Assembly (NCBI RefSeq): GCF_024345375.1
Contig: NZ_JAGQAZ010000002.1
Location: forward strand, 310,001-374,000
From: Cyanobium sp. WAJ14-Wanaka
GTDB taxonomy: Bacteria; Cyanobacteriota; Cyanobacteriia; PCC-6307; Cyanobiaceae
DNA length: 64,000 nucleotides
Reading direction: 5' to 3'
In this document: one piece after another, positions 1-64,000 of the stretch
Position numbering within the stretch: position 1 is the stretch's first letter
Layout: each line of letters begins with the position of its first letter
Translations under genes and position numbers: made by a program
Notes under the pieces: model-generated
What the model was told of the DNA's origin: nothing
Database searches by the model: none
The model's input: only the letters and a program-made list of their open reading frames with translations

Positions 1-885
1 CTGCTCAAGTACGACACCATGCTTGGCCCCCTCCGCAATGCGGAGGTGACCTATACCGAAGACACAATTATTGTCAACGGAAAAGAGATCAAGACCTTCT
101 GCGATCGCAATCCAGCCAACCTGCCCTGGAAGGAGTGGGGCGTGGATTTGGTAATTGAGTCCACCGGTGTTTTCAACGACGATGTTGGTGCCAGCAAGCA
201 CTTTGAGGCTGGCGCCAAGAAGGTCATCCTCACGGCCCCCGGTAAAGGCGCAAAGGTTGGAACCTTTGTGGTGGGTGTTAACGCTGACCAGTACCGCCAC
301 GAAGATTGGGACATCCTCAGCAACGCCAGCTGCACCACCAACTGCATGGCTCCGGTGGTGAAGGTGCTGGATCAGGAGTTCGGCATCGTCAAGGGCACCA
401 TGACGACCACCCACAGCTACACCGGTGACCAGCGTATCCTGGATTCCGCCCACCGCGACCTGCGCCGGGCAAGGGCCGCAGCCGTCAACATTGTGCCCAC
501 CAGCACCGGTGCTGCCCAGGCAGTTGCCTTGGTCTATCCGCCGATGAAGGGCAAGTTGAGTGGCATCGCCATGCGCGTTCCGACCCCCAACGTGTCCGTC
601 GTTGACATCGTCCTCGACATCAGCCGCGACACGACCAAAGAAGAGGTAAACGCCCTGCTCAAGGCCTCTTCCGAGGGCTCGATGAAGGGCATCATCAAGT
701 ACTGCGATTTGCCCCTGGTATCAAGCGACCACGCCGGCACCGATGAGAGCACCATCATCGACTCCGAACTCACCCTGGTGATGGGCGGCAACATGCTGAA
801 GGTGATCTGCTGGTACGACAACGAGTGGGGCTACAGCCAGCGCGTTGTTGATCTCGCTGAGATAGTTGCCAAACAATGGAAGTGA
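1..885 (+). CDS. gap2: Glyceraldehyde-3-phosphate dehydrogenase, Gap2 type (5' end cut by window)
   Basis: NAD(P)-dependent glyceraldehyde-3-phosphate dehydrogenase of the Calvin cycle, acting in the cytosol. The reading frame is open from base 1, so the gene starts upstream. 294 residues are present of about 340, and the missing part is the beginning of the Rossmann fold. The catalytic cysteine lies in NASCTTNC, about residue 109 of the fragment. It is followed by [14 protein letters not shown] and the [18 protein letters not shown] stretch typical of the photosynthetic, plastid GapA/B-like Gap2 class rather than glycolytic Gap1. That class assignment rests on remembered family motifs. The C-terminal [11 protein letters not shown] signature is intact. 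A hairpin terminator follows directly. Confidence 0.97.
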
Positions 886-894
886 TCTTCCAGG

Positions 895-920
895 CCGCCC
901 CGAACGGGGCGGTTTTTTTT
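895..920 (+). terminator. Rho-independent terminator of gap2
   Basis: A perfect 7-bp stem, CCGCCCC paired with GGGGCGG around a GAAC loop, is followed directly by eight T residues. It begins 10 bases after the gap2 stop codon and separates gap2 from the convergent cyclophilin gene. It is the clearest terminator in the window. Confidence 0.93.
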
Positions 921-945
921 GTCTATTTGCCTAGTCCCGATGGGG

Positions 946-2019
946 TTAGGCGTGGGGCTGGAGGTTTGATCCACCCTCGACAACCTTGGCTTTGACGATG
1001 CCGTCATCGGCCGTGAGCTCTTCGAGCACATCAAAGCCATCCACCACGTAGCCAAAGGCGGCATAGCGCCCATCGATCAGGTTTAGCCCGGCCGGAGTTA
1101 GTTCTGGCTCAAACAGAAAGAGGAAGAACTGGGATGAACCATCGGCAAGCCCCTCGTCGGAGTGGGCCCAGCCCAGGGTTCCCTTGGTGGAGAAGGGCAG
1201 TTCCGGCGCTGCCTTGAACATGCCCAGGTCTTCGAATGTCTGGTTGTAGAAGGGGGTTTCCTGGCCCGGCACCTTGATTTCTAGTGGCACCTTGCGCTCC
1301 AGCTTGGTTTGGGGATCGATAAAGCCCTCTTCGGGGCCCTTGGGGTCCCCCGTTTGCAGGACGTAGAAGTCTTCGGCCCTGATGAAGGGCAGCCCGTCAT
1401 AGAAACCCCGCTGCACCAGGTCCACAAAGGCGCCAGCAGTCAGGGGGGCGTTGTAGCCGTCCACCACGGCGGTCAGATCGCCTTTGGTGGTGGTGAGTTG
1501 CACGGTGGCGCGGCCCAGCAGCCTGGGCAGGTCGTCGTATTCGGCTGGAAGGGTATAGGGGAAGGGACCGACCAACAGGTCTTCGGCTGTGCCAATCGTG
1601 GTTAGGGCAGTGCGGCGAGCTTCTAGAAAGCGGTCGCGGTCCTGGGCTTCGGCGGCGGCGGCCAGGGTTTGTAGCTGTCCATTGAGCTGGCCCAGCAGCT
1701 CATCAGCTGTGACGTGGTCCTGTTGCTTAAAGCTGGCCAGGATCGGGCCCTGGCGGGTGGTCAGCAGCGCTTGGCTCTTGCGAACGGAGTTTTCTAGGGC
1801 TGGCCAGCGCTTGGCCCGTAGATCGTCGCTGGTGCCCTCAATTTTGTGTTGGAGGTTCTGCAGATCTGGGGCATCGATCGGCAGGGCGTTGCGCAGCAGG
1901 GCTGCTGGATCGGTTACCGCATTGCCCTGGGGCAGCGCGGCCCAGGCAGGTGGCAGGGCCACCAGTAATCCGAGCAATAGGGACATTGCCCAGGCCCACC
2001 AGTTTTGGCCTTTTGCCAT
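946..2019 (-). CDS. Cyclophilin-type peptidyl-prolyl isomerase, thylakoid-lumen TLP40/CYP38 type
   Basis: Secreted peptidyl-prolyl cis-trans isomerase resembling plant TLP40/CYP38, a lumenal factor for photosystem II assembly. Starting at the ATG at 2019 gives 357 residues with a clean signal peptide: positive MAKGQNWW, a hydrophobic stretch, and a PPAWA cleavage region near residue 27. A longer frame reaches 2109 but would bury the signal sequence. Residues about 30-160 are helical, as in the N-terminal domain of TLP40. The cyclophilin fold follows from about 170, with TTKGDLT, the FYDGLPF-like strand and [15 protein letters not shown]. The canonical catalytic residues are divergent, as in CYP38, so isomerase activity is doubtful. 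The gene diverges from efp. Confidence 0.88.
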
Positions 2020-2132
2020 GCCCTTTTGTGTCGCTGCCTGGACTTTGGCATAACGAAACCGTCCATTGTTGGGGGCTGGCTGGGGCTGCCCCTGTAGCCA
2101 GCCGTACAATCCGCCAGATCCGAACCGCCGGA

Positions 2133-2693
2133 ATGATCTCCAGCAACGACTTTCGTACGGGCACCACGATTGAGCTGGATGGCCAGGTCTGGCGTGTCGT
2201 TGAATTTCTGCACGTAAAACCCGGCAAGGGTTCTGCTTTTGTGCGCACCAAGCTCAAGGCGGTGCAAAGCGGCAACGTGGTGGAGAAGACTTTCCGGGCT
2301 GGCGAGACCATGCCCCAGGCGGTGCTCGAGAAGGCCACCCTCCAGCACACCTACATGGAGGGTGATGACTACGTCTTTATGGACATGGCTTCCTACGAGG
2401 AGACCCGTCTGACCGCCAAACAGATTGGCGATACCCGCAAGTACCTCAATGAGGGCATGGAGGTCAGCGTCATCTACTGGAATGGCAAGCCCTTGGAGGT
2501 GGAACTGCCCAATTCCGTGGTGCTGCAGATAACCCAGACCGACCCTGGGGTTAAGGGTGATACGGCCACAGGTGGCACCAAGCCCGCCATTGTGGAGACA
2601 GGTGCCCAGGTGATGGTTCCCCTGTTCCTCTCAATCGGCGAGAGGATCAAGATTGATACCCGCACCGATAGCTACCTGGGTAGGGAGAACTGA
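2133..2693 (+). CDS. efp: Translation elongation factor P
   Basis: Elongation factor P relieves ribosome stalling at proline stretches. The 186 residues from the ATG at 2133 match the usual family length, and the protein begins [17 protein letters not shown], a standard KOW-domain start. The tip loop reads [14 protein letters not shown], where the central lysine is the position modified in many bacteria. The C-terminal OB-fold ends [18 protein letters not shown], the family signature. A longer in-frame start at 1950 would overlap the divergent cyclophilin gene and add nothing family-like. accB starts 5 bases downstream, the conserved efp-accB order of cyanobacteria, so the two are likely one operon. 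Confidence 0.97.
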
Positions 2694-2698
2694 TCGCC

Positions 2699-3184
2699 AT
2701 GCAGTTAAGTCACGACCAACTCCGCCAGCTCCTCGACCTGATTGGCGAGAGCGACATCCAGGAACTGAAGCTTGAGGGCGACGATTTCCGCCTCGAGGTG
2801 CGCCGCAATCTGCCTGGGGCAGCCCCAGTGGCCATGGTCCAGGCCGCCCCAATGGCTGCTGCGATGCAGATGGCACCAGCTGCTGGGGGACTGCCGGCGA
2901 CGCCCTCCCCGCCACCCCCGGCCGCTGCCGCTAGCCGCACTGACCTCTTGGAGATCACGGCCCCGATGGTCGCGACCTTCTACCGCTCCTCGGCCCCCGG
3001 AGAGGCCCCCTTCATCGAAGTGGGCTCCCGCATCAGCGTGGGTCAAACAATCTGCATCCTTGAGGCGATGAAGCTCATGAATGAGCTCGAAGCCGAAGTG
3101 GGTGGAGAGGTGGTGGAAATACTGGTGGAAAATGGCACCCCAGTCGAATTTGGCCAGGTTTTGATGCGGGTCAAGCCCGGCTGA
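2699..3184 (+). CDS. accB: Biotin carboxyl carrier protein of acetyl-CoA carboxylase
   Basis: Carries the biotin that shuttles CO2 between biotin carboxylase and carboxyltransferase in the first step of fatty-acid synthesis. It is 161 residues long. An N-terminal helical part of about 40 residues is followed by an Ala/Pro/Met-rich flexible linker (about 41-78) and the biotinyl domain (about 80-161). The biotin site is EAMKLMNE with lysine 125. The gene begins 5 bases after efp, consistent with co-transcription. Its last 14 bases overlap the end of the convergent pdxA gene. Confidence 0.97.
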   Translation: MQLSHDQLRQLLDLIGESDIQELKLEGDDFRLEVRRNLPGAAPVAMVQAAPMAAAMQMAPAAGGLPATPSPPPPAAAASRTDLLEITAPMVATFYRSSAPGEAPFIEVGSRISVGQTICILEAMKLMNELEAEVGGEVVEILVENGTPVEFGQVLMRVKPG

Positions 3185-4199
3185 GTTCCCCGGCGGTTTC
3201 GATGGCCGCCGCCATGCTCAAGGCCCGGGCGACGCCCATGCCGGCGATCCCAAATCCCGTGCCGTGGTCTGGTGAGGTCCGCAGAAAAGGCAGCCCCAGG
3301 GTGGTGTTCACGGCGGCGTCGAAGGCCAGCAGTTTCACCGGGATCAGGCCTTGGTCGTGATACAGGGCCAGATAGCCGTTTGGGCCAGGGGCGGAGCTTC
3401 TCCAGGCCTCCGCAGCCCCAAGCCAGCAGGTGTCTGGCGGTAGGGGTCCCTCCAGGCGAACCTCTGGATGGGCCCGTTGCCAGCTGGCCAAGCTGGCTTC
3501 CAGCCATTGGCTTTCCTCCAGGCCCAGTTGGCCCCCTTCGCCGGCATGGGGATTTAGCCCCGCTACCAGCAGATGGGGGCGGGCCGTAAAGCGCCGGCAA
3601 AACCCGTTCAGCAGATCGAGTTTGGCTTGCACGAGCTCCCCATTCAGCTGGCGGGGCACCTCGGCTAGGGGGATGTGGGTGGTGGCGAGCAGGGTGTTCA
3701 TGCGCCAGTGGCCGCCGGGGGCTTTGGCGGTGAAGAGCATCGAGGCATGGGCGCAGCCGGCCAATTCGGCCAGGCGCTCGGTTTGGCCTGGATAACGGTG
3801 GCCTGCGGCATGCCAGCTGGCCTTACAGATTGGAGCGGTCACCAATGCCTGGCATTGGCCCTTTTGCACTGCCTGGGTGGCGGCGGTGAGCCAGAGAAAG
3901 CTGTCATGGCCGCTGCCGGTGCTGCCCTGCCCCGGCTTGACCGGTTCTGTCAGGGGTAGGTCCAGCATCTCCAGCTGGGCCGGATCTACTAGGGGTTCGG
4001 GGCTGATTTGCCGCAGCATTTCGTACTGACCTTCAAGCCAGCGGCGGCAGCCCACCAGCAGGGGGGGCTGTTCGCTTGCCGCCCCCTGGGCGAGGGCCTT
4101 GAGGGTCACTTCCGCCCCAATGCCGGCGGGATCACCGAGGGCAATGGCCAGGCGCAGTTGCTTGGGGTTGGATGGGGCCTGGCTCAAGCTTGTGCCCAT
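3171..4199 (-). CDS. pdxA: 4-hydroxythreonine-4-phosphate dehydrogenase
   Basis: NAD-dependent oxidation of 4-phosphohydroxy-L-threonine in the DXP-dependent pyridoxal 5'-phosphate pathway. It is 342 residues, close to the family norm. Family motifs include ALGDPAGIGAEV near the N-terminus, TAPICKASWHAAG in the middle, GLNPHAGEGG and YHDQGLIPVK, which carry metal- and substrate-binding histidines. The C-terminal RTSPDHGTGFGIAG is also typical. The start codon at 4199 lies inside a CATG that also gives the ATG of a divergent small gene. The 3' end overlaps accB by 14 bases. Confidence 0.96.
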   Translation of the reverse strand: MGTSLSQAPSNPKQLRLAIALGDPAGIGAEVTLKALAQGAASEQPPLLVGCRRWLEGQYEMLRQISPEPLVDPAQLEMLDLPLTEPVKPGQGSTGSGHDSFLWLTAATQAVQKGQCQALVTAPICKASWHAAGHRYPGQTERLAELAGCAHASMLFTAKAPGGHWRMNTLLATTHIPLAEVPRQLNGELVQAKLDLLNGFCRRFTARPHLLVAGLNPHAGEGGQLGLEESQWLEASLASWQRAHPEVRLEGPLPPDTCWLGAAEAWRSSAPGPNGYLALYHDQGLIPVKLLAFDAAVNTTLGLPFLRTSPDHGTGFGIAGMGVARALSMAAAIETAGELSRA

Positions 4200-4407
4200 G
4201 CTGCGCTGGTTGGTGATCGGCTTGCTGTTGTTTGGCCTGGGAACGGGCCTGCGTCAGGGTTGGATTGTGCTGCGTTGGGGTCGCATGCTCCAAGAATTGG
4301 GCTTGCCCTACGTGACTGATCTGGAAGGCTTCTCCGACTGTGCCGCGCCGAGCTCGCCTTTGCCGAACCAGTCGGCGCCCCGTTCTTCTGCCAGGCAGGC
4401 CAGATAG
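4198..4407 (+). CDS. Small predicted membrane protein, unknown function
   Basis: A 69-residue frame beginning MLRWLVIGLLLFGLGTGL, one strongly hydrophobic helix, followed by a short charged tail ending ARQAR. Its ATG shares the palindrome CATG with the start of pdxA on the other strand. The last 100 bases lie antisense to the end of the following epimerase-like gene. Good membrane-helix character and placement support a real gene. Against it are the long antisense overlap and the lack of a recognised family. I cannot give a function. Confidence 0.45.
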   Translation: MLRWLVIGLLLFGLGTGLRQGWIVLRWGRMLQELGLPYVTDLEGFSDCAAPSSPLPNQSAPRSSARQAR

Positions 4408-5258
4408 CCCTGGCGGTAGCTCGGGTAGCGGAGTTTGTAACCCAGCCTTTGGCAGAGCAGGTGATTGGAGGCGCGCCGGTTTTCGGCCCAAAAGCTGCGG
4501 GCCATGGCACTGAGACTGGGGGCAATCTCCCCAAATCTTTCGGCCCTGGGCAAGGGGCAGTTGAGCAGATGGGCCGCGAAGCCCAGGGTTTCGCTGGAGG
4601 GGCAGGGATAGTCGTCGCAGACGTTTATCAGCTTTGGCCGTTCGCTTGCCGTTTGCTTCTGGCAATGCAGCAGGGAGCCAACGATGTCGTCGACATGCAC
4701 CCGGGAGAAAACCTGCTGGGGCTTGTGAATCAGCCTGCTTTCTCCCGCCAACAAGGCTTTGAAGGGGGAGCGGTGGGGGCCGTAGATAGCTGGTAGGCGA
4801 AAAATTTGCACAGGCAGGCCTGATTCCAGCCAACTCTCTTCTGCCTGCTGTCTGGCCCTGCTGCGGCCTTGGGCTGCTGCCACCGGCGTGCTTTCGTCCA
4901 CCCAGGCTCCCCCGCTGTCTCCGTAGACGCCCGTTGTCGATAGGTAGCCCAGCCAGGCCAGGGGTAGGTGGCGCAGTAGCTCGCCAAGGTGCAGCAGGGC
5001 AGGATCTTCGCCATTGGCCCTGGGCGGCAGGCTCACCAGCACGTGGGTGGTGCCTGCCAGCTCCTCCAGGGTTGGGATGGCCCCGATTTCCGGGTCAAAC
5101 ACCAGCCAGCTTCCTGGGTAGCTGGGGGCCTTCGCCTGGCGGCTTGTGAGTAAGGCCCCGTTGCCGAGTTGGCGCCAGGCCCGGGCAAACCGCTGGCCGG
5201 TGTAGCCCCCGCCAATAACCAGCAACTGGAGAGGGGGGTTGACAGCAGCCCTGGTCAT
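4308..5258 (-). CDS. NAD(P)-binding epimerase-like protein (extended/atypical SDR)
   Basis: A 316-residue Rossmann-fold protein of the SDR superfamily, resembling YeeZ-type sugar-nucleotide epimerase-like proteins. The cofactor loop is VIGGGYTGQRFAR near the N-terminus. A later strand reads YLSTTGVYGDSGG, and the RLPAIYGPHRSP segment is typical of SDR substrate domains. The usual catalytic YxxxK is not obvious, so the reaction is unknown. The 3' end is overlapped by the small membrane-protein gene on the other strand. Start ATG at 5258 gives a normal N-terminus. Confidence 0.85.
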   Translation of the reverse strand: MTRAAVNPPLQLLVIGGGYTGQRFARAWRQLGNGALLTSRQAKAPSYPGSWLVFDPEIGAIPTLEELAGTTHVLVSLPPRANGEDPALLHLGELLRHLPLAWLGYLSTTGVYGDSGGAWVDESTPVAAAQGRSRARQQAEESWLESGLPVQIFRLPAIYGPHRSPFKALLAGESRLIHKPQQVFSRVHVDDIVGSLLHCQKQTASERPKLINVCDDYPCPSSETLGFAAHLLNCPLPRAERFGEIAPSLSAMARSFWAENRRASNHLLCQRLGYKLRYPSYRQGYLACLAEERGADWFGKGELGAAQSEKPSRSVT

Positions 5259-5290
5259 GAGTACATCTGTATTAGTTAGATCTTGTTGGC

Positions 5291-5506
5291 ATGACGGCCT
5301 CAGCTTTCACTCCCACCTTTGCCCCGGTTCCTCGCCCTTCAGTTCAGCATCACGCCCGGCGGCAGCGGATCGCTCCGGTGGCTGGACCGGCCCTGCTGGC
5401 GGCGGTTTTGTGCCTGGTGGCGGTGGTGGTGGCGCCGGAGCGCCCCAGTGATCAGGCCGCCATCTGCCAGCGCCACAACGGCGTCGATGCCTGCAAGGTT
5501 TGGTGA
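5291..5506 (+). CDS. Small membrane protein with C-terminal ICQRH...ACKVW motif
   Basis: A 71-residue protein with a Pro/His/Arg-rich N-terminus, one membrane helix (about 30-48, AGPALLAAVLCLVAVVV) and a short tail, ICQRHNGVDACKVW, with two cysteines. The two-Cys tail ending in VW resembles a small conserved protein of marine Synechococcus and Prochlorococcus that I recall without a function. The last 55 bases overlap the convergent HNH gene. The membrane helix probably leaves the Cys tail on one face, where a disulfide could form; this is inference. Confidence 0.7.
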   Translation: MTASAFTPTFAPVPRPSVQHHARRQRIAPVAGPALLAAVLCLVAVVVAPERPSDQAAICQRHNGVDACKVW

Positions 5507-5892
5507 TTGGCCACCGGCTGCAGCTGCGGGATTTCCTCAGTGGCGGGGCTGGGATTGGCCCACTGCAACAGGCGCAGGGCTAGTCGCAGGTCCCCATCGG
5601 TCCAGGCGCGGATGGCCATGGCCCGCCGGGGGTCATAGAAGCTCTGGCGGCGATACCAGCTGAAGGCATCGGAATCCCCCTTGTGGCCGTTGCAGGCCAG
5701 GCAGGCGGGCACACAGTTCTCGGTGACGCTCAGGCCACCCAAGCTCTGGGGGTGCACGTGATCAATCGATTCAGAGCGCTTGCCGCAGTAGATGCAGCTC
5801 TGATCGGTGAATTGGTGGAGCGACTGGCGCCATCGTCTGACACGGAGCTTGGGACAGAGATCCTCGAGGAAAACTGCATCCCTGGCCTGCAT
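5452..5892 (-). CDS. HNH endonuclease
   Basis: A 146-residue protein with an intact zinc-ribbon HNH nuclease core: CIYC at 33-36, DHVHP at 44-48, SLGG, then CLACNGHKGD at 64-73. The cysteine pairs bind structural zinc and the D-H pair forms the catalytic site. The remaining helical C-terminus (about 80-146) has no recognised domain. It diverges from the HARP/SNF2-type helicase gene with only 50 bases between the starts, suggesting shared control or a joint DNA-processing role. It could equally be a stand-alone housekeeping HNH protein as found in many cyanobacteria. Confidence 0.9.
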   Translation of the reverse strand: MQARDAVFLEDLCPKLRVRRWRQSLHQFTDQSCIYCGKRSESIDHVHPQSLGGLSVTENCVPACLACNGHKGDSDAFSWYRRQSFYDPRRAMAIRAWTDGDLRLALRLLQWANPSPATEEIPQLQPVANHQTLQASTPLWRWQMAA

Positions 5893-5942
5893 CAGCGCGA
5901 CTCGGTTGGCGGCAGTTTGACGCTATTGCCCTGGCTGTCAAT

Positions 5943-7556
5943 GTGTCGAAGACTGCAGTTTCGCGAATGCGCTGTTTGCTGCGGCTGGGGGCAACGGGGC
6001 AAATCGAGGTGGTTAGCCCGTTTGATGCGGTAACCCAGGCCCAGCTCCGGGCGATTCGCCCCAGGGGGCAGTGGTTAAGCAAGCGTCGCTGCTGGCAATT
6101 TCCCCTGGAGGCTTCAGCGGCCCTGCAGCAGGCCTTGGCCGGCCGCTTCCCTTTGGAGCCTGAGCTGGCCCAGTGGCTGGCCTGGATGGAGCAGCCCCTG
6201 CCCCCTTTGCCCCCGCACCGGCAAATGGTGGCCGCAGCTGAATTACAAAATCCCTTGCCCGATGGCCGCAGCCTCTTCGCCCACCAGAAGGCCGGGGTGC
6301 GCTGGTTGTTGGCCCGGCGGGGGGCAGTGCTGGCCGATGCCATGGGTTTGGGCAAAACCCTCACCGCCCTGGTGGCGGCAAGGGCCCTGGGACGCCTGGC
6401 CGACTGTCGAATCATGGTGATTGCCCCGGTGGGGCTGCACGCCCATTGGGGGGCTGAGGCGGTGGCCCTGGGCCTGCATTTGGAGCTGCACAGCTGGGCC
6501 AAGCTGCCGGCCGAATTGCCCCCAGCCGGCACGGTATTGATTGCCGATGAGGCCCATTTTGCCCAGAACGGCCAGACCACCCGCAGTCGTGCCCTTTTGC
6601 GCCTGGCGCGCCATCCCCGGCTGCGGGCCATTTGGCTGCTTACGGGCACACCGATGAAAAATGGCCGACCCGCCCAGCTTTTTCCCCTGTTGGCCGCCAT
6701 TGGCCACCCCCTAGCCCGGGATCAGCGCCAATACGAGGAATTGTTTTGTTTGGGCCATTGGCGTGAACAGGCTGGTCAGCGGGTCTGGCAGGCCTCGGGC
6801 GCCACGCGCTTGGCCGAGCTCCAAAGGCTCACCCGCCCCCTGCTCCTGCATCGCCGCAAGCAGGATTGCCTGGATCTGCCGCCCAAGCTGCGCCGCTGCT
6901 GGCCCGTGGAACTGGACCCTGCCGCTGGCCAGGGGTTTGACCACCGTTTGCAGCGCAAGGTGGAGGCCTACCGCCGCCGGGCCGACCGCGGCGAGGTGCG
7001 CCGAGATGCGGCAGTTCTGGCAATTTTCACGGCCATGCGCCAAATCGGCTCCGAATACAAATTGGCGGCGGCCAGGGATCTGGTTGCTCCCCTGCTGGAG
7101 CAGGGGGAGGCGGTGGTGGTCTTCACCTCCTTTGTGGCCACGGCCCAATTGCTGCACCAGGCCCTGGCCCAGGGGTCCTTGCTCACCGGTGCCGTAGCCC
7201 CCGCCGAGCGGCAGCGCCAGGTGGATGGTTTCCAGCGCGGCAGCAGCTCCCTGCTGATTGCCACCTATGGCACCGGTGGCCTGGGTTTCACCTTGCACCG
7301 CGCCAGTCACGTGGTGCTGGTCGAGCGGCCCTGGACCCCTGGCGATACGGAGCAGGCGGAAGACCGTTGTCATCGCATCGGCATGGGGCGTGCCCTAACC
7401 AGCCATTGGCTCCAGCTCGGTGTGGCCGACCAGCTGGTGGATGGCCTGATTGCCAGTAAGGCCGAGCGGATTTCCCTGTTGCTCAACAGCCAGGAGCGGC
7501 TCTTGCAACGGCGCAGCCTGCCGGCGATGGTGCGGCAATTGATGCAGGAGTGGTGA
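5943..7556 (+). CDS. SNF2-family DNA helicase/translocase with HARP-like N-terminus
   Basis: A 537-residue ATP-dependent DNA translocase. Residues about 10-65 look like a HARP domain (SPFD...LRAIRPRG.W...RRCWQFPLEAS), the module that lets SMARCAL1 rewind DNA. The SNF2 core follows: motif I ADAMGLGKT (131-139), motif II DEAH (202-205), motif III LTGTPMKNG, and motifs V/VI TYGTGGLGFTLHRASH and EQAEDRCHRIGMG. No nuclease domain is fused, but an HNH nuclease is encoded divergently next door. The role is probably remodelling stalled forks or D-loops; this is inferred from the family. Confidence 0.92.
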   Translation: MSKTAVSRMRCLLRLGATGQIEVVSPFDAVTQAQLRAIRPRGQWLSKRRCWQFPLEASAALQQALAGRFPLEPELAQWLAWMEQPLPPLPPHRQMVAAAELQNPLPDGRSLFAHQKAGVRWLLARRGAVLADAMGLGKTLTALVAARALGRLADCRIMVIAPVGLHAHWGAEAVALGLHLELHSWAKLPAELPPAGTVLIADEAHFAQNGQTTRSRALLRLARHPRLRAIWLLTGTPMKNGRPAQLFPLLAAIGHPLARDQRQYEELFCLGHWREQAGQRVWQASGATRLAELQRLTRPLLLHRRKQDCLDLPPKLRRCWPVELDPAAGQGFDHRLQRKVEAYRRRADRGEVRRDAAVLAIFTAMRQIGSEYKLAAARDLVAPLLEQGEAVVVFTSFVATAQLLHQALAQGSLLTGAVAPAERQRQVDGFQRGSSSLLIATYGTGGLGFTLHRASHVVLVERPWTPGDTEQAEDRCHRIGMGRALTSHWLQLGVADQLVDGLIASKAERISLLLNSQERLLQRRSLPAMVRQLMQEW

Positions 7557-7973
7557 TTAGCCCTTGGCTGGGGCTGGGGCTGGGGCTGGGGCTGGGGCTG
7601 GGGCTGGGCGGGGCAGGGGCGTGTTGCAAAGCTCCAGCCGCAGCTTCAGTTCGTTCTGCATGGTTATGCCAAGGCTTCCCGCCTTGGCCTGCTTGGCCAG
7701 GGCGTTGGCCCGACGAATGTCCTGGCAGGCGGCTTTGTTTTGGCGTGGCTCGATCAGGCTGCGCAGCAGGTAGCGGTCGTTGAGTGGTCCGGGGTTGTTG
7801 GGGAATGCCTTGACCACTTCGTCGCAGCGCTTTAGTTGCTCTGCGAGCTGGTCGAAGGTGAGTTGGCGTAGGCAATCATCACTGCGCATTTGCCGCTCGG
7901 GCAGGGGCTGTTCGCTGCAGCCCGTCAGCAGCAGGCCCCCCAGCAGCAGGGTTCCCAGGGCCCTGATGGCCAA
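7557..7973 (-). CDS. Small lipoprotein with Ala-Pro repeat tail, unknown function
   Basis: A predicted lipoprotein with lipobox LLTGC. Starting at TTG 7973 the protein has 138 residues, begins with a normal signal region (LAIRALGTLLLGGLLL) and has its lipid-attachment cysteine at residue 19. A longer ATG frame begins at 8078 but overlaps the upstream gene by 89 bases and puts 50 residues before the lipobox, so I prefer TTG. The mature part is helical with three further cysteines. The C-terminus is an Ala-Pro repeat coded by a six-base repeat. No family was recognised. Confidence 0.7.
   Translation of the reverse strand: MAIRALGTLLLGGLLLTGCSEQPLPERQMRSDDCLRQLTFDQLAEQLKRCDEVVKAFPNNPGPLNDRYLLRSLIEPRQNKAACQDIRRANALAKQAKAGSLGITMQNELKLRLELCNTPLPRPAPAPAPAPAPAPAKG
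7566..7608. repeat. Hexanucleotide microsatellite (GGCTGG)n
   Basis: About seven tandem copies of a six-base unit, read GGCTGG on the plus strand. They lie within the 3' end of the lipoprotein gene, where they encode alternating Ala-Pro. Copy changes stay in frame and would only alter the length of the tail. Confidence 0.95.
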
Positions 7974-7989
7974 GGGTGGAACGGCGCGG

Positions 7990-8424
7990 CTACTTGCGAT
8001 TGGTAGCGCCGCTGCCGCTGCCAGCCTTGGTTTCGGTTGGGCTCTCGGTCTTGGCTTCGCCCTTAGTAAATAGGTCACCCAGGTAGCGGCCGCAATCGGG
8101 GAATTTGGCAGGATTTTGGACGACAGCCTCGGAAATCATCACCGATGCATGTTCCTCCGAGGTTTTGAAGGGACTGTCTTTCTGGCGCTTGACCAGGGCG
8201 TAGGCCGCATTCCAGCTCACCTGGTAGCTGTTGCCGTTGGCGCGCAGGTAGCAATACATCTGGGCTCCCTTGGCCCCAGGCGTGACCATCACATTGCCTT
8301 CCGTGGTTTGCACAGCGCTTTCGCTCACCTGGGCCCTTACCGCCGCTGGGCTTAGGCCCAGGGCCAGGAACACGGCTAGCCGGCCCAAGGTGCAACGCAA
8401 GGTGCAGCGTTTGAGCAGGGCCAT
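7990..8424 (-). CDS. Conserved secreted protein, unknown function (possibly DUF6554)
   Basis: A 144-residue protein from the ATG at 8424. It begins with a signal peptide (MALLKRCTLRCTLGRLAVFLALG, cleavage near AVRA-Q). The mature domain has NVMVTPGAKGAQMYCYLR, SEEHASVMISEAVV and FPDCGRYLGDLF, with two conserved-looking cysteines that may form a disulfide. I recall a similar protein in picocyanobacteria annotated DUF6554, but without a function. The C-terminal 20 residues are Ser/Thr/Gly-rich. An earlier ATG at 8457 would spoil the signal peptide. The gene runs into the lipoprotein gene with a short spacer. Confidence 0.82.
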   Translation of the reverse strand: MALLKRCTLRCTLGRLAVFLALGLSPAAVRAQVSESAVQTTEGNVMVTPGAKGAQMYCYLRANGNSYQVSWNAAYALVKRQKDSPFKTSEEHASVMISEAVVQNPAKFPDCGRYLGDLFTKGEAKTESPTETKAGSGSGATNRK

Positions 8425-8528
8425 GTCCTTGTGGGGGCTGGTGGAAAGGGTGACCAACGCTATCGGGCCAATTGGCTTTGCTCAAGGGGTGGATTTGTGT
8501 TGTGATCGGCTCCATTGCCACTGCCACC

Positions 8529-8774
8529 ATGGCCCCCGAGTCGGTCTCCTTTCGGATCACCCGCAATGCGGAGGATTTGGCTGAAACCATCCATGCCCTC
8601 TCCCATCGCCTCGTCAAACTCGAGCAGCGTTTGGCTGCCCTGGAAATCCAGCTAGATCACCGCAACCAGGAGGAGCCCCCCGATCTGGCCAGCCTCGACA
8701 ATGTGGAGCGCCTGCTCAACGATTGCCGCAATCTGCTGGAGATCGCCCCCCAGCAGCTGGCTGAGGCCGCCTAA
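8529..8774 (+). CDS. Small coiled-coil protein, unknown function
   Basis: An 81-residue acidic, helical protein starting MAPESVSFRITRNAED. A heptad-like stretch at about 18-42 (ETIHALSHRLVKLEQRLAAL) predicts a coiled coil, and a second helix ends LLEIAPQQLAEAA. No membrane segment or cysteine is present. An earlier ATG at 8472 is possible but would add a hydrophobic, non-family-like N-terminus overlapping the promoter region of the divergent secreted-protein gene. Compact size and context suggest a picocyanobacterial core small protein. Function unknown. Confidence 0.75.
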   Translation: MAPESVSFRITRNAEDLAETIHALSHRLVKLEQRLAALEIQLDHRNQEEPPDLASLDNVERLLNDCRNLLEIAPQQLAEAA

Positions 8775-8833
8775 GAACTCCCGAAGCCCGCGCCGCTATT
8801 GGCAGCGGTGCCAGAATGGGGAGAAAGCCTGCC

Positions 8834-9070
8834 ATGGCCTTTCCTCCTTCCCAGCACCGCCCCCAGCAACCCCAGGAGAGTGGCGTATCCGGTGCGAGCC
8901 ACCGCCCGGGCACTTTTCCGGTTGTTGCGCCCCTAGAGGGTGAGCACAAGCTTGAAAAATTGGAATTTGCCCTGGCGGTTGCCCTCACCCGGGGTGATCT
9001 GCAGCGCTCCCAACAACTGCGAACCCAAATTGCTGCCCTGGGAGGCAATCAGGAAGAACCGGGAACCTAG
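8834..9070 (+). CDS. Small protein with UVR-like helical hairpin, unknown function
   Basis: A 78-residue protein from the ATG at 8834, preceded by a purine-rich ribosome site (GGGGAGAAAG). Another in-frame start lies at 8816. The first 40 residues are Pro/Gln/Ser-rich and probably disordered. Residues about 43-70 (KLEKLEFALAVALTRGDLQRSQQLRTQI) form a helical hairpin that resembles the UVR motif of UvrB/UvrC and ClpC, but it is too short to be certain. The preceding coiled-coil gene ends 59 bases upstream on the same strand. Confidence 0.65.
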   Translation: MAFPPSQHRPQQPQESGVSGASHRPGTFPVVAPLEGEHKLEKLEFALAVALTRGDLQRSQQLRTQIAALGGNQEEPGT

Positions 9071-9282
9071 CCCTAACTTTCGATCCATTCCCCCAGCCTC
9101 CTTGGCCACGGGGAAAGATGTAGTTGGTTGTTTAGTATGATTATTCGATAGGAACTTTCCTGCCATTTTTGGTGGGAATGCTTCGAGATTCGTGCGTTGA
9201 TCATCAGCTTTACACGCCCTCTCATTTCGCGCGTAGTTTGACTGTTGCTTTGTTTCTCTTGTTTTTGTTTCGCTAGCCGTTA
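9071..9282 (+). other. 212-base intergenic region with a 9-bp hairpin
   Basis: No gene is seen. The sequence is more AT-rich than its surroundings. At 9157-9178 lies an inverted repeat, TTCCTGCCA-TTTT-TGGTGGGAA, giving a nine-pair stem with two G-U pairs if transcribed. It is not followed by a T run, so it is not a standard terminator. It may be part of the leader of the next gene. Confidence 0.5.
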
Positions 9283-9507
9283 ATGACTGCCGCCATCCTT
9301 CAGATTTCCAATCCACAGCCAGCCCAGGCGGGGCAGAGGCACAGCTTGAGCCTTTCGGCTCTGCGATTTGAAGAGCAGGCCAAGCAGGCTGCCGAGCAGG
9401 GTGAGATAACTGAATCAGCTAAGGCAATCTTGGCTGGCCTCGATTGCGAGCGGCGCATGGCAGCCTCTGGCCCCCAGATGCTCCAATTAATCAAGCCACG
9501 GGCTTGA
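9283..9507 (+). CDS. Small conserved picocyanobacterial protein, unknown function
   Basis: A 74-residue, mostly helical protein beginning MTAAILQISNPQPAQAGQ and ending LDCERRMAASGPQMLQLIKPR. The tail with LDCERR and GPQ.LQLIKPR matches small proteins I remember from Synechococcus genomes, none with a known role. There is no signal peptide or membrane helix. A single cysteine is at about residue 55. It is followed by the convergent tRNA-Gly gene 20 bases downstream. Confidence 0.7.
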   Translation: MTAAILQISNPQPAQAGQRHSLSLSALRFEEQAKQAAEQGEITESAKAILAGLDCERRMAASGPQMLQLIKPRA

Positions 9508-9526
9508 AGCGAGGCATTTTTAAACA

Positions 9527-9598
9527 AGCGGGTGACCGGACTCGAACCGGCGACGTTCAGCTTGGGAAGCTGACATTCTACCACTGAATTACACCCGC
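9527..9598 (-). tRNA. tRNA-Gly (anticodon CCC)
   Basis: A 72-nt cloverleaf on the minus strand. The acceptor stem is GCGGGTG/CACCCGC, the D arm ATTC-AGTGGTA-GAAT, and the anticodon stem TCAGC/GCTGA around loop TTCCCAA, which reads anticodon CCC. The T arm is GCCGG-TTCGAGT-CCGGT. The discriminator base is T and no CCA is encoded, as is usual in cyanobacteria. It decodes GGG glycine codons. Confidence 0.96.
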
Positions 9599-9610
9599 AT
9601 GCCCTCGATC

Positions 9611-10762
9611 CTAGCGGGCCAGCTCCGTGGCAGCTGCGGCCACCCCGGAGCCGATTGGCGTCTTGGCGAGGCCGAGGGCCTGCACTGTCGCTTCGATGGC
9701 GGCCACGGCGGTGAGCACATCGCGGTCGCAAACAAAGCCGAGGTGGCCAATCCTGAACACCTTGCCCTTGAGGTGGTCCTGACCACCGGCCAAAAGGATG
9801 TCGAAGCGCTCCTTGACCTGCTTGCGCAGACTTTCCGCATCGATTCCATCTGGAGCCACCGCCGTGATTGCGGGGCTGCCATGGCCTTCGGCGGCATAGA
9901 GGGCCATGCCAATGGCCTTCATGCCGGCCTGGGCTGCGCGGCGATGGCGCCCATGGCGGCTAAAAATTGCCTCCAGCCCCTCGTTCTGCATCATCTCGAG
10001 GGCTGTCTCGAGGGCGAAGTAGAGGTTGATCGGGGGAGTGAAGGGGTTGCTGTTGTCTGCCGCCGCTTTTTTGTACTTACCCAGATCCAAATAAAACTTG
10101 GGAAGGTCGGATTTGGCGTGGGCTGCCCAGGCCCGCTCGCCCATGGCCACAAAAGCCAAGCCCGGCGGCATCATGTAGCCCTTCTGGGAGCCGGAACCCA
10201 CCACGTCCAGGCCCCAGGCGTCCATAGGCACATTGCAGGCGCCCAGGCTGGTGACGCAGTCGGCAATGGTCAGGGCTGTGCCGTGGGCGCGCACATATTT
10301 GGCAATGGTTTCAAGGTCGTTGATCACCCCAGTGGAGGTTTCCGAGTGGGTGAGGATCACGGCCTTGATCGCCTTGGCGCCATCTGCTTCGAGGGCGGTT
10401 CGGAAGGCTTCCGGATCCAGCGGTTGGCCCCACTCAGCCTTAATCACCTGCACGTCAAGGCCATAGGCCTTGGCAACTTTTACCCAGCGCTCCCCAAATT
10501 TGCCGTTGTCGCCGCAGAGCACCCTGTCACCCTTGCTGAGCACGTTGATGATTCCGGCTTCCATGGCAGCGGTGCCACTGCCCGCCAGCACCAAAACCGA
10601 TTCCTTGGTTTGGTGCAGCCATTGGAGCTGCTCCGTGGTGCGCTTGACGATTTTTTGGAAATCGGCGCTGCGGTGACCAATCGGATGGCGGCCCATGGCC
10701 ATCAGCACGCTTTCCGGCACCGGGGTGGGGCCAGGGATCATCAGGGTGAGCTTGTCCTGCAT
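9611..10762 (-). CDS. Class V aminotransferase (alanine/serine-glyoxylate type)
   Basis: PLP-dependent aminotransferase of fold type I, class V, 383 residues from the ATG at 10762 (MQDKLTLMIPGPTPVPE). A longer frame to 10813 lacks family character. The start motif PGPTPVP and IGHRSADF are diagnostic of the alanine-glyoxylate / serine-glyoxylate group. GSGTAAMEAGI binds the PLP phosphate, DCVTSLGA carries the ring-contacting aspartate, and the Schiff-base lysine is in GSQKGYMMPPG. In cyanobacteria such enzymes act in photorespiratory glyoxylate removal. Some close relatives are labelled soluble hydrogenase small subunit, a misnomer. It diverges from cbiD. Confidence 0.93.
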   Translation of the reverse strand: MQDKLTLMIPGPTPVPESVLMAMGRHPIGHRSADFQKIVKRTTEQLQWLHQTKESVLVLAGSGTAAMEAGIINVLSKGDRVLCGDNGKFGERWVKVAKAYGLDVQVIKAEWGQPLDPEAFRTALEADGAKAIKAVILTHSETSTGVINDLETIAKYVRAHGTALTIADCVTSLGACNVPMDAWGLDVVGSGSQKGYMMPPGLAFVAMGERAWAAHAKSDLPKFYLDLGKYKKAAADNSNPFTPPINLYFALETALEMMQNEGLEAIFSRHGRHRRAAQAGMKAIGMALYAAEGHGSPAITAVAPDGIDAESLRKQVKERFDILLAGGQDHLKGKVFRIGHLGFVCDRDVLTAVAAIEATVQALGLAKTPIGSGVAAAATELAR

Positions 10763-10841
10763 GAAAATTAGGGGGCGCTCAAAGCACGCCAAGGGCTGGT
10801 TATCGACCACCATAAAAAACGACCCTGATTGGTCCGTCTTG

Positions 10842-12002
10842 GTGCCACCTTCACCCCCCGGCTACACCCTGCCCGTCTGGGTGGCAGCGGCTGCCCGGGC
10901 GGCGATGTTGGCCCTTAGGGGAGAGCCCTTCCTGGCTAGCCAGCCATTGCTGCTCGATCCCCTGGCTAAACAGCAGCAGCTGGCCGAGGTGCCGGTGGTT
11001 GCGGCGGCTCCCCTTGGTGAAGGCCGGGCCCTGGCGGTGGCCCGCTGTGAGCCCGGCGATGGGCTCGACCTCACCCGCGGGCTGGTGATCTGGGTGGAGG
11101 TGCGTTGGATGCCTGAGCTGACGCCCAGCGAGGGCTGGTTGCAGCTGGAGGCTGGTGAAGGGGTGGGGGTGCACTCCCAAACCGGTGAGATTTGTCTTTC
11201 TGCTTTTGCCCGTGAACTTTTGGAGGTAAACCTGGGCCCCCTGGTGGAGCCAGGCCAGGCCCTGGCGGTGCGGGTGGTTTTCCCCTCCGGTCGGGCCCTG
11301 GCGGAGCGCACCAGCAACGCCGCCTTTGGGGTGGTGGAGGGGCTGGCCCTGATAGGCACCCAGGCGGAGGTGCAGCAAAGCGCCACCCCCGACCAGTTGG
11401 AGCGGGTGCTCCTGGAGCTGCGCCAGCGGGCGGCCAGGCCAGGATTTGGCGGGGATCTGGTGGTGGTGATCGGCGAAAACGGCCTCGATCTCGCCCCCCA
11501 GCTGGGCCTGGCCCCAGAGCTGCTGCTAAAGGCAGGCAACTGGCTGGGCCCTGTGTTGGTGGCCGCCGCTGAAGCTGGGGTAGCCCGCCTGCTGCTGTTT
11601 GGCTACCAGGGCAAGTTGATAAAGCTTGCGGGTGGCATTTTCCATACCCACCACCATCTGGCGGATGGGCGGGCCGAGGTGCTCACCTCCCTGGCTGCCC
11701 TGGAGGGTATGGCCGGTGATGCCCTCCAGGACCTATATCGGGCGGCCACGGTGGAGCAGGGCTTGGCGGAGTTGGCAACCAGTGATCCAGCTATGGCAGA
11801 GCGCCTGCGGCGGCGCCTGGCCAGGGCCGTGGAGGAGCGTTCCATGGCCTATCTGGCCCGCTACGGCCAGCTCCAGCTGGCGGTGGGGGCAGTGCTCTTT
11901 GATCGCTCTCGGACAATTTGCGGCCAGGGTCCTGTGGGTGAGCGCTTCTTTAGGGATTGGGGTGGCAGGGATTTGGGTGGAAAGGTTGGGGGCGACACCT
12001 AG
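10842..12002 (+). CDS. cbiD: Cobalt-precorrin-5B C(1)-methyltransferase
   Basis: SAM-dependent methylation at C1 of cobalt-precorrin-5B in anaerobic-type cobalamin (pseudo-B12) synthesis. From the GTG at 10842 it is 386 residues, beginning VPPSPPGYTLPVWVAAAARAA, the usual CbiD opening. A longer frame reaching 10695 overlaps the divergent aminotransferase and is not family-like. Typical motifs are CEPGDGLDLTRGL, GEICLSAFARELLEVNL, SGRALAERTSNAAFGVVEGLALIGTQ and the GIFHTHHHLADGR histidine cluster. Together with cobH further along the window it shows that the host makes a corrinoid cofactor. Confidence 0.93.
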   Translation: MPPSPPGYTLPVWVAAAARAAMLALRGEPFLASQPLLLDPLAKQQQLAEVPVVAAAPLGEGRALAVARCEPGDGLDLTRGLVIWVEVRWMPELTPSEGWLQLEAGEGVGVHSQTGEICLSAFARELLEVNLGPLVEPGQALAVRVVFPSGRALAERTSNAAFGVVEGLALIGTQAEVQQSATPDQLERVLLELRQRAARPGFGGDLVVVIGENGLDLAPQLGLAPELLLKAGNWLGPVLVAAAEAGVARLLLFGYQGKLIKLAGGIFHTHHHLADGRAEVLTSLAALEGMAGDALQDLYRAATVEQGLAELATSDPAMAERLRRRLARAVEERSMAYLARYGQLQLAVGAVLFDRSRTICGQGPVGERFFRDWGGRDLGGKVGGDT

Positions 12003-12026
12003 GCTTGATCGAATGCTTCGGGCCAA

Positions 12027-13634
12027 GTGCCGCGGATGTCTTCAGTAGCTGTTTTCGATCAAACCTCCCAATCGTCCCGCTATCCGGCGATTGTGATATT
12101 GGATTTTGGTTCCCAATATTCCGAATTAATTGCTCGGCGGGTGCGGGAAACGGAGGTGTTCTCCCTGGTAATGGGTTACACCACCACCGCTGAAGAGTTG
12201 CGGACCATTGCGCCGAAGGGAATCATTCTCAGTGGCGGCCCAAATTCGGTTTATGAGCCTGATGCTCCGGTTTGCGATCCAGCCATTTGGGATCTGGGTA
12301 TTCCGGTGCTCGGGGTTTGCTACGGCATGCAGTTGATGGTGCAGCAGCTGGGCGGTTCGGTGGTGGCCGCAGGCCGCGCTGAATATGGCAAGGCACCTTT
12401 ATTTGTTGACGACCCGATTGATCTGCTCACCAATGTGGAGACCGGATCAACGATGTGGATGAGCCACGGCGATTCCGTCGAGCAGCTACCCCAAGATTTT
12501 GTGCGTCTTGCCCATACCGAAAACACACCTGAGGCGGTAGTAGCTAATCCTGGGCGCCGGCTATATGGGGTCCAGTTCCATCCTGAGGTGGTCCATTCCA
12601 TTGGCGGCATGGCGATGCTGCGCAACTTCGTGTACCACATCTGTGGTTGTGAGGCTGATTGGACCACCGCCGCATTCATCGAAGAAGCGGTGGCAGATGT
12701 GCAAGCCCAGGTGGGTGATAAACGGGTGCTGCTTGCCCTTTCAGGGGGTGTTGATTCCTCCACCCTTGCCTTCCTGCTGCATAGGGCGATTGGCGATCAG
12801 CTGACCTGCATGTTTATCGACCAGGGTTTTATGCGTAAGGGCGAGCCTGAGTTTTTGGTGGAGTTTTTTGATAAACGATTCCACATCAATGTGGAATACA
12901 TCAACGCCCGCGAGCGCTTCATCAACAAGCTCGCCGGCATTACCGATCCAGAGGAAAAACGAAAGTTGATCGGCACCGAATTTATTCGGGTGTTTGAGGA
13001 GGAGAGCAAGCGACTTGGGCCCTTTGATTACCTCGCCCAGGGCACCCTTTATCCGGATGTGATTGAGAGTGCCGGTACCGGCATTGACCCCAAAACCGGT
13101 GAGCGGGTTGCCGTCAAAATTAAGAGCCACCACAACGTTGGCGGCCTACCTAAGGATCTCCAATTTAAATTGGTGGAGCCACTGCGGCGCCTGTTCAAGG
13201 ATGAGGTGCGCAGGGTGGGCCGCAACCTGGGCCTGCCCCAGGAAATTGTCGGTCGCCATCCCTTCCCGGGCCCAGGCCTGGCAATTCGCATCTTGGGCGA
13301 AGTTACCGCCGAGAAGCTGAATATCCTGCGGGATGCGGATTTGATCGTGCGTGAGGAAGTGCGAGATGCCGGTCTTTACGACGAAATTTGGCAGGCCTTC
13401 GCCGTGCTCCTACCCGTGCGCAGCGTGGGCGTGATGGGTGACAAGCGCACCTATGCCTTCCCGGTGGTGGTGCGTTGCGTTTCCTCCGAAGACGGCATGA
13501 CCGCCGACTGGTCGCGCCTTCCCTACGACCTGCTCGAGACCATCTCGAACCGGATCGTCAATGAGGTGAAGGGGGTTAACCGGGTTGTGCTCGATATCAC
13601 CAGCAAGCCCCCAGGCACTATTGAGTGGGAGTAG
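12027..13634 (+). CDS. guaA: GMP synthase (glutamine-hydrolysing)
   Basis: Converts XMP to GMP using glutamine and ATP. It is 535 residues. An N-terminal class I glutamine amidotransferase domain starts at [16 protein letters not shown] and holds the nucleophile C98 in GVCYGMQ and the QFHPEVVHS histidine-glutamate pair. The ATP-pyrophosphatase domain has the P-loop SGGVDSST near residue 239. The C-terminal dimerisation domain ends with [10 protein letters not shown], the exact family signature. A second ATG three codons in (12036) may be the true start. Two unknown genes and mrdA follow on the same strand, with gaps of 46, 57 and 2 bases. Confidence 0.98.
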
Positions 13635-13680
13635 CTCCGGCTAGGCAAGTTCGATACCATCGGCTCCCAGGCCTCCTGTC

Positions 13681-14322
13681 GTGACTGCCGCCCCCGAGCC
13701 CACTAGCTCCCAGCCCAACGAACAGGAGCTGCAACGTCGGCTCCAGCAGGACAGTATTTTGCTGGGCGGCAAGGTTATTTACCTCAATCCTTTCCTGTAT
13801 TGGCGCCGCTTTGATGCCAATACCGACCGCTGGCTGCGGGAGCCCGGCCAACTCCAGGAAGACCAGATCATCAGTAACCGCAGCCGCTTCTATCCGGAGC
13901 TGGATTGGCAGTTGCTGGATGATCAGGAGGCGGCCGCCAAGGATGGGGCCGTTGAGATGTTTCTCAAAAGCCTCGAGCTGATCAGCACGTTTAATCCCGA
14001 GTTGAGCGCTGGCCACCTGCTCGAGGTTGAGCGCAAGATGGCGGTCACCAAGAAGCGGGCCTTCGAGCGCTGGGTGGTCAGATCACTGAAGAGGCGCGAA
14101 AGGGCGGAGGCAAAGATCCGGCGCCGCTTTGACCGCGAGCGCAACATGCGGGCCTGGCTGGAGTGGGGTGCTTTAGACGTGACCCGCCAAGCGGTCTTGC
14201 CCCTGGCTGGATTGCTGGCCGTGGCGGTGGCCGCAGGCTGGTGGTGGGGCAGTCAGCAGAATTGCCGCCAGGTGATTTTGGATCCAGGGGTGCAACCCGC
14301 CCTGCAACGGCCCGCGCCCTAG
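13681..14322 (+). CDS. Conserved cyanobacterial protein with C-terminal membrane helix, unknown function
   Basis: A 213-residue protein from a GTG start. Residues 10-60 hold LLGGKVIYLNPFLYWRRFDANTDRW, a conserved-looking block. The middle (about 110-165) is very basic and helical (KRRERAEAKIRRRFDRERNMRAW). A single membrane helix lies at about 175-193 (AVLPLAGLLAVAVAAGWWWG), with a short tail after it. This arrangement suggests a tail-anchored protein with a basic cytoplasmic domain, perhaps touching nucleic acid or lipid; that is inference. I know no function. It sits between guaA and mrdA. Confidence 0.8.
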   Translation: MTAAPEPTSSQPNEQELQRRLQQDSILLGGKVIYLNPFLYWRRFDANTDRWLREPGQLQEDQIISNRSRFYPELDWQLLDDQEAAAKDGAVEMFLKSLELISTFNPELSAGHLLEVERKMAVTKKRAFERWVVRSLKRRERAEAKIRRRFDRERNMRAWLEWGALDVTRQAVLPLAGLLAVAVAAGWWWGSQQNCRQVILDPGVQPALQRPAP

Positions 14323-14379
14323 GGCCCAGAACCATTCGTCAAGGGTCAGACTGCCTATCTCAGTGCCATCAACAGGTCC

Positions 14380-14736
14380 ATGGCCGTAGATCCCCTTGAC
14401 TCCCTGCGCCTGAAGTTGATGCAGGACGTGCTGCCGGTGGGGCTTGCCATGGCTGGTCGGGCCCGCAAGGGAGGAGCTAAGGATGTGGTGGCTGCCTTCC
14501 AAGGTGGTGATGGCAATCCCCTCGAGCAGTTGCGCCAGGAAGGTGAAGTAGCGGCATCCCAGGTACGTGAACAGCTCGATCGGCTAAGTCCGGGCCTGGG
14601 CAACCCGGTGATGAAGGTGAGCGTGCGGGATGTGCCGCCGGAGCAAGCCCCTGCCCCCCCTACCGAGCTGCAGGAGCGTCTGCAGCAGATCGGTGAGCGT
14701 CTGCAGCTCCTGGAGCAAAGGCTGGGGGCGCCCTAG
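14380..14736 (+). CDS. Conserved cyanobacterial protein, unknown function
   Basis: A 118-residue protein starting MAVDPLDSLRLKLMQDVLPVGLAMAGRARKGG. The N-terminal half looks amphipathic and helical, perhaps lying on a membrane. The C-terminal 30 residues (ELQERLQQIGERLQLLEQRLG) form a clear short coiled coil, so the protein is probably oligomeric. It ends 2 bases before the mrdA frame and so is likely co-transcribed with it, pointing to a possible link to cell-wall growth. No function is known to me. Confidence 0.8.
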   Translation: MAVDPLDSLRLKLMQDVLPVGLAMAGRARKGGAKDVVAAFQGGDGNPLEQLRQEGEVAASQVREQLDRLSPGLGNPVMKVSVRDVPPEQAPAPPTELQERLQQIGERLQLLEQRLGAP

Positions 14737-14738
14737 GC

Positions 14739-16502
14739 ATGCTGCCGGGGCAAGGTACGGTTCGCCGCAGCGGCATGGGTCAGCAGCCCGTTTTGCTGCT
14801 GGCCCTGGTGTTGCTTGCCAGTGGCGCGATGGTGGCGCGGCTTGCCTGGTTGCAATTGCTGCAGGGCCCTGCAAACAGGGCCCGTGCCGACGACAACCGG
14901 ATTCGGCTGATGCCCCGCAATCCGATTCGTGGCCGCATCCTCGATCGCCACGGTCAGGTGCTGGCGACTAGCCGCCTTACCTACAACCTCTATCTCAAGC
15001 CCAACCAGCTGGAGCCTGGCCAATGGCCCCAGCTGCGGGATCGCTTGGCGGTGATCCTGGCCATTCCGGCCGCAACCCTGGAGCAGCAGCGCCGCGATGG
15101 GGCCAATCCGGAGGGTTTTCGCATTGCCCTGGCGATGGAGCTCAAGCCCGAGCAGGTGTTGAGGTTTAGGGAGCAGGCCGATGCCCTCCGGGGGGCCGAG
15201 GTGGATGTGGACGTGCTTCGCAGCTATCCCAATGGGCGACTGGGGGCCCACGTGTTGGGCTATACCAGCGGCATCACCGAGGCGGAATATCAGGAGCTGG
15301 AGGGCAAGGGTTACCGCCTTCGCGATCGAATTGGCCGCAGCGGGGTTGAGCGTGCCTATGAGTCGATCTTGAGGGGCCAGTGGGGCGGCCAGCAGGTGGA
15401 GGTGGATGCGGCCGGCCAGGTGCAGCAAATCCTTGGCGATAAACCGGCCAAACAGGGCCAGGATCTGCGCCTAAGCCTTGATTTACCCCTGCAACGGGCG
15501 GCCGAGCGAGCCCTCGATGGCGTGCGCAAGGGGGCAATTGTGGCGATGGACCCCCAAACCGGAGCGATTCGGGCCATTGCCAGTCGACCAACCTTTGATC
15601 CCAATGTCTTCGCCGATGGCCCCAGCACCAGCCAGTGGGCCCGGTTAAACGGAGTAGATGCACCCCTCTTGAATCGAGCTTTTCAGGGTTTCCCTCCAGC
15701 CAGCACCTTCAAGTTGGTGACCACCATTGCAGCCTTGGAGTCGGGCAAGTTCACGGCGGATTCCAAGCTGATGACCATGCATTCCTTTTGCTACGCAGGG
15801 CTCTGCTACGGCGACCATGGGGCTTTGGGGGTGATTGGCTTTCCCCTGGCCTTGGCGGCCAGCAGCAATACCTTTTTTTATCAAGTGGGCTTGAAGGTGG
15901 GCCCGACTGCCCTGTTCGAGGCGGCGAGGCGCCTGGGCTATGGCAGTGCCACGGGTTTGGAATTGCACGACGAGGAAACGCCGGGCCTTTTGGGAGATCC
16001 CGCCTGGAAAAAGAAGGCCCTGGGTGAACCCTGGACGCCGGTCGACACGATCACCTCGGCGATTGGCCAGGGGGCCCTGCAGGTGACGCCTATTCAGATG
16101 GCCCGGCTCTATGCAGCAGTGGCCAATGGCGGCTGGCTGGTGACTCCGCACCTGGTGGAGCGTCCAACCCAGCGCCGCTGGCTGGGCCTCAAACCGGTCA
16201 CCCTGCAGGTGTTGCACCAGGGCCTGCGCCAGGTGGTGACCATCGGTACCGGCAAGGTGCTCAACGATCCCAACCTGCCGCCGGTGGCTGGTAAAACCGG
16301 TACTGGAGAGGATCCGCCCCGCCCCGACCATGCTTGGTTTGGGGGCTACGCCCCCGCCAACAGCAAGCCCACCTTGGTGATCGTCGCCTTTGGTGAAAAT
16401 TCCGGCGGCTATGGCGGCACCGTTGCCGCACCGATGGTGCGCGCCCTGATGACCACCTGGTTTAGGGGATACAAGGCCCCGACCAAGCCAATCCAGACTT
16501 AG
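14739..16502 (+). CDS. mrdA: Penicillin-binding protein 2 (peptidoglycan transpeptidase)
   Basis: Class B penicillin-binding protein that cross-links peptidoglycan during lateral wall growth. It is 587 residues: a short cytoplasmic tail, one membrane helix (about 17-37), a dimerisation domain from about 50 (NPIRGRILDRHGQVLATS), and the transpeptidase domain. The three active-site motifs are intact: S322-T-F-K in PASTFK, S375-S-N and K519-T-G-T. An alternative start at 14775 would also give a good protein. The last four bases overlap the end of the convergent sqdX. No rodA neighbour is visible. Confidence 0.95.
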   Translation: MLPGQGTVRRSGMGQQPVLLLALVLLASGAMVARLAWLQLLQGPANRARADDNRIRLMPRNPIRGRILDRHGQVLATSRLTYNLYLKPNQLEPGQWPQLRDRLAVILAIPAATLEQQRRDGANPEGFRIALAMELKPEQVLRFREQADALRGAEVDVDVLRSYPNGRLGAHVLGYTSGITEAEYQELEGKGYRLRDRIGRSGVERAYESILRGQWGGQQVEVDAAGQVQQILGDKPAKQGQDLRLSLDLPLQRAAERALDGVRKGAIVAMDPQTGAIRAIASRPTFDPNVFADGPSTSQWARLNGVDAPLLNRAFQGFPPASTFKLVTTIAALESGKFTADSKLMTMHSFCYAGLCYGDHGALGVIGFPLALAASSNTFFYQVGLKVGPTALFEAARRLGYGSATGLELHDEETPGLLGDPAWKKKALGEPWTPVDTITSAIGQGALQVTPIQMARLYAAVANGGWLVTPHLVERPTQRRWLGLKPVTLQVLHQGLRQVVTIGTGKVLNDPNLPPVAGKTGTGEDPPRPDHAWFGGYAPANSKPTLVIVAFGENSGGYGGTVAAPMVRALMTTWFRGYKAPTKPIQT

Positions 16503-17647
16503 GCAACCAACTGCAGTTCTGGCTTGGCAAGCAAATTGCGGTAGTAGCTCCGCAGCTGATCGGTGGCGCCAGCCCAGCCCCAGCGCTCGGCTTCTTCGCG
16601 GGCGTTGAGGCGCAGGGTTTGGTGTTGGGCCGGATCCCCCAGCAGGCGACTGACGGCGGCAATAAGGCTGGCAGCGCCGCCATCACTGCCCTCGGGGTCA
16701 TAGAGACAGCCGTTCATTCCATCGGTGACGATGTCCGGGATGCCCCCCCGGTTGGCTCCCACCACGGGGCAGCCGGCAGCCATCGCTTCCAGCAGCACCA
16801 GGCCGAGGGTTTCGGTGCTGGAGGGGAATAGGAAGGCGTCGCCACTGGCATAGGCGGAGGCCAGCTCTTCGCCGCCCAGGTAACCTACGAAATTGGTGGC
16901 GGTGCCGGCAAAGATCTTTTCGAGCTGCTGGCGATAGGGGCCATCACCCACCAGGGCAAGCCGGGCATCGGGCAGGGCATCGAGCACCGGCTTGATCCGC
17001 TCGATTTGCTTTTCGGCCGATAGCCGGCCGATGTAGAGCAGCAGTCTGCCGGTGTCGCTGCGGCCTCCCAGCAGGCGCTCACGCATGGCATCGGAGCGCA
17101 GTGCCGGCCGGAACAACTCCGTATCCACGCCCCGCTGCCACAGGGCGGTGTGTTGGATGCCCTTGTCACTGAGCTCGCCCACCATGGCGGTGGAGGTGCA
17201 GAGATTGAGACTGGCCTGGTTGTGGGCGGCCTTGAGCAGCTCCCAGAGGAGCGGCTCCAGCATGCCCATGCCGTAGTGCTCCAGGTATTTGGGCAGGTGA
17301 GTGTGGTAACTCGCCACCAGGGGATAGCCCTTGGTCTTGGCCAGCCAGATACCGCCCAGGCCGAGCACGGCCGGATTCACCACATGGATTAGGTCGGGAT
17401 CAAAGCGATCGAGGGCTTCGGCCACGGCGGGCCGCGGCAGGGCAAGTTTTAGTTCTGGATAGAGGGGCAGGGGCATGGCGGGCACGCCCACCACCTGGGC
17501 CCCCAGGTAGTTGTCTGGAGCACCTTCGGGACAGAAGATCAGCACCTCATCGCCAGCCGCTACCAGGTGCGGCACCGTTTTGGTCAGGCGGGTGACGATG
17601 CCGTCGACCTTGGGCAGGAAGGTCTCAGTAAAAAAGGCGATCTTCAA
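16499..17647 (-). CDS. sqdX: Sulfoquinovosyltransferase SqdX (sulfolipid synthase)
   Basis: Transfers sulfoquinovose from UDP-sulfoquinovose to diacylglycerol to make SQDG, an anionic thylakoid lipid. It is a 382-residue GT-B, family 4 enzyme. The N-terminus MKIAFFTETFLPKVDGIVTRL and the block SYHTHLPKYLEHYG are characteristic of SqdX/SQD2. The C-terminal nucleotide-sugar site is FPSSTETLGLVLLEAMAAGCPVV, containing the E-x7-E motif. It begins 14 bases after the end of sqdB on the same strand, so the two form a sulfolipid operon. Confidence 0.96.
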   Translation of the reverse strand: MKIAFFTETFLPKVDGIVTRLTKTVPHLVAAGDEVLIFCPEGAPDNYLGAQVVGVPAMPLPLYPELKLALPRPAVAEALDRFDPDLIHVVNPAVLGLGGIWLAKTKGYPLVASYHTHLPKYLEHYGMGMLEPLLWELLKAAHNQASLNLCTSTAMVGELSDKGIQHTALWQRGVDTELFRPALRSDAMRERLLGGRSDTGRLLLYIGRLSAEKQIERIKPVLDALPDARLALVGDGPYRQQLEKIFAGTATNFVGYLGGEELASAYASGDAFLFPSSTETLGLVLLEAMAAGCPVVGANRGGIPDIVTDGMNGCLYDPEGSDGGAASLIAAVSRLLGDPAQHQTLRLNAREEAERWGWAGATDQLRSYYRNLLAKPELQLVA

Positions 17648-17661
17648 TGGATTCGCCTGAA

Positions 17662-18855
17662 TTAGGGCTTGGCGATGGCCTGGGCCTGGTCCTGGGTCCA
17701 GGCCGACACGCAGGGAATCCGGCTGCGGTCGCAGCGGTCGGCCCAGCGCCGTGCCACGTCCACCACTTCGGCCAGAAGGCCGTCATCAAGGGTGGTGGGC
17801 TTGAGGCCCAGCTCAATGAAGCAGCGGTTGTCGACGATCAGGTCGTTTTCGACTGCTTCGTTGCGGGGGTTGGGCAGGTTGTTGATTTGGGCACCCGTCA
17901 GGGCAGCCACCTTTTGGGCTAGTTCGCCCACCTGGTGGCTTTCGGTCATCTGGTTGAAGATCTTCACCCGCTCCCCCTTGGCCGGAGGATTCTCCAGGGC
18001 CAGCTCCACGCATTTGACCGAGTCGCGAATGTGGATAAAGGCCCTGGTTTGGCCACCGGTGCCGTGGACCGTCAGCGGATAGCCAATGGCCGCCTGCATC
18101 AGAAAGCGGTTGAGCACGGTGCCGTAATCGCCGTCGTAGTCGAAGCGGTTTGTGAGCCGGGGATCCCGCTCAGTGGCCGCGGTGTTGGTGCCCCAGACGA
18201 TGCCTTGGTGCAGGTCGGTGATGCGGATCCGGTCGTTTTTGTTGTAGTAGAGGAAAAGCAGCTGGTCGAGCGTCTTAGTCATGTGATACACGCTGCCTGG
18301 GCTGGCCGGATGGAGGATTTCCTCCTCAAAACGGCTGCCGTCAGGTTGGGGCACCTCCACCTTCAGGTAGCCCTCGGGGATCGTGGCGCCTCGGTGGGAT
18401 CCGTAGCCGTAGACCCCCATGGTGCCGAGGTGCACGATGTGGGTGTCGAGGCCGCTTTCCACGATCGCGGCGAGCAGGTTGTGGGTGCCGTTGACGTTGT
18501 TGTCCACGGTGTAGCGCTTGGTGGCGCTGCTCTTCATCGAATAGGGCGCTGCCCGCTGTTCGGCGAAATGGACCACCGCCCCTGGCCTCTCCGTCTGCAG
18601 CAGGTCTACCAGCCGGTCGTATTCCTGGGCGATGTCTAGGTGGACAAAGCGCATCGGCTTGCCGCCCACCTCCTCCCAGGCCTTGAGCCGGTCGCCCATG
18701 GTGGCGATAGGAGTAAGCGACTCGACCTCCAGGTCGATGTCGATCTTGCGGCGACTGAGGTTGTCGACGATCACCACCTCGTGGCCAGCGTCGGCGAGAT
18801 TCACAGCACAGGGCCAACCGCAAAAGCCGTCGCCACCGAGAACGAAAACCTTCAC
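17662..18855 (-). CDS. sqdB: UDP-sulfoquinovose synthase SqdB
   Basis: Makes UDP-sulfoquinovose from UDP-glucose and sulfite. It is a 397-residue extended SDR protein with cofactor loop GGDGFCGWP at residues 8-16. A conserved catalytic region holds LGTMGVYGYGSHRG and the SVYHMTKTLDQ tyrosine-lysine pair. The TDLHQGIVWGTNT and NRFDYDGDYGTVLNRFL blocks are specific to SqdB/SQD1. It is followed directly by sqdX. The psb34-like gene lies upstream on the same strand, 55 bases away. Confidence 0.97.
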   Translation of the reverse strand: MKVFVLGGDGFCGWPCAVNLADAGHEVVIVDNLSRRKIDIDLEVESLTPIATMGDRLKAWEEVGGKPMRFVHLDIAQEYDRLVDLLQTERPGAVVHFAEQRAAPYSMKSSATKRYTVDNNVNGTHNLLAAIVESGLDTHIVHLGTMGVYGYGSHRGATIPEGYLKVEVPQPDGSRFEEEILHPASPGSVYHMTKTLDQLLFLYYNKNDRIRITDLHQGIVWGTNTAATERDPRLTNRFDYDGDYGTVLNRFLMQAAIGYPLTVHGTGGQTRAFIHIRDSVKCVELALENPPAKGERVKIFNQMTESHQVGELAQKVAALTGAQINNLPNPRNEAVENDLIVDNRCFIELGLKPTTLDDGLLAEVVDVARRWADRCDRSRIPCVSAWTQDQAQAIAKP

Positions 18856-18910
18856 TCCAAACTCCAGCGGTACGAGCGGAATGCTCCTCTGCGCAAGTTA
18901 CTACAGGCGT

Positions 18911-19078
18911 TCAGCTGATTCCCGCCGCCACTGCCACCAGGGCTGCCACAAACAGGGCCCCACCAATCAGCAGCACTTTGCTGTCGCTGACACTGTTTTC
19001 GCCCTCCTCCATCAGCACCATGCGGGGTTCCTTGGCAAAGGCATTGAGGCGTCCGCCGTCTTCTTCGGTGACCTGCAT
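18911..19078 (-). CDS. psb34: One-helix Psb34 / ssl1498-family light-harvesting-like protein
   Basis: A 55-residue gene below the size cut-off of many gene finders. The protein begins MQVTEEDGGRLNAFAKEPRM, has an acidic spacer and ends in one membrane helix (about 35-54, KVLLIGGALFVAALVAVAAGIS). The GGRLN.FA.EP motif and the size match the ssl1498 family, known as Psb34, which associates with photosystem II assembly intermediates and affects binding of high-light-inducible proteins. The assignment rests on memory of the family motif. Start, length and helix placement are clear in the sequence. It lies between thiG and sqdB, all on the minus strand. Confidence 0.85.
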   Translation of the reverse strand: MQVTEEDGGRLNAFAKEPRMVLMEEGENSVSDSKVLLIGGALFVAALVAVAAGIS

Positions 19079-19203
19079 CACATCGATTTGGATTTGCGGG
19101 CAAACCTATGGAGCCCAGCGGGATTGGCCCATCCAGCTGGCATGGAACTTCACGGATTGTTGAACATTGGCGCTGCCGATTTTTGCTGTGGCTTCCCGCC
19201 GAT

Positions 19204-20073
19204 TCAGCTGCCGATCCTGCCGCCGGTGGGCGAACTGGGGCTGGCCTCGGCCCGTATCGGCAGTCGGCCGGCCTGGAAAGCGCTACGACCGGCCACGGCG
19301 GCCATGGCCATGGCCCTTGCCATGGCTGGGGGATCACCTGCCAGGGCAATCGCGCTGTTGATCAGCAGGGCGTCAGCCCCCATTTCCATGGCCTGGGCCG
19401 CTTCGCTGGGCACGCCAATGCCCGCATCTACCACCACGGGCACCGTGGCGTTTTCGATGATCAGGGCAATGTTGGCGGCATTGCGGATCCCCTGGCCAGA
19501 GCCGATCGGCGAGCCCAGGGGCATCACCGTGGCGCAACCTGCCTCTTCTAGGTGCTTGGCCAGCAAGGGATCGGCATTGATGTAGGGCAGCACCGTGAAG
19601 CCCTCCTTCACCAGTTGCTCGGCCGCCTTGAGGGTGCCAATCGGATCAGGCAGCAGATATTTGCCGTCGGGAATCACCTCCAGCTTCACGAAGCTGTTGT
19701 CCTCTTGGCCGGCCAGCTTGGCCAGTTCGCGCCCCAGCCTCGCCACCCGGATTGCTTCCTCTGCGGTGGCGCAACCAGCAGTGTTGGGCAACATCCAAAT
19801 TTTCGACCAGTCGATTGCTTCGATTAGGCCCTCGTGGCCTGCGGCCAGGCTTTGCACCCGCCTTACTGCCACCGTGACGATCTCGCAGTTGCTGCTGGCT
19901 AGGGAGGCCTGCATGGCGGCCAGGCTGGGGTACTTGCCAGTGCCGGTCATCAGGCGGCTACGAAAGCAGCGGCCCCCAATCCACAGGGGGTCTTGGCAGC
20001 TGCCCCCAGCTAGGGCTGACTCCCCAGGGTTTGCTTCGCCGAAGTTGTTTGCGGACAGGGGTGTTTCTGACAC
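19204..20073 (-). CDS. thiG: Thiazole synthase
   Basis: Forms the thiazole phosphate of thiamine from deoxyxylulose phosphate, dehydroglycine and ThiS thiocarboxylate. It is 289 residues and a TIM barrel. Family motifs are [46 protein letters not shown], the phosphate loop [12 protein letters not shown] and the final [31 protein letters not shown]. The 30-residue N-terminal tail before [10 protein letters not shown] is not conserved, so a later start may be used. The start region overlaps a divergent gene by 43 bases as drawn. Confidence 0.96.
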
Positions 20074-20687
20074 GGGTAAACCGGTCGTCGAGGCTCAGTC
20101 CGACTAGCCTCCCATCCAATAGACCCTCCCCTGTCGTGCCCGTCCCCTTGCCTCCAGCCCCAGTAGAGGTAGCGCAGTTGCCCGGTGGGGCGTTTGTGCC
20201 CTTCCAGCAGCCCACTGGGGCAGCCGCCAGGTTCGACTCCGCCACCGATACCGAGCTCGGGCCGGTGCAGATGTTTGACCCTGGGGCCCGGGCCCAGGCG
20301 ATCGCCAAGGAAATGCCCCGGCGCTGGAGCGGCACCTATCAGGCCTTTGGGGGCAGTGCCCCGGTGCCGGTGCTCCTCAATTTTGAGTCTGTCAATGCCG
20401 TTGGCGCCATGGTGGTTTTGCGCGGCAGCATGACCATTGCCGGCCAAGCCACTCCGGTCCAGGGCAATCTCAACGCCCAATCCGACCAGCTGGATCTGCT
20501 GCCCTTGGCGGGCAAACTCGGCGGGGGCTTGAACGCAGGCGGTTCCTTCCAGGGTCTGCAGGGCATCGCCCTCAGTGGTTGGAACGCCGATCGCCTCACC
20601 GACATGGGAGGCAAGTTGGCCCTGGCACCCCAGGGCTCCAGCAAAGCTGTGCCAATCCGCCCGCTCTGGAAGCCTGGCCAGAAGTAG
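20031..20687 (+). CDS. Conserved picocyanobacterial protein, unknown function
   Basis: An open frame of 218 residues. The conserved-looking part is the C-terminal two thirds: [34 protein letters not shown], then a beta-rich domain with [35 protein letters not shown]. This resembles a single beta-barrel-like domain found as a stand-alone protein in Synechococcus. The ATG at 20031 overlaps thiG by 43 bases; a GTG at 20136 would avoid this and leave a Pro-rich N-terminus. No signal peptide is evident from either start. Function unknown. Confidence 0.8.
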
Positions 20688-20726
20688 GCGGTTTTTTGGT
20701 TTGCTCCTAGTTCGTTTCTAGTTCAC

Positions 20727-21263
20727 TTATTTGCCAGTTCCCAGTTGCCTTTCGAGCAATTTGAGACGCTTGCTGGCCGTCTTATTGGCGCCGTCTAGGG
20801 CCAATACCCGTTCGTAGGTGGCCTTTGCCTCCTCCTGTTTGAGCTGTTTTTCCAGGGCAAATGCCAGGTTGTTGAGGGCCACCGGGTAGTCCGGCTTGGC
20901 CTCGAGGGCGAGCCGGTAGTGGCGAATGGCAGTTTTGTAGTTGGTCTGGGCGGCTAGGGAAAAGCCCAGGGCGTTTTGGATTAGGGCCCTGGCCTCAGCG
21001 GGTTCCTTTGCCGCTTCAGCCCGTTTTTGGGCCAGCTTCAGGTTCTCAGCGGCCTGGCCGTAGAGCCGCTTACGCAGTTGTACGGAGGCCAGTTCGTAGA
21101 GGGTTGCTGCATCCGAAGGCTTGCCTTCGCCACTGTTTTCCAACTTGGCGAGGGTTAGCTCATCGCCCCGCACGCGCCAAATCTGGCGGGCCACCACCAC
21201 GGCGGCGGCCCCCAGCAGCACGACAAGACCAATTAGGTAGGCCTGGGGAAGGAGGGCGTCCAA
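20727..21263 (-). CDS. ycf37: TPR protein, Ycf37-like (photosystem I assembly)
   Basis: A 178-residue protein with an N-terminal membrane helix (about 9-27, YLIGLVVLLGAAAVVVARQI) and then three to four tetratricopeptide repeats, for example ALGFSLAAQTNYKTAIRHYRLALEAKPDYPVALNNLAFAL. Length and layout match Ycf37 of cyanobacteria and algae, which helps assemble or stabilise photosystem I trimers. TPR proteins are easily confused, so the name is tentative. It follows rpmI and rplT on the same strand, a position I recall for this gene in picocyanobacteria. Confidence 0.75.
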   Translation of the reverse strand: MDALLPQAYLIGLVVLLGAAAVVVARQIWRVRGDELTLAKLENSGEGKPSDAATLYELASVQLRKRLYGQAAENLKLAQKRAEAAKEPAEARALIQNALGFSLAAQTNYKTAIRHYRLALEAKPDYPVALNNLAFALEKQLKQEEAKATYERVLALDGANKTASKRLKLLERQLGTGK

Positions 21264-21285
21264 GGGGGCCTACGAAGGGGTTAAC

Positions 21286-21633
21286 TCAGTTTTTAGCGGC
21301 ACCAACCACACTGGTGAAGCTGGCGGGATCGACCACAGCTAGCTGGGCAAGCATCTTGCGGTTGATGCGAACGTCCACCTTCTTGAGGCCACCCATCAAA
21401 CGGCTGTAGCTCAAGCCATTCAGGCGGGCTGCGGCGTTGATCCGGGCAATCCAGAGACGACGGAAATCACGCTTGCGGCGGCGACGATCGCGATAGGCGT
21501 TACAGAGCGCCTTCATCACCCGCTGGTTGGCGGTGCGGAAGAGGGAGCCGTTACCACCCCGAAAACCTCGGGCTAGGCGAAGGATTTTGTTACGGCGTTT
21601 ACGGGCGACGTTGCCCCTCTTTACGCGAGCCAT
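21286..21633 (-). CDS. rplT: 50S ribosomal protein L20
   Basis: A 115-residue basic ribosomal protein that binds 23S rRNA early in assembly. It begins [26 protein letters not shown] and contains [21 protein letters not shown], both family signatures. It is preceded by rpmI with a 49-base gap, the standard pair. In many bacteria L20 represses its own operon; no leader structure was resolved here. Confidence 0.98.
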
Positions 21634-21682
21634 AGCTGGAAATTTCTGTGGTTATGAAGGTGGCTGGTCAGCCAGGTGGGAC

Positions 21683-21880
21683 CTAGGCGTAGGGGAGCAT
21701 GGCGCTCACATTGTCCGCATCGCGCTCATCAACAACGGCCATGGTGCCCAGGTAGCGCTTGCGCTTAGGGCTCTTGTGGTCTAGCAGGTGGCTGCGGAAC
21801 GCCCGACGACGCATGAATTTGCCAGTGCCGGTCGCCTTGAACCGCTTGGCGGCTGCTTTGCGGGTCTTGAGCTTCGGCAT
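21683..21880 (-). CDS. rpmI: 50S ribosomal protein L35
   Basis: A 65-residue ribosomal protein from the ATG at 21880. It reads [22 protein letters not shown], followed by [22 protein letters not shown], the full L35 signature. A much longer frame extends upstream to 22198 but is only a non-coding extension antisense to the neighbouring SpoIID-type gene. It is followed by rplT. Confidence 0.98.
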
Positions 21881-21953
21881 GTCTCCTGGCGCGTGCGCAA
21901 ACAAGCAGAGTACGACGCGGGCATGCTTTTCACCAATACCCCCACCGCTTCCA

Positions 21954-23483
21954 ATGGCTGAGGCCTCGATGCGATTCCCCAAATCGCTTGCTTGGAGTGC
22001 TCTTTGGGCAGCCTGGGGCCTATTCACCGGCGGTTGCCGTGCCGAGGTGCAAGGGTTCCAGCCCCCCCAGCAGCCCGGCGCCGCCCTGCATTGGCCAGTG
22101 GCCGCCCCCCAGCCGCTTGCCAAGCGGGATCCCCGGCTTTGGTTGGCCCTGGCTGCCCACCTGCATCCGCCTGAACCGCTGGTCTTGCGCAGCGCCAAGG
22201 GATCAATCAGCCTTATCAGTGTTTCGGGCCAGCGGCTGATCGCCCCCGAACTGGTATTTCGCTGGCAGCAACAGCCCCTGCGCCAACCCCTCGAACTGCG
22301 GCGCCAGGTTTGGGGACCCTTCGCCAGCTACGAGAGTGCCCAGGCGGCCTCCGAGCGCTGGCAGCGCCTGGGGGTGAGCACCAAGATTGCCCATCCGGCG
22401 GATTGGGAGGTCTGGGCCCAGGCCAATGGGCCGCTGCCGGACACCCGGCCAGGGGATCCCCCCCTGCGGCTCTGGCAGCAAAAGCTGGGCCAGCGCTCGG
22501 TGCTTGTGGTGCGCGGACCCGCCCCTGGCTTCAGCACCCCCCAGACGCTGGTTTTGGATGCGCCCGCCCGCATAGAGGCTCCGGGGGGCCTGCGCTGGCA
22601 GGGCGGGGTCTATGCCGGGCCGTTTCGGCTCCAAAGCGACGCGACCGACCGTTGGACCCTGGTGGAGCAGGTACCCCTAGAGCGCTATCTGCATGGGGTT
22701 GTGCCCTTTGAAATTGGTGCGGGTGCCCCGGTGGCCGCCCTCCAGGCCCAGGCCGTCTTGGCGCGCACCTGGGCGGTGCGCAACCAGCAGCGTTTTGAGG
22801 TGGATGGCTACCACCTTTGCGCCGATACCCAGTGCCAGGTCTATGGGGATCCCAGGGCGGCCAATGCATCTGTGGCCAAAGCGATTGCAGCGACTGCAGG
22901 CCAGGTGCTCAGCTGGCAGGGAAAACCGATCCACGCCGTCTATCACGCAACCAATGGCGGAGTTGCTGCCGCTTTTGAGGAGGGCTGGGGTGGCGGGCCC
23001 CTGCCCTATCTCAAGCCGGCATTAGATGCTTCCTTGGGCCTCCAAAAACAGTTCCCCTTGCCGCTCCAGAGCGGCGCCCTCGAAAGGTGGCTGGCCCCTG
23101 GATCCAGCAGCCCGGGGGCCCAGGCCTATGGCGCCGACCATCCCCGCTATCGCTGGAGTCGTCTGATTGAGGCCAAGCACCTGGAGGTGCTGGAGCGGGG
23201 TCCCAGTGGCCGGGTGCTTGTCCTGAGGATTGAGGGCCCCAAGGGTGTGGAGCTGCTGCGCCTCGACGCCATCCGCCGCCGGCTTAAAACCTTGCCCAGC
23301 ACCCTGTTTGTGGTGCAGCCCGCGGGTCCAGGTCGCTGGCAATTAGAAGGTGGTGGCTTTGGCCATGGGGCGGGCCTATCCCAGGCTGGGGCCATTGATT
23401 TGGCGGCCCGGGGCTGGAGTTTGCAGCGGATCCTTGAGCATTACTTCCCTGGGGCCAGCTTGCGGCCGTTGGGTTCGCTTTAG
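21954..23483 (+). CDS. SpoIID/LytB-domain protein (putative amidase enhancer or peptidoglycan-acting)
   Basis: A 509-residue exported protein from the ATG at 21954, or 21969, giving a signal peptide [22 protein letters not shown]. An SPOR-like region at about 115-150 ([19 protein letters not shown]) may bind peptidoglycan. The SpoIID domain follows: [35 protein letters not shown], then [14 protein letters not shown] and [17 protein letters not shown]. The C-terminal [19 protein letters not shown] is the last family block. SpoIID is a lytic transglycosylase in spore formers. The cyanobacterial role is unknown, probably in wall remodelling. Confidence 0.9.
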
Positions 23484-23507
23484 AGTTTGCTCAATTCTTG
23501 GAAGTCC

Positions 23508-24878
23508 ATGGCTGCGGGCGGCAGTACTACCGAAACCGCCCACCAGCCACGTCGCGGCAAGTCAGTGCTGTTTGTGGTCAGTTGTGGTTGGGCTGGCATG
23601 GCCCCCCATTGGTTGCATACGCCCTTCAACCTGATCCCCGCCATTGCCTTGGCCGTGCTGTTGGGGGGCTACAGCATGCGCACGGTGCTGTCGTCCGTGA
23701 TGAGGAATAGGTCTGGGCAATCTGCCCAGCCAGGTGATGGAGGCCAGCCAGCCATGGCGGCAGATTTATTCGCCTTTGATTGGCCAGCGGTGGATGTGGT
23801 GGTTGCGGCCCGGGATGAGGAAGCCGTAATCGGCCGGCTTGTGGAGCGCATTGCCCAGTTGAGCTATCCGACCGACCTGATCAAACTTTGGGTAGTCGAT
23901 GACGGCAGCACCGACCGCACCCCGGAGCGGTTGGGCGAGCTGCAGCTGCGCTTTCCCCTGTTGCAGGTGTTGCGGCGCAGCCCGGATGCCGGTGGCGGCA
24001 AATCCGGAGCCCTCAATGAGGTGCTGAAGCAGCTGCAGGCCCGCTGGATGTTGGTGCTCGATGCCGATGCCGATCTGCAGGCCGACACCCTGGAGCGGTT
24101 GATCCCATTCGCCGAGACCGGTGCCTGGGCGGCTGTGCAATTGCGTAAGGCCGAGGTCAATGCCTCGGTAAATTGGCTCACCAGGCTCCAGGCGATGGAG
24201 ATGGCCCTGGATGCGGTGATTCAGGAGGGCCGCCTTGCCACTGCTGGTGTGGCCGAACTGCGGGGCAACGGGCAGCTGTTGCGCCGTGATGCCATTGATC
24301 TTTGCGGCGGCTTCAACGAGGCCACGGTGACTGACGACCTCGACCTCAGCTTCCGTTTGTTGGTCAACCAGCAGCCGATAGGCGTGCTTTGGGATCCACC
24401 GGTGCAGGAGGAGGCGGTTTTGAGCTGGAAAGCCCTGTGGCGCCAGCGCCAGCGCTGGGCAGAGGGGGGGCTGCAGCGCTTTTTCGACTACGGCCCCCAG
24501 CTGCTTTCGGATCGACTCACGGGAGCCCAAAAGCTGGATTTGGCTTGCTTTTTTCTGCTCCAGTACGCCCTGCCCATGGTGGCGATTGCGGATTTGCTTG
24601 GGGCCTTGATCACGGCCACGCTGCCCTTGATTTGGCCCCTCTCTTTTGTGGCCTTTGGCCTTTCTGGGGCTTCGATTGCGGTGGGTTGCCGCCGCCCCAG
24701 TGAGGGGCCTCCCCTACCTGCCATTAACCCCATCTCCCTGGCCCTTGGCATCGCCTACCTGGGTCATTGGTTTGTGGTCATCCCCTGGACGAGCCTGCGC
24801 ATGGCCCTGCTGCCGAAGCGGCTTGTATGGGCAAAAACCATGCACCTGGGTGAGGTGGGCGAGGAGCTGCCGGCCTGA
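23508..24878 (+). CDS. mgdA: Monoglucosyldiacylglycerol synthase-like GT2 glycosyltransferase
   Basis: Probably transfers glucose from UDP-glucose to diacylglycerol, the cyanobacterial route to galactolipids of thylakoids. 456 residues from ATG 23508, which has TGGAAG just upstream; an in-frame TTG lies at 23487. Two membrane helices come near the N-terminus, then a GT2 core with VVDDGSTDRTPERL, DADADLQ, VAELRGNGQLLRRDA, VTDDLDLSFRL and the RQRQRWAEGGLQR motif. C-terminal helices follow, ending RMALLPKRLVWAKTMHLG. This tail and ELRGNGQ are close to what I remember of Synechocystis Sll1377 (MgdA). Other lipid GT2 enzymes remain possible. Confidence 0.85.
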   Translation: MAAGGSTTETAHQPRRGKSVLFVVSCGWAGMAPHWLHTPFNLIPAIALAVLLGGYSMRTVLSSVMRNRSGQSAQPGDGGQPAMAADLFAFDWPAVDVVVAARDEEAVIGRLVERIAQLSYPTDLIKLWVVDDGSTDRTPERLGELQLRFPLLQVLRRSPDAGGGKSGALNEVLKQLQARWMLVLDADADLQADTLERLIPFAETGAWAAVQLRKAEVNASVNWLTRLQAMEMALDAVIQEGRLATAGVAELRGNGQLLRRDAIDLCGGFNEATVTDDLDLSFRLLVNQQPIGVLWDPPVQEEAVLSWKALWRQRQRWAEGGLQRFFDYGPQLLSDRLTGAQKLDLACFFLLQYALPMVAIADLLGALITATLPLIWPLSFVAFGLSGASIAVGCRRPSEGPPLPAINPISLALGIAYLGHWFVVIPWTSLRMALLPKRLVWAKTMHLGEVGEELPA

Positions 24879-24905
24879 TTTTGGGCCTGAGTTTTTGGCC
24901 TTGGC

Positions 24906-26819
24906 TTAGGCGGCGTCGATGTCAGCCGGTTCGTCTGGCCCTTCCAAGCCCCCATCCAGCTCAATCACTTCGCCGTTGAAGAAATCCGCCAGGCGCTTGG
25001 CTTTTTCATCGAGGGGTGCTTGCTGACGGGTTTCCAGGGGACGGGCTTCCAGGGGAGCTGGGGCCTGCTGAATTGGGCTCTGCGTAACTGGGGCCTGCTG
25101 AATGGGCGCTGGGTTGGTTGCCGCAGTGGTGGTTGTAGCAGTGGTGGTGGGCCCTGGGCGGGGAACCACCGGCACTGGTGCTGGGATTGCCTGGACGGCC
25201 GCCCGGGCCACTGGCGCCGCTGGGATTACCGGTAGAGCTGGTGCTGATGGTTGGGCTTGGGGAACTTCGCCGCCACTTTCCAGCGTCAACTGGCGGGGGT
25301 TGCCGAGGGCCTGGGTCATGGCCTTTTCCAGCAGGGGCAGCCGGCTTTGGACCATGGCCATCCAATTGCCCGCCACGCTGACCACGGCCCGTTTGCCATC
25401 CAGCCGCACCAACTGGGCTTGCTGGGATAGGAGCATTCGGGTCGAGGGCAGCTCCAGCCCCGCCAACACCTGCTGCCAGAGCTCCGGCAGGTTGGCGGTG
25501 TTGGGTTCAACTGTGCCCACTTCAGGCGGGCTTTCCCCAGGTGGACTCTGCCCAGCAATTGGGGCTGGGGGAGTTGCGGGGGCGGTGGGAGCGGCAGGGG
25601 CAGCTGCAGGGGTAGTAGCAGCGGTGGGTGTCGTTGGTGCGGTCTGGGCGAGCGGGGTTTGGTGGGGTGCTTGGGGAGCCTGGGGGGCAACTTTTGCCGG
25701 CATGGCCGGGGCGGCTACCTGGGCTTCTGCCAGCAGACCCAGCAGCAGCACCTCCAGCCAAAGCCTGGGGTTGACGCTGTGGCGCAGTTGTTGCTCGCTG
25801 CCCTTGAGCTGGGCCTGCCAGTGGAGCAACTTGGCCTTGCCAATGCGGCGGGCCAGTTCGGGCAGTTCGCTGCGGAATTGGGGTGAAACGCTCGTCAACT
25901 CGAGCCGATCTGGGGCCGTGCCAGCCAGCACCAAATCCCTCAACAGGCTGGCCAGCCCCTGGAGCACAGCCCCGGGTTCACGGCCCCTTTCCAGCAGTTC
26001 TCGGCTGGCCTCCAGCAGGGTCAGGGGTTCGCTGGCGGCCATGGCACTGGCGAGATTCAGCAATTCCTGCTCCGGCACCACCCCCAGCAGTTCCCAAACC
26101 GCCGCCGCCTCAATCGGGCTAGGCAGGAGGCTCAGCTGGTCGAGCAGGCTTTCGGCGTCGCGCAGCCCCCCTTGGGCCCGCTGGGCCACCACGTAAAGGG
26201 CTTCGGCCGTGATGCCGATCTGTTCCTGTTCGGCGATCCAGCCGAGGTGCTGCTCGAGGGCCGCCATGGGGATCCGGCGGAAATCAAAGCGCTGGCAGCG
26301 ACTCAGGATCGTGGGCAGCACCCGCTGGGGGTCGGTGGTGGCCAGCACAAAGACCACCCGCGGCGGCGGTTCCTCAAGGGTTTTGAGCAGGGCGTTGAAG
26401 GCTGCGGTCGAGAGCATGTGGCACTCGTCGATCACATACACCTTCCAGCGGGCCTGAACCGGCGCAAAGCGGGAGCGCTCGATCAGTTCGCGGATGTTGT
26501 CGACGCCGGTGTTGGAGGCGGCATCAATTTCGATCACATCCAGGGCCTGGCCTGATGCAATCGATTTGCAGAGTTCACAGGTGCCGCAGGGCTCTGGCGT
26601 GGGCCCGTCTGAACCGATGCAGTTCAGCGAGCGGGCCAGAATTCTGGCGCTGGAGGTCTTGCCGGTGCCCCGGGGGCCACTGAACAGGTAGGCCGGCGCG
26701 ATTCGGTTTTGGCGCAGGGCATTGCCCAGGGTGGCCGCAATCGCCTCCTGGCCCACCAGCTGGTCAAAACGCTGGGGCCGGTATTTGTGGTGGAGCGGCT
26801 GGTATGCCGTAGGACGCAC
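24906..26819 (-). CDS. dnaX: DNA polymerase III gamma/tau subunit
   Basis: Clamp-loader ATPase subunit of the replicative polymerase, 637 residues. The AAA+ core begins HHKYRPQRFDQLVGQEAI, with Walker A GPRGTGKTS near residue 49 and the zinc module ending CGTCELC. Walker B is VYVIDECHML and sensor 1 is VFVLATTDP. After domain III (about 370) comes a long Pro/Ala/Thr/Gln-rich linker made of low-complexity repeats, then a short acidic C-terminus with FFNGEVIELDGG. No clear A-rich frameshift signal for a separate gamma form was seen. clpX lies upstream on the same strand, 28 bases away. Confidence 0.97.
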   Translation of the reverse strand: MRPTAYQPLHHKYRPQRFDQLVGQEAIAATLGNALRQNRIAPAYLFSGPRGTGKTSSARILARSLNCIGSDGPTPEPCGTCELCKSIASGQALDVIEIDAASNTGVDNIRELIERSRFAPVQARWKVYVIDECHMLSTAAFNALLKTLEEPPPRVVFVLATTDPQRVLPTILSRCQRFDFRRIPMAALEQHLGWIAEQEQIGITAEALYVVAQRAQGGLRDAESLLDQLSLLPSPIEAAAVWELLGVVPEQELLNLASAMAASEPLTLLEASRELLERGREPGAVLQGLASLLRDLVLAGTAPDRLELTSVSPQFRSELPELARRIGKAKLLHWQAQLKGSEQQLRHSVNPRLWLEVLLLGLLAEAQVAAPAMPAKVAPQAPQAPHQTPLAQTAPTTPTAATTPAAAPAAPTAPATPPAPIAGQSPPGESPPEVGTVEPNTANLPELWQQVLAGLELPSTRMLLSQQAQLVRLDGKRAVVSVAGNWMAMVQSRLPLLEKAMTQALGNPRQLTLESGGEVPQAQPSAPALPVIPAAPVARAAVQAIPAPVPVVPRPGPTTTATTTTAATNPAPIQQAPVTQSPIQQAPAPLEARPLETRQQAPLDEKAKRLADFFNGEVIELDGGLEGPDEPADIDAA

Positions 26820-26847
26820 CGGAACTGAACCCGCAGGTTACCGGCGA

Positions 26848-28215
26848 TTAGGCCGATTCTTGCCGCTCCAGTTCCAGCGAGCTGGGATGGGTCAACACCT
26901 GGGCCTTGCTGCGTTGGTCCACCAGATCTCGGGTGATGGTGAAGCTCTTGACGTCCTTGCGGGAGGGCAGGTCGTACATCAAATCGAGCATCAGCTCCTC
27001 CACGATGCCGCGCAGGGCCCGGGCGCCGGTTTTGCGCCGATGGGCCTCGATGGCGATGGCCTCAATGGCGCCAGTTTCAAATTCCAGGCGCACATTGTCC
27101 ATGCTCAGCAGGGTCTGGAACTGCTTGACCAGGGCATCGCGGGGTTCGGTGAGAATCGATTCCAGGGCCTGGGTGTCTAGGGGCTCCAGCACCGCACTGA
27201 CCGGCAGGCGACCAATGAACTCGGGGATCAGGCCATAGCGCACCAGATCGTCGGGCTCCAGGTTGCGCAACACATCGGCGGCGTGTTTGTTCTTGGCGCT
27301 GCGGGGCCTGCTGCTGCCATCGGCGCTGATGAAGCCGATCGAGTTGCGGCCCATCCGTTTTTGCACCAGGTCCTCGAGGCCCACAAAGGCACCGCCACAG
27401 ATGAACAAAATCTGGCTGGTGTCGATCTGGATGCAGTCCTGGTAGGGGTGCTTGCGGCCGCCCTGGGGGGGCACATTGGCCACGGTGCCTTCCAGCATCT
27501 TCAGCAGGGCCTGCTGGACCCCTTCCCCTGAAACATCACGGGTGATGGATGGGTTTTCGCTCTTGCGGGCGATCTTGTCGATTTCGTCGATGTAGATGAT
27601 TCCCCGCTGGGCTTGCTCCACATCCATGTCGGCCTTTTGGAGCAGGCGCAGCAGGATGTTTTCCACGTCTTCGCCCACGTAACCCGCTTCCGTGAGGGTG
27701 GTGGCATCGGCCACCGCGAAGGGCACGTCGAGCATTTCGGCCAGGGTTTGGGCCAGCAGGGTTTTGCCGCAGCCCGTCGGACCGATCAACAGGATGTTGG
27801 ACTTGTGCAGCCGGGTCGCCGTTTGGTCGGTTTCCCCCTTGCCATCCCCCTGCCAGGCCAGGCGTTTGTAGTGGTTATAGACCGCAACGGAGAGGCTTTT
27901 CTTGGCCTCCTCCTGACCTACCACCTGGCGGTCAAGGAAGGCCTTAATAGCTTGGGGTTTGGGCACTTCGGCCAGGGTTGGAGCCGGCTTGGAAACTTTC
28001 TTGGTGGGGGCCTTGCTGCGGCCCTGTTCCGCCTGGGTGCGGCCGCTGGAGCCGGTGTTTGCTTGGCCGTCTACCAACTCCTCATCCAGGATCTCGTTGC
28101 AGAGATCGATGCATTCATCGCAGATATAAACCCCAGGGCCCGCAATCAATTTGCGCACCTGTTCCTGCGATTTGCCGCAGAACGAGCATTTCAGGTGGGC
28201 GTCAAATTTGGCCAT
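26848..28215 (-). CDS. clpX: ATP-dependent Clp protease ATPase subunit ClpX
   Basis: AAA+ unfoldase that feeds substrates to ClpP. It is 455 residues. The N-terminal zinc domain uses CSFCGKS and CDEC. Walker A is [12 protein letters not shown] and Walker B is [13 protein letters not shown]. Pore and arginine-finger blocks are present ([25 protein letters not shown]). The C-terminus is normal. It follows clpP by 92 bases on the same strand, in the tig-clpP-clpX order common in bacteria. Confidence 0.98.
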
Positions 28216-28307
28216 CGGCGGGGGCTGCGGGGCAGGTGAGCCAGGAGATCAGGATCGTTGTGATCAGGATCGACCCAAACCTGGGGTTCGTCAGCCGTCC
28301 TTAACGA

Positions 28308-28970
28308 TCAAACCGGAGAGGTGTCGGTCACCACTTGGTCGATCAGGCCGTATTCAACCGCTTCTGCCGGAGAAAGGAAGTAGTCGCGGTCGGTGTCATC
28401 TGCAATTTTGTCCAGGGGTTGGCCGGTGTGCTCCGCCATCAGCCCATTAAGGGTGTCTTTTAGGTAGAGGATTTCCTTGGCCTGGATTTCGATGTCAACG
28501 GCCTGGCCCTGGGCCCCGCCAAGGGGCTGGTGGATCATGATCCGGGCGTTGGGCAGGGCCAGGCGCTTGCCCTTTGTGCCTCCTGAAAGCAGGAAGGCGC
28601 CCATGCTGGCCGCCAGGCCGTAGCAGATGGTCACCACGTCAGGGGCGACCTGCTGCATGGTGTCGTAGATCGCCAGCCCGGCGGTTACAGAGCCACCGGG
28701 TGAGTTGATGTAGATCTGGATGTCCTTCTCGGGATCTTCAGCCTCGAGAAAAAGCAGCTGGGCCACCACGGCATCGGCCACGGCGTCGTCGATGCCGGTG
28801 CCCATAAAGATGATCCGCTCGCGCAGCAGGCGCGAATAGATATCAAAGGCCCGGTCACCCTTGCCCGATTGCTCCACCACCGTGGGCAGGATCCCCGGGC
28901 TACCACTGGGACTCCAGTGGTTGTGGATCGGATGGTGGCGCAGTGCCGTGGGCGAGTTGGCTTCGATCAC
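28308..28970 (-). CDS. clpP: ATP-dependent Clp protease proteolytic subunit (ClpX partner)
   Basis: Serine peptidase core of the ClpXP protease. It is 220 residues, with catalytic S122 (GLAASMGAF), H147 (MIHQPLGG) and D196 (DRDYFLS). About 30 extra residues precede the usual start block [19 protein letters not shown] and may be partly processed. Its position between tig and clpX identifies the cyanobacterial ClpP2-type subunit. The ATG overlaps the tig stop codon as ATGA (28967-28970), pointing to coupled translation. Confidence 0.97.
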
Positions 28971-30373
28971 GCGCTGATGCTTGGTTGTGACTCCAATCTA
29001 TTGGCGGGAGCCTTTTCGGTGATGGTGCTGTTGGCTTCCAGCCAATCCAGCAATTTCTCCTGCAGCAGGTCGTCGGCCACGGCCAGCCTCAGGCGCTCAG
29101 GGTCGATGTTGCCCTCCTTGCTGATGCCGCGGCTGACCTCCTTGATCTTGGCCTCCAGATCCTTGGCATCCACCTCGATTTTTTCGGCGCTGGCCAGGGC
29201 CTTGAGGGCCAAGCTGCGCTTGAGACGCTGCTCAGCCTCGGGGCGGGAGGTGTCCATCAGGCTGCGCACCAGGTCGGGGGTGAACAGTTTTTTCACATCC
29301 ATGCCCTGCTGGGCAATTTGGCCAGCGGTTTGTTCGATCAGGTTGCGGATTTCTTGCTGCACCAGGGTCTCGGGCAGCTCCACCTCCAGCTCCTCCACCA
29401 GGGCGTTGAGCAGGGCGTCGTGGCGGTTGGTCTTGGCGCGGCGCTCGCTGTCGTCCTTGAGGCGGGCCTCCAGGTCGGTGCGCAGTTCGGCCAGGCTGGC
29501 CTTGTCGCTGGCCTGTTGGGCAAAGGCGTCGTCGAGGGCTGGCAGTTCCCGGGCCTTGAGTTCCTTGAGGCTGATCTCAAAGCTGGCCTTGCGGCCGGCC
29601 GACTCCTCCTGGGGGTAGCTCTCGGGGAATTCGCATTCGATTGTTTTGTTGTCGCCAATCGCCATGCCGATTACCCCCTCCACGAAGCCAGGGATCATCC
29701 GGCCTTCCTCCAGCTCCACTTCCATGGCGTCGCTGCTGCCACCGCTGATGGCTTCTTTCGTATCTAAATAAGTGCCGCTGAAGCTGAGCACCGCCACGTC
29801 GGCGGCCTGGGCGGGCCTGCCCTCCACGGGCACCAGGGCCGCCATTTGTTTGCGGGATTGCTCGATCAGTTCATCAACTTTGGCAGGGTCGTAGTTAACG
29901 CCTTCGGCCTCGGCCTTAAGCCCCTTGGTGGTCTTCAGCTTGGGTGTGGGCTCGACATCGAGCTCCAGGGTGATGGTGAGGTCGCTGCCGGGGGCAAAGC
30001 GCTCCAATACCACATCAAATCCTTCGCTCAGCTCGGGCCGGCCGATCGCTGCCACGGTTTCCTGTGCGAGGGCATCGCGGCACGCCTCATCCACCAGGTC
30101 TTCCAGGGCGGTGGCCCGAATCCGCAGGGGGCCGATTTGCTGCAGCAGCACCGCCTTGGGCACCTTGCCCTGGCGAAAACCTGGCAACTTGACGCTGCGG
30201 CTCAATTTTGCGACTGCCGCCTCGTAGCTGGCCTGGCTGCGCTCACCCGGAATCGCCACTTCAAGGGCCATGCGGCTGCCCGGACGGGAGCTGGCCTTCA
30301 CCTTCAAACTGGCAGTTTTGGCCAAACTGGCAGTCTTGGCGGTGGATTTGGCGGCAGCAGGGCTCATGGGCAT
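28967..30373 (-). CDS. tig: Trigger factor
   Basis: Ribosome-bound chaperone with peptidyl-prolyl isomerase activity, 468 residues. The ribosome-binding signature is in [21 protein letters not shown]. The FKBP-like domain holds [19 protein letters not shown], and the C-terminal helical arms follow, with a final Leu-rich segment [16 protein letters not shown]. The first 35 residues are a lineage-specific Lys/Ala/Ser-rich extension with a duplicated segment ([11 protein letters not shown]), so initiation may be downstream. It overlaps clpP by four bases. Confidence 0.97.
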
Positions 30374-30570
30374 AGGTAGTCAGCCCCCGATCCTAGAAAG
30401 TGACCGTTCCACCCCTTTGACCAGCCTGGGCTCGGCTAAGGTTTGCTTGGCGCAGAAAGAAGGCAATAGGTACCAATTAGCTGTTGAAACGGGCAAGATG
30501 CAAAGTCCGTTTTCCATCCAGGTTCCATGGCCCGCCCCTAAACCAAAGCTTTGATTTCCTTTCACTCCCC

Positions 30571-31647
30571 TTGACCGCCGCCCAGACCGCCCCTTCCCCC
30601 CTATCCACAACCCTGCCTAAGCGACCCCTGCGGGTGGCCATCCTTGGTGCCACCGGTGCGGTGGGCCAGGAGTTGTTGGAGCTGCTGGCAGAGCGCAGCT
30701 TTCCCGTGGCGGAATTGATTCCCCTGGCCTCTCCACGCTCGGCCGGCCAAAAGCTGGCCTGGCAGGGCCAGGAGTTCACCCTGCAGGTGGCCGACCAGGC
30801 CCTATTTGTGGGGGTTGATCTGGTGCTGGCCTCCGCTGGTGGGGCGGCCTCCAAGCAGTGGGCCCCGATTGCGGCCCAGGCCGGTGCCGTGGTGATCGAC
30901 AACTCCAGTGCCTTTCGGATGGATCCGGCGGTGCCCCTGGTGGTGCCTGAGGTGAACCCGGAGGCCGCCTTTGGCCACGGCGGCATCATTGCCAACCCCA
31001 ACTGCACGACAATCCTGCTCACCTTGGCCCTGGCGCCCCTTGCCGCCAGGCGGGCGATCCGGCGAGTGGTGGTGAGTACCTATCAGTCGGCCAGTGGGGC
31101 TGGAGCAAGGGCAATGGAGGAGCTGCGCAGCCTTAGCCGCACCGTGCTCGATGGCGGTGAACCGATCAGCACAGTGCTGCCCCATTCCCTGGCCTTCAAC
31201 CTGTTTCTGCACAACTCGCCCCTGCAGCCCAATGGCTACTGCGAGGAGGAGCTCAAGATGCTCCATGAAACCCGCAAGATCATGGGGCTGCCCGAATTGC
31301 GGCTATCGGCCACCTGCGTGCGGGTGCCGGTGCTGCGGGCCCATTCGGAAGCAGTAAATATTGAATTTGAGGAGCCCTTCCCGGTTTCAGAAGCTCGGGC
31401 CCTATTGGCCCAGGCCCCGGGTGTCGAGTTGCGCGATGACTTCGAAGCCAACCGCTTTCCGATGCCCACCGACGTGACCGGCCGCGATCCGGTGGCCGTG
31501 GGTCGGATCCGCCAGGACCTCAGTGACCCCAATGCCCTGGAGCTCTGGCTCTGCGGCGACCAGATCCGCAAGGGTGCGGCCCTAAACGCCATCCAAATTG
31601 CCGAACTGTTGATCGCAGGGCCGCCAGCCGCCGGAGGTGTCGCTTGA
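30571..31647 (+). CDS. asd: Aspartate-semialdehyde dehydrogenase
   Basis: Reduces aspartyl phosphate to aspartate semialdehyde for lysine, threonine and methionine synthesis. From TTG 30571 it has 358 residues and reaches [20 protein letters not shown], the NADP loop, about 30 residues in. A frame from 30484 exists but its first 29 residues are not family-like. The catalytic cysteine is in PNCTTI, preceded by [16 protein letters not shown] is a further family block. The stop codon overlaps the dapA start as TTGA, so the two genes form a lysine-branch operon. Confidence 0.95.
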
Positions 31648-32558
31648 GTAGCGCCAGCCAACAGCCCTGGCTAAACGCCCCCTTTGGCCGGGTAGTCACC
31701 GCCATGGTGACCCCCTTCGCTGCCGATGGATCCCTGGATCTCGATTTGGCGGCCCGGCTGGCTGTCCATTTGGTCGACAACGGTTCCGATGGCCTGGTGC
31801 TTTGCGGCACCACTGGCGAATCGCCCACCCTCAGCTGGCAGGAGCAACACGAGCTGTTTGCCGCTGTGAAGGGGGCCGTGGGCAGTCGGGCCAAGTTGGT
31901 GGCGGGCAGCGGCAGCAACTGCACCGCAGAGGCGGTGGAGGCCACCCAGAAGGCGGCTTCCCTGGGGGCCGATGGTGCCCTGGTGGTGGTGCCCTACTAC
32001 AACAAGCCTCCCCAGGCAGGCCTGGAGGCCCATTTCCGAGCCATCGCCGAGGCAGCCCCTGGCTTGTCGCTGATGCTCTACAACATTCCTGGCCGCACCG
32101 GCGCCAGCCTGGCCCCAGAAACGACCGCCCGCCTGCTCGACTGTCCCAATGTGGTCAGCTTCAAGGCAGCCAGCGGCACCACCGAGGAAGTGAGCGCCTT
32201 GCGGGCCCTCTGTGGCGATCGCCTGGCGATTTACAGCGGTGATGACGCCCTCACCCTGCCGATGCTGGCCGTGGGTGCCGTCGGTGTGGTCAGCGTGGCC
32301 AGCCACCTGGTGGGGCCCCAGATCAGCGCCATGGTTGCTGCCTTTTTCGCCGGCGACCTGGCTGGCGCCCTAGCCCTGCATGAGCAGTTGCTGCCCCTGG
32401 GCAAGGCCCTGTTTTGTACTACCAACCCGATCCCTGTGAAAGCAGCCCTCGAGCTCAGTGGCTGGCCGGTGGGTGCCCCCCGTCTTCCCTTGATTTCTGC
32501 CGAAGCCGACGTGAGAAAACGACTGACCTCCACCCTGGCCGCCCTGCGTCCCACATGA
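31644..32558 (+). CDS. dapA: 4-hydroxy-tetrahydrodipicolinate synthase
   Basis: Condenses pyruvate with aspartate semialdehyde on the way to diaminopimelate and lysine. It is 304 residues from a TTG start that overlaps the asd stop by four bases. The TIM barrel holds [50 protein letters not shown] and the Schiff-base lysine in VVSFKAASG. The downstream hairpin terminator ends the asd-dapA unit. Confidence 0.97.
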
Positions 32559-32576
32559 CGCCAAGGCTGTTGTCCT

Positions 32577-32602
32577 GACTGTCTTTCGACGGTCTGTTTT
32601 TT
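32577..32602 (+). terminator. Terminator after dapA
   Basis: A seven-pair hairpin, GACTGTC and GACGGTC around TTTC with one G-U pair, is followed by TGTTTTTT. It lies 19 bases past the dapA stop and 38 bases before rnj, so it would separate the lysine operon from rnj. Confidence 0.75.
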
Positions 32603-32639
32603 AAAGCTCCGAGATTTTTCCCTTTTTTACCCCCCCTTC

Positions 32640-34673
32640 ATGACCAGTTCCAACGCCATCACCAAGAAACCTGCCCTAAGGGTCATTCCCCTCGGCGGCC
32701 TGCATGAGATCGGCAAGAACACCTGTGTGTTCGAGTACGGCGACGACATCATGCTGGTGGATGCCGGCCTGGCTTTCCCCAGTGATGGCATGCACGGCGT
32801 AAACGTCGTGATGCCCGACACCAGCTACCTGCGCGAGAACCAGAAGCGCATTCGCGGCATGATCGTGACCCACGGTCACGAAGATCACATCGGTGGCATT
32901 GCCCACCACCTCAAGAACTTCAGCATCCCCGTGATCCATGGGCCCCGCCTGGCCCTGGCGATGCTCACCGGAAAAATGGAGGAGGCCGGTGTGATGGATC
33001 GCACCATCCTCCAAACCGTCGCACCCCGCGATGTGGTGAAGGTGGGCCAGCACTTTTCCGTGGAGTTCATCCGCAACACCCACTCGATGGCCGACAGCTT
33101 CTCGCTGGCCATCACCACCCCAGTGGGAACGGTGATCTTCACCGGTGACTTCAAGTTCGACCACACCCCGGTCGATGGCGAATACTTCGACATGGCCCGC
33201 CTGGCCCATTACGGCGAACAGGGGGTGCTGTGCCTGTTCTCCGACTCCACCAACTCGGAAGTACCTGGCTTCTGCCCGCCGGAGCGCTCGGTGTTCCCCT
33301 GCCTGGATCGCCACATCTCCCAGGCTGAGGGCCGGGTGATCATCACCACCTTTGCCAGCTCGATCCATCGCGTGGCGATGATCCTCGAGTTGGCGCTTAA
33401 GAACGGCCGCAAGGTGGGCCTCTTGGGCCGCTCAATGCTCAACGTGATCGCCAAGGCACGGGAGTTGGGTTACATGCGTGCCCCTGACGACCTATTTGTG
33501 CCGATCAAGCAGATCCGGGACCTGCCCGACCGCGAGACCCTGTTGCTAATGACCGGCAGCCAGGGTGAACCGCTGGCGGCCCTGAGCCGGATTTCCCGTG
33601 GCGAGCACCCCCAGGTGCAGGTGAAATCCACCGACACGATCATCTTCTCGGCCAGCCCGATCCCCGGGAACACCATCTCGGTGGTGAACACGATCGATCG
33701 CCTGATGATGCTCGGCGCCAAGGTTGTCTATGGCAAGGGCGAGGGCATCCACGTTTCAGGCCATGGCTTCCAGGAAGACCAGAAGTTGATGCTGGCCCTC
33801 ACCAAGCCCAAGTACTTCGTGCCGGTGCACGGCGAGCACCGCATGCTCGTGGCCCACAGCAAAACCGCCCAATCCCTGGGCGTGCCTGCAGACAACATCC
33901 TGATCATCGACAACGGCGATGTGGTCGAGCTCAGCCCCGATTCGATCACCAAGGGCGATCCGGTTAAGGCCGGTATTGAGCTGCTTGATGCATCCCGCAA
34001 CGGCATCGTTGACGCCAGGGTGCTCAAGGAGCGCCAGCAACTGGCGGAAGATGGCGTGATCACCCTGTTGGCGGTGATCAGCACCGATGGCGTGATGGCC
34101 GCCCCGCCCCGGGTGAACCTGCGGGGTGTGGTCACCAGCGCCGATGCCCGCAAGCTCTCGCTCTGGGCCGAGCGGGAAATTGGCTGGGTGCTCGAAAATC
34201 GCTGGAGCCAGCTTTGCCGCAACACCGGTGGCAAGGCCCCCGATGTGGATTGGGTGGGAGTCCAACGGGAAGTGGAGGTGGGCCTCCAACGCCGGTTGCG
34301 GCGTGAGCTGCAAGTGGAGCCTTTGATTATTTGTCTGGTGCAGCCTGCCCCCGCCGGCACCCCGGCCTACAAGGGCCGTGCCGATGCTGAGCCCGATAGC
34401 CGCCCCGCACCCCGGGGTCGCGGCGGCAGGGATGGCGGCCGCGATGCGGTTCGCGATGACAACGGCCGGCCCGCCGCACCCCAAAGGCAAGCGGCTTCAG
34501 CAACTTCAGATGCTGTCCCCCTTTCCAACGGTGCAGCTGCCACTGCCGTGATTGCTCCGCCTGCCCCTGTGGTGGTGGCGGCTCCTGTGGTGGCCAAACA
34601 GGCACCAGAGCCCGAACCCGAGCTCGAGCCCGCCGGTCGCATCCGGCGCCGCCGCTCAGCTGCAGCTGGTTAA
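32640..34673 (+). CDS. rnj: Ribonuclease J
   Basis: 5'-3' exo- and endoribonuclease for RNA decay and rRNA maturation. It is 677 residues. The metallo-beta-lactamase part has THGHEDHIGG near residue 77 and later VIFTGDFKFDHTP. The beta-CASP insert spans about 210-370 with ITTFASSIHRV and MTGSQGEPLAALSRI. HVSGHGFQ and VPVHGEHRML complete the metal site. About 110 residues after 570 form a Pro/Ala/Arg-rich tail, ending RRRRSAAAG, not part of the catalytic core; similar tails occur in other cyanobacteria. Its last four bases overlap the convergent gene. Confidence 0.96.
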   Translation: MTSSNAITKKPALRVIPLGGLHEIGKNTCVFEYGDDIMLVDAGLAFPSDGMHGVNVVMPDTSYLRENQKRIRGMIVTHGHEDHIGGIAHHLKNFSIPVIHGPRLALAMLTGKMEEAGVMDRTILQTVAPRDVVKVGQHFSVEFIRNTHSMADSFSLAITTPVGTVIFTGDFKFDHTPVDGEYFDMARLAHYGEQGVLCLFSDSTNSEVPGFCPPERSVFPCLDRHISQAEGRVIITTFASSIHRVAMILELALKNGRKVGLLGRSMLNVIAKARELGYMRAPDDLFVPIKQIRDLPDRETLLLMTGSQGEPLAALSRISRGEHPQVQVKSTDTIIFSASPIPGNTISVVNTIDRLMMLGAKVVYGKGEGIHVSGHGFQEDQKLMLALTKPKYFVPVHGEHRMLVAHSKTAQSLGVPADNILIIDNGDVVELSPDSITKGDPVKAGIELLDASRNGIVDARVLKERQQLAEDGVITLLAVISTDGVMAAPPRVNLRGVVTSADARKLSLWAEREIGWVLENRWSQLCRNTGGKAPDVDWVGVQREVEVGLQRRLRRELQVEPLIICLVQPAPAGTPAYKGRADAEPDSRPAPRGRGGRDGGRDAVRDDNGRPAAPQRQAASATSDAVPLSNGAAATAVIAPPAPVVVAAPVVAKQAPEPEPELEPAGRIRRRRSAAAG

Positions 34674-35083
34674 TTGGGGAGCTGTTGCTGCGGGGGGTTG
34701 GCCTCAATCACCACCCGCAGTAGCCCCTTTGCCAACTCGTCTGTTTCGTTTGGATTTGGCTGGCTAATTGGGGCCAGGCCATCTGCTTTTGGAACTGGCA
34801 TGGCTTTTTGGCAGTCGCTTAGGCCGGCTGTGGCGATCTCCCGCCAAAGGCTGGCTTGTTCGCCACTGGAGCTGGCTAAAACCTGGTCGTAGAAATCGGC
34901 TGCGCCAGCAGGATCCTGGCTGCCATAGAGCCGGCTGTGACCCATCAGCAGCAGGAGCCTTGGGCGCCAACTGGCCAGATCTTTTTCCTGCAGCCACTCC
35001 CCAACAGAGGCCTCAAGCTCGGCCCATTGGCCCGAGCTGTAGAGCTTCTCCAACTGGGCATAGCGCTGCTGGTTGATCTCCAC
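34670..35083 (-). CDS. Conserved cyanobacterial protein (helical, TPR-like), unknown function
   Basis: A 137-residue soluble protein. Residues about 5-95 look like helical repeat units (QLEKLYSSGQWAELEASVGEWL, LLLLMGHSRLYGSQDPAGAADFYDQVL), a TPR-like fold. The C-terminus ends VIEANPPQQQLPN. It is probably in an operon with tilS, which ends 64 bases upstream on the same strand. No function is known to me. Confidence 0.8.
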   Translation of the reverse strand: MEINQQRYAQLEKLYSSGQWAELEASVGEWLQEKDLASWRPRLLLLMGHSRLYGSQDPAGAADFYDQVLASSSGEQASLWREIATAGLSDCQKAMPVPKADGLAPISQPNPNETDELAKGLLRVVIEANPPQQQLPN

Positions 35084-35147
35084 GAAGGGCTGCTCCTCGC
35101 TGGTGCCGGAGGGATTATGGGATTAATTAAAACCATGACTAGGGGGT

Positions 35148-36170
35148 TTAGGCAGGTCCTGGAGGCGCCAGGTCCAGCTGCTCCCGGTTCCAGGCCAATT
35201 GCCAGCCCCCCTGCAAATCCAGTTGGCCTGGCCCCCGCCCTGGCGCGAGGCGAAGCACCAGCTCGCTGAGCTGGGAAGCGCTCAGGCCATGGCCGCTATG
35301 GCTTTCCAGCCAATGTTGCAACAGCTGGCGCTGGGTGGCTGGTGCCAGTTGGGTGAGCTGCCGGCGCAGCAGGGCAATGCCTGTGGGGGCCCGCAGGCTG
35401 GCTAGGGCCAGCCCAACCAACTCCGTTGTGCAGATTTGCTCTTCCGCGATTCGCTCGCCTAGGGCACTGATCCGTTGGCTGGCGCCTGGGTGGAGCGCTT
35501 CGAGCACGGGCAACACCTGGCTGCGAATTCGATTGCGGCTCAGGGTTAGATCGTCATTGGAGGGATCTAACCAGATCGGCAGGGCCAGCTCCTGGCAGAT
35601 GCGTGCTGTGTCTTGCCGCGAAAAGTGCAGCAGCGGTCTCACCAGGCAAATCCTGGCCGCGTTGGGGTTGGCTTGGCCCTGGGCTTGGGCTGGCACCAGC
35701 TCCCTGCACCAGCCCAGGCTGGCCAGGCCGCGGCGATGACTGCCCCTGGAGGCGTGCATCAGCAGGGTTTCGGCCCGATCGCTGGCGGTGTGGGCCGTCA
35801 GCACATGGCCGCATCTCCAGGCCTGGGCGCGCCTGGCCAGGCAGCCGTAGCGCCAGTTGCGGGCTGCGGATTCATTTAGCTGGGGTGCGGCCCAGCCATC
35901 GATTTCGAGGGGCAGCCCTTGCCCTTGGGCCCAGAGGGCCAATTCGGCTGCAACTTCCCTTGATTGGGGCCGCCAGCGATGGTCGCCATGCCAAAGGCCC
36001 AGCTCCCAGCCATGGAGACGCCTGAGGTCTTGCAGTAGGGCGGTTAGGGCCATCGAATCCTGGCCGCCGGAAACGGCCACCAGTAGCCGGGCCCCCTGGG
36101 GCAAGAGCTTGGGGCGGCGCAGCAAGAGCCGGTGCAGACGCAGGTGATCGGGGCTCCAGCGGGCGCTCAT
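35148..36170 (-). CDS. tilS: tRNA(Ile)-lysidine synthetase
   Basis: Modifies the wobble cytidine of the tRNA-Ile CAU anticodon to lysidine, so it reads AUA. It is 340 residues from the ATG at 36170 (MSARWSPDHLRLH). An earlier ATG at 36260 gives 30 non-family residues. The PP-loop SGGQDSMAL lies near residue 34. ARNWRYGCLARRAQ, TAHTASDRAETLLM, RPLLHFSR and NDDLTLSRNRIRSQVLPVLE are family blocks. The C-terminal domain is short, as in cyanobacterial TilS. It diverges from ycf23. Confidence 0.94.
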   Translation of the reverse strand: MSARWSPDHLRLHRLLLRRPKLLPQGARLLVAVSGGQDSMALTALLQDLRRLHGWELGLWHGDHRWRPQSREVAAELALWAQGQGLPLEIDGWAAPQLNESAARNWRYGCLARRAQAWRCGHVLTAHTASDRAETLLMHASRGSHRRGLASLGWCRELVPAQAQGQANPNAARICLVRPLLHFSRQDTARICQELALPIWLDPSNDDLTLSRNRIRSQVLPVLEALHPGASQRISALGERIAEEQICTTELVGLALASLRAPTGIALLRRQLTQLAPATQRQLLQHWLESHSGHGLSASQLSELVLRLAPGRGPGQLDLQGGWQLAWNREQLDLAPPGPA

Positions 36171-36280
36171 CGCTCCAGGGTGGCCGGATCGGGAATGCTT
36201 TCCATCATCGATGCATCTTTGCCGGCAGTTTTGATTAACCCCATCCAATGGGAGAATCAATTCATTAATGCAGGCCTTCC

Positions 36281-37051
36281 ATGTCGCGCTTTGATCGCCT
36301 CTCCAGCCAGTTGCAAGCCGCCCTGGCTGAGCGCCGCCTGCTCAAGGTGATTGCCGGCCTCACCAATTTTGAGGCCTCTTCTGTGCAGCGGATTAGCCGG
36401 GCGGCAGGGCTTGGTGGGGCAGACCTGATCGACGTGGCCTGTGACCCCGAGCTGGTTCGTTTGGCTGCGGCTGAGAGTGGCCTGCCGATCTGCGTGTCAG
36501 CGGTGGATCCCGAGCTATTCCCTGCAGCGGTGGCTGCTGGCGCTGCCCTGGTGGAAATCGGCAATTACGACGCCTTCTATCCCCTCGGTCGCATCTTCGA
36601 TGCCCCAGAGGTGTTGGCCATTACCCGCCGCACCCGGGAGCTCCTGCCCGAAGTGGTGCTCAGCGTGACCGTGCCCCACGTGCTGCCCCTCGATCAGCAG
36701 GAGCAGTTGGCGATCGACCTGATCCAGGCCGGTGCCGACATCATCCAAACGGAGGGCGGCACCAGTGCCAAACCCTTCAGCGCCGGCAGCCTGGGCCTGA
36801 TTGAGAAGGCAGCCCCCACCTTGGCGGCATCCCATGCCATTAGTTCTGCCCTGCGGGCCGCCGATCTGGCCAATCCGGTGCTCTGTGCTTCCGGCCTCTC
36901 GGCTGTCACGGCACCGATGGCGATTGCCTCCGGCGCTGCTGGCGTGGGCGTGGGTTCGGCGGTGAACCGCCTCCAGGATGAATTGGCGATGCTGGCGGTG
37001 GTGCGTGGGCTGCGGGAATCCCTGCCTCGCATGGTGGCTGTGGCCCCATGA
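36281..37051 (+). CDS. ycf23: Ycf23 family protein (DUF561)
   Basis: A 256-residue TIM-barrel-like protein of the Ycf23/DUF561 family, encoded in red-algal plastids and all cyanobacteria. Signatures are [67 protein letters not shown] and [32 protein letters not shown]. The barrel resembles phosphate-binding enzymes such as thiazole and tryptophan synthases, but no reaction is established. The stop codon overlaps the uvrB start (ATGA, 37048-37051). Confidence 0.93.
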
Positions 37052-39069
37052 GAATGGGGGCCATGGTCCCCTTCCAACTCCACGCCCCCTACGAGCCCAA
37101 GGGCGACCAGCCCAGCGCCATTAAGGCGATGGTTGCTGGCGTCAATCAAGGCGAGCGCTACCAAACGCTTTTGGGTGCAACGGGCACTGGCAAGACCTTT
37201 TCGATTGCCAATGTGATCGCCCAAACCGGGCGCCCCACCTTGGTCTTGGCCCACAACAAAACCCTGGCGGCCCAGCTCTGCAATGAGCTGCGGGAATTTT
37301 TCCCAAACAATGCCGTTGAATATTTTATTTCCTACTACGACTACTACCAGCCCGAGGCCTATGTGCCCGTCTCGGACACCTATATCGCTAAAACAGCTTC
37401 AATCAACGAAGAAATAGACATGCTGCGCCACTCGGCGACGCGGTCGTTATTTGAGCGTAAGGATGTGATTGTGGTGGCCTCAATCAGTTGTATATACGGC
37501 TTAGGAATTCCTTCGGAATACCTAAAAGCTGCGGTCAAATTTGAGGTGGGATCCACCCTAAATCTGCGGGGCTCCCTCAGGGATTTAGTCAATAATCAAT
37601 ACTCTCGCAATGATCTGGAGATCACTCGGGGCCGTTTTCGGGTGCGGGGGGATGTGCTCGAGATTGGCCCGGCCTATGAAGATCGGCTGGTGCGCATTGA
37701 GCTCTTTGGCGATGAGGTTGAGGCGATTCGCTACGTGGACCCCACCACCGGCGAAATTCTGCAGAGTATGGATGCCATCAATATTTACCCGGCCAAGCAC
37801 TTTGTGACCCCCAAGGAGCGGCTGGGTGATGCCATTAAGGCGATCCGCTCAGAGCTCAAGGCGCGCCTAGAACTGCTCCAGGGCCAGGGGCGCCTGCTGG
37901 AGGCCCAACGACTGGAGCAGCGCACCACCTACGACCTCGAAATGTTGGAACAGGTGGGCTATTGCAATGGGGTTGAAAACTACGCCCGCCATTTGACGGG
38001 CAGGGAAGCTGGCACGCCACCGGAATGTTTGATTGATTATTTCCCTAAGGATTGGCTTTTGGTGGTGGATGAAAGCCATGTCACCTGCTCCCAATTGCAG
38101 GCGATGTACAACGGCGACCAATCCCGCAAGGGGGTGCTGATTGAGCACGGTTTCCGTTTACCCAGTGCGGCGGATAATCGGCCCTTAAAAGGTGATGAAT
38201 TTTGGCAAAAAGCTGGTCAGACAATCTTTGTGAGCGCTACCCCTGGTAATTGGGAGATGGCGCAGAGTAAGGGCCAGATAGTGGAGCAGGTGATTAGGCC
38301 CACCGGGGTGCTGGATCCGATTGTGGAGGTGCGCCCCACCGATGGCCAGGTCGACGACCTGCTCGGTGAAATCCGTGAGCGCTCTGATAGGCAGGAGCGG
38401 GTTTTGGTGACGACCCTGACCAAGCGCATGGCGGAAGACCTCACCGACTACCTGGCGGAAAATGGGGTGAGGGTGCGTTACTTGCACTCTGAAATTCATT
38501 CACTGGAGCGAATTGAGATTATTCAGGATCTACGCAATGGTGAATACGACGTGCTGGTGGGTGTGAACCTGCTGCGTGAAGGCCTGGACTTGCCCGAGGT
38601 TTCGCTGGTGGCGATTCTGGATGCGGATAAGGAAGGTTTTCTGCGGGCCGAACGCTCCCTAATCCAAACGATTGGCCGTGCTGCCCGCCACGTTGATGGC
38701 AAGGCCCTGCTCTATGGCGACAACCTCACCGATTCGATGGCCAAGGCGATTTCAGAAACGGAGCGCCGCCGGGCAATTCAGCATGCCTACAACGTCAAGC
38801 ACGGCATCACCCCAAGCCCAGCGGGCAAGCGGGCGGGCAATTCAATTTTGTCGTTTTTGGAGGTTTCCCGCCGCCTCAACGACGAGCAGATTGAGCCAGT
38901 GGTCGATAAGGCCGAATACAACCTGGTGCCCCTGGATGCCCTGCCCGAGCTAATCCAACAGTTGGAGGAGAAGATGAAGGCTGCCGCCAAGAATCTAGAG
39001 TTTGAGGATGCGGCGAATCTGCGCGACAAAATCAAAACACTGCGCCAAAAATTAGTTGGCAAGTGCTAA
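37048..39069 (+). CDS. uvrB: Excinuclease ABC subunit B
   Basis: Damage-verification helicase of nucleotide-excision repair. It is 673 residues: Walker A GATGTGKT at 43-50, the beta-hairpin [12 protein letters not shown], helicase motifs including [48 protein letters not shown] and [14 protein letters not shown]-terminal UVR motif ([24 protein letters not shown]) contacts UvrC. It is translationally coupled to ycf23. The end overlaps the next gene by seven bases. Confidence 0.98.
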
Positions 39070-40763
39070 AATTGGGAGATAAGTTCTTTCGGCATGGCGG
39101 CACCGCAGTGCAAAAACTTGATCGCAAACTCAGTCGCAAGCTTAATCGCAAACCGAATCGCCTTTCGGCCGCCTGTTCGGCAGGAGCTTTGCTTGCCTTG
39201 CCGGGTCTATTGGCAGCGCTTGCGATTGCTCCCCTGGCAAGGCCCGGGCGGGCCGTTGAGAGGGTTGATTTGGTGGCTCCATTTTCAGGGGAGACCCACT
39301 CAATTGCCCTTTCGGAATTGGCCGATCCCAAGGCGTTGCTTGCGGGTAAAAGCGATCTTGCCGATTTAGATCGGGCCCTAGATGGCTCGATTGGCAGGCA
39401 GTTGATTCAGGTTCTCCACAATCCCCTGCCCCTCAGTGAGGGTGCTTTTGATAAGGATTCAGGTTCGCCCCTGTTGCAGCAGGTGATTTTGGTGCTTTCC
39501 TCCCTGGGGGAGCTGGAAGGTTTTAAGACTAAGGATATTTCAGCGGATGTGTTGGCAAATGTTATTGACAAGGCATCAGTAGACGGTAAGATTACATTTT
39601 ATTCCCTGCTACAGGCGCTGCCGGGCCAGGCAATTCGCATCAATTTGCCCCTGGTTGTGCGGGCGATAAACCGCAATGCCCAGCAGCGGGAGCTCACCAA
39701 TAAATTGTTGGCAAGCCTGCCTTCTGTGGCGGCTGCACCCGGGTTCAGCAAGCCTGGGCCTGCATCCGTGGAGCGCCGGGAGTTGGAACTGGTGGTTAGC
39801 CATCGATCTGTTCCGCTCTCTTTAGTGGTGATCCAGCCGACTAAATCTCCCAATGGCAGGTTGGTGGTGATTTCCCACGGGCTCTGGGATTCACCGAAGA
39901 ACTTTGAGGGTTGGGCTCGCCACCTGGCCAGCTATGGCTACACCGTGGTGCTGCCCGAACATCCCGGCAGTGATCAGGATCAGCAACGGGCCATGCTCGC
40001 CGGCGAATCGCCGCCCCCCACGCCCCAGGAGTTGCGCCTGCGGCCGATGGATGTGAGCGCGGTGCTCGATGCAATTCAGGGGGGGAAACTGCCTGGCTTG
40101 AATGGGGTTCAGGTGAAATCCACCGTGGTGGTGGGCCACTCCTGGGGGGCAATCACTGCCCTGCAATTGGCTGGCGGGCGTTCTAGGGCAGAGCCCTTGC
40201 AAAAGAACTGTGGTGATCTAACCGGCTCCGATCGCAACTTCAGCTGGATCCTCCAGTGCAGCTTTGTCTCCGTGGCTGATTCGCCTTCCCAGGCGGATCC
40301 ACGGGTCACATCGGTGATTGCGGTGAGCCCCCCCATTGGCTTGTTGTTTGATCCGGATGCGGCCAAGGAGATCCAGGCCCGGGTGTTGCTAGTTAGCGGC
40401 AGCAAGGATTGGGTGGTGCCGCCCGATCCAGAGGCCCTGGCAGTCTTTTCCCAGTCTCCGGCCCTTGGTCATCGCCTGGTGCTAGTACAAGGTGGCGATC
40501 ATTTCAACCTGCGGGCTCCGGCCGCCAAGAGTTCTTCCACCACTGGCCCGAAGACCAGCACCCCATCCCAACCAACCAAGCTGCCCGTGTTGGCGCCCCT
40601 GATTTTGGCTTGGGTCAATGGCACCTTTGCCGCCGGCTCCCAGGCTGCCCCCGCTCCAGGTGCCCCCAGCCTGTTGCCGGCTTCCGGCTGGGGCCGTGAT
40701 GGCATGGTGCTGGTGGATGTCAGTCCCCAGCTGGCAGGAGCTAACCAGCCAGCCACCAAATAG
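39063..40763 (+). CDS. Alpha/beta hydrolase with N-terminal DUF1400 domain
   Basis: A 566-residue exported protein from a GTG start. A basic N-terminus precedes a hydrophobic signal stretch (about 34-58). Residues about 62-200 match the helical DUF1400 domain found only in cyanobacteria ([20 protein letters not shown]). Then follows an alpha/beta hydrolase with oxyanion block [25 protein letters not shown], nucleophile elbow GHSWGA, a probable acid near [14 protein letters not shown] and a histidine in VQGGDHFNL. The fold is near platelet-activating-factor hydrolase or dienelactone hydrolase. The substrate is unknown and may be a lipid or polyester in the periplasm. It starts within the end of uvrB. 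Confidence 0.88.
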
Positions 40764-40773
40764 GCAGGATCTA

Positions 40774-42612
40774 CTAGGCGGTTTGCTCGAGGGGTGATTC
40801 AGAGCCCTTGGCGTGGTGCTGGATTGCCCCACCTAGGCCAAAGGCTTCATGCACTGCCTGGAGGGCCCTAACGCCGTCGGCCTCTGGCACCACACAACTG
40901 GTGCGAATTTCGCTTGTGGCGATTAGCTCGATGTTGATTTTTTCTGCAGCCAGGGCCTTAAACATCTTGGCGGCCGTACCTGGAGTGCAGGGCATTCCCG
41001 CTCCGACGGCACTGATCCTGGCGATAGCTGCCCCCGGCTCAAAGCGGGCACCGGGCCATTGCTTGAGAAGGGCCTTGAGGGCAACTTCGGCTCGGCTCAG
41101 ATCTTCCTTGCGTAGGGTGAAGCTCATGTCGCGGCTGAGTTGCTCGCCGCTGCCATGGGTGCGTTCCGATTGAACAATCGCATCGAGGCTGATTTGTGCA
41201 TCGGCCATGGCTCGGCAAACGGCTGCTGCAGTGCCAGGCCGATCCGGTAGCCGCCGCACTGCGACCTGGGCCTGGTCACGATCGAGGGCCACGCCGCGCA
41301 CGGCCGGTTCACCCAACTTGGAGGGGGCGGGGTTGTGGCGCAATTGGTTTTCGCCCAGCTCAAATACTTCAGCTGCTGCGCGCAGCGCCTTCTGCCCCTG
41401 ATGGCCGGCCACCAGGCAGCTCACCTTCACCTCACTGGTGGCAATTAGGCGCAGGTTGATGCCACTTTTGGCCAGGGTGTCGAATAGGCGCGCCGCCACG
41501 CCAGGGCGACCAAGAATGCCGGCTCCGGAGATGCTCAATTTGGCCAGCCCCGACTCAGCGCTCAGTTGGGCGCCCCCCTCTTCCGGATCAGCACCCAAGG
41601 CCGCCAACACTTCCCGGCACACCAACTGGGCCCGGTCCAATTGATCTGCGGCCAGGGTGAAGGCAATGTCGTTGGTGCTGCCTTCGTGGGTGGCCTGCAC
41701 TATCAGGTCCACATTCAGCCCAGCGCTGCCGAGGGCTTCAAACAGTTGGGCCGCCACCCCGGGGCTATCGGGTACATGGGCCAGGGCGATTAGGGCCTGG
41801 TTGCTCTCCAGCTCTGCCCCATCGACGGGTTTGGTCAGCTCCAGGCCCCCATGACCCAGGGGCTGGCGGCGGTTGCTGGTGAGCAGGGTGCCGGGCCCTT
41901 CGCCCCAGCTGGAACGCACCACCAGGGGCACGCCGTAGTTGCGGGCAATCTCCACGGCGCGGGGATGGAGCACCGCCGCCCCCAGGCTGGCTAGCTCCAG
42001 CATTTCGTCGCAACTCACCTGCTCCATCAATTGGGCATCTGCCACCTTGCGCGGATCGGTGGTCAGCACCCCGGGCACATCGGTATAGATCTCGCAGGCG
42101 CTGGCCCCAAGAGCTGCAGCCAGGGCCACCGCTGAGGTGTCGGAGCCGCCCCGGCCCAGGGTGGTGATTTCGGGGGTGCCTGCAGCTCCCGAGCTGGTGC
42201 CCTGGAATCCGGCCACCACCACCACCTGACCATCGGCCAGTAGCCGCTGAATTCGCTCGGTGCGGATCTCGAGAATGCGGGCCCGACCATGGGCAGATTC
42301 GGTGATGATCCCTGCCTGGGTACCGGTCATCGATACCGCCGGCACCCCCTCGCGATGGAGGGCCATCGCCAAAAGGGCAATCGAGACCTGTTCGCCGGTG
42401 GCGAGCAGCATGTCCATCTCCCGTTGGGGAGGATTGGGGTTGATGGCGGCTGCTAGTCCGGTGAGCTCGTCGGTGGTGTGGCCCATGGCGGAGACCACCA
42501 CCACCAGGTCGTTGCCCTGATCGCGGCAGCGGACGATGCGTTTAGCCACCGCCTGGATACGCGCCGCATCGGCCACCGAGGTGCCCCCGAACTTCTGAAC
42601 CAGCAGGGCCAT
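40774..42612 (-). CDS. lysC: Aspartate kinase with two ACT-domain pairs
   Basis: Phosphorylates aspartate, the first step to lysine, threonine and methionine. It is 612 residues, longer than the usual 400-450 because the kinase core ([13 protein letters not shown] at the N-terminus, [15 protein letters not shown] later) is followed by four ACT domains in two pairs, the cyanobacterial arrangement. ACT-like strands are seen at [56 protein letters not shown] and [19 protein letters not shown]. Feedback control by lysine and threonine is expected. It is convergent with the DUF1400 hydrolase gene and follows holA. Confidence 0.96.
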
Positions 42613-42642
42613 GGGTGGCTGCGTGCGCGCAGTAAGGGCTGA

Positions 42643-43650
42643 TTATTGCTGGCTGCCAGGGTCAGATTGGCGGGAGCCGGCCAGTAAAAAGCCATCGCGG
42701 AAGGCATCGCCCCCGTCGGTGCCCCGCTTCAGGGCTGCCTCCACATCCAGCACCTGGCCCAGGAGTTGGAGAAAAAGCTTGGCTGGCTTGGCTCGAATTT
42801 GCTTGCGCATCACGTAGATGCGTTTGGGGTTGCCGATGCCTGCTGCCTTGGCAATTACGGCCACGTCCTGTTCCCCGGCCTTTTCCAGCAGGCTCACCCA
42901 GAGCCAGCCTCGGATTTGGCTCGATAGGGCAGCCACGATTCGCAGGGCAGGTTCATTGGCCTCCAGCAGGGCATCCACCAGGGCAATGGCCTTGGCCGGT
43001 TGGCCAGCCAGCAGGGCATCGCCCACCGCCAGACTGTTGGTGGCTTGGCTGCCGATTAGGGCTGCTACCGCTTCTGCTTTGATGCTTTTGCCATTGGCAT
43101 AGAGCGAGAGTTTTTCCAGCTCGCTTGCTAGGCGGGCGCTATCGCTGCCGATTGCCTCGGAAAGGGCTTCAGCGGCTTCTGGCTCGATTGATAGGCCAAG
43201 CTCCCTGGCCGTGCGTTGCACCAACTCCACCTGGCCGGCCCCATCCCAAATGGCCGGCAATGGGAAGGATTTTTCGAAAGCTTCCCCAGACTTAATCAGT
43301 TTTTGCAAGCTTTTGGTGGTGCGCAACCGGGCATCGGGCTTGCCGGGATTGACCAAAACCAGGTGGCATTGCTCGGCCACGAGCTCCAAATTTGCCTCCC
43401 ACTGCTCGGCCAGTTCTGTCGGACATTGGTTGCAAAAGGGGCTGCGCTGCAGCACCACCACCCGGGCACCTCTGCCAAAGGGGGGCGTGCGGACTTCACC
43501 CAGGGCCTGGGCCGCCTGGCCGGCGTCGTTGCCATCGAGGCGACTGAGGTTGATGCTGCTCCAGGCCGGATCCACCAGCTGGGCGATCAGGCCATCGACG
43601 GCCCTCTGCCGGGCGGCTTCATCGTCGCCCCAGTAGAGGTGAATCGGCAT
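42643..43650 (-). CDS. holA: DNA polymerase III delta subunit
   Basis: Clamp-loader subunit that opens the sliding clamp. It is 335 residues, beginning MPIHLYWGDDEAARQRAVDGL, with RTPPFGRGARVVVLQRSP and the C-terminal collar region RQIRAKPAKLFLQLLGQVLDVEAALKRGTDG. These match the divergent cyanobacterial HolA. It lies 11 bases after the end of the Phd-PIN gene and 30 bases before lysC, all on one strand. Confidence 0.92.
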   Translation of the reverse strand: MPIHLYWGDDEAARQRAVDGLIAQLVDPAWSSINLSRLDGNDAGQAAQALGEVRTPPFGRGARVVVLQRSPFCNQCPTELAEQWEANLELVAEQCHLVLVNPGKPDARLRTTKSLQKLIKSGEAFEKSFPLPAIWDGAGQVELVQRTARELGLSIEPEAAEALSEAIGSDSARLASELEKLSLYANGKSIKAEAVAALIGSQATNSLAVGDALLAGQPAKAIALVDALLEANEPALRIVAALSSQIRGWLWVSLLEKAGEQDVAVIAKAAGIGNPKRIYVMRKQIRAKPAKLFLQLLGQVLDVEAALKRGTDGGDAFRDGFLLAGSRQSDPGSQQ

Positions 43651-43661
43651 GGGCTTGGGCC

Positions 43662-44447
43662 TCAGATCCGCAGGGCGCTCAGCACCGGGTGCTGGCCAGT
43701 GTGGGCCAGGGCGGGGTGATCGGTCACCAGCACGGCCGCACCGCTTTGGATGGCCGTGGCCAGCTCGATGGCGCCGATTTCATCGAGCTGTGGTTCCTGG
43801 CGGCGCAGACGAACGGCGGCCGCAGCCATGGCCGCATCAGGACTGATCAGTTGCCAGTGGCGACCATCGGCAAAGGCCTGGCTGTAGCGCTGGACCAGGG
43901 CTTCATCGCCGCAGGCCAGGGGACCTTCCAGCACGCGCATCAGGCTGACCGTGCTCAACACCCCCAGCCAATAGCCCTGGGCGATCCCTTCGATTAGGGG
44001 CCCGAGATATTTGCCAGTGCCCTTGGCATCACAGATGTAGGCCACTAGGGCACTGCCATCGAGGGCCACCTTCGAGCCGCGACGCAGCAGGTGGGGTGCA
44101 AAGGCCTGGTCCCGTTGCACGGACTGCACATAGGCCGGGGTTGCGGGTACGGGCCGGGCGGGACGTGGTGAATCGCGGTTCCAGCAGTGACGACCGCTGC
44201 CCTGCAGGCCCAAGAGTGATTGGATCTGCCGTTGACGACGGATCGGATCCGCCGGCGGTTGATCGGCGAGGGGTACCAGGGCGGCAACGGGTTTGTGATG
44301 TCTTTTGATCAATATCCGTTCCCCGCCTGCGGCGCGGTCAAGCAGCTCCGGTAGGCGACGTCGTGCGGCCTCCACACCGACACTGTCAGCCATTTCAAAG
44401 GCTGAGCTTGGTTGGCACTTGGGCTGGGGCTGGGGAGTCGGATTCAT
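43662..44447 (-). CDS. Phd/YefM antitoxin domain fused to a PIN domain with altered active site
   Basis: A 261-residue single protein joining two parts normally encoded by separate toxin-antitoxin genes. Residues about 19-62 form a Phd/YefM DNA-binding domain (VGVEAARRRLPELLDRAAGGERILIKRHHKPVAALVPL). A basic, Pro/Arg-rich linker runs to about 125. Residues 126-258 are a PIN nuclease fold with D130 in VALDGSALVAY, STVSLMRVLEGPL and IELATAIQSGAAVLVTDHPAL. The usual Glu in the third-strand motif is Arg171, and the Asp expected just before AIxLATA is Gly225, although E174, D222 and E223 are near. The nuclease may be dead or reshaped. Another start is the ATG at 44393. TGTACA palindromes lie upstream. 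Confidence 0.88.
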   Translation of the reverse strand: MNPTPQPQPKCQPSSAFEMADSVGVEAARRRLPELLDRAAGGERILIKRHHKPVAALVPLADQPPADPIRRQRQIQSLLGLQGSGRHCWNRDSPRPARPVPATPAYVQSVQRDQAFAPHLLRRGSKVALDGSALVAYICDAKGTGKYLGPLIEGIAQGYWLGVLSTVSLMRVLEGPLACGDEALVQRYSQAFADGRHWQLISPDAAMAAAAVRLRRQEPQLDEIGAIELATAIQSGAAVLVTDHPALAHTGQHPVLSALRI

Positions 44448-44462
44448 GGTGATGGCAGGGCC

Positions 44463-44578
44463 CAGGGGGGTTTGCTTGGTTTTTGGTTTGAGGTTTTGTT
44501 GGGAGGTCTTGTTTTTTGATTTGCTTTTTAGCTTGCTTTTTGGTTTTCCTTTAGGGCTTGGTTGGGTCTTTTTTGAAG
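44463..44578. other. G+T-rich tract between the Phd-PIN gene and cobH
   Basis: About 115 bases in which the plus strand is almost only G and T, with T runs of five to six and very few A or C. Read as the leader of the minus-strand Phd-PIN gene it would be A/C-rich and unstructured. No open frame of its own is credible. Confidence 0.7.
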
Positions 44579-44591
44579 CCTATGGAAATTA

Positions 44592-44634
44592 TGTACAGGC
44601 TGTACAGCTTATGTAAGGCCTACAGGATGTACAG
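44592..44634. promoter_or_regulatory. Probable operator: three TGTACAG boxes plus a TGTA-N5-TACA palindrome
   Basis: TGTACAG occurs at 44592, 44601 and 44628, and TGTAAGGCCTACA, a near-perfect palindrome, at 44612-44624. TGTACA is the established core of YefM-family antitoxin operators. The cluster lies between the divergent Phd-PIN gene, which carries a YefM-like domain, and cobH. Whether it controls one or both genes is inference. The first TGTACAG lies 145 bases from the Phd-PIN start, while the last is 16 bases from the TTG of cobH. Confidence 0.65.
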
Positions 44635-44649
44635 AATTGGTAAACAGCT

Positions 44650-45423
44650 TTGAAGTGGCTAGGGCCGTTGTCAGTCCACCGTCTGCCCGATCAATTTTCT
44701 GATCAGTTGCCCGATCAGTTACCTGATCCTTCACCGTCACCCCAGGCAGTGGTACCCCAGGCTTTCGACCATCCGATTTTTAGTGAAAGCATCGCCTTGA
44801 TCCGCTCAGCTTTGGCCCAGGAGCCGGTGGATCTGCTTTCTCCGCTTTCCCCATTGGAAAGTGATGTGCTGCTGCGATTGATCCATAGCAGTGGCGACCT
44901 CAGCCTGGCGAATGATCTCCAGTTTTCCCCTGGGGCCTGCGAAGCCGGAGCGGCGGCCCTTTCAGCCGGCGCAGTGATCCTCACCGACACGGCCATGGCG
45001 GCGGCGGCGGTGGCTCCAATGGCACGGCGCACCTTCGCTAATCGGGTGGCCAGCGTGCTCGATTGGGCCCCTGCCCAACCCCCAGCCGGCAGCACCAGAA
45101 CGGCTGCGGGGATGGCGCTGGCCCTGGCGGATCTAGGTCAGGTTCGATTAGGCGGCACTGGCGTTGTTGTGTTGATTGGCAGTGCTCCCACTGCCTTGGA
45201 GCGACTGCTGGAGTTGGTGGCAGCTGGGGCCTGTCCGTCGCCGGCCCTGGTGGTGGGCATGCCCGTGGGGTTTGTGGGGGTGGAACAGAGCAAGCGTCAC
45301 CTGGGCGCCAGTGGCCTAGTGCACCTGGGGCTCGGGGGCTCCAAGGGCGGAGCCGGATTGGTGGCTGCTGCCTGTAATGCCCTGCTGCGCCACGGGTTTT
45401 TGGCGGCGGCAGAGCAGGCCTAA
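44650..45423 (+). CDS. cobH: Precorrin-8X / cobalt-precorrin-8 methylmutase
   Basis: Moves a methyl group to convert (cobalt-)precorrin-8X to hydrogenobyrinic or cobyrinic acid in corrinoid synthesis. The catalytic core begins about residue 40 with HPIFSESIALIRSAL and includes GAVILTDTAMAAAAV and LVVGMPVGFVGVEQSKRHL, typical of CobH/CbiC. The start is uncertain. TTG 44650 gives 257 residues with a DQLP-repeat N-terminus coded by a 12-base DNA repeat, while GTG 44749 would give 224 residues, closer to the family. TGTACA boxes lie just upstream. Confidence 0.88.
   Translation: MKWLGPLSVHRLPDQFSDQLPDQLPDPSPSPQAVVPQAFDHPIFSESIALIRSALAQEPVDLLSPLSPLESDVLLRLIHSSGDLSLANDLQFSPGACEAGAAALSAGAVILTDTAMAAAAVAPMARRTFANRVASVLDWAPAQPPAGSTRTAAGMALALADLGQVRLGGTGVVVLIGSAPTALERLLELVAAGACPSPALVVGMPVGFVGVEQSKRHLGASGLVHLGLGGSKGGAGLVAAACNALLRHGFLAAAEQA
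44689..44728. repeat. 12-base tandem repeat GATCAGTTGCCC-like
   Basis: Just over three copies of a 12-base unit: GATCAATTTTCT, GATCAGTTGCCC, GATCAGTTACCT, GATC. They either encode the DQFS-DQLP-DQLP run near the start of cobH, or, if cobH starts at 44749, form a regulatory array of evenly spaced GATC sites. Confidence 0.85.
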
Positions 45424-45441
45424 AGCAGATCTTGAGCTCGT

Positions 45442-48318
45442 CTAGGCAACCATTTGCGATTTGGCGTGCCTTTGCGATTTGGCGGGTTGCTGGCTTTCGG
45501 GCTGGATTCCCACGGCCACATGGCTGTTGGCCTCGATGCGGCTGAGCACCTGCCGGGCTCGCAGCACCACCGAGGGGGGCACCCCCGCCAGGCGGGCGGC
45601 CTCAATGCCGTAGCTGCGGCTGGCTCCACCGGGCACTACCCGGTGCAAGAACAGCAGCTCTTCCCCCGTTTCCTCCACCAGCACCTGGGCGTTGGCCACG
45701 TTGGGTAGGAGTGCGGCCAGCTCGTTTAGTTCGTGGTAGTGGGTGGCAAACACACTGCGGGCTCTGAGTTCTGGGCTGGCCAGGTGTTCGGCCACGGCCC
45801 AGGCAATCGAGAGGCCATCGAAGGTGGCGGTGCCCCGACCGATCTCATCGAGCAACACCAGGGAGCGTTCGCTGGCGTGGTGAAGGATGTTGGCGGTTTC
45901 GGCCATTTCGACCATGAAGGTGGATTGGCCTGCGGCGAGGTCGTCTCCGGCGCCAACCCTGGTGAAAATTCGATCGGCAATGCCGATCCGCGCTGCTTTG
46001 GCAGGGATCCAGCTGCCCATTTGGGCCATCAGTTGCAGCAGGCCCGCCTGGCGTAGATAGCAACTTTTGCCGCTGGCATTGGGGCCGGTCAGCACGATCA
46101 AATCTGGATGACCTGCGCTACTGATGGGCCCTGAACCCAGGGCCAGGTCGTTGGCGGTGAAGCCTTTCTCCACCAGCAGCTGCTCGACCACCGGGTGGCG
46201 ACCCCCCTCGATCAGCAGTTCGCGGCCTTCGCTGATTTCGGGGCAGCAGTAGCCCCCGGTGGCGGCCACTTCGGCCAGACAGGTGACCCCATCTAGTTCG
46301 GCCACAAGCCGCGCCGCCACCCGAATGGAGCTGGCCTGCTCTCCTACTTGGGCGCGCAGCTGGCCGAACAGTTCGTATTCGCGCTGGGCAGTTCGGGCCT
46401 TGAGCTGGAGGATCTTGCCCTCACGGGCCTTGAGATCCGGCGTAACGAAGCGCTCCTCATTGGCCAGGGTTTGGCGCCGCATCCAGTGCTCGGGCACCGA
46501 GGCCGCCTTGGCCTTTGAGACCGCCAGGAAGTAGCCAAAGGTGCGGTGGTACTGGAGTTTGAGGGTTGAAATGCCGCTGATTTGGCGCTCCAGGGTTTCC
46601 TGCTGACCCAGCCAGGCCTCCTGGTCGTCGAGCTGGTTGCGCAGGCCGTCGAGTTGGGGGTCCACGCCGTCGTGGATTAGGCCGCCTTCGCTTAGGCCCA
46701 TCGGCGGCGACTCCACCAGGGTGTGGCGCAGCAGGGTCGCGAGGCTGGCGAGCTCGGGCCAGGGTTGGGCCAGGGCCCTTAGCGGCGGACTAACGCTCTT
46801 GGCCACCAGGCCAGCCAATGGGGGCAATCGCTCCAGGCCATCGGCCAGGCTCACCAGATCCCGGGCGGACGCGGTGCCAGCACCGGCCCGCCCGGCCAGG
46901 CGCTCCAAATCCCCCATGGGCCTAAGCAGCCTGCGCAGCGCCTGGCGCAGCTGCCGGCCCGCCACCAGTTCGCTCACCCCCGCCTGGCGGTTGAGGATTG
47001 CTTCGAGGTCGATCAGGGGCGCTTCGATCCAGCGTCTGAGGCAACGGCCACCCATGGCGGTGCAGGTGCGATCGAGGGCCCAGAGCAGGGAGCCGTGGAT
47101 CTGGCCACCGACCTGGGTTTTGGTGAGCTCCAGGTTGCGGCGGGTTTGGGCATCAATCACCAGTTGATCGCCGGCATGCCAGGTGATTGGCAGATCCAGG
47201 GGCACCTGTTGGGCGGGAGTTGCTTCGCCCGAGCTCTGGGTGGCATCGAGGTAGGCCACCAACCCCCCTGCGGCCCTAAGGCCCAGGGGCAATTCACCAA
47301 GCCCCAGGCCATCGAGGCTGGCCAGGCCAAAGCGTCCTTTCAAGGTGGCGCTGGCCTCGGGAGTTTCAAACGGAGTCCGGGGTAGGTGGGTGAGGTGCAG
47401 GCCTTCCGGGCACCAGGCGGGCTTGCTATTGGCAGCGCCTTGAGCCGCTTCCGCCGGAAGACCCAATTTTTCCGGCCAGAGCACTTCTGCGGCCTCCACC
47501 TGCAGCAGCTCCTGGTGCAGCAGGTCTGAGCCTTCCCTTTCCGTTATTCGAAATTCCCCCGTACTCACATCGGCCACGGCCAAACCCCAGCGGCCCCCCA
47601 GGCCCTGGGGCGCCAGCACCACGGCGCAAAGCCAGTTGTTGCGGCGGGCGCTGAGCATTTCCTCTTCGAGCACCGTGCCGGGGGTGATTACCCGGGTGAT
47701 GCCCCGCTTGAGCAGCTCACCTTTGGCTGGGTTTCTGCTGCCGGCTTCTTCGAGCTGATCGCATAGCGCCACGCTGAGGCCGCGGCGCACCAATTCAGCG
47801 CAATAGCGCTCAGCTGCATGGTGGGGAATGCCCGCCATCGGCACCCGACCAATCGCCTTGCCCGCTTCCTTGCCGGTGAGGGTTAACTCCAGTAGCCGCG
47901 AGAGGGTGATGGCGTCTTCGAAGAAACACTCAAAAAAGTCACCCAGCCGATAGAGCAACACCCGCTCCGGATGGGCTGCCTTGAGCTCCACGTAGTGGCG
48001 CAGCATCGGCGTGAGTTGTTCTGCTTGCACCAGGCCGTGGTGGTGCCAGGGGGGCAGGTCGTTGGTGCTGGTCTCGGCGGGAATGGCTTCTTCTGAAGGG
48101 AGCTCTTGGCTGGGTTTTTGTAGAGGCTTTGGATGTGGTCTCTGGCGCGGTCTCTCACGGGGCCTTTGGGCTGCATCTCTGAGCAGTGCCTGCTCATCCA
48201 GCTCTGGAATCGAATTTGGGGGGGGCGGGCTGCCGGGTTGTTTGCCGGGTGGCTCCGGTTCGCCAAACAGGCTGCCCTGCATGGCCAGCTCAGGCTGCTG
48301 CTCGACTGGCGCGGCCAC
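45442..48318 (-). CDS. mutS: DNA mismatch repair protein MutS
   Basis: Recognises mismatches and recruits MutL. It is 958 residues, about 100 longer than E. coli MutS, because of a low-complexity N-terminus rich in Pro, Arg and Gln. The mismatch domain starts near 100 with [31 protein letters not shown]; the DFFE region is the phenylalanine wedge site. The ATPase has Walker A GPNASGKS at about 735 and [19 protein letters not shown]. The C-terminus has no clear beta-clamp motif. It is convergent with cobH and divergent from psbZ. Confidence 0.97.
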
Positions 48319-48473
48319 GGCTGGAGAACTTGGAGGGGGCTGAAGCTTAGGTGAGTTGCCCTGTTGTCACCGATGGTTCCTTGCCAGCCCCACAACTTGT
48401 GAAGCATCCGCAGCACCGGTCGCCTATGGCCTTGCCCCCATGTGAGAATCCTGCCACTGCCTGAAATGGCCCG

Positions 48474-48662
48474 ATGCAGATCCTCAATACCCTCACCGTT
48501 CTCGCCCTAGTGGTGATGTCGTTTGCGTTGATCGTGGCCGTGCCCGTGCTCTACGCCAGCAGCGAAGATTCCGGCCGCTCCAACCGCCTGATCCTGCTGG
48601 GCGGCATCGCCTGGGTGGCTCTGGTGCTGGTCAACTGGGGCATGAGCTTTTTCGTGGTCTGA
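48474..48662 (+). CDS. psbZ: Photosystem II protein PsbZ (Ycf9)
   Basis: Core photosystem II subunit that affects antenna coupling. It is 62 residues with two membrane helices: MQILNTLTVLALVVMSFALIVAVPVLYAS, then a short DSGRSN loop, and LILLGGIAWVALVLVNWGMSFFVV. Length and sequence match the family. It lies 155 bases from mutS on the other strand; that gap shows no strong promoter to my eye. ribH follows on the same strand after 82 bases. Confidence 0.97.
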   Translation: MQILNTLTVLALVVMSFALIVAVPVLYASSEDSGRSNRLILLGGIAWVALVLVNWGMSFFVV

Positions 48663-48744
48663 AGGGGCCCAGGGGTGTGGCTGGCTAGGCTTGATACCTG
48701 AGGTGCTTTAGGGCGCCAACCTCCCCCAGCAGACCCTTCCAGCC

Positions 48745-49224
48745 GTGGCGATTTTTGAAGGACGGTTCACGGAGGCCTCAAGCCTGCGCATTGGCGTGGT
48801 GGTGGCCCGCTTCAACGATTTGGTAACGGCCAAGCTCCTGAGTGCTTGCCTTGATTGCCTATCGCGCCACGGCATCGACACCTCTGACACCAGCAGCCAG
48901 GTGGACGTGGCTTGGGTGCCCGGCAGTTTTGAAATTCCCCTGGTGGCCCAGCGCATGGCGGCCAGCGGCCGCTACCAGGCCGTGATCACCCTCGGAGCCG
49001 TAATTCGCGGCGACACCCCCCATTTTGATGTGGTGGTCGCAGAGGTGAGTAAGGGTGTGGCAGCGGTTTCCCGCGCCTCCGGCGTGCCGGTGATTTTTGG
49101 GGTACTCACCACAGACACCATGCAGCAGGCCCTGGAGCGCGCAGGCATCAAGAGCAACCTCGGCTGGAGCTACGGCCTCCAGGCCCTGGAGATGGGCAGC
49201 TTGATGAAGGCGCTTCCAGGTTGA
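48745..49224 (+). CDS. ribH: 6,7-dimethyl-8-ribityllumazine synthase
   Basis: Penultimate step of riboflavin synthesis. It is 159 residues from a GTG start. Motifs are [56 protein letters not shown] with the catalytic histidine, and [20 protein letters not shown]. The family forms 60-subunit capsids. There is no sign of an FMN riboswitch in the short upstream gap. Confidence 0.97.
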
Positions 49225-49255
49225 GCTGGTTTGGTGATGTGATCGGGGTGGGGAA

Positions 49256-49357
49256 CTAGTTGGTGGGTGCTTGGTGGTTTTCAAGACGCTTAAGGAGATT
49301 GGTCAATTGACCAACTTCCCTAAGACACGCCAACCACCCTCCTAAGCCGCACCCGCC
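49256..49357 (-). pseudogene. Short coding relic, possibly C-terminus of a four-helix-bundle protein
   Basis: No complete gene, but the minus strand holds an open stretch ending in TAG with peptide CLREVGQLTNLLKRLENHQ. It resembles the last helix of the four-helix-bundle family (TIGR02436, ...EVGRMLNGLIRSLE). A stop lies just upstream, so the rest is gone. A second copy of its core sits at about 53.66 kb (EVGQLTKLLERSE). The DNA core TTGGTCAATTGACCAA is itself a 16-base palindrome. The family match is tentative. Confidence 0.35.
49299..49318. repeat. 20-base repeat with 16-base palindrome, copy 1
   Basis: TTGGTCAATTGACCAACTTC, also found at 53656-53675 in the same orientation. The first 16 bases are a perfect palindrome. 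The two copies flank the rfbA-rfbC-ATPase-rfbD block. Confidence 0.9.
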
Positions 49358-49384
49358 CTATCCACCCTCAACTGTGGCGCTGGG

Positions 49385-49852
49385 CTATCCCGCGGAGGGG
49401 CCTGGCTTCAAGAGCAGTCGCTGTTGGCCGGCATTTTGAAAGCCCAGTTGGCCATAGAAGTTGGCGCTGTTGGTTGTCATTAGATAAATCCTTTCAACGG
49501 CGCGCAGCTTGGGCGACTGCAGCAGGGCCTCCACAAGCTGGCGGCCCAGGCCCTGGCCCTGGAGGTCTTCCGGGATCACCACATCCCAAAGCACGGCCCG
49601 AAATACGCCGTCGCTACTGGCCCTGCCGAAACCCACCAGCCGTTTACCGCGCCAGAGACTCGCCACCGCTGCACTGCCGGCCAGCATCTGGCGGAGCTGG
49701 CTGCGGCTTCGCCCCTGGGCCCAGAAGGTGTGCTGATCAAGTAGCCGTTGGAGCTTCCACAGGCCCCGGGTGGGAAGCAGCCCGGGGCCCAGGCCTAGCC
49801 AGCGCAGACCGGGAGCTCCGGGGGCATGGATCAGTAGTTGTACCGCTGCCAT
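49385..49852 (-). CDS. GNAT family N-acetyltransferase
   Basis: A 155-residue acetyl-CoA-dependent acetyltransferase. The acetyl-CoA loop is [20 protein letters not shown] near residue 92, preceded by [21 protein letters not shown] and followed by [18 protein letters not shown], the standard GNAT order. The substrate is unknown. The ATG shares CATG with the rfbA start on the other strand, so the genes diverge from the same four bases. Confidence 0.9.
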
Positions 49853-50771
49853 GGCAGCATTCTCTCAGTGGAGAGAGCCTCAACTGCAAGGTCGCAAGGG
49901 CATCGTCTTGGCCGGGGGCAGCGGCACCCGCTTGCACCCGATCACCCGGGCGGTGAGCAAGCAGTTGCTGCCTGTCTACGACAAGCCAATGATCTATTAC
50001 CCGCTCACCACGTTGATGCTGGCGGGGATCCGGGAAGTGCTGATCATCACCACCCCGGAAGATCGGCAGGCATTTGAGCGCTTGCTGGGAGATGGCAGCA
50101 ACTGGGGCATGGCAATTCAATACGCCATCCAACCCAGCCCCGACGGATTGGCCCAGGCCTTTTTGATCGGAGCAGACTTTTTGGCCGGGGCGGCCGCGGC
50201 CTTGGTGCTGGGAGACAACCTGTTCCATGGCCATGATCTGAGCCCCCAACTGCAGTTCTGTAATGGCGATAGCAGTGGCGCCACGGTGTTTGCCTATCCA
50301 GTGCGTGATCCCGAGCGCTACGGGGTGGTGGAGTTTGCAGCCGATGGGCGGGTGCTGAGCCTGGAGGAAAAACCCACTCGGCCCAAGTCGCGCTATGCGG
50401 TGACGGGCCTCTACTTCTACGACGATTCAGTGGTGGAGCGGGCCCGGCGGGTGGTTCCTTCGGCCCGCGGTGAGCTGGAGATCACCGACCTCAATCAGCA
50501 GTATCTGGATGAAGGGTTACTGCAGGTGGAGCTGATGGGCCGGGGCATGGCCTGGCTGGATACGGGCACCTGCGACTCGCTGCACGAGGCCGGCAGTTAC
50601 ATCCGCACCCTGGAGCACCGCCAGGGTCTGAAGGTGGGCTGCCCCGAGGAGGTGGCCTGGCGCATGGGGTGGATTACGGCTGCTGAGCTAGGGGCCTTGG
50701 CGACCCCCCTACGTAAAAGTGGCTACGGCGACTATCTACTGCAATTGCTGGAGAATCCCAATGCGGGCTGA
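49851..50771 (+). CDS. rfbA: Glucose-1-phosphate thymidylyltransferase
   Basis: First step of dTDP-L-rhamnose synthesis: dTTP plus glucose-1-phosphate gives dTDP-glucose. From the ATG at 49851 it is 306 residues. The nucleotide site is [35 protein letters not shown], followed by [31 protein letters not shown] and the C-terminal [13 protein letters not shown]. An earlier in-frame start (49770) lies within the GNAT gene and is unlikely. rfbC overlaps its last 11 bases. Confidence 0.97.
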
Positions 50772-51381
50772 ACGGCTTACCAGCTCCACTGCCGGCGCCA
50801 ATGGCAGTGGTGCCCTTATGCAGGGGCCGTTGTTGATTACGCCGAAGGTTTTTGGCGACGGGCGGGGCTTCTTCTTTGAGAGTTGGAACCAGCAGGTTTT
50901 TGCTGAGGCCCTGGTGGCTGATGGCCAGCCGGCGCCTGAGTTCGTGCAAGACAACCACTCCCGCTCCAGCCGTGGGGTGCTGCGGGGCCTGCATTTCCAG
51001 CTGCCGCCCCACCCCCAGGGCAAGTTGGTGCGATGTGTGATCGGTGAAATCTTCGATGTGGCGGTGGATATTCGCCGTGATTCGGCGAGTTTTGGCCAGT
51101 GGGTGGGGGCCCGCCTCAGTGAGGCCAACCACCAGCAGCTGTGGGTGCCGGCCGGATTTGCCCATGGCTTTCTCACCCTGAGTGAGCAGGCCGAAGTGCT
51201 CTACAAGACCACCGACTTCTGGAGCAAGGACTGCGAGCGGGCGATCCGCTGGGACGATCCCCAACTGGCGATCGACTGGCCCCTTGGGGCTGAGGGCTGG
51301 TTGATTGAGCCGCAGCTCTCGGCTAAGGATGCGGAAGCGCCCCTGTTGGCTGAGGCGGGTTATGGAGTTGTTACGGCTTGA
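50761..51381 (+). CDS. rfbC: dTDP-4-dehydrorhamnose 3,5-epimerase
   Basis: Epimerises dTDP-4-keto-6-deoxyglucose to the L-lyxo form. It is 206 residues from the ATG at 50761, which overlaps rfbA. The cupin fold has [34 protein letters not shown] with the catalytic histidine, [29 protein letters not shown] and YKTTDFWS. Its last 11 bases overlap the end of the convergent ATPase gene. rfbD is separated from it by that insert. Confidence 0.96.
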
Positions 51382-52519
51382 GTGTGATTAGCCACGGGCC
51401 GATTGGTTCGCAGCGAATGCCATCGATTAGCAGTGGTTCTGGCATGAACGAAAGCAGCACCCGCTCGGCTTCTGGATAGTCGACGCCAAACGCCTTGAGG
51501 CCGGTGAGATCACGCCGATCAATCCTGCTGCTGCGTTTCACCTCCACCGCCAGAAAGATGTCGGGGCCGTACACCACGAAATCCACTTCCAGGCCTGCAC
51601 GGGTGCGCCAAAAGCAGAGCTTTGCTCCCCCCTGACGCAGTTGGCAGAGGGCCTGGAGATGCTGGGCCACTAGGCCTTCAAGGGCCAGGCCATCAATTTC
51701 TGCAGGTGAATCGAGCGGGCCGCGGGGGCGCAGTGAGCGGAATACACCGGCATCGAAAAAAAAGAATTTTTGGTGTTGCACCAATTGGCGTTGTGCCCGG
51801 CGCTGGAACACGGGCAGGCGGTATCCCAGCAGTAGATCCTCCAGGACGCCCAGGTAACTTTCCGCCCGTTTACGGGGGATCTCGGCTTCTCGGGCCAGTT
51901 CTGCCAAATTCAGCTGGCTGCCATGGGAAAAGCTGATTACTTCGAGAAATCTCGCGAAGGCGCCGATCTGGCGCACCAAAGCTTCAGCCTGCACTTCTTC
52001 CTGGAGATAGAGCGCGGCGTAGGCGGCGAGAGTGGCCTGGGGGTCTGGGGCCTGCCAGACCAGGGGCACTAATCCGATTTGCAATGCCCGTTCAAGGTTG
52101 AATTCATCCTCAAGTTCGGCGGCCAGGAAGGGCGGCATGTGGGCGGCCACCAGTCGACCACCCAGCAAATTGGCTGCGCCATGGCGCAGCTTGCGGGCAC
52201 TTGAACCCGTCAGTACGAAGCGCAATCCAGGTTGCGCCTCCACCAGTGCGTGCACCACGTTGAGCAGCTCCGGTGCCTTCTGAATTTCATCGATCACCAC
52301 GGTGGTCGGTCCATTGCCCTGGCCGATCACTGCATCCACCCGTTCCCGTAGGCGCTCTGGCCGTGCCTGATAGGCCCGCAGGATCTCCGGGGCCAACAGG
52401 TCGAGTCGCAATGCCGTTGGAAAAACCTGCTGCAGCCAGGTCGATTTGCCTGTGCCGCGTGGGCCAAACAGAAAGAAGCTCCCGGCGGGGGGTCGCAAAA
52501 AGCGCGTAACAATCGCCAT
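51371..52519 (-). CDS. ATP-binding protein, AAA_14/DUF4143 type
   Basis: A 382-residue AAA-type ATPase. Walker A GPRGTGKS is at 19-26, Walker B VVIDEIQKAPEL near 75, and VLTGSSARKLRHGAANLLGGR carries a sensor residue. The C-terminal DUF4143 part has EVISFSHGSQLNLAELAREAEI, a winged-helix-like segment, and a nuclease-like end, CFWRTRAGLEVDFVVYG...AVEVKRSSR, with the D-x13-ExK pattern of restriction-like nucleases. Such genes move often between bacteria, and their role is poorly known. It is inserted between rfbC and rfbD on the opposite strand. Confidence 0.9.
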   Translation of the reverse strand: MAIVTRFLRPPAGSFFLFGPRGTGKSTWLQQVFPTALRLDLLAPEILRAYQARPERLRERVDAVIGQGNGPTTVVIDEIQKAPELLNVVHALVEAQPGLRFVLTGSSARKLRHGAANLLGGRLVAAHMPPFLAAELEDEFNLERALQIGLVPLVWQAPDPQATLAAYAALYLQEEVQAEALVRQIGAFARFLEVISFSHGSQLNLAELAREAEIPRKRAESYLGVLEDLLLGYRLPVFQRRAQRQLVQHQKFFFFDAGVFRSLRPRGPLDSPAEIDGLALEGLVAQHLQALCQLRQGGAKLCFWRTRAGLEVDFVVYGPDIFLAVEVKRSSRIDRRDLTGLKAFGVDYPEAERVLLSFMPEPLLIDGIRCEPIGPWLITLKP

Positions 52520-52626
52520 TTCCGCTGCTGAAATGGAGTTTTCAGCGCCATTCTGGCACTGCTGGTGCCGTGGGGAGCTGGCTTCTCGGCTGCCACAATT
52601 GCAATTCGCCTAGCCCTGCTCCAGCC

Positions 52627-53568
52627 ATGAAGGTGCTGCTCACTGGAGCTGCTGGCCAACTGGGGAGGGCCCTGATCGCCTCCAGGCCCCCAGGGGTTGA
52701 TTTGGTTGCGACGAGCCGCAATGGGGGCGATGGCTTGGTGGCGTTGGATTTGGCGGACGCCGCCGCCTGCAGAGAGGCCGTGCTGCAGCACAGGCCCGAT
52801 TGGGTGCTGAATGCTGGCGCCTGCACGGCAGTGGATAGGGCAGAAAGCGAGCCCGAGCTAGCAATGGCAGTTAATGCCGGAGCCCCGGCGGCCTTTGCCT
52901 CTGCCCTGGCTGAGCTTTCCCTGGCTGATGGCAAAACTGGCCGGCTGCTGCAGGTGAGCACCGATTTTGTGTTTAACGGCGCCCAGGGCAGCCCCTACAA
53001 GCCAGGGCAAGCCTTGGATCCCCTGGGGGTGTACGGCGCCAGCAAGGCGGCGGGGGAAACGGCGGCGCTGCAGCTGCCGGGGGCGCGGGTGTTGCGTACG
53101 GGCTGGGTGTATGGGCCAGTGGGTAAAAACTTTTGCCTCACGATGCTGCGGCTGCATCGCCTCAAGGCCGCGGCTGGCGATGCCCTTGGCGTTATTGCCG
53201 ACCAGGTGGGCTGCCCCACCAGCACCCTGACCTTTGCTGCGGCCGGTTGGCGGGCGCTGGGGGTGGGCCTGGAGCCTGCTGCGGCAGCTGCTTTGCCGCA
53301 GGTCCTGCATTGGAGCGATGCCGGTGCCGCCAGTTGGTACGACTTCGCGCTCGCCATTGGTGAACTAGGCGTGACGGCAGGGCTGCTGGACCATGCGGCC
53401 CAGGTGCAACCGCTCACCACCGCCGAATATCCCACCCCCGCCCAGCGGCCCAGTTACTCCCTGCTCGATTGCACCGCCAGCCGTGCGGCCCTGGGGCTGG
53501 AGGCTTTGCATTGGCGTCAGGCATTGCAGGAGGTTTTGACCCAGGTTGCGGATCAAGTTGTGGCCTAG
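52627..53568 (+). CDS. rfbD: dTDP-4-dehydrorhamnose reductase
   Basis: Last step to dTDP-L-rhamnose: NADPH reduction of the 4-keto group. It is 313 residues from the ATG at 52627 (MKVLLTGAAGQLGRAL). The SDR blocks are GAAGQLG, NAGACTAVDRAESEPELAMAVN, STDFVFNGAQGSPYK, the Y-x3-K in GVYGASKAAGE, and RTGWVYGPVGKNF. The usual next gene, rfbB, follows after 155 bases that contain a coding relic. Confidence 0.96.
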   Translation: MKVLLTGAAGQLGRALIASRPPGVDLVATSRNGGDGLVALDLADAAACREAVLQHRPDWVLNAGACTAVDRAESEPELAMAVNAGAPAAFASALAELSLADGKTGRLLQVSTDFVFNGAQGSPYKPGQALDPLGVYGASKAAGETAALQLPGARVLRTGWVYGPVGKNFCLTMLRLHRLKAAAGDALGVIADQVGCPTSTLTFAAAGWRALGVGLEPAAAAALPQVLHWSDAGAASWYDFALAIGELGVTAGLLDHAAQVQPLTTAEYPTPAQRPSYSLLDCTASRAALGLEALHWRQALQEVLTQVADQVVA

Positions 53569-53705
53569 GCGCTTACCAGCCAGTGGCTTCGGCGAAATTG
53601 GGGTTCTCCCGTACGCAGGACGACAAAGCCGTCTATCTCGCTTCTCTCCAGCAATTTGGTCAATTGACCAACTTCATTAACGCCCCTGCAAGCCCATAGG
53701 CTGGG
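53565..53705 (-). pseudogene. Second short coding relic related to that at 49256-49357
   Basis: The minus strand between rfbD and rfbB encodes WACRGVNEVGQLTKLLERSE, related to CLREVGQLTNLLKRLE at 49.3 kb. The codons differ beyond the 20-base identical core, which suggests protein-level relatedness rather than a simple DNA repeat. No full gene is present. It could be decay of a four-helix-bundle gene, or chance plus a shared palindrome. Confidence 0.3.
53656..53675. repeat. 20-base repeat with 16-base palindrome, copy 2
   Basis: Identical to 49299-49318 and in the same orientation; see that entry. It lies in the 155-base gap between rfbD and rfbB. Confidence 0.9.
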
Positions 53706-53723
53706 ACGACTGATCAGGTCGCT

Positions 53724-54800
53724 GTGGACGCAGCTCTCCTTCCCCCCTGCATCCAGCGGGTGTTGGTTACCGGTGGTGCCGGTTTTATCGGTGGGGCGGT
53801 GGTGCGCCGCCTGCTGACTGGCAGCGAAGCGCTGGTGTTCAACCTCGACAAGCTCGGCTACGCCAGTGATCTCAGCAGCATTGAGCTCAGTCTCGCCGAG
53901 CTGGAGCAAAGGGGTTTCACTGCCAGTGGAGATTGCCGCCACCAACTCCTAAGGGTGGATCTCACGGATGCCGAGGCAACGGCCGCGGCATTGAAGCAGG
54001 CTGATCCAGATCTGGTGATGCACCTGGCAGCGGAAAGCCACGTGGATCGCTCGATTACAGGCCCTGGCGCCTTTATCGAGAACAATATCAACGGCACCTT
54101 CAACTTGCTCCAGGCGGTGCGGGCCCACTGGGAGCAGCTGCCAGAGGAGCGCCAAGCCGGCTTCCGCTTTCATCACATCAGCACCGATGAGGTGTTTGGC
54201 TCCCTGGGGCCCGAGGGTCGCTTCTCGGAAACCACCCCCTATGACCCCCGCAGCCCCTATTCCGCCAGCAAGGCGGCCAGCGACCATCTGGTGAGTGCCT
54301 GGCACCACACCTACGGCTTGCCGGTGGTTCTCACCAACTGCTCCAACAATTACGGCCCCTGGCAGTTCCCCGAGAAGCTGATCCCGGTGGTGATCCTCAA
54401 GGCAGCTGCCGGTGAGCCGATACCGCTCTATGGCGACGGCCAGAACGTGCGTGATTGGCTCTATGTGGAAGACCACGTGGAGGCCCTGTTGCTGGCTGCT
54501 ACGCGCGGCCGGCTGGGGGAGAGCTACTGCGTGGGAGGCGCAGGCGATCACGGTATGCCCAGTGAGCGCACAAACACTGAGGTGGTGCAGGCGATCTGTG
54601 CACTGATGGACCAGCTGCGGCCCGAGGGGGCGCCCCACTCAAGGTTGATAACGCCGGTGAAAGACAGGGCCGGCCACGATCGCCGCTATGCCATCGATGC
54701 CAGCAAGATCACGGCGGAGCTGGGCTGGAGGCCTGGCCACAGCTTCGAGCAGGGGCTGGAAGCCACCTTGCGTTGGTATCTGGAGTATCACGGCAACTGA
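53724..54800 (+). CDS. rfbB: dTDP-glucose 4,6-dehydratase
   Basis: Converts dTDP-glucose to dTDP-4-keto-6-deoxyglucose. It is 358 residues from a GTG start. The cofactor loop is VTGGAGFIGGAVVRRLL; MHLAAESHVDRSI, HHISTDEVFGSLG with the catalytic T-D-E, YSASKAASDHLV and TNCSNNYGPWQFPEKLIP are family blocks. RDWLYVEDHVEALLL follows. With rfbA, rfbC and rfbD it completes a rhamnose-donor pathway, although the order is A-C-(ATPase)-D-B. Confidence 0.97.
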   Translation: MDAALLPPCIQRVLVTGGAGFIGGAVVRRLLTGSEALVFNLDKLGYASDLSSIELSLAELEQRGFTASGDCRHQLLRVDLTDAEATAAALKQADPDLVMHLAAESHVDRSITGPGAFIENNINGTFNLLQAVRAHWEQLPEERQAGFRFHHISTDEVFGSLGPEGRFSETTPYDPRSPYSASKAASDHLVSAWHHTYGLPVVLTNCSNNYGPWQFPEKLIPVVILKAAAGEPIPLYGDGQNVRDWLYVEDHVEALLLAATRGRLGESYCVGGAGDHGMPSERTNTEVVQAICALMDQLRPEGAPHSRLITPVKDRAGHDRRYAIDASKITAELGWRPGHSFEQGLEATLRWYLEYHGN

Positions 54801-54876
54801 GAAATTGCCTGTGCCAGCAGATCAGCTGCGGCAACGCGGTTTCTAAAACCAGCGGCGGAGCTTAAGATTTGACGAG

Positions 54877-56232
54877 TTGCGAGAGCCGTTTTTGCCCTGG
54901 CGTAGCCCGAGAAAATTGTTGTTTCTCTGCGCAGGTCTGGACCTTGTGGCGATGGGCTTTGCAGCTTTATTGCTCAATCTGCTCCATGGGCCGAATCTAT
55001 TGCAGCCTTCCTGGCTAATTTTTGCCGTGGGGAGCACCTATGTGCTGTTTTCTTGGCTGCTTGGGGGATATACACTTCTGCGCTGGCCCTGGCTGCGCTT
55101 AAGGCTTGTAATACAAAGGCTTTTAATTACAGGCCTGGCCACATTATCTAGCTTGATTTTGCTGGGATGGATGCTTGACCTTGATCGATATTCCTTTATT
55201 TTATTAGATCGTATCGTTTTGGTTGAGCTGCTTGGATTGCAATCCGCTTTTGCGCTTTTTATAAGGCTTATTTTGAGAATAATTAGCCGTAGCCTTTCCA
55301 GGCCGGTCTGGCAGCTGATGGCTGCCCCCCATCACCAGAATGATGTGTTGCGGGAGTGGCAACGTAATCCCTTCGTACGCCCTCCAAAACTCCTAAATCC
55401 TAGAAAACTAACCAATTCCTCCTCGCTAGATTCTTCGGTATTACGCCGCCCTTTTTCCCTAGCGGTGGCCCACGACATTGATTTGAGCGATCATCAGCGC
55501 AGCCAAATTGGTACTTTGCGCTCCCAGGGAGTTGTAGTTACAACAATTGAAGATCTTGCCCAGCGGCAGCTTGAGCGGATTCCACCCAGATTGCTTCCAG
55601 AGGAATGGCTAGATCTCTCTGATCTTCCCTGGACCAATGAATTGAGCTTTCAGCGCAAGCTGAAGCGAACTGCGGATGTGGCCCTTGCTATGCCGATGCT
55701 GTTGATTAGCATGCCAATCTTTTTGATACTTAGCTTTGCTATTTGGCTCGAAGATAGGGGGCCAATTCTGTATGTGCAGAAGCGTACTGGCTGGATGGGC
55801 CAGAGTTTTGATCTTTTTAAGCTGCGCACCATGCGGGTAGCAGGGGCTAATGCGGCTACTCCCTGGACCACAAAGGGAGATCTCAGGGTTACCAATGTGG
55901 GCGCCTGGATGCGACGCACGCGCCTGGATGAATTGCCCCAGCTCATCAATGTGCTGCGGGGCGAAATGAGTTTGATAGGTCCAAGGCCCGAGCAGCCTCG
56001 GCTGGACGATCAGCTGGCCGAGCAGATTCCCCATTACCGCAAGCGCTACTGGATGTTGCCAGGGTTGAGTGGTTGGGCCCAGGTGTGCGGTCCGGCCTAT
56101 CCATCCACCACTGATGAGTCTGAGCTAAAGCTGAGCTACGACCTCTATTACCTGCGCAACTGGAATTTAAGCCTAGATCTACTAATATTCTTCAAAACTT
56201 TAAAGACATTGCTTAAGCTTAGGGGCGTCTAA
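54877..56232 (+). CDS. Undecaprenyl-phosphate sugar phosphotransferase (WbaP/exopolysaccharide initiator)
   Basis: Membrane enzyme that loads the first sugar phosphate on the lipid carrier for a surface polysaccharide. It is 451 residues from a TTG start. Four to five membrane helices lie before residue 140, followed by a variable cytoplasmic part. The conserved catalytic domain begins about 255 (KLKRTADVALAMPMLLISMPIFLILS), with ILYVQKRTGWMGQSFDLFKLRTM, RRTRLDELPQLINVLRGEMSLIGPRPEQP and YRKRYWMLPGLSGWAQV. The first third is AT-richer than the neighbours, which hints at acquisition. The downstream genes look co-transcribed. Confidence 0.94.
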   Translation: MREPFLPWRSPRKLLFLCAGLDLVAMGFAALLLNLLHGPNLLQPSWLIFAVGSTYVLFSWLLGGYTLLRWPWLRLRLVIQRLLITGLATLSSLILLGWMLDLDRYSFILLDRIVLVELLGLQSAFALFIRLILRIISRSLSRPVWQLMAAPHHQNDVLREWQRNPFVRPPKLLNPRKLTNSSSLDSSVLRRPFSLAVAHDIDLSDHQRSQIGTLRSQGVVVTTIEDLAQRQLERIPPRLLPEEWLDLSDLPWTNELSFQRKLKRTADVALAMPMLLISMPIFLILSFAIWLEDRGPILYVQKRTGWMGQSFDLFKLRTMRVAGANAATPWTTKGDLRVTNVGAWMRRTRLDELPQLINVLRGEMSLIGPRPEQPRLDDQLAEQIPHYRKRYWMLPGLSGWAQVCGPAYPSTTDESELKLSYDLYYLRNWNLSLDLLIFFKTLKTLLKLRGV

Positions 56233-56237
56233 AACAG

Positions 56238-57938
56238 TTGCCTAATAATCCTGCTCAATCTCTAGCTGGTTGTACCAAGCTAACTATTTACGCTCCATCA
56301 TTGGGCCTTGAGCTTCCAAGGGAAGCATTTGGCAAAGATGTGGCAAATTTGGGCCTGTTTCGAGCGCTGGTCCAGCATGGAAAATTTTCGTCCGTCCATT
56401 GGCTTTCTGCCCAATCATTAGACAGAGAAGATCTAGAGAGCGCCTACTTACCTGTGGGCAGTAGTACCAGGCTTGCCAGCTCGGATTTGCTGGATCTTTA
56501 CGCACCTTGCCAAAGTGGATTGTTGCTTAGGGGGCAGCCCTATTTGGCTGAATTGGCGTGGATGAGGAGTGCATTTCGTAGCCATGGGGCCTATAGCTTG
56601 GTGGGCTTGATTCACACCCTGGCACCACCGGCAGTTCGTGAACAAATTGGTGCGACCACAATTGCCCCCGTGCAACCCTGGGACGCCTTGATTTGTACCT
56701 CTCCGAGTGTCAAAAATGCCCTTGAGGCAATGTTTGACCAGTGGGAACTCCATCTTCAACAGCGGCTTGGGGCTAGGACTTTCCCCCGGCCCCAGCTACC
56801 CCTGATACCCCTTGGTGTAAACCTTGAGGGCATTAAAAAAGTCGCTGACAATGTGGATTATCGGCGGGAATTGCGCCACCAGCTGGGAGTGGCAGATCAG
56901 GATGTGTTGGTGCTTTGGGTGGGCAGGCTTTCCTATTATGAAAAGGCTTTTCCCCAGCCCATGTTTTTAGCCCTGGAAAGGGCTGCGGCGGCGGGGCAGA
57001 GGCTTCATTTCGCGATGGCCGGTTGGTTTCCTGGGGGAGAAAAGGATCAAGAGCGCTATCGGGAGTCTGCTGAGCGTTATTGCCCTGCGGTGCCAGTGCA
57101 TTTTTTGGATGGTCGGAACCAGGCGGTGTTAGATCGGTGCTGGGCTGGAGCTGATTTGTTTTTATCCTTAGTTGATAATCCACAGGAAACCTTCGGCCTC
57201 TCCCCCATCGAGGCCATGGCCAGTGGCATTGCCGTGGTTGTTAGCGACTGGGATGGTTACCAATACACCGTGCGCGATGGCCTGGATGGGTTTCGGATCC
57301 CCACCCTTGCTGGAGTGGAGGGGGGCATTGGCGATGAGTTGGCAGCCCGCCATGGCCTAGGCCTATTCAGCTATCAGGACTATGTGGGGGCCGTCGCCCA
57401 GCACACGGCGGTGGACGTTGAGGCGGCGGCAGCGGCAATTGCCACCTTGGCGGTCGATCCTGAATTGCGCAGGCGCATGGGTCAATCGGGCAGACAAAGC
57501 GTGCGGGAGCGCTTTGATTGGCCCGTGGTGGTGAATCAGTATTTGGAGTTGTTTGGGCAGCTTGATGAGCTCAGGCATGGGGCGGCGGCCCAAAAGAGCG
57601 GCCCCAATCCCCTGCGCGGCAATCCCTTCAAAGACTTCGCCGGATTTGGCAGCAGCCAGTTATCACCCGCAACCACATTGGCCTTGGCAGTGGAGCTTGA
57701 GGCGGCCCTAGTGGTCTTGGACCGACCCACTGCCCTAGATCGCTGCTATGAAGGCTGCCATTGCCAACGTTCTGAATTGGAGCGGTTGCTCGAGGATCTT
57801 GGCCGGAGGGGCCCCTGTTCCCTTGGTCAGTTATTGGCTACTGCAGAGCCTGACCGCCATCAGGCCATGGCGATGGGGGTGAGCTGGCTGGCAAAGATGG
57901 GACTTGTGCGTTGGCTACCTAGCCAAAAACCTGTATGA
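56238..57938 (+). CDS. Glycosyltransferase, GT4-like
   Basis: A 566-residue protein from a TTG start 6 bases after the previous stop. A GT-B fold is suggested by KLTIYAPSLGLELPREAFGKDV at the N-terminus, LVLWVGRLSYYEKAFPQPMFLALERA in the middle and the nucleotide-sugar site DNPQETFGLSPIEAMASGIAVVVSDWDG. About 110 residues after 450 add a C-terminal domain with a Cys pair (CYEGCHCQ) and an RQxMAMG.SWLAKMG helix that I do not recognise. Donor and acceptor are unknown. It overlaps the methyltransferase gene by four bases. Confidence 0.88.
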   Translation: MPNNPAQSLAGCTKLTIYAPSLGLELPREAFGKDVANLGLFRALVQHGKFSSVHWLSAQSLDREDLESAYLPVGSSTRLASSDLLDLYAPCQSGLLLRGQPYLAELAWMRSAFRSHGAYSLVGLIHTLAPPAVREQIGATTIAPVQPWDALICTSPSVKNALEAMFDQWELHLQQRLGARTFPRPQLPLIPLGVNLEGIKKVADNVDYRRELRHQLGVADQDVLVLWVGRLSYYEKAFPQPMFLALERAAAAGQRLHFAMAGWFPGGEKDQERYRESAERYCPAVPVHFLDGRNQAVLDRCWAGADLFLSLVDNPQETFGLSPIEAMASGIAVVVSDWDGYQYTVRDGLDGFRIPTLAGVEGGIGDELAARHGLGLFSYQDYVGAVAQHTAVDVEAAAAAIATLAVDPELRRRMGQSGRQSVRERFDWPVVVNQYLELFGQLDELRHGAAAQKSGPNPLRGNPFKDFAGFGSSQLSPATTLALAVELEAALVVLDRPTALDRCYEGCHCQRSELERLLEDLGRRGPCSLGQLLATAEPDRHQAMAMGVSWLAKMGLVRWLPSQKPV

Positions 57939-58642
57939 ACCAACCCATGGGCAGCCACCAGGAAAATGATTATCAGGAGCATGTGTTCCTAGATCACTTG
58001 CGCCACCTGGATGATCGGCAAAGCCAGAAGATTTGGCATGAGCACCAGGGCATGCAGCTTCAGTTCCTCAGGCGCCATGGTTTGGGGCCTGGTTCAAATG
58101 TTTTGGATTTGGGCTGTGGGCCAATGCGGCTGGGGTCAGCTTTGATTCCGCTGCTTAAAAACGGCTGGTATTTCGGCCAGGATCTCAATCCGGAAACCCT
58201 CGTTTATGGAGAAGAAGTCTTGCGGCAGGTGGGTATAGGCGCAGATTCAAATTATACTTTGATTGCTTCTGATCAATTTGATCTCGCAGCCGTAAATCGA
58301 CCGATTCAGATCGCCTTTTCTAACTCCCTGTTTAGCCACCTAAATCTCAACTCAATTCATACTTGCCTGCTGAGGCTGCGGGAGGTGTTGGTGCCTGGTG
58401 GGGTGTATTACTCCACCTTCTTTTCCCTGGAGGCTGGCGCCAATTGGCTACAACCTCTGGGCCGGAACAAGTGGGGTCAGGCTTTTGACACCTTCCCCCA
58501 TCAAGATCCTTACCACTACCCCCCAGCCTTGCTGGCAGCGGTAGCTAGCCAGGCTGGCTATCGGATGAGTTTGATGCCTGATTTCGGCCATCCGACCCAA
58601 ACCATGGCCCGTTTTCGGCTGGGCAGGCGGTTGTGGTTCTGA
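57935..58642 (+). CDS. SAM-dependent methyltransferase
   Basis: A 235-residue class I methyltransferase. The SAM motif is VLDLGCGPMRLGSALIPLL at about 52-70, followed by an acidic strand (YFGQDLNPETLVYGEE). The later segment NSLFSHLNLNSIHTCLLRLREVLVPGGVYYSTFF is the usual strand 4-5 region. It probably methylates a sugar in the polysaccharide or a carrier, judging from context. Its ATG overlaps the stop of the preceding glycosyltransferase (ATGA). Confidence 0.9.
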   Translation: MNQPMGSHQENDYQEHVFLDHLRHLDDRQSQKIWHEHQGMQLQFLRRHGLGPGSNVLDLGCGPMRLGSALIPLLKNGWYFGQDLNPETLVYGEEVLRQVGIGADSNYTLIASDQFDLAAVNRPIQIAFSNSLFSHLNLNSIHTCLLRLREVLVPGGVYYSTFFSLEAGANWLQPLGRNKWGQAFDTFPHQDPYHYPPALLAAVASQAGYRMSLMPDFGHPTQTMARFRLGRRLWF

Positions 58643-58684
58643 GATGCGCCTGGCCCTGAGGGTAGTTGGGCGTAGTGGATCGCC

Positions 58685-59812
58685 ATGATCGGGATCTATT
58701 GCCACCACACCAGCCGCTTTCAGCGCAATACGGGCATTCAGCGCTGCCTTAGGGCTACGGCCCGTGGGCTGCTTGATGCGGGTGAAGCAATTGTGCCTTT
58801 GCTGTGGAGCGAGGAGAAAAATGGCCTGGCCCTGGCCTCGGCGGAAGCCCTGACCCATTTAGCTAGTTGGCATGGTCCTCCGGCAGATTCCTGGACCATG
58901 GAGCCCCTAGCCCCCGGCAGTTGGCTGGTGGTTGTGGAGCTGGTCAGCGGACCCCACCAACCCAGCCAGGCCTGGCTGCAGCAGCTCGCCAGGCGCTATT
59001 GCTGGCGGCTGGCGGCGGTTTTCCACGATGCAATCCCCCTGGCCTGGGGCGGAGAGGCGGCCGCCTGCCATGGGGCCTACATGGAAGGGTTGGCTTCCTA
59101 CGACCTGGTCTTCGCCACTTCTGAATACAGCCACGGCCAGTTGCAGGGGTTTTGGCGTGCCCAAGGTTTGGTGGTATATGCCCGGCTAGAGATCCTGCCC
59201 TTGGCTGCCGAGTTGCCTGGGGTGCCCCGCCGCTGGCCCCAGCAGCTGGAAGATGCTGGCTCCAGATCAACCTTGAGATTGTTGAGTGTGGGCTCCCTAG
59301 AGCCCCGCAAGAATCACCGCCGCCTGCTGCAGGCCTTGGCCTGGCTGCAGGCCCAGGGTCCGGGGCGTTTTGAGCTTCAACTGGTGGGATGGGCCAATGA
59401 TCCCCGTGTGGTGCAGTTGGTGCGGCGAGCCCAGGGCTTGGGCTTGCCGATTACATGGGATGCCGAGGCCGATGACCATGCCCTGCGGGCCTATTACCAG
59501 CGCTGTGATTTGAGCGTTTATCCCTCCCTGGAGGAAGGCTTTGGCTTACCGGTGCTTGAGAGCCTCTGGCTGGGTAAGCCCTGTCTGGTCGGGCAGGCGC
59601 CGGCCCTGCAGGAACAGGCCATGCCCGGGGGCTGCCTGGTGGTGAGTACTACGGCCTGGCAGGAGCTAGCCCTGGCCCTGGCCGAGCTGCAGCGCCAACC
59701 GCAGCTGCTAGCCCAGCTCCAGGGGCAGGTGCGCCAGCGCCCGCTGCGCAGCTGGGGTCATTACGCCAGGGGGATGCTGAATTTGATGGAGAGAATCCCC
59801 TGCCGATGGTGA
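58685..59812 (+). CDS. Glycosyltransferase, family 4
   Basis: A 375-residue GT-B glycosyltransferase. The N-terminal half (GIYCHHTSRFQRNTGIQRCLRATARGLLDAG) is typical of bacterial mannosyltransferase-like enzymes. The C-terminal donor domain reads LLSVGSLEPRKNHRRLLQALAWL and YPSLEEGFGLPVLESLWLGKPCLVG with an E-x7-E motif. The donor sugar is unknown. The stop overlaps the next gene by seven bases. Confidence 0.92.
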   Translation: MIGIYCHHTSRFQRNTGIQRCLRATARGLLDAGEAIVPLLWSEEKNGLALASAEALTHLASWHGPPADSWTMEPLAPGSWLVVVELVSGPHQPSQAWLQQLARRYCWRLAAVFHDAIPLAWGGEAAACHGAYMEGLASYDLVFATSEYSHGQLQGFWRAQGLVVYARLEILPLAAELPGVPRRWPQQLEDAGSRSTLRLLSVGSLEPRKNHRRLLQALAWLQAQGPGRFELQLVGWANDPRVVQLVRRAQGLGLPITWDAEADDHALRAYYQRCDLSVYPSLEEGFGLPVLESLWLGKPCLVGQAPALQEQAMPGGCLVVSTTAWQELALALAELQRQPQLLAQLQGQVRQRPLRSWGHYARGMLNLMERIPCRW

Positions 59813-60693
59813 TCCAGTTGCCGTGGTCTGATTTGTGGGTGCTTGGTTGTGCCCAAAACTGCGCCGCTGCGCTACCAGCGGTGCTGGCCAACATTGATCG
59901 ACTGCGGCCCTGGTTTGATAACTCCGGTCTGCTGATCCTGGAAAACGACAGCAAAGATGCCACTGCCGAGGTGTTGCGGGCCTATGCCCGCGGCGGATCC
60001 GGCAACCACGCCTTTTCCCTGCCGGGATTAGCCGATCGCCTGCCTATAAAAACGGAGCGTTTAGCCCATCTGCGCAACGGCGGCCTGGCCTGGCTGCGAC
60101 AAAGGGGGCTGCTGGCGGAAAATTCGCTGCTGATGATTCTGGATCTTGATGAGGTGAATGCCGACCCCTGGTCGCTGGAGGCCGTGGCTGAGGTATTGCA
60201 ATGGTTTGCCGGTAAGCCCCAGGCGGCGGCGGTATTTGCAAACCAGCGAGGGCCCTATTACGACCTTTGGGCCCTGCGGCATCCGCAGCTCTGCCCCGAC
60301 GACATCTGGGAGCGGCAGCTGGAGCTTCACCTAGAGCGGCCCGAACTCAGCGATCAGGATCTGCTGGAGGCGGTATTGACGCCCAGGCAATTCAGCCTGC
60401 CTTTGGATGGGAAGCCGTTGGCGGTGGAATCCGCCTTCGGAGGTTTGGGTTTCTACCGGGGTTCCTGGCTACGGCGGCTGCCAGAGGTGGCCTATGTGGG
60501 CAGCCGTAGTCGCTGGATTGAAACCGGCGATGGGGGGGTGCGCCTGATCCGCTGGCAGTGTGCCGAGCATGTGGCCTTCCATGGTCAACTGCGCAGCGCC
60601 GGTGCCGAGCTGTGGGTGCATCCCCGCCTGGTTAATTGGACTACCCCCCAGATACGGCTGAATCCGGCGACCTGGCGCCATCTGCAGTGCTGA
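59806..60693 (+). CDS. Putative glycosyltransferase resembling the CAP59/GT69 group
   Basis: A 295-residue protein. ILENDSKDATAEVL near residue 46 and MILDLDEVNADPWS near 107 (a DxD-like motif) resemble the cryptococcal CAP59/CMT1 mannosyltransferases, sometimes annotated in bacteria as glycosyltransferase. FANQRGPYYDLWALR and ESAFGGLGFYRGSWL are further conserved-looking blocks. The assignment is by motif memory only. The last 53 bases are antisense to the end of the next gene. Confidence 0.75.
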   Translation: MVIQLPWSDLWVLGCAQNCAAALPAVLANIDRLRPWFDNSGLLILENDSKDATAEVLRAYARGGSGNHAFSLPGLADRLPIKTERLAHLRNGGLAWLRQRGLLAENSLLMILDLDEVNADPWSLEAVAEVLQWFAGKPQAAAVFANQRGPYYDLWALRHPQLCPDDIWERQLELHLERPELSDQDLLEAVLTPRQFSLPLDGKPLAVESAFGGLGFYRGSWLRRLPEVAYVGSRSRWIETGDGGVRLIRWQCAEHVAFHGQLRSAGAELWVHPRLVNWTTPQIRLNPATWRHLQC

Positions 60694-61858
60694 GTAGTTG
60701 GCTGCGCATCTGCGCCACCACGCTGGCCCAATCCCCATCGCTGGGCTGGCGGAACAGGCGCAGGCTGCTGTACCAGGGGGTGTGCTCGCCGCTGGGGCCC
60801 CAGCGCCATTCAGGAACCTTGCGCAGGGCCACCCAGGTGGGCAGGCCGAGGGCTCCGGCCAGATGCACCACACCGCTGTCGGCGGAGATCAGCAAATCAC
60901 AATTGGCCAGCACGGCGGCGGTATCGCGGAAATCCATTGAGGCATCTACGGCTGCCTGGCCGTCCACGAAGGGCAGGCCCGCATCCAGCCGCAGCTGGTC
61001 GCTGCCCGCCCCCTTTTGAATAGACACAAACTCCACTCCCTCCACTGGGGCTAGCCCTAGCCAGTGGTGGAAGTCCATTGAGCGGCCCCGGGAGTAAAGG
61101 CTTTTTTCATGGCTTGGATTTCCCTGCCAGTGCAGGGCAATTAGTCGGTGCCCAGGTCGTCTTTGCAGTAGCCGGTGCCAGCGGGATATGCGACCAGGAT
61201 CAGCTCGCAGGTAGCCCTGGCTGTGGGCAATTTCCCTTGGGTTGCAGCCCAGACATGCTGGTAGGTCTAACAAAGGCAGCCAATTGGGCTGCTCTGGTTG
61301 GAGTTTTTCGGCGTCTAGGGCCGCTTCCACATGCTGTAGATCGCTACCTTCCCTCAGCAGGGGCACCAGGGTTGGCTGGCAGAGCAGGATCGGCTTGATG
61401 CCTTTGGCCTGCAATTCCAGGGCGAATCTGCAGAATTGGAGGGTATCGCCCAGGCCCTGCTCACCCATCAGCAGCATGGTGCCATCAGGCTTGAGAGGCC
61501 CCCAATGGGGTGGGCCAAATAGCCGAAGAAAATGGGGGTAATTACCTGGCTTGCGTTGGAAGCGCTGGCGATATAGAGCCCATCCCTCCTCCCAGCGCCC
61601 GGCCAACAGCAGATCCTGGCTGAGGTTGTTGTGGGCCTCCTGCAGTGGTGCACCAGGCAGCTGGAGGCAAATTTGGTAGGCGCGGATGGCGGCGGCTATG
61701 TGGCCCTGCTGGTGAAGGCCAATGGCCAGGTTGTAGTAGCCCACTGCCTGAGCGGGTAGAGCTTGGATACCCCGCCCTAGCCAACGCTGGGCCATGGCTG
61801 GATTTGTGGCCAGCAGTTCGCCGCCGCGGTTGATCCAATCGGCGGGTGTCCAGCTCAT
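60641..61858 (-). CDS. TPR protein with heptosyltransferase-like (GT9-like) domain
   Basis: A 405-residue protein: N-terminal tetratricopeptide repeats (about 10-105, GYYNLAIGLHQQGHIAAAIRAYQICLQLPG) and then a GT-B-like domain with GEQGLGDTLQFCRFALELQAKG and the motif LISADSGVVHLAGALGLPTWVAL. This combination occurs in many bacteria; activity is unproven, and some may be O-GlcNAc transferase relatives. It runs against the cluster and overlaps the previous gene tail-to-tail by 53 bases. The start ATG is at 61858. Confidence 0.85.
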   Translation of the reverse strand: MSWTPADWINRGGELLATNPAMAQRWLGRGIQALPAQAVGYYNLAIGLHQQGHIAAAIRAYQICLQLPGAPLQEAHNNLSQDLLLAGRWEEGWALYRQRFQRKPGNYPHFLRLFGPPHWGPLKPDGTMLLMGEQGLGDTLQFCRFALELQAKGIKPILLCQPTLVPLLREGSDLQHVEAALDAEKLQPEQPNWLPLLDLPACLGCNPREIAHSQGYLRADPGRISRWHRLLQRRPGHRLIALHWQGNPSHEKSLYSRGRSMDFHHWLGLAPVEGVEFVSIQKGAGSDQLRLDAGLPFVDGQAAVDASMDFRDTAAVLANCDLLISADSGVVHLAGALGLPTWVALRKVPEWRWGPSGEHTPWYSSLRLFRQPSDGDWASVVAQMRSQLLSTADGARSPDSAVSGG

Positions 61859-61957
61859 CGATTACGCCAATGCTTGCCATGGGTGGGGCAGGCCCCGATC
61901 AAATCATCTCCCAGCCTTTGCTTGGCATGAGATTCTTAGTTGGTATTGGGCGTGACC

Positions 61958-62884
61958 ATGCGCATCCTGCTGGCCATCGTTCACCACTGGAATCCGGAGG
62001 GGAGCGGCGAACATGCTTCTTTGAGACCCGATCCCAGCCCGCGGATTGAAGCCTTTCAGCAGCAATTGTTGGCTTTGCAACGCTTGGGCACTAGGCAAGC
62101 GCAGTTGAGCATTGCGGCCATGGAGGCGCAGCCAGCGAATCAGGCCCTGCAGCATCAAATAGATATCAAGGTGATCACCGATGGTGAGCACCACGTTCTG
62201 GATCGCGTTGCTGAGCCATATAAGGGCCTATTTCAGATGGTTATCACCCAGCCCAAAACAGCAAAGCATCTTGGATTTGAGGCCCAAAAGTTTTTGGTTA
62301 GTCGCCTTGATCAAGGTTATGACATGTATGGTTATATGGAAGATGATCTGGTGATTCACGACCCTTGGTTTTTCCGTAAGATCAACTGGTTTAGAAGCCA
62401 ACTAGGGGATGATTGCATATTGCTACCCCACCGTTATGAATTGCATTATGAGCCCCATGCCGTGGATAGATTTTATATTGATGGGCCAATGCATGAATTG
62501 GAACTACAGCAGGTGATTGCAGATCCAGCACCATCGCTGGCGGCTGATTGGCCGGGGGGACGGATCTTTTTTGAGTCTCCCCTCAATCCCCATGCTGGCT
62601 GTTTTTTTCTAAGTGCGGCCCAGCTTCAGTATTGGCTTCAGCATCCCAGCTGGCAGGATGGAGATTGCAGTTGGGTGTCTCCCTTAGAGAGCGCCGCCAC
62701 CTTGGGAATTTCCAAGACATTTCGTTTGTTTAAGCCGGCGATGGTGCAGGCGGCCTGGTTGGATTTACAGCACTGGGGCCGTAGCTTTCATGGCCTTATT
62801 GGGAAGTCGCTGTCTTTGGAGCAGGCCTATGAGAATTTGCTGCAATCTAGGCCGGCAAGCAGCTCATCCCAGGATCCAAATTGA
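61958..62884 (+). CDS. Putative glycosyltransferase-like protein, unrecognised family
   Basis: A 308-residue protein from the ATG at 61958 (MRILLAIVHHWNPEGSG). An alternative start is 61940. The centre holds YDMYGYMEDDLVIHDPWFFRKINWFR, where EDD could be a metal-binding DxD-like triad of a GT-A fold, and HAGCFFLSAAQLQYWLQHPSW. The coding region is more AT-rich than its neighbours, which may mean acquisition. I do not recognise the family; a glycosyltransferase is the best guess from this motif and context. The last 58 bases overlap the convergent gene. Confidence 0.72.
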   Translation: MRILLAIVHHWNPEGSGEHASLRPDPSPRIEAFQQQLLALQRLGTRQAQLSIAAMEAQPANQALQHQIDIKVITDGEHHVLDRVAEPYKGLFQMVITQPKTAKHLGFEAQKFLVSRLDQGYDMYGYMEDDLVIHDPWFFRKINWFRSQLGDDCILLPHRYELHYEPHAVDRFYIDGPMHELELQQVIADPAPSLAADWPGGRIFFESPLNPHAGCFFLSAAQLQYWLQHPSWQDGDCSWVSPLESAATLGISKTFRLFKPAMVQAAWLDLQHWGRSFHGLIGKSLSLEQAYENLLQSRPASSSSQDPN

Positions 62885-63891
62885 GTGGAGCGTTTGATGC
62901 TCAGCAACTTGGCGTAGCTGTTGTGCGGTTGCATTAATTCCTGCCATCGCTCATCACAAAACAGCGGTAGTAGCACAATTCCAGTTTCTCCAAGGGCCAC
63001 GCATAGGTGGGCAAGTGCGGTATCGATTGTGAGCACTTGATTGGCATGTATCAGCGCGGAAAGCTGCTGGAGGCCACCCTGCTGGGGGTTTTTCAGCTGG
63101 ACTCCCAGGCCAGAGAGTTGTTGTTGTTCCCATGCTTGCCAGAGGCTGATGTCGGTGATGCTCAATCCGGGTTGCCTAGCCAGGGTGTGTTTGTAGAACT
63201 GGCGCACCAATTGAAAGGGCACTGAGCGGCTATGGGCTGAGAGACGATCTCCTGCCCCGGCGGCCCTCCAGCAACACAGCAGGCCCATTGATCGGGGCCT
63301 TTTCCCCAGCTGTTCAGTTGCCGTTGGTTCAATCCAGCTTCCGTAGGCAGGGCCGGGAGATTGGTTGAAAAGCCAATGGCGGATCGCCATCGCCGGCACG
63401 GCGGGATCTTCGCTCCATTTCAAAGGGCCTTGCCGCCAGCCAAGAGCGGCGAATTGCCTCTGCCGCTCTTGGCTGGCGCTGAATTTGAGGTGCACTTGAT
63501 TCTGTTGGGCCCAAGGCAACACCAGGCTGAGGGCCTCCAAGTGATCACCTAGCCCACCATTAAGTGCTACCAATAAGGTCGTCCCATGGTCCATGGCCCG
63601 GGCTATTGCCCCGGCCGCCCGCTCCTGCCACGCAGGAGGGACAAGATGGCAATAGGGGTTGGCAAGGCCGTCGTGGCGAGCCAGGCGGAAGCGCCATTGG
63701 GCGGCCGCACCTGCTTCCAAGGGCTGCTGCTGGTTGAGGATTGTGCGGATCTCTCCGTACATCCCCAAATTCAGGGCCACATGACCTGTGCGGATGTTTG
63801 GAGGCATTGCCGCCAATTGGGGCTGGAGCCATTGCCGGGCCAGGGGCAGGTCATTGCTGAACAGGGGCCAGGGAGAATGGGAGCTGTTCAT
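62827..63891 (-). CDS. GT9-like glycosyltransferase-related protein
   Basis: A 354-residue protein from the ATG at 63891 (MNSSHSPWPLFSN); a longer frame begins at 63960. VALNGGLGDHLEALSLVLPWAQQNQ and VLTIDTALAHLCVALGETGIVLLP match the two GT-B domains of heptosyltransferase-like proteins, similar to the TPR-GT9 gene at 61 kb but without TPRs. Function unknown. It diverges from the last partial gene with only 11 bases between starts. Confidence 0.78.
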   Translation of the reverse strand: MNSSHSPWPLFSNDLPLARQWLQPQLAAMPPNIRTGHVALNLGMYGEIRTILNQQQPLEAGAAAQWRFRLARHDGLANPYCHLVPPAWQERAAGAIARAMDHGTTLLVALNGGLGDHLEALSLVLPWAQQNQVHLKFSASQERQRQFAALGWRQGPLKWSEDPAVPAMAIRHWLFNQSPGPAYGSWIEPTATEQLGKRPRSMGLLCCWRAAGAGDRLSAHSRSVPFQLVRQFYKHTLARQPGLSITDISLWQAWEQQQLSGLGVQLKNPQQGGLQQLSALIHANQVLTIDTALAHLCVALGETGIVLLPLFCDERWQELMQPHNSYAKLLSIKRSTQFGSWDELLAGLDCSKFS

Positions 63892-63902
63892 CGGGGGTGG
63901 CA

Positions 63903-64000
63903 GTGAGATTGCTGCTGGTGCATCAGAATTTCCCTGGCCAATTTCGGCAGCTGGCCCCATACCTGGCCCAGCAGGGCCATGAGCTGGTGGCGATTTGTTC
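63903..64000 (+). CDS. Glycosyltransferase, family 4-like (3' end cut by window)
   Basis: The first 32 residues of a protein from a GTG start read MRLLLVHQNFPGQFRQLAPY followed by LAQQGHEL. LLVHQNFPGQFRxLAP is the characteristic opening of one GT4 subgroup, found in many cyanobacterial polysaccharide clusters. The gene continues outside the window. Confidence 0.82.
   Translation, partial: MRLLLVHQNFPGQFRQLAPYLAQQGHELVAIC

Follow-up and report, generated by a model that had tools for sequence, protein, structure and literature searches.

Toxin-antitoxin modules of the VapBC type are encoded by two adjacent genes. The antitoxin supplies a DNA-binding domain and, at its C-terminus, a neutralising segment with an Arg or Lys; the toxin is a PIN protein with four acidic residues (D-E-D-D), and a palindromic operator lies upstream. 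The antitoxin can belong to the Phd/YefM type, as in Mtb VapB46. In S. flexneri VapBC, Arg64 of the antitoxin binds Glu42 and Asp98 of the toxin; in this complex and in FitAB the antitoxin Arg plugs the acidic site, and both form a higher-order DNA-binding assembly (PMC3384007). The YefM-YoeB and Axe-Txe systems have pairs of TGTACA hexamers that overlap the promoter, and YefM and Axe bind these cores with their centres 12 bp apart (PMC7730913). EzeT and Slr1999, a HicA-HicB fusion, each combine a toxin with its antitoxin in a single protein (PMC4963859).

The window analyzed here, that is, the whole stretch of 64,000 nucleotides from Cyanobium sp. WAJ14-Wanaka, contains a gene that combines features of these systems (Table 1). 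The order of its parts and the palindrome upstream are those of VapBC, and where relatives at this locus are unfused, they form ordinary VapBC pairs. It differs from VapBC in being one polypeptide, in having lost two of the canonical acids, and in having two new acids one helical turn away. FitAB and S. flexneri VapBC, by comparison, consist of separate chains with a non-Phd antitoxin fold (FitA is a ribbon-helix-helix protein) and intact canonical acids. The paired TGTACA hexamers resemble those of YefM-YoeB and Axe-Txe, but here their centres are 9 bp apart and the partner is a PIN domain, whereas the partner there is RelE-like. EzeT has an active zeta-like toxin domain, in contrast to the degenerate toxin site found here; no fused homolog of Slr1999 was reported elsewhere, whereas the present fusion is a family-wide clade. 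A literature search of partial coverage found no published description of a fused Phd-PIN family.

Table 1. Positions in the window of the fused gene, its parts and its surroundings; residues are numbered along the fused protein
Feature	Position	Strand	Remarks
Fused Phd/YefM antitoxin-PIN gene	43662..44447	-	Single uninterrupted ORF, 261 aa
Phd/YefM DNA-binding/dimerisation domain	44262..44387	-	Residues 21-62; Pfam PF02604 and NCBIfam TIGR01552
Toxin-neutralising motif LLGLQGSGRHCW	44181..44216	-	Residues 78-89; R86 is the likely active-site-plugging residue
Linker, sequence relaxed	44088..44180	-	Residues 90-120; from dN/dS; antitoxin stop and toxin start fall here in split relatives
Degenerate PIN domain	43674..44087	-	Residues 121-258; Pfam PIN and profile match
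D130, first catalytic Asp, kept	44058..44060	-	D/E in 27/27 fused
R171, catalytic Glu lost	43935..43937	-	E in 13/13 unfused, 1/27 fused
E174, acid gained 3 residues past the lost Glu	43926..43928	-	Acidic in 24/27 fused, 0/13 unfused
G225, third catalytic Asp lost	43773..43775	-	D in 13/13 unfused, 0/27 fused
E228, acid gained 3 residues past the lost Asp	43764..43766	-	Acidic in 27/27 fused, 0/13 unfused
D243-H244, fourth acid position	43716..43721	-	Asp moved by one
Putative operator TGTACAGGCTGTACA (TGTACA-N3-TGTACA)	44592..44606	.	Two hexamers, centres 9 bp apart; sole exact match in the window
Second, degenerate operator copy CCTACAGGATGTACA	44619..44633	.	Two mismatches
Promoter-like -35/-10 pair CTTACA-18-CATAAT	44588..44617	-	Spacer overlaps the operator; consensus match only
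holA (DNA polymerase III delta)	42643..43650	-	Pfam PF06144; starts 11 bp past the fused gene
cobH (precorrin-8X methylmutase)	44650..45423	+	Pfam PF02570; divergent, shares the intergenic operator region

An earlier note on this DNA had proposed that a single protein carries both domains, and this holds: the frame is uninterrupted and Pfam detects the two domains in it. Both marks of a Phd/YefM antitoxin are present, namely a domain above the curated cut-off and a TGTACA-core palindrome upstream. The PF02604 match has an E-value of 1.8e-7 (31.3 bits against a curated cut-off of 29.8), and TIGR01552, the NCBIfam model of the Phd family, scores 24.6 bits against 20.8. The Pfam PIN match, at residues 128-243, is below its cut-off (E 0.004), while a profile built from the unfused PIN proteins matches the VapC 7by2 (E 1.4e-9). 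Among 23 fused relatives, Pfam found PhdYefM in all 23 and PIN in 14. The gene is present once in the host genome (2.14 Mb, 7 contigs).

We surveyed 201 and then 400 sampled Cyanobiaceae genomes. Other full-length Phd-PIN fusions, for which the note had suggested a search, occur uninterrupted in 45 of the 400, with identities of 36-73%. These 45 intact copies rule out a sequencing error or a hidden frameshift joining two genes, and the gene in the window itself has no frameshift. Three genomes (G181, G127, and G192) have the two adjacent genes of a VapBC module at this locus instead of a fused frame, and three others (G005, G155, and G126) have frameshifted or truncated copies. Sampled genomes from the other families of the class gave separate PIN or separate Phd matches only, and the viral contigs searched held no relatives of the fused gene. 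Further Phd-type antitoxins, 34-50% identical to the fused Phd domain, are encoded in the same genomes (G175:C7:237295, G195:C1:1456488, and others).

The surroundings are conserved. At every locus examined, cobH is divergent upstream and holA lies downstream, with mutS and lysC farther out where the stored stretch reaches that far. The start of holA overlaps the stop codon of the fused gene in some relatives, and holA is probably in the same operon. In many genomes that lack the fused gene, cobH is directly beside holA. Short C-terminal remnants of the fused gene stand directly before holA in G195, G081, and G171 (15 residues in G171), which indicates that the gene has been lost repeatedly. 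In another genome without the fused gene, G062, a different PIN gene (of the LLLDTHALLWWL type) and an adjacent Phd match fill the space between cobH and holA (L102, C1 ~2644500-2646000), so this space may be a place of repeated insertion of toxin-antitoxin modules.

The Phd/YefM and PIN pair fused once. A maximum-likelihood tree, with ten PIN proteins from other cyanobacteria as the outgroup, placed the 27 fused proteins in one clade (support 100/100) with the split forms just outside it. In the split copies, an antitoxin of about 80 aa is followed by the PIN protein; in G127 and G192 the antitoxin stop and the toxin start overlap as TGATG, and in G181 a short gap separates the two genes. The PIN proteins of the three split copies and of the outgroup have all four acids (D-E-D-D) intact.

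The active site was compared in an alignment of the 27 fused proteins with these 13 unfused ones, in which the four acids are invariant. The note had read the site as D130 kept, with Arg171 in place of the middle Glu and Gly225 in place of the third Asp, and the alignment to the unfused relatives bears this out. The second and third acids of the D-E-D-D set are lost, position 171 is Arg in 17 of the 27 fused proteins, and most of them place the fourth Asp at 243 or 244. An intact canonical site was seen in unfused relatives only. A scan of the PIN domain for switches of charge class found acid gains at positions 174 and 228 and nowhere else, each at i+3 from a lost acid. As for the substitute acids suggested earlier, E174 is conserved in the fused family apart from L013, L017, and L028, but D222 and E223 are not, and E228 is a further candidate that had not been named. 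An AlphaFold model built from two sequences was too poor (pLDDT 37) for the clustering of acids to be measured.

In the PIN fold, both helices start at the edge of the active site and run in the same direction. If each helix carried its acid one turn further along, the pair would therefore still face each other, but deeper. In our reading, the two displaced residues correspond to Glu42 and Asp98 of S. flexneri VapC. R86, in the motif GSGRxCW, is likely the equivalent of Arg64, and by analogy with Arg64 of VapB and Arg68 of FitAB (PMC3384007) it likely plugs the PIN active site. GSGRxCW would thus be the neutralising segment expected of a VapBC antitoxin; position 86 is Arg or Lys in 23 of the 27 fused proteins and in two of the three split copies. 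The outgroup PIN genes (L073-L079) are preceded by unrelated antitoxins that end in LEGLGKExW, similar to the LxGSGRxCW of the Phd-type antitoxins. Judged by these sequences, the type of neutralising motif appears to be tied to the PIN subfamily and not to the DNA-binding domain.

Both domains of the fused protein are under purifying selection. Among close pairs, dN/dS (Nei-Gojobori) was 0-0.26 for the Phd domain and mostly 0.1-0.5 for the PIN domain. The linker is relaxed, with values mostly above 0.4 and often near 1. The low values of the PIN domain mean that its scaffold is still used.

The operator is conserved as well. Nearly all relatives, whether fused or split, have the core palindrome or a near form of it upstream; among the relatives' loci examined, it was not seen at L012 and L017. 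No paired operator was present upstream of holA in the inspected genomes without the fused gene. One promoter-like pair was found where 0.2 were expected. The box of LexA in cyanobacteria has a spacing of 4, and an SOS box was ruled out here because the GTAC spacing is 5.

We consider it probable that the product of this single fusion of a VapBC-type module, with its canonical nuclease site gone, has been maintained as a DNA-binding protein that probably regulates its own expression. The toxin residues have been lost, selection persists, and the DNA-binding site of the pair is still upstream; for these reasons the toxin-antitoxin system looks to have been turned into a DNA-binding regulator. 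In Cyanobiaceae, a bicistronic module of Phd/YefM antitoxin and PIN RNase that occupied the cobH-holA interval fused once into one frame, and the canonical metal-binding acids were lost after the fusion. The resulting protein would now be non-toxic and DNA-binding. Its Phd part would dimerise and bind the two TGTACA hexamers at the promoter of the fused gene, and would thereby repress this gene and probably the downstream holA too. The former neutralising peptide may latch onto a PIN scaffold that would be inactive, either within the same chain or swapped in a dimer, which would give a permanently neutralised, stable complex. Further chromosomal binding sites were probably gained in several lineages.

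In the main rival to this regulator, the PIN domain would have stayed a nuclease by remodelling its site. E171 and D225 would have moved one helical turn to E174 and E228, which would bind metal together with D130 and D243 (or D244); the R86 segment would inhibit the protein itself, and either a signal or cleavage of the linker by a protease would release it. In favour of this, 174 and 228 are the sole acid gains in the PIN domain, each placed exactly i+3 from a lost catalytic acid, and they correspond to the two positions that the antitoxin's neutralising Arg touches in the S. flexneri complex (PMC3384007). The Arg or Lys at position 86 and the purifying selection on the PIN domain also fit, and self-contained toxin-antitoxin polypeptides are known (EzeT, as cited in PMC4963859). 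Against it, the acid at 174 is lost in three members, the Arg that most members have at 171 would place a positive charge beside the site, and several members have lost the neutralising Arg, a loss that an active nuclease would make dangerous. A shift of ~5 Angstrom, moreover, is rarely tolerated in a two-metal site. On balance we regard an active, shifted site as unlikely. The earlier note had left the choice between a non-toxic DNA-binding regulator and a nuclease using other acids; of the two, the regulator is better supported by the sequences, through the single clade, the loss of the site, the purifying selection, the YefM-type operator, and the dispersed copies of the palindrome.

Less probable still is that the fused gene has been kept mainly as a cis-element or leader cistron for holA, with its promoter/operator and translational coupling setting holA expression and the protein mattering little. 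The distance to holA (~11 bp here, an overlap with the stop codon in some relatives) is in keeping with this, as are the three genomes that lost the gene and retain a C-terminal remnant directly before holA. However, the dN/dS well below 1 in both domains means that the protein sequence matters, and in many genomes cobH and holA are neighbours with no such gene between them. Finally, that the gene is a decaying remnant of a selfish toxin-antitoxin module with no present function agrees with the frameshifted and truncated copies and the short remnants, but is very improbable in view of the 45 intact copies, the selection on both domains, and the conserved operator, and the dN/dS values have already largely refuted it.

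This one locus presents an ordered series, from an intact VapBC pair through a single fusion to the loss of the canonical toxin site under continued selection, after which the gene was lost repeatedly. It has long been asked whether toxin-antitoxin systems on chromosomes can turn into ordinary regulators, and the question is directly testable on fused and unfused orthologs within one family. For the evolution of PIN domains, the concerted displacement of two catalytic acids to i+3 is a natural experiment of an unusual kind.

The presence of the fused gene is associated with dispersed copies of its palindrome. Within the genus, YGTACANNNTGTACR occurs 5-22 times per genome with an intact gene and 0-1 times in five genomes without it (G171 included). 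Three genomes with decayed genes have 10, 3, and 5 copies, the 10 being those of G195, whose gene is reduced to a remnant. A strict 21-mer palindrome was present in 34 of the 400 genomes; 28 of these are among the 51 that have the locus, and 6 are among the 349 that lack it (Fisher p 2e-23). In genus g6, the 14 genomes with an intact gene have 1-12 sites and the 11 genomes without it have none; genus g31 follows the same trend, and genus g10 has no difference. These three genus comparisons and the strict-palindrome counts include the fused gene's own operator.

The sites are mostly intergenic (37 of 49 and 46 of 50, versus 15-17% non-coding DNA). Some of them recur at the same place in different species: ahead of thiC, between ndk and speA, and beside bchM and lepA (gene names recognised from the protein sequence); in the two g6 genomes without the gene where the thiC upstream region was readable, no site was seen. 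The core of the palindrome is conserved, and its flanking arms pair weakly.

Three other origins of the sites were rejected. They are not operators of other Phd antitoxins, because no homolog of the fused Phd domain lies beside them and the number of Phd genes does not track them. REP elements of the Y1/RAYT type do not agree with the distribution of Y1 genes, which are absent from G143 (22 sites), G158 (16), and G132 (12). RNA hairpins are not indicated either, as the arms pair little above shuffled sequences and at few positions.

An extended form of the preferred reading is that the pair was domesticated by fusion into a protein that binds its own operator and ~4-20 dispersed intergenic TGTACA-N3-TGTACA sites, some of them shared between species, with the toxin half as a scaffold in which the former antitoxin arginine locks an acid pair displaced by one helical turn. 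This extended form is plausible, and we hold it tentatively. Several observations make binding to the dispersed sites a matter of proposal. The association between gene and sites is confounded by relatedness, and the g6 genomes with the gene resemble one clade (ThiC identity 96-100% versus 91-93%). The strict palindrome is present in four genomes in which the gene was not detected (G082, G218, G257, and G309), and both the sites that G195 keeps beside a mere gene remnant and the lack of a difference in genus g10 also count against it. Many of the genus g1 sites are located between convergent genes, a placement that does not suit promoter control. The window's own genome has five sites only, and those other than the operator are by an apparent AbrB-Doc pair and around a Phd-like gene, a Uma2 gene, and a sugar nucleotidyltransferase gene.

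Across several Cyanobiaceae, the scattered intergenic palindrome is ~23-41 bp long with an invariant TGTACA-N3-TGTACA core (L122-L161, L162-L201), and its outer arms in genus g1 are CTCTCCTG...CAGGAGAG. In four genomes (L134, L141, L149, and L157), it is found inside the variable N-terminal coding part of an apparent ftsY.

Follow-up and report, generated by a model that had tools for sequence, protein, structure and literature searches.

Introduction

Toxin-antitoxin pairs are usually viewed as addiction or defence modules. Antitoxins of the Phd/YefM family habitually regulate their own expression, and the core of the YefM operator is the palindrome TGTACA (PMC7730913, PMC4803016). In the YefM-YoeB and Axe-Txe systems of E. 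coli and Enterococcus, one long and one short palindrome with this core lie at the promoter of a Phd/YefM-domain gene at a centre-to-centre spacing of 12 bp, and the partner is YoeB. VapBC46-type modules combine a Phd-fold antitoxin domain, represented by the VapB46 N-terminal domain (6jqy), with a PIN domain; the literature searched yielded no VapB46 operator. One report describes a toxin and its antitoxin joined in one chain (PMC4826407). According to another, the plasmid-borne MtvT/MtvA pair of Pseudomonas contains a toxin without detectable toxicity and has been reused to regulate other functions (PMC11826091). Short palindromes dispersed between genes are furthermore known from the REP/RAYT elements.

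Here, we describe an array of TGTACA boxes beside a Phd-PIN fusion gene of Cyanobium sp. WAJ14-Wanaka. The sequence-only reading had likened the boxes to YefM-type operators, which holds for the TGTACA core beside a Phd/YefM-domain gene and may extend to its putative promoter; the spacing, however, is 9 bp and not 12 bp. Moreover, two to five boxes are present instead of one long and one short palindrome, the partner is a PIN domain instead of YoeB, both halves form one protein, and further sites exist in the genome. The array would work like a YefM-type autorepressor operator, but falls outside that class by its spacing and its toxin partner. Unlike VapBC46-type modules, the protein is a single polypeptide with a degenerate PIN active site and a fixed place between cobH and holA, and neither by gene organisation nor by active site is it a type II toxin-antitoxin module. 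It shares the single chain with the system of PMC4826407, but here toxin residues are lost, and the antitoxin half is a DNA-binding domain accompanied by a probable operator array. Compared with MtvT/MtvA, the fusion is chromosomal and accompanied by palindromic sites across the genome. From REP/RAYT elements the dispersed palindromes differ in that many carriers have no RAYT and that their cores resemble operators and go with the fusion gene.

Results

The fusion gene and its box array

The features of the locus are listed below. Positions refer to the window, i.e., the whole stretch of 64,000 nucleotides that was analysed.

43662..44447, minus strand: Phd-PIN fusion gene, 261 aa, under purifying selection
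43665..44081, minus strand: PIN (VapC-like) domain, residues 123-261; first acid retained, R in place of the second, G in place of the third, fourth apparently retained
44262..44387, minus strand: Phd/YefM DNA-binding domain, residues 21-62; among solved structures closest to the N-terminal domain of VapB46 (6jqy)
~44464..44580, no strand: T/G-rich stretch that separates the array from the start of the fusion; not found in the g1 relatives used for comparison
44588..44617, minus strand: promoter-like site toward the fusion gene, CTTACA (44617-44612), 18 nt, CATAAT (44593-44588); prediction only
44592..44633, minus strand: array of five 6-bp slots with a 9-bp period (starts 44592, 44601, 44610, 44619, 44628); same period in relatives
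44628..44633, minus strand: slot 1, TGTACA, exact; AATTC comes just before it on the fusion strand, which also holds for relatives and dispersed sites
44619..44624, minus strand: slot 2, TGTAGG, degenerate
44610..44615, minus strand: slot 3, TACATA, degenerate
44601..44606, minus strand: slot 4, TGTACA, exact
44592..44597, minus strand: slot 5, TGTACA, exact
44650..45423, plus strand: cobH (precorrin-8X methylmutase), divergent from the fusion; conservation begins near 44749

The neighbouring gene had been proposed to encode a YefM/Phd-like domain, and this is borne out by a match to PF02604 (Phd/YefM) above the Pfam cut-off at residues 21-62. The domain was matched in all 12 fusion homologues. 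For the C-terminal part, a structure model (mean pLDDT 75) adopts a PIN fold with VapC-like proteins as best matches, and PF01850 was found at low score in 9 of the 12. In a sequence alignment of these homologues with ordinary PIN proteins of related genomes, acid 1 is kept in 11 of 12 and is E in the twelfth. R or Q takes the place of acid 2 and one of G, A, C, S or H that of acid 3, and acid 4 mostly remains D. With two of the four acids gone, the nuclease is predicted from this alignment to be probably dead. The fusion is a single frame of 261 codons, and most homologues likewise form a single frame rather than two genes in an operon. Ratios of dN/dS of ~0.08-0.25 in both the Phd and the PIN domain (g1 homologues, where calculable) indicate that the fusion protein is maintained. 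A scan of named genomes identified a homologue in Synechococcaceae bacterium WBB_10_009. In the fusion's own linker, the paired-box sequence itself occurs in frame (FVQPVQ) in G005, G006 and, one base off, G013 (L003 ~1776, L004 ~1770).

Three exact TGTACAG boxes within 43 bases are found, as first read, at 44592-44598, 44601-44607 and 44628-44634, and the sole further TGTACA of the window lies at 38105. A fourth palindrome, TGTA-N5-TACA, is present at 44612-44624, but is better read as slots 2 and 3 of the array; relatives show the same 9-bp period, several of them with intact boxes. On the fusion strand, the array reads AATTC-TGTACATCC-TGTAGGCCT-TACATAAGC-TGTACAGCC-TGTACA-TAATT, giving five slots at an exact period of 9. 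Slots 3 to 5 overlap the predicted promoter-like site, which has 9 of 12 consensus matches (one such site found vs 0.2 expected; prediction only).

The array follows the Phd domain

The relatives examined share the gene order cobH (divergent), fusion, holA, lysC, including those from which the fusion is missing. Boxes with the 9-bp period lie 5' of the fusion in all g1 genomes that have a full one (G000, G005, G006, G007, G008, G011, G013 and G014), among them four perfect boxes each in G008 and G014 and two in G011. The homologues judged in g10, g31, g6 and g45 show at least two slots at this period, some with one base changed; the sequence obtained for G206 lies inside the gene. In several genera of the family, two to five slots are found just upstream of the fusion. 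In relatives, the boxes are usually located within ~110 bp upstream of the fusion and often at 10-60 bp, with a pair several hundred bp upstream in G059.

Seven genomes without the fusion (G001, G002, G009, G010, G012, G019 and G033) have no TGTACA in the cobH-holA gap, and no boxes are present at the locus in G015 and G004, where C-terminal remnants of the fusion persist without the Phd domain. Thus, the array follows the DNA-binding domain and not cobH. The sequence-only reading had raised conservation of the boxes in relatives and their belonging to the Phd-PIN gene, and both are upheld: boxes were found with almost all intact fusions examined, and none where the fusion is missing or its Phd domain lost. 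Most likely, the array is an autoregulatory operator of the fusion gene.

Paired boxes elsewhere in the genomes

The pair TGTACA-N3-TGTACA, on which the sequence-only reading did not remark, also occurs elsewhere in the window's own genome and in those of relatives, mostly between genes and within longer palindromes whose arms share ATTC before and GAAT after the pair. Among g1 genomes, those with a full fusion have 2-11 exact pairs each, the fusion's own operator included, and five without it have none. G001, G004 and G015 carry three each without an intact fusion, which counts against a role of the fusion at these sites. The reversed control pattern was absent from all g1 genomes searched. 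A covariance model found up to ~20 copies per genome, both strands counted once; in this model (R1) sequence dominates and the stem was set two columns off, as seen in a sliding control. When a matrix was trained on dispersed sites with the fusion loci excluded, the g1 fusion operators were among the top matches of the cobH region, scoring up to 52 bits (G011, arms included). A literature search with 15-mers of the sites found no paper.

In 300 genomes of the family, the fusion was present in 50, exact N3 pairs in 44 and both in 36, i.e., pairs occurred in 36 of 50 genomes with the fusion vs 8 of 250 without (Fisher 2e-27, kinship ignored). These counts take exact pairs only and miss degenerate sites, include the fusion's own operator among the sites and score the G015 remnant as fusion-positive. 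Within genera, pairs were found with vs without the fusion in 14/15 vs 0/9 genomes of g6, 6/6 vs 1/7 of g31 and 9/9 vs 2/7 of g1 (8/8 vs 3/8 with the G015 remnant taken as absent); in genus g10, the association was not significant (7/16 vs 2/8).

At orthologous dispersed sites of fusion-carrying genomes, 230 of 240 core positions were identical (96%) vs 714 of 1060 (67%) in the surroundings, defined as 25 bp on either side plus the spacer. With partners chosen by flanking genes only (sets A, B, C and E), the numbers were 182/192 for the core and 520/800 for the flanks. Core changes are mostly T to C at the first base or A to G at the last, and GTAC is kept. In G001, which has no fusion, the site between mazG and arfB is split by an insertion, and G012 cleanly lacks it.

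Genes around the sites were called with a simple codon-usage script. Out of 42 sites, 34 are intergenic, 7 lie inside genes and 1 is at a contig edge; the intergenic ones comprise 18 convergent, 13 codirectional and 3 divergent gaps. The sites are thus rarely upstream of genes and rarely divergent (3/34), unlike ordinary repressor or promoter operators. In the N-terminal part of ftsY, the paired-box sequence lies in frame (L086, L107, L111 and L120, ~2001).

Proposed mechanism and alternative explanations

We think it rather probable that the array is the operator of the fusion gene and that the PIN-degenerate fusion acts as a transcription factor, which probably binds the dispersed palindromes as well. 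The Phd half would bind TGTACA (YGTACR) boxes 9 bp apart as neighbouring dimers, and through the array the protein would repress its own promoter. This autoregulation is the best-supported step, given the paired boxes beside the gene, the predicted promoter-like match and the habit of the Phd/YefM family. The PIN half, whose nuclease residues are lost, would have been retained, probably because it serves multimerisation or binds a partner; the fusion would then be a transcription factor rather than a toxin-antitoxin pair. Association and core conservation point to a possible genome-wide role, in which the fusion probably also binds the scattered two-box palindromes, mostly in short intergenic gaps. 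We infer a DNA-binding protein derived from a toxin-antitoxin pair with a dispersed set of sites. The comparison of sequences suggests that one such pair was fused, lost its toxic site, became fixed at one chromosomal place, kept its operator and came to be associated with operator-like sites elsewhere. If so, the way in which a selfish module turned into a regulator could be traced here.

Alternatively, the dispersed palindromes could be selfish or structural repeats of the REP/RPE kind, related to the array by descent only, with the fusion not binding the copies. The copies are indeed long palindromes with compensating changes in their arms (34 double-changed cells vs 19 expected with the corrected stem structure), and they also occur inside genes (ftsY and the fusion's own linker). 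At one orthologous gap, between mazG and arfB, ~40 bp are cleanly missing in G012, which would fit a repeat family. However, the presence of the sites tracks the fusion in three genera, the cores are far better conserved than the arms, and a RAYT transposase is absent from four copy-rich genomes (G005, G008, G011 and G014), on which ground RAYT was rejected as dispersal agent. We consider this explanation unlikely. A gene for a Y1 transposase (PF01797) is located at G000:C1:821637-821978 in the window's genome.

A more speculative extension, to which we give a low probability, would make the fusion a global factor whose palindromes, over-represented between convergent genes, serve as roadblocks that end or separate transcription in Rho-less picocyanobacteria. 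The share of convergent sites is 18/34 vs a background of ~10-12%, which is indicative only in view of the rough gene caller, the non-independent loci and the small background. Most transcription units of Synechococcus elongatus are not ended by known pathways (PMC13289151), and the sites may have a link to how cyanobacterial transcripts end. Were the roadblock reading true, the spread and the retention of the operator and the dispersed sites would have gone hand in hand with those of the protein. Intrinsic terminators were also considered and rejected, since dispersed sites inspected by eye had no consistent T-run after the palindrome.

Another explanation holds that ordinary Phd/YefM antitoxins, and not the fusion, bind the boxes and the dispersed pairs. 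Further antitoxins of this family are present in these genomes, and a variant with an 8-bp period precedes some of them: TGTACA-N2-TGTACA immediately precedes genes for Phd-type antitoxins in the ribH gap of G001, G004, G013 and G015. This form prevails in G004 and G015, where the Phd domain of the fusion is missing. The 9-bp form, in contrast, is linked to the fusion, nearby ordinary Phd-PIN modules often have no box pair at their start, and many dispersed sites do not lie beside such modules. This makes the explanation improbable, and box spacing may offer a lead that separates the fusion (9 bp) from its antitoxin cousins (8 bp).

It was also proposed that the fusion protein could control cobH through the array, which would connect B12 synthesis with a protein of toxin-antitoxin origin. 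The fusion and the divergent cobH have one gap in common, and in some g10 genomes this gap is only ~40 bp, so that both promoters may overlap the boxes. The claim that the boxes are much closer to cobH is correct for its first TTG at 44650, 16 bp from the array, but does not hold for the conserved part near 44749 or for relatives, in which the boxes are nearest to the fusion. A cobH start near 44749 fits, as the conserved domain begins there; the closeness reflects the choice of start codon and a feature of this genome, where the T/G-rich stretch parts array and fusion. The longest cobH frame opens with 33 codons (44650-44748) that are repetitive (DQLPDQLPDP) and probably untranslated. Against the link stand the seven relatives with cobH and holA but no fusion, whose gap contains no TGTACA, the predicted promoter, which points to the fusion, and the lack of any cobalamin gene among the neighbours of the dispersed sites inspected. 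Co-control of this divergent gene has no specific support and appears to us unlikely.

Chance clustering of a palindromic hexamer can practically be dismissed and the boxes at 44592-44634 are real, for although single TGTACA hexamers are expected ~3.4 times per window, three within 43 bp arose in 0 of 300 dinucleotide shuffles of the whole window and TGTACA-N3-TGTACA in 1 of 300, and the array is conserved across genera.

Further palindromes

In the gap between ribH and a GNAT acetyltransferase gene (L164, L167, L168 and L169), the Phd-type antitoxin gene directly downstream of the 8-bp pair is an inserted one. The same gap of G008 (L160) contains only a 9-bp-period palindrome and no antitoxin gene, and in the ribH gap of the window (49290-49320) a different palindrome is found, TTGGTCAATTGACCAA. 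In the window's own genome, L106 (G000:C2:441073-445087) has three palindromes ~700 bp apart in a cassette-like arrangement (sites near 536, 1247 and 2001); the copies border a Uma2 gene and the remnant of a Phd-like antitoxin and share longer flanks. Finally, palindromes with the 8-bp period are numerous in L182-L185 (G004 and G015), where they lie among toxin-antitoxin, transposase-like and DUF2887-like genes and are nearly identical to each other, which suggests a recent spread.
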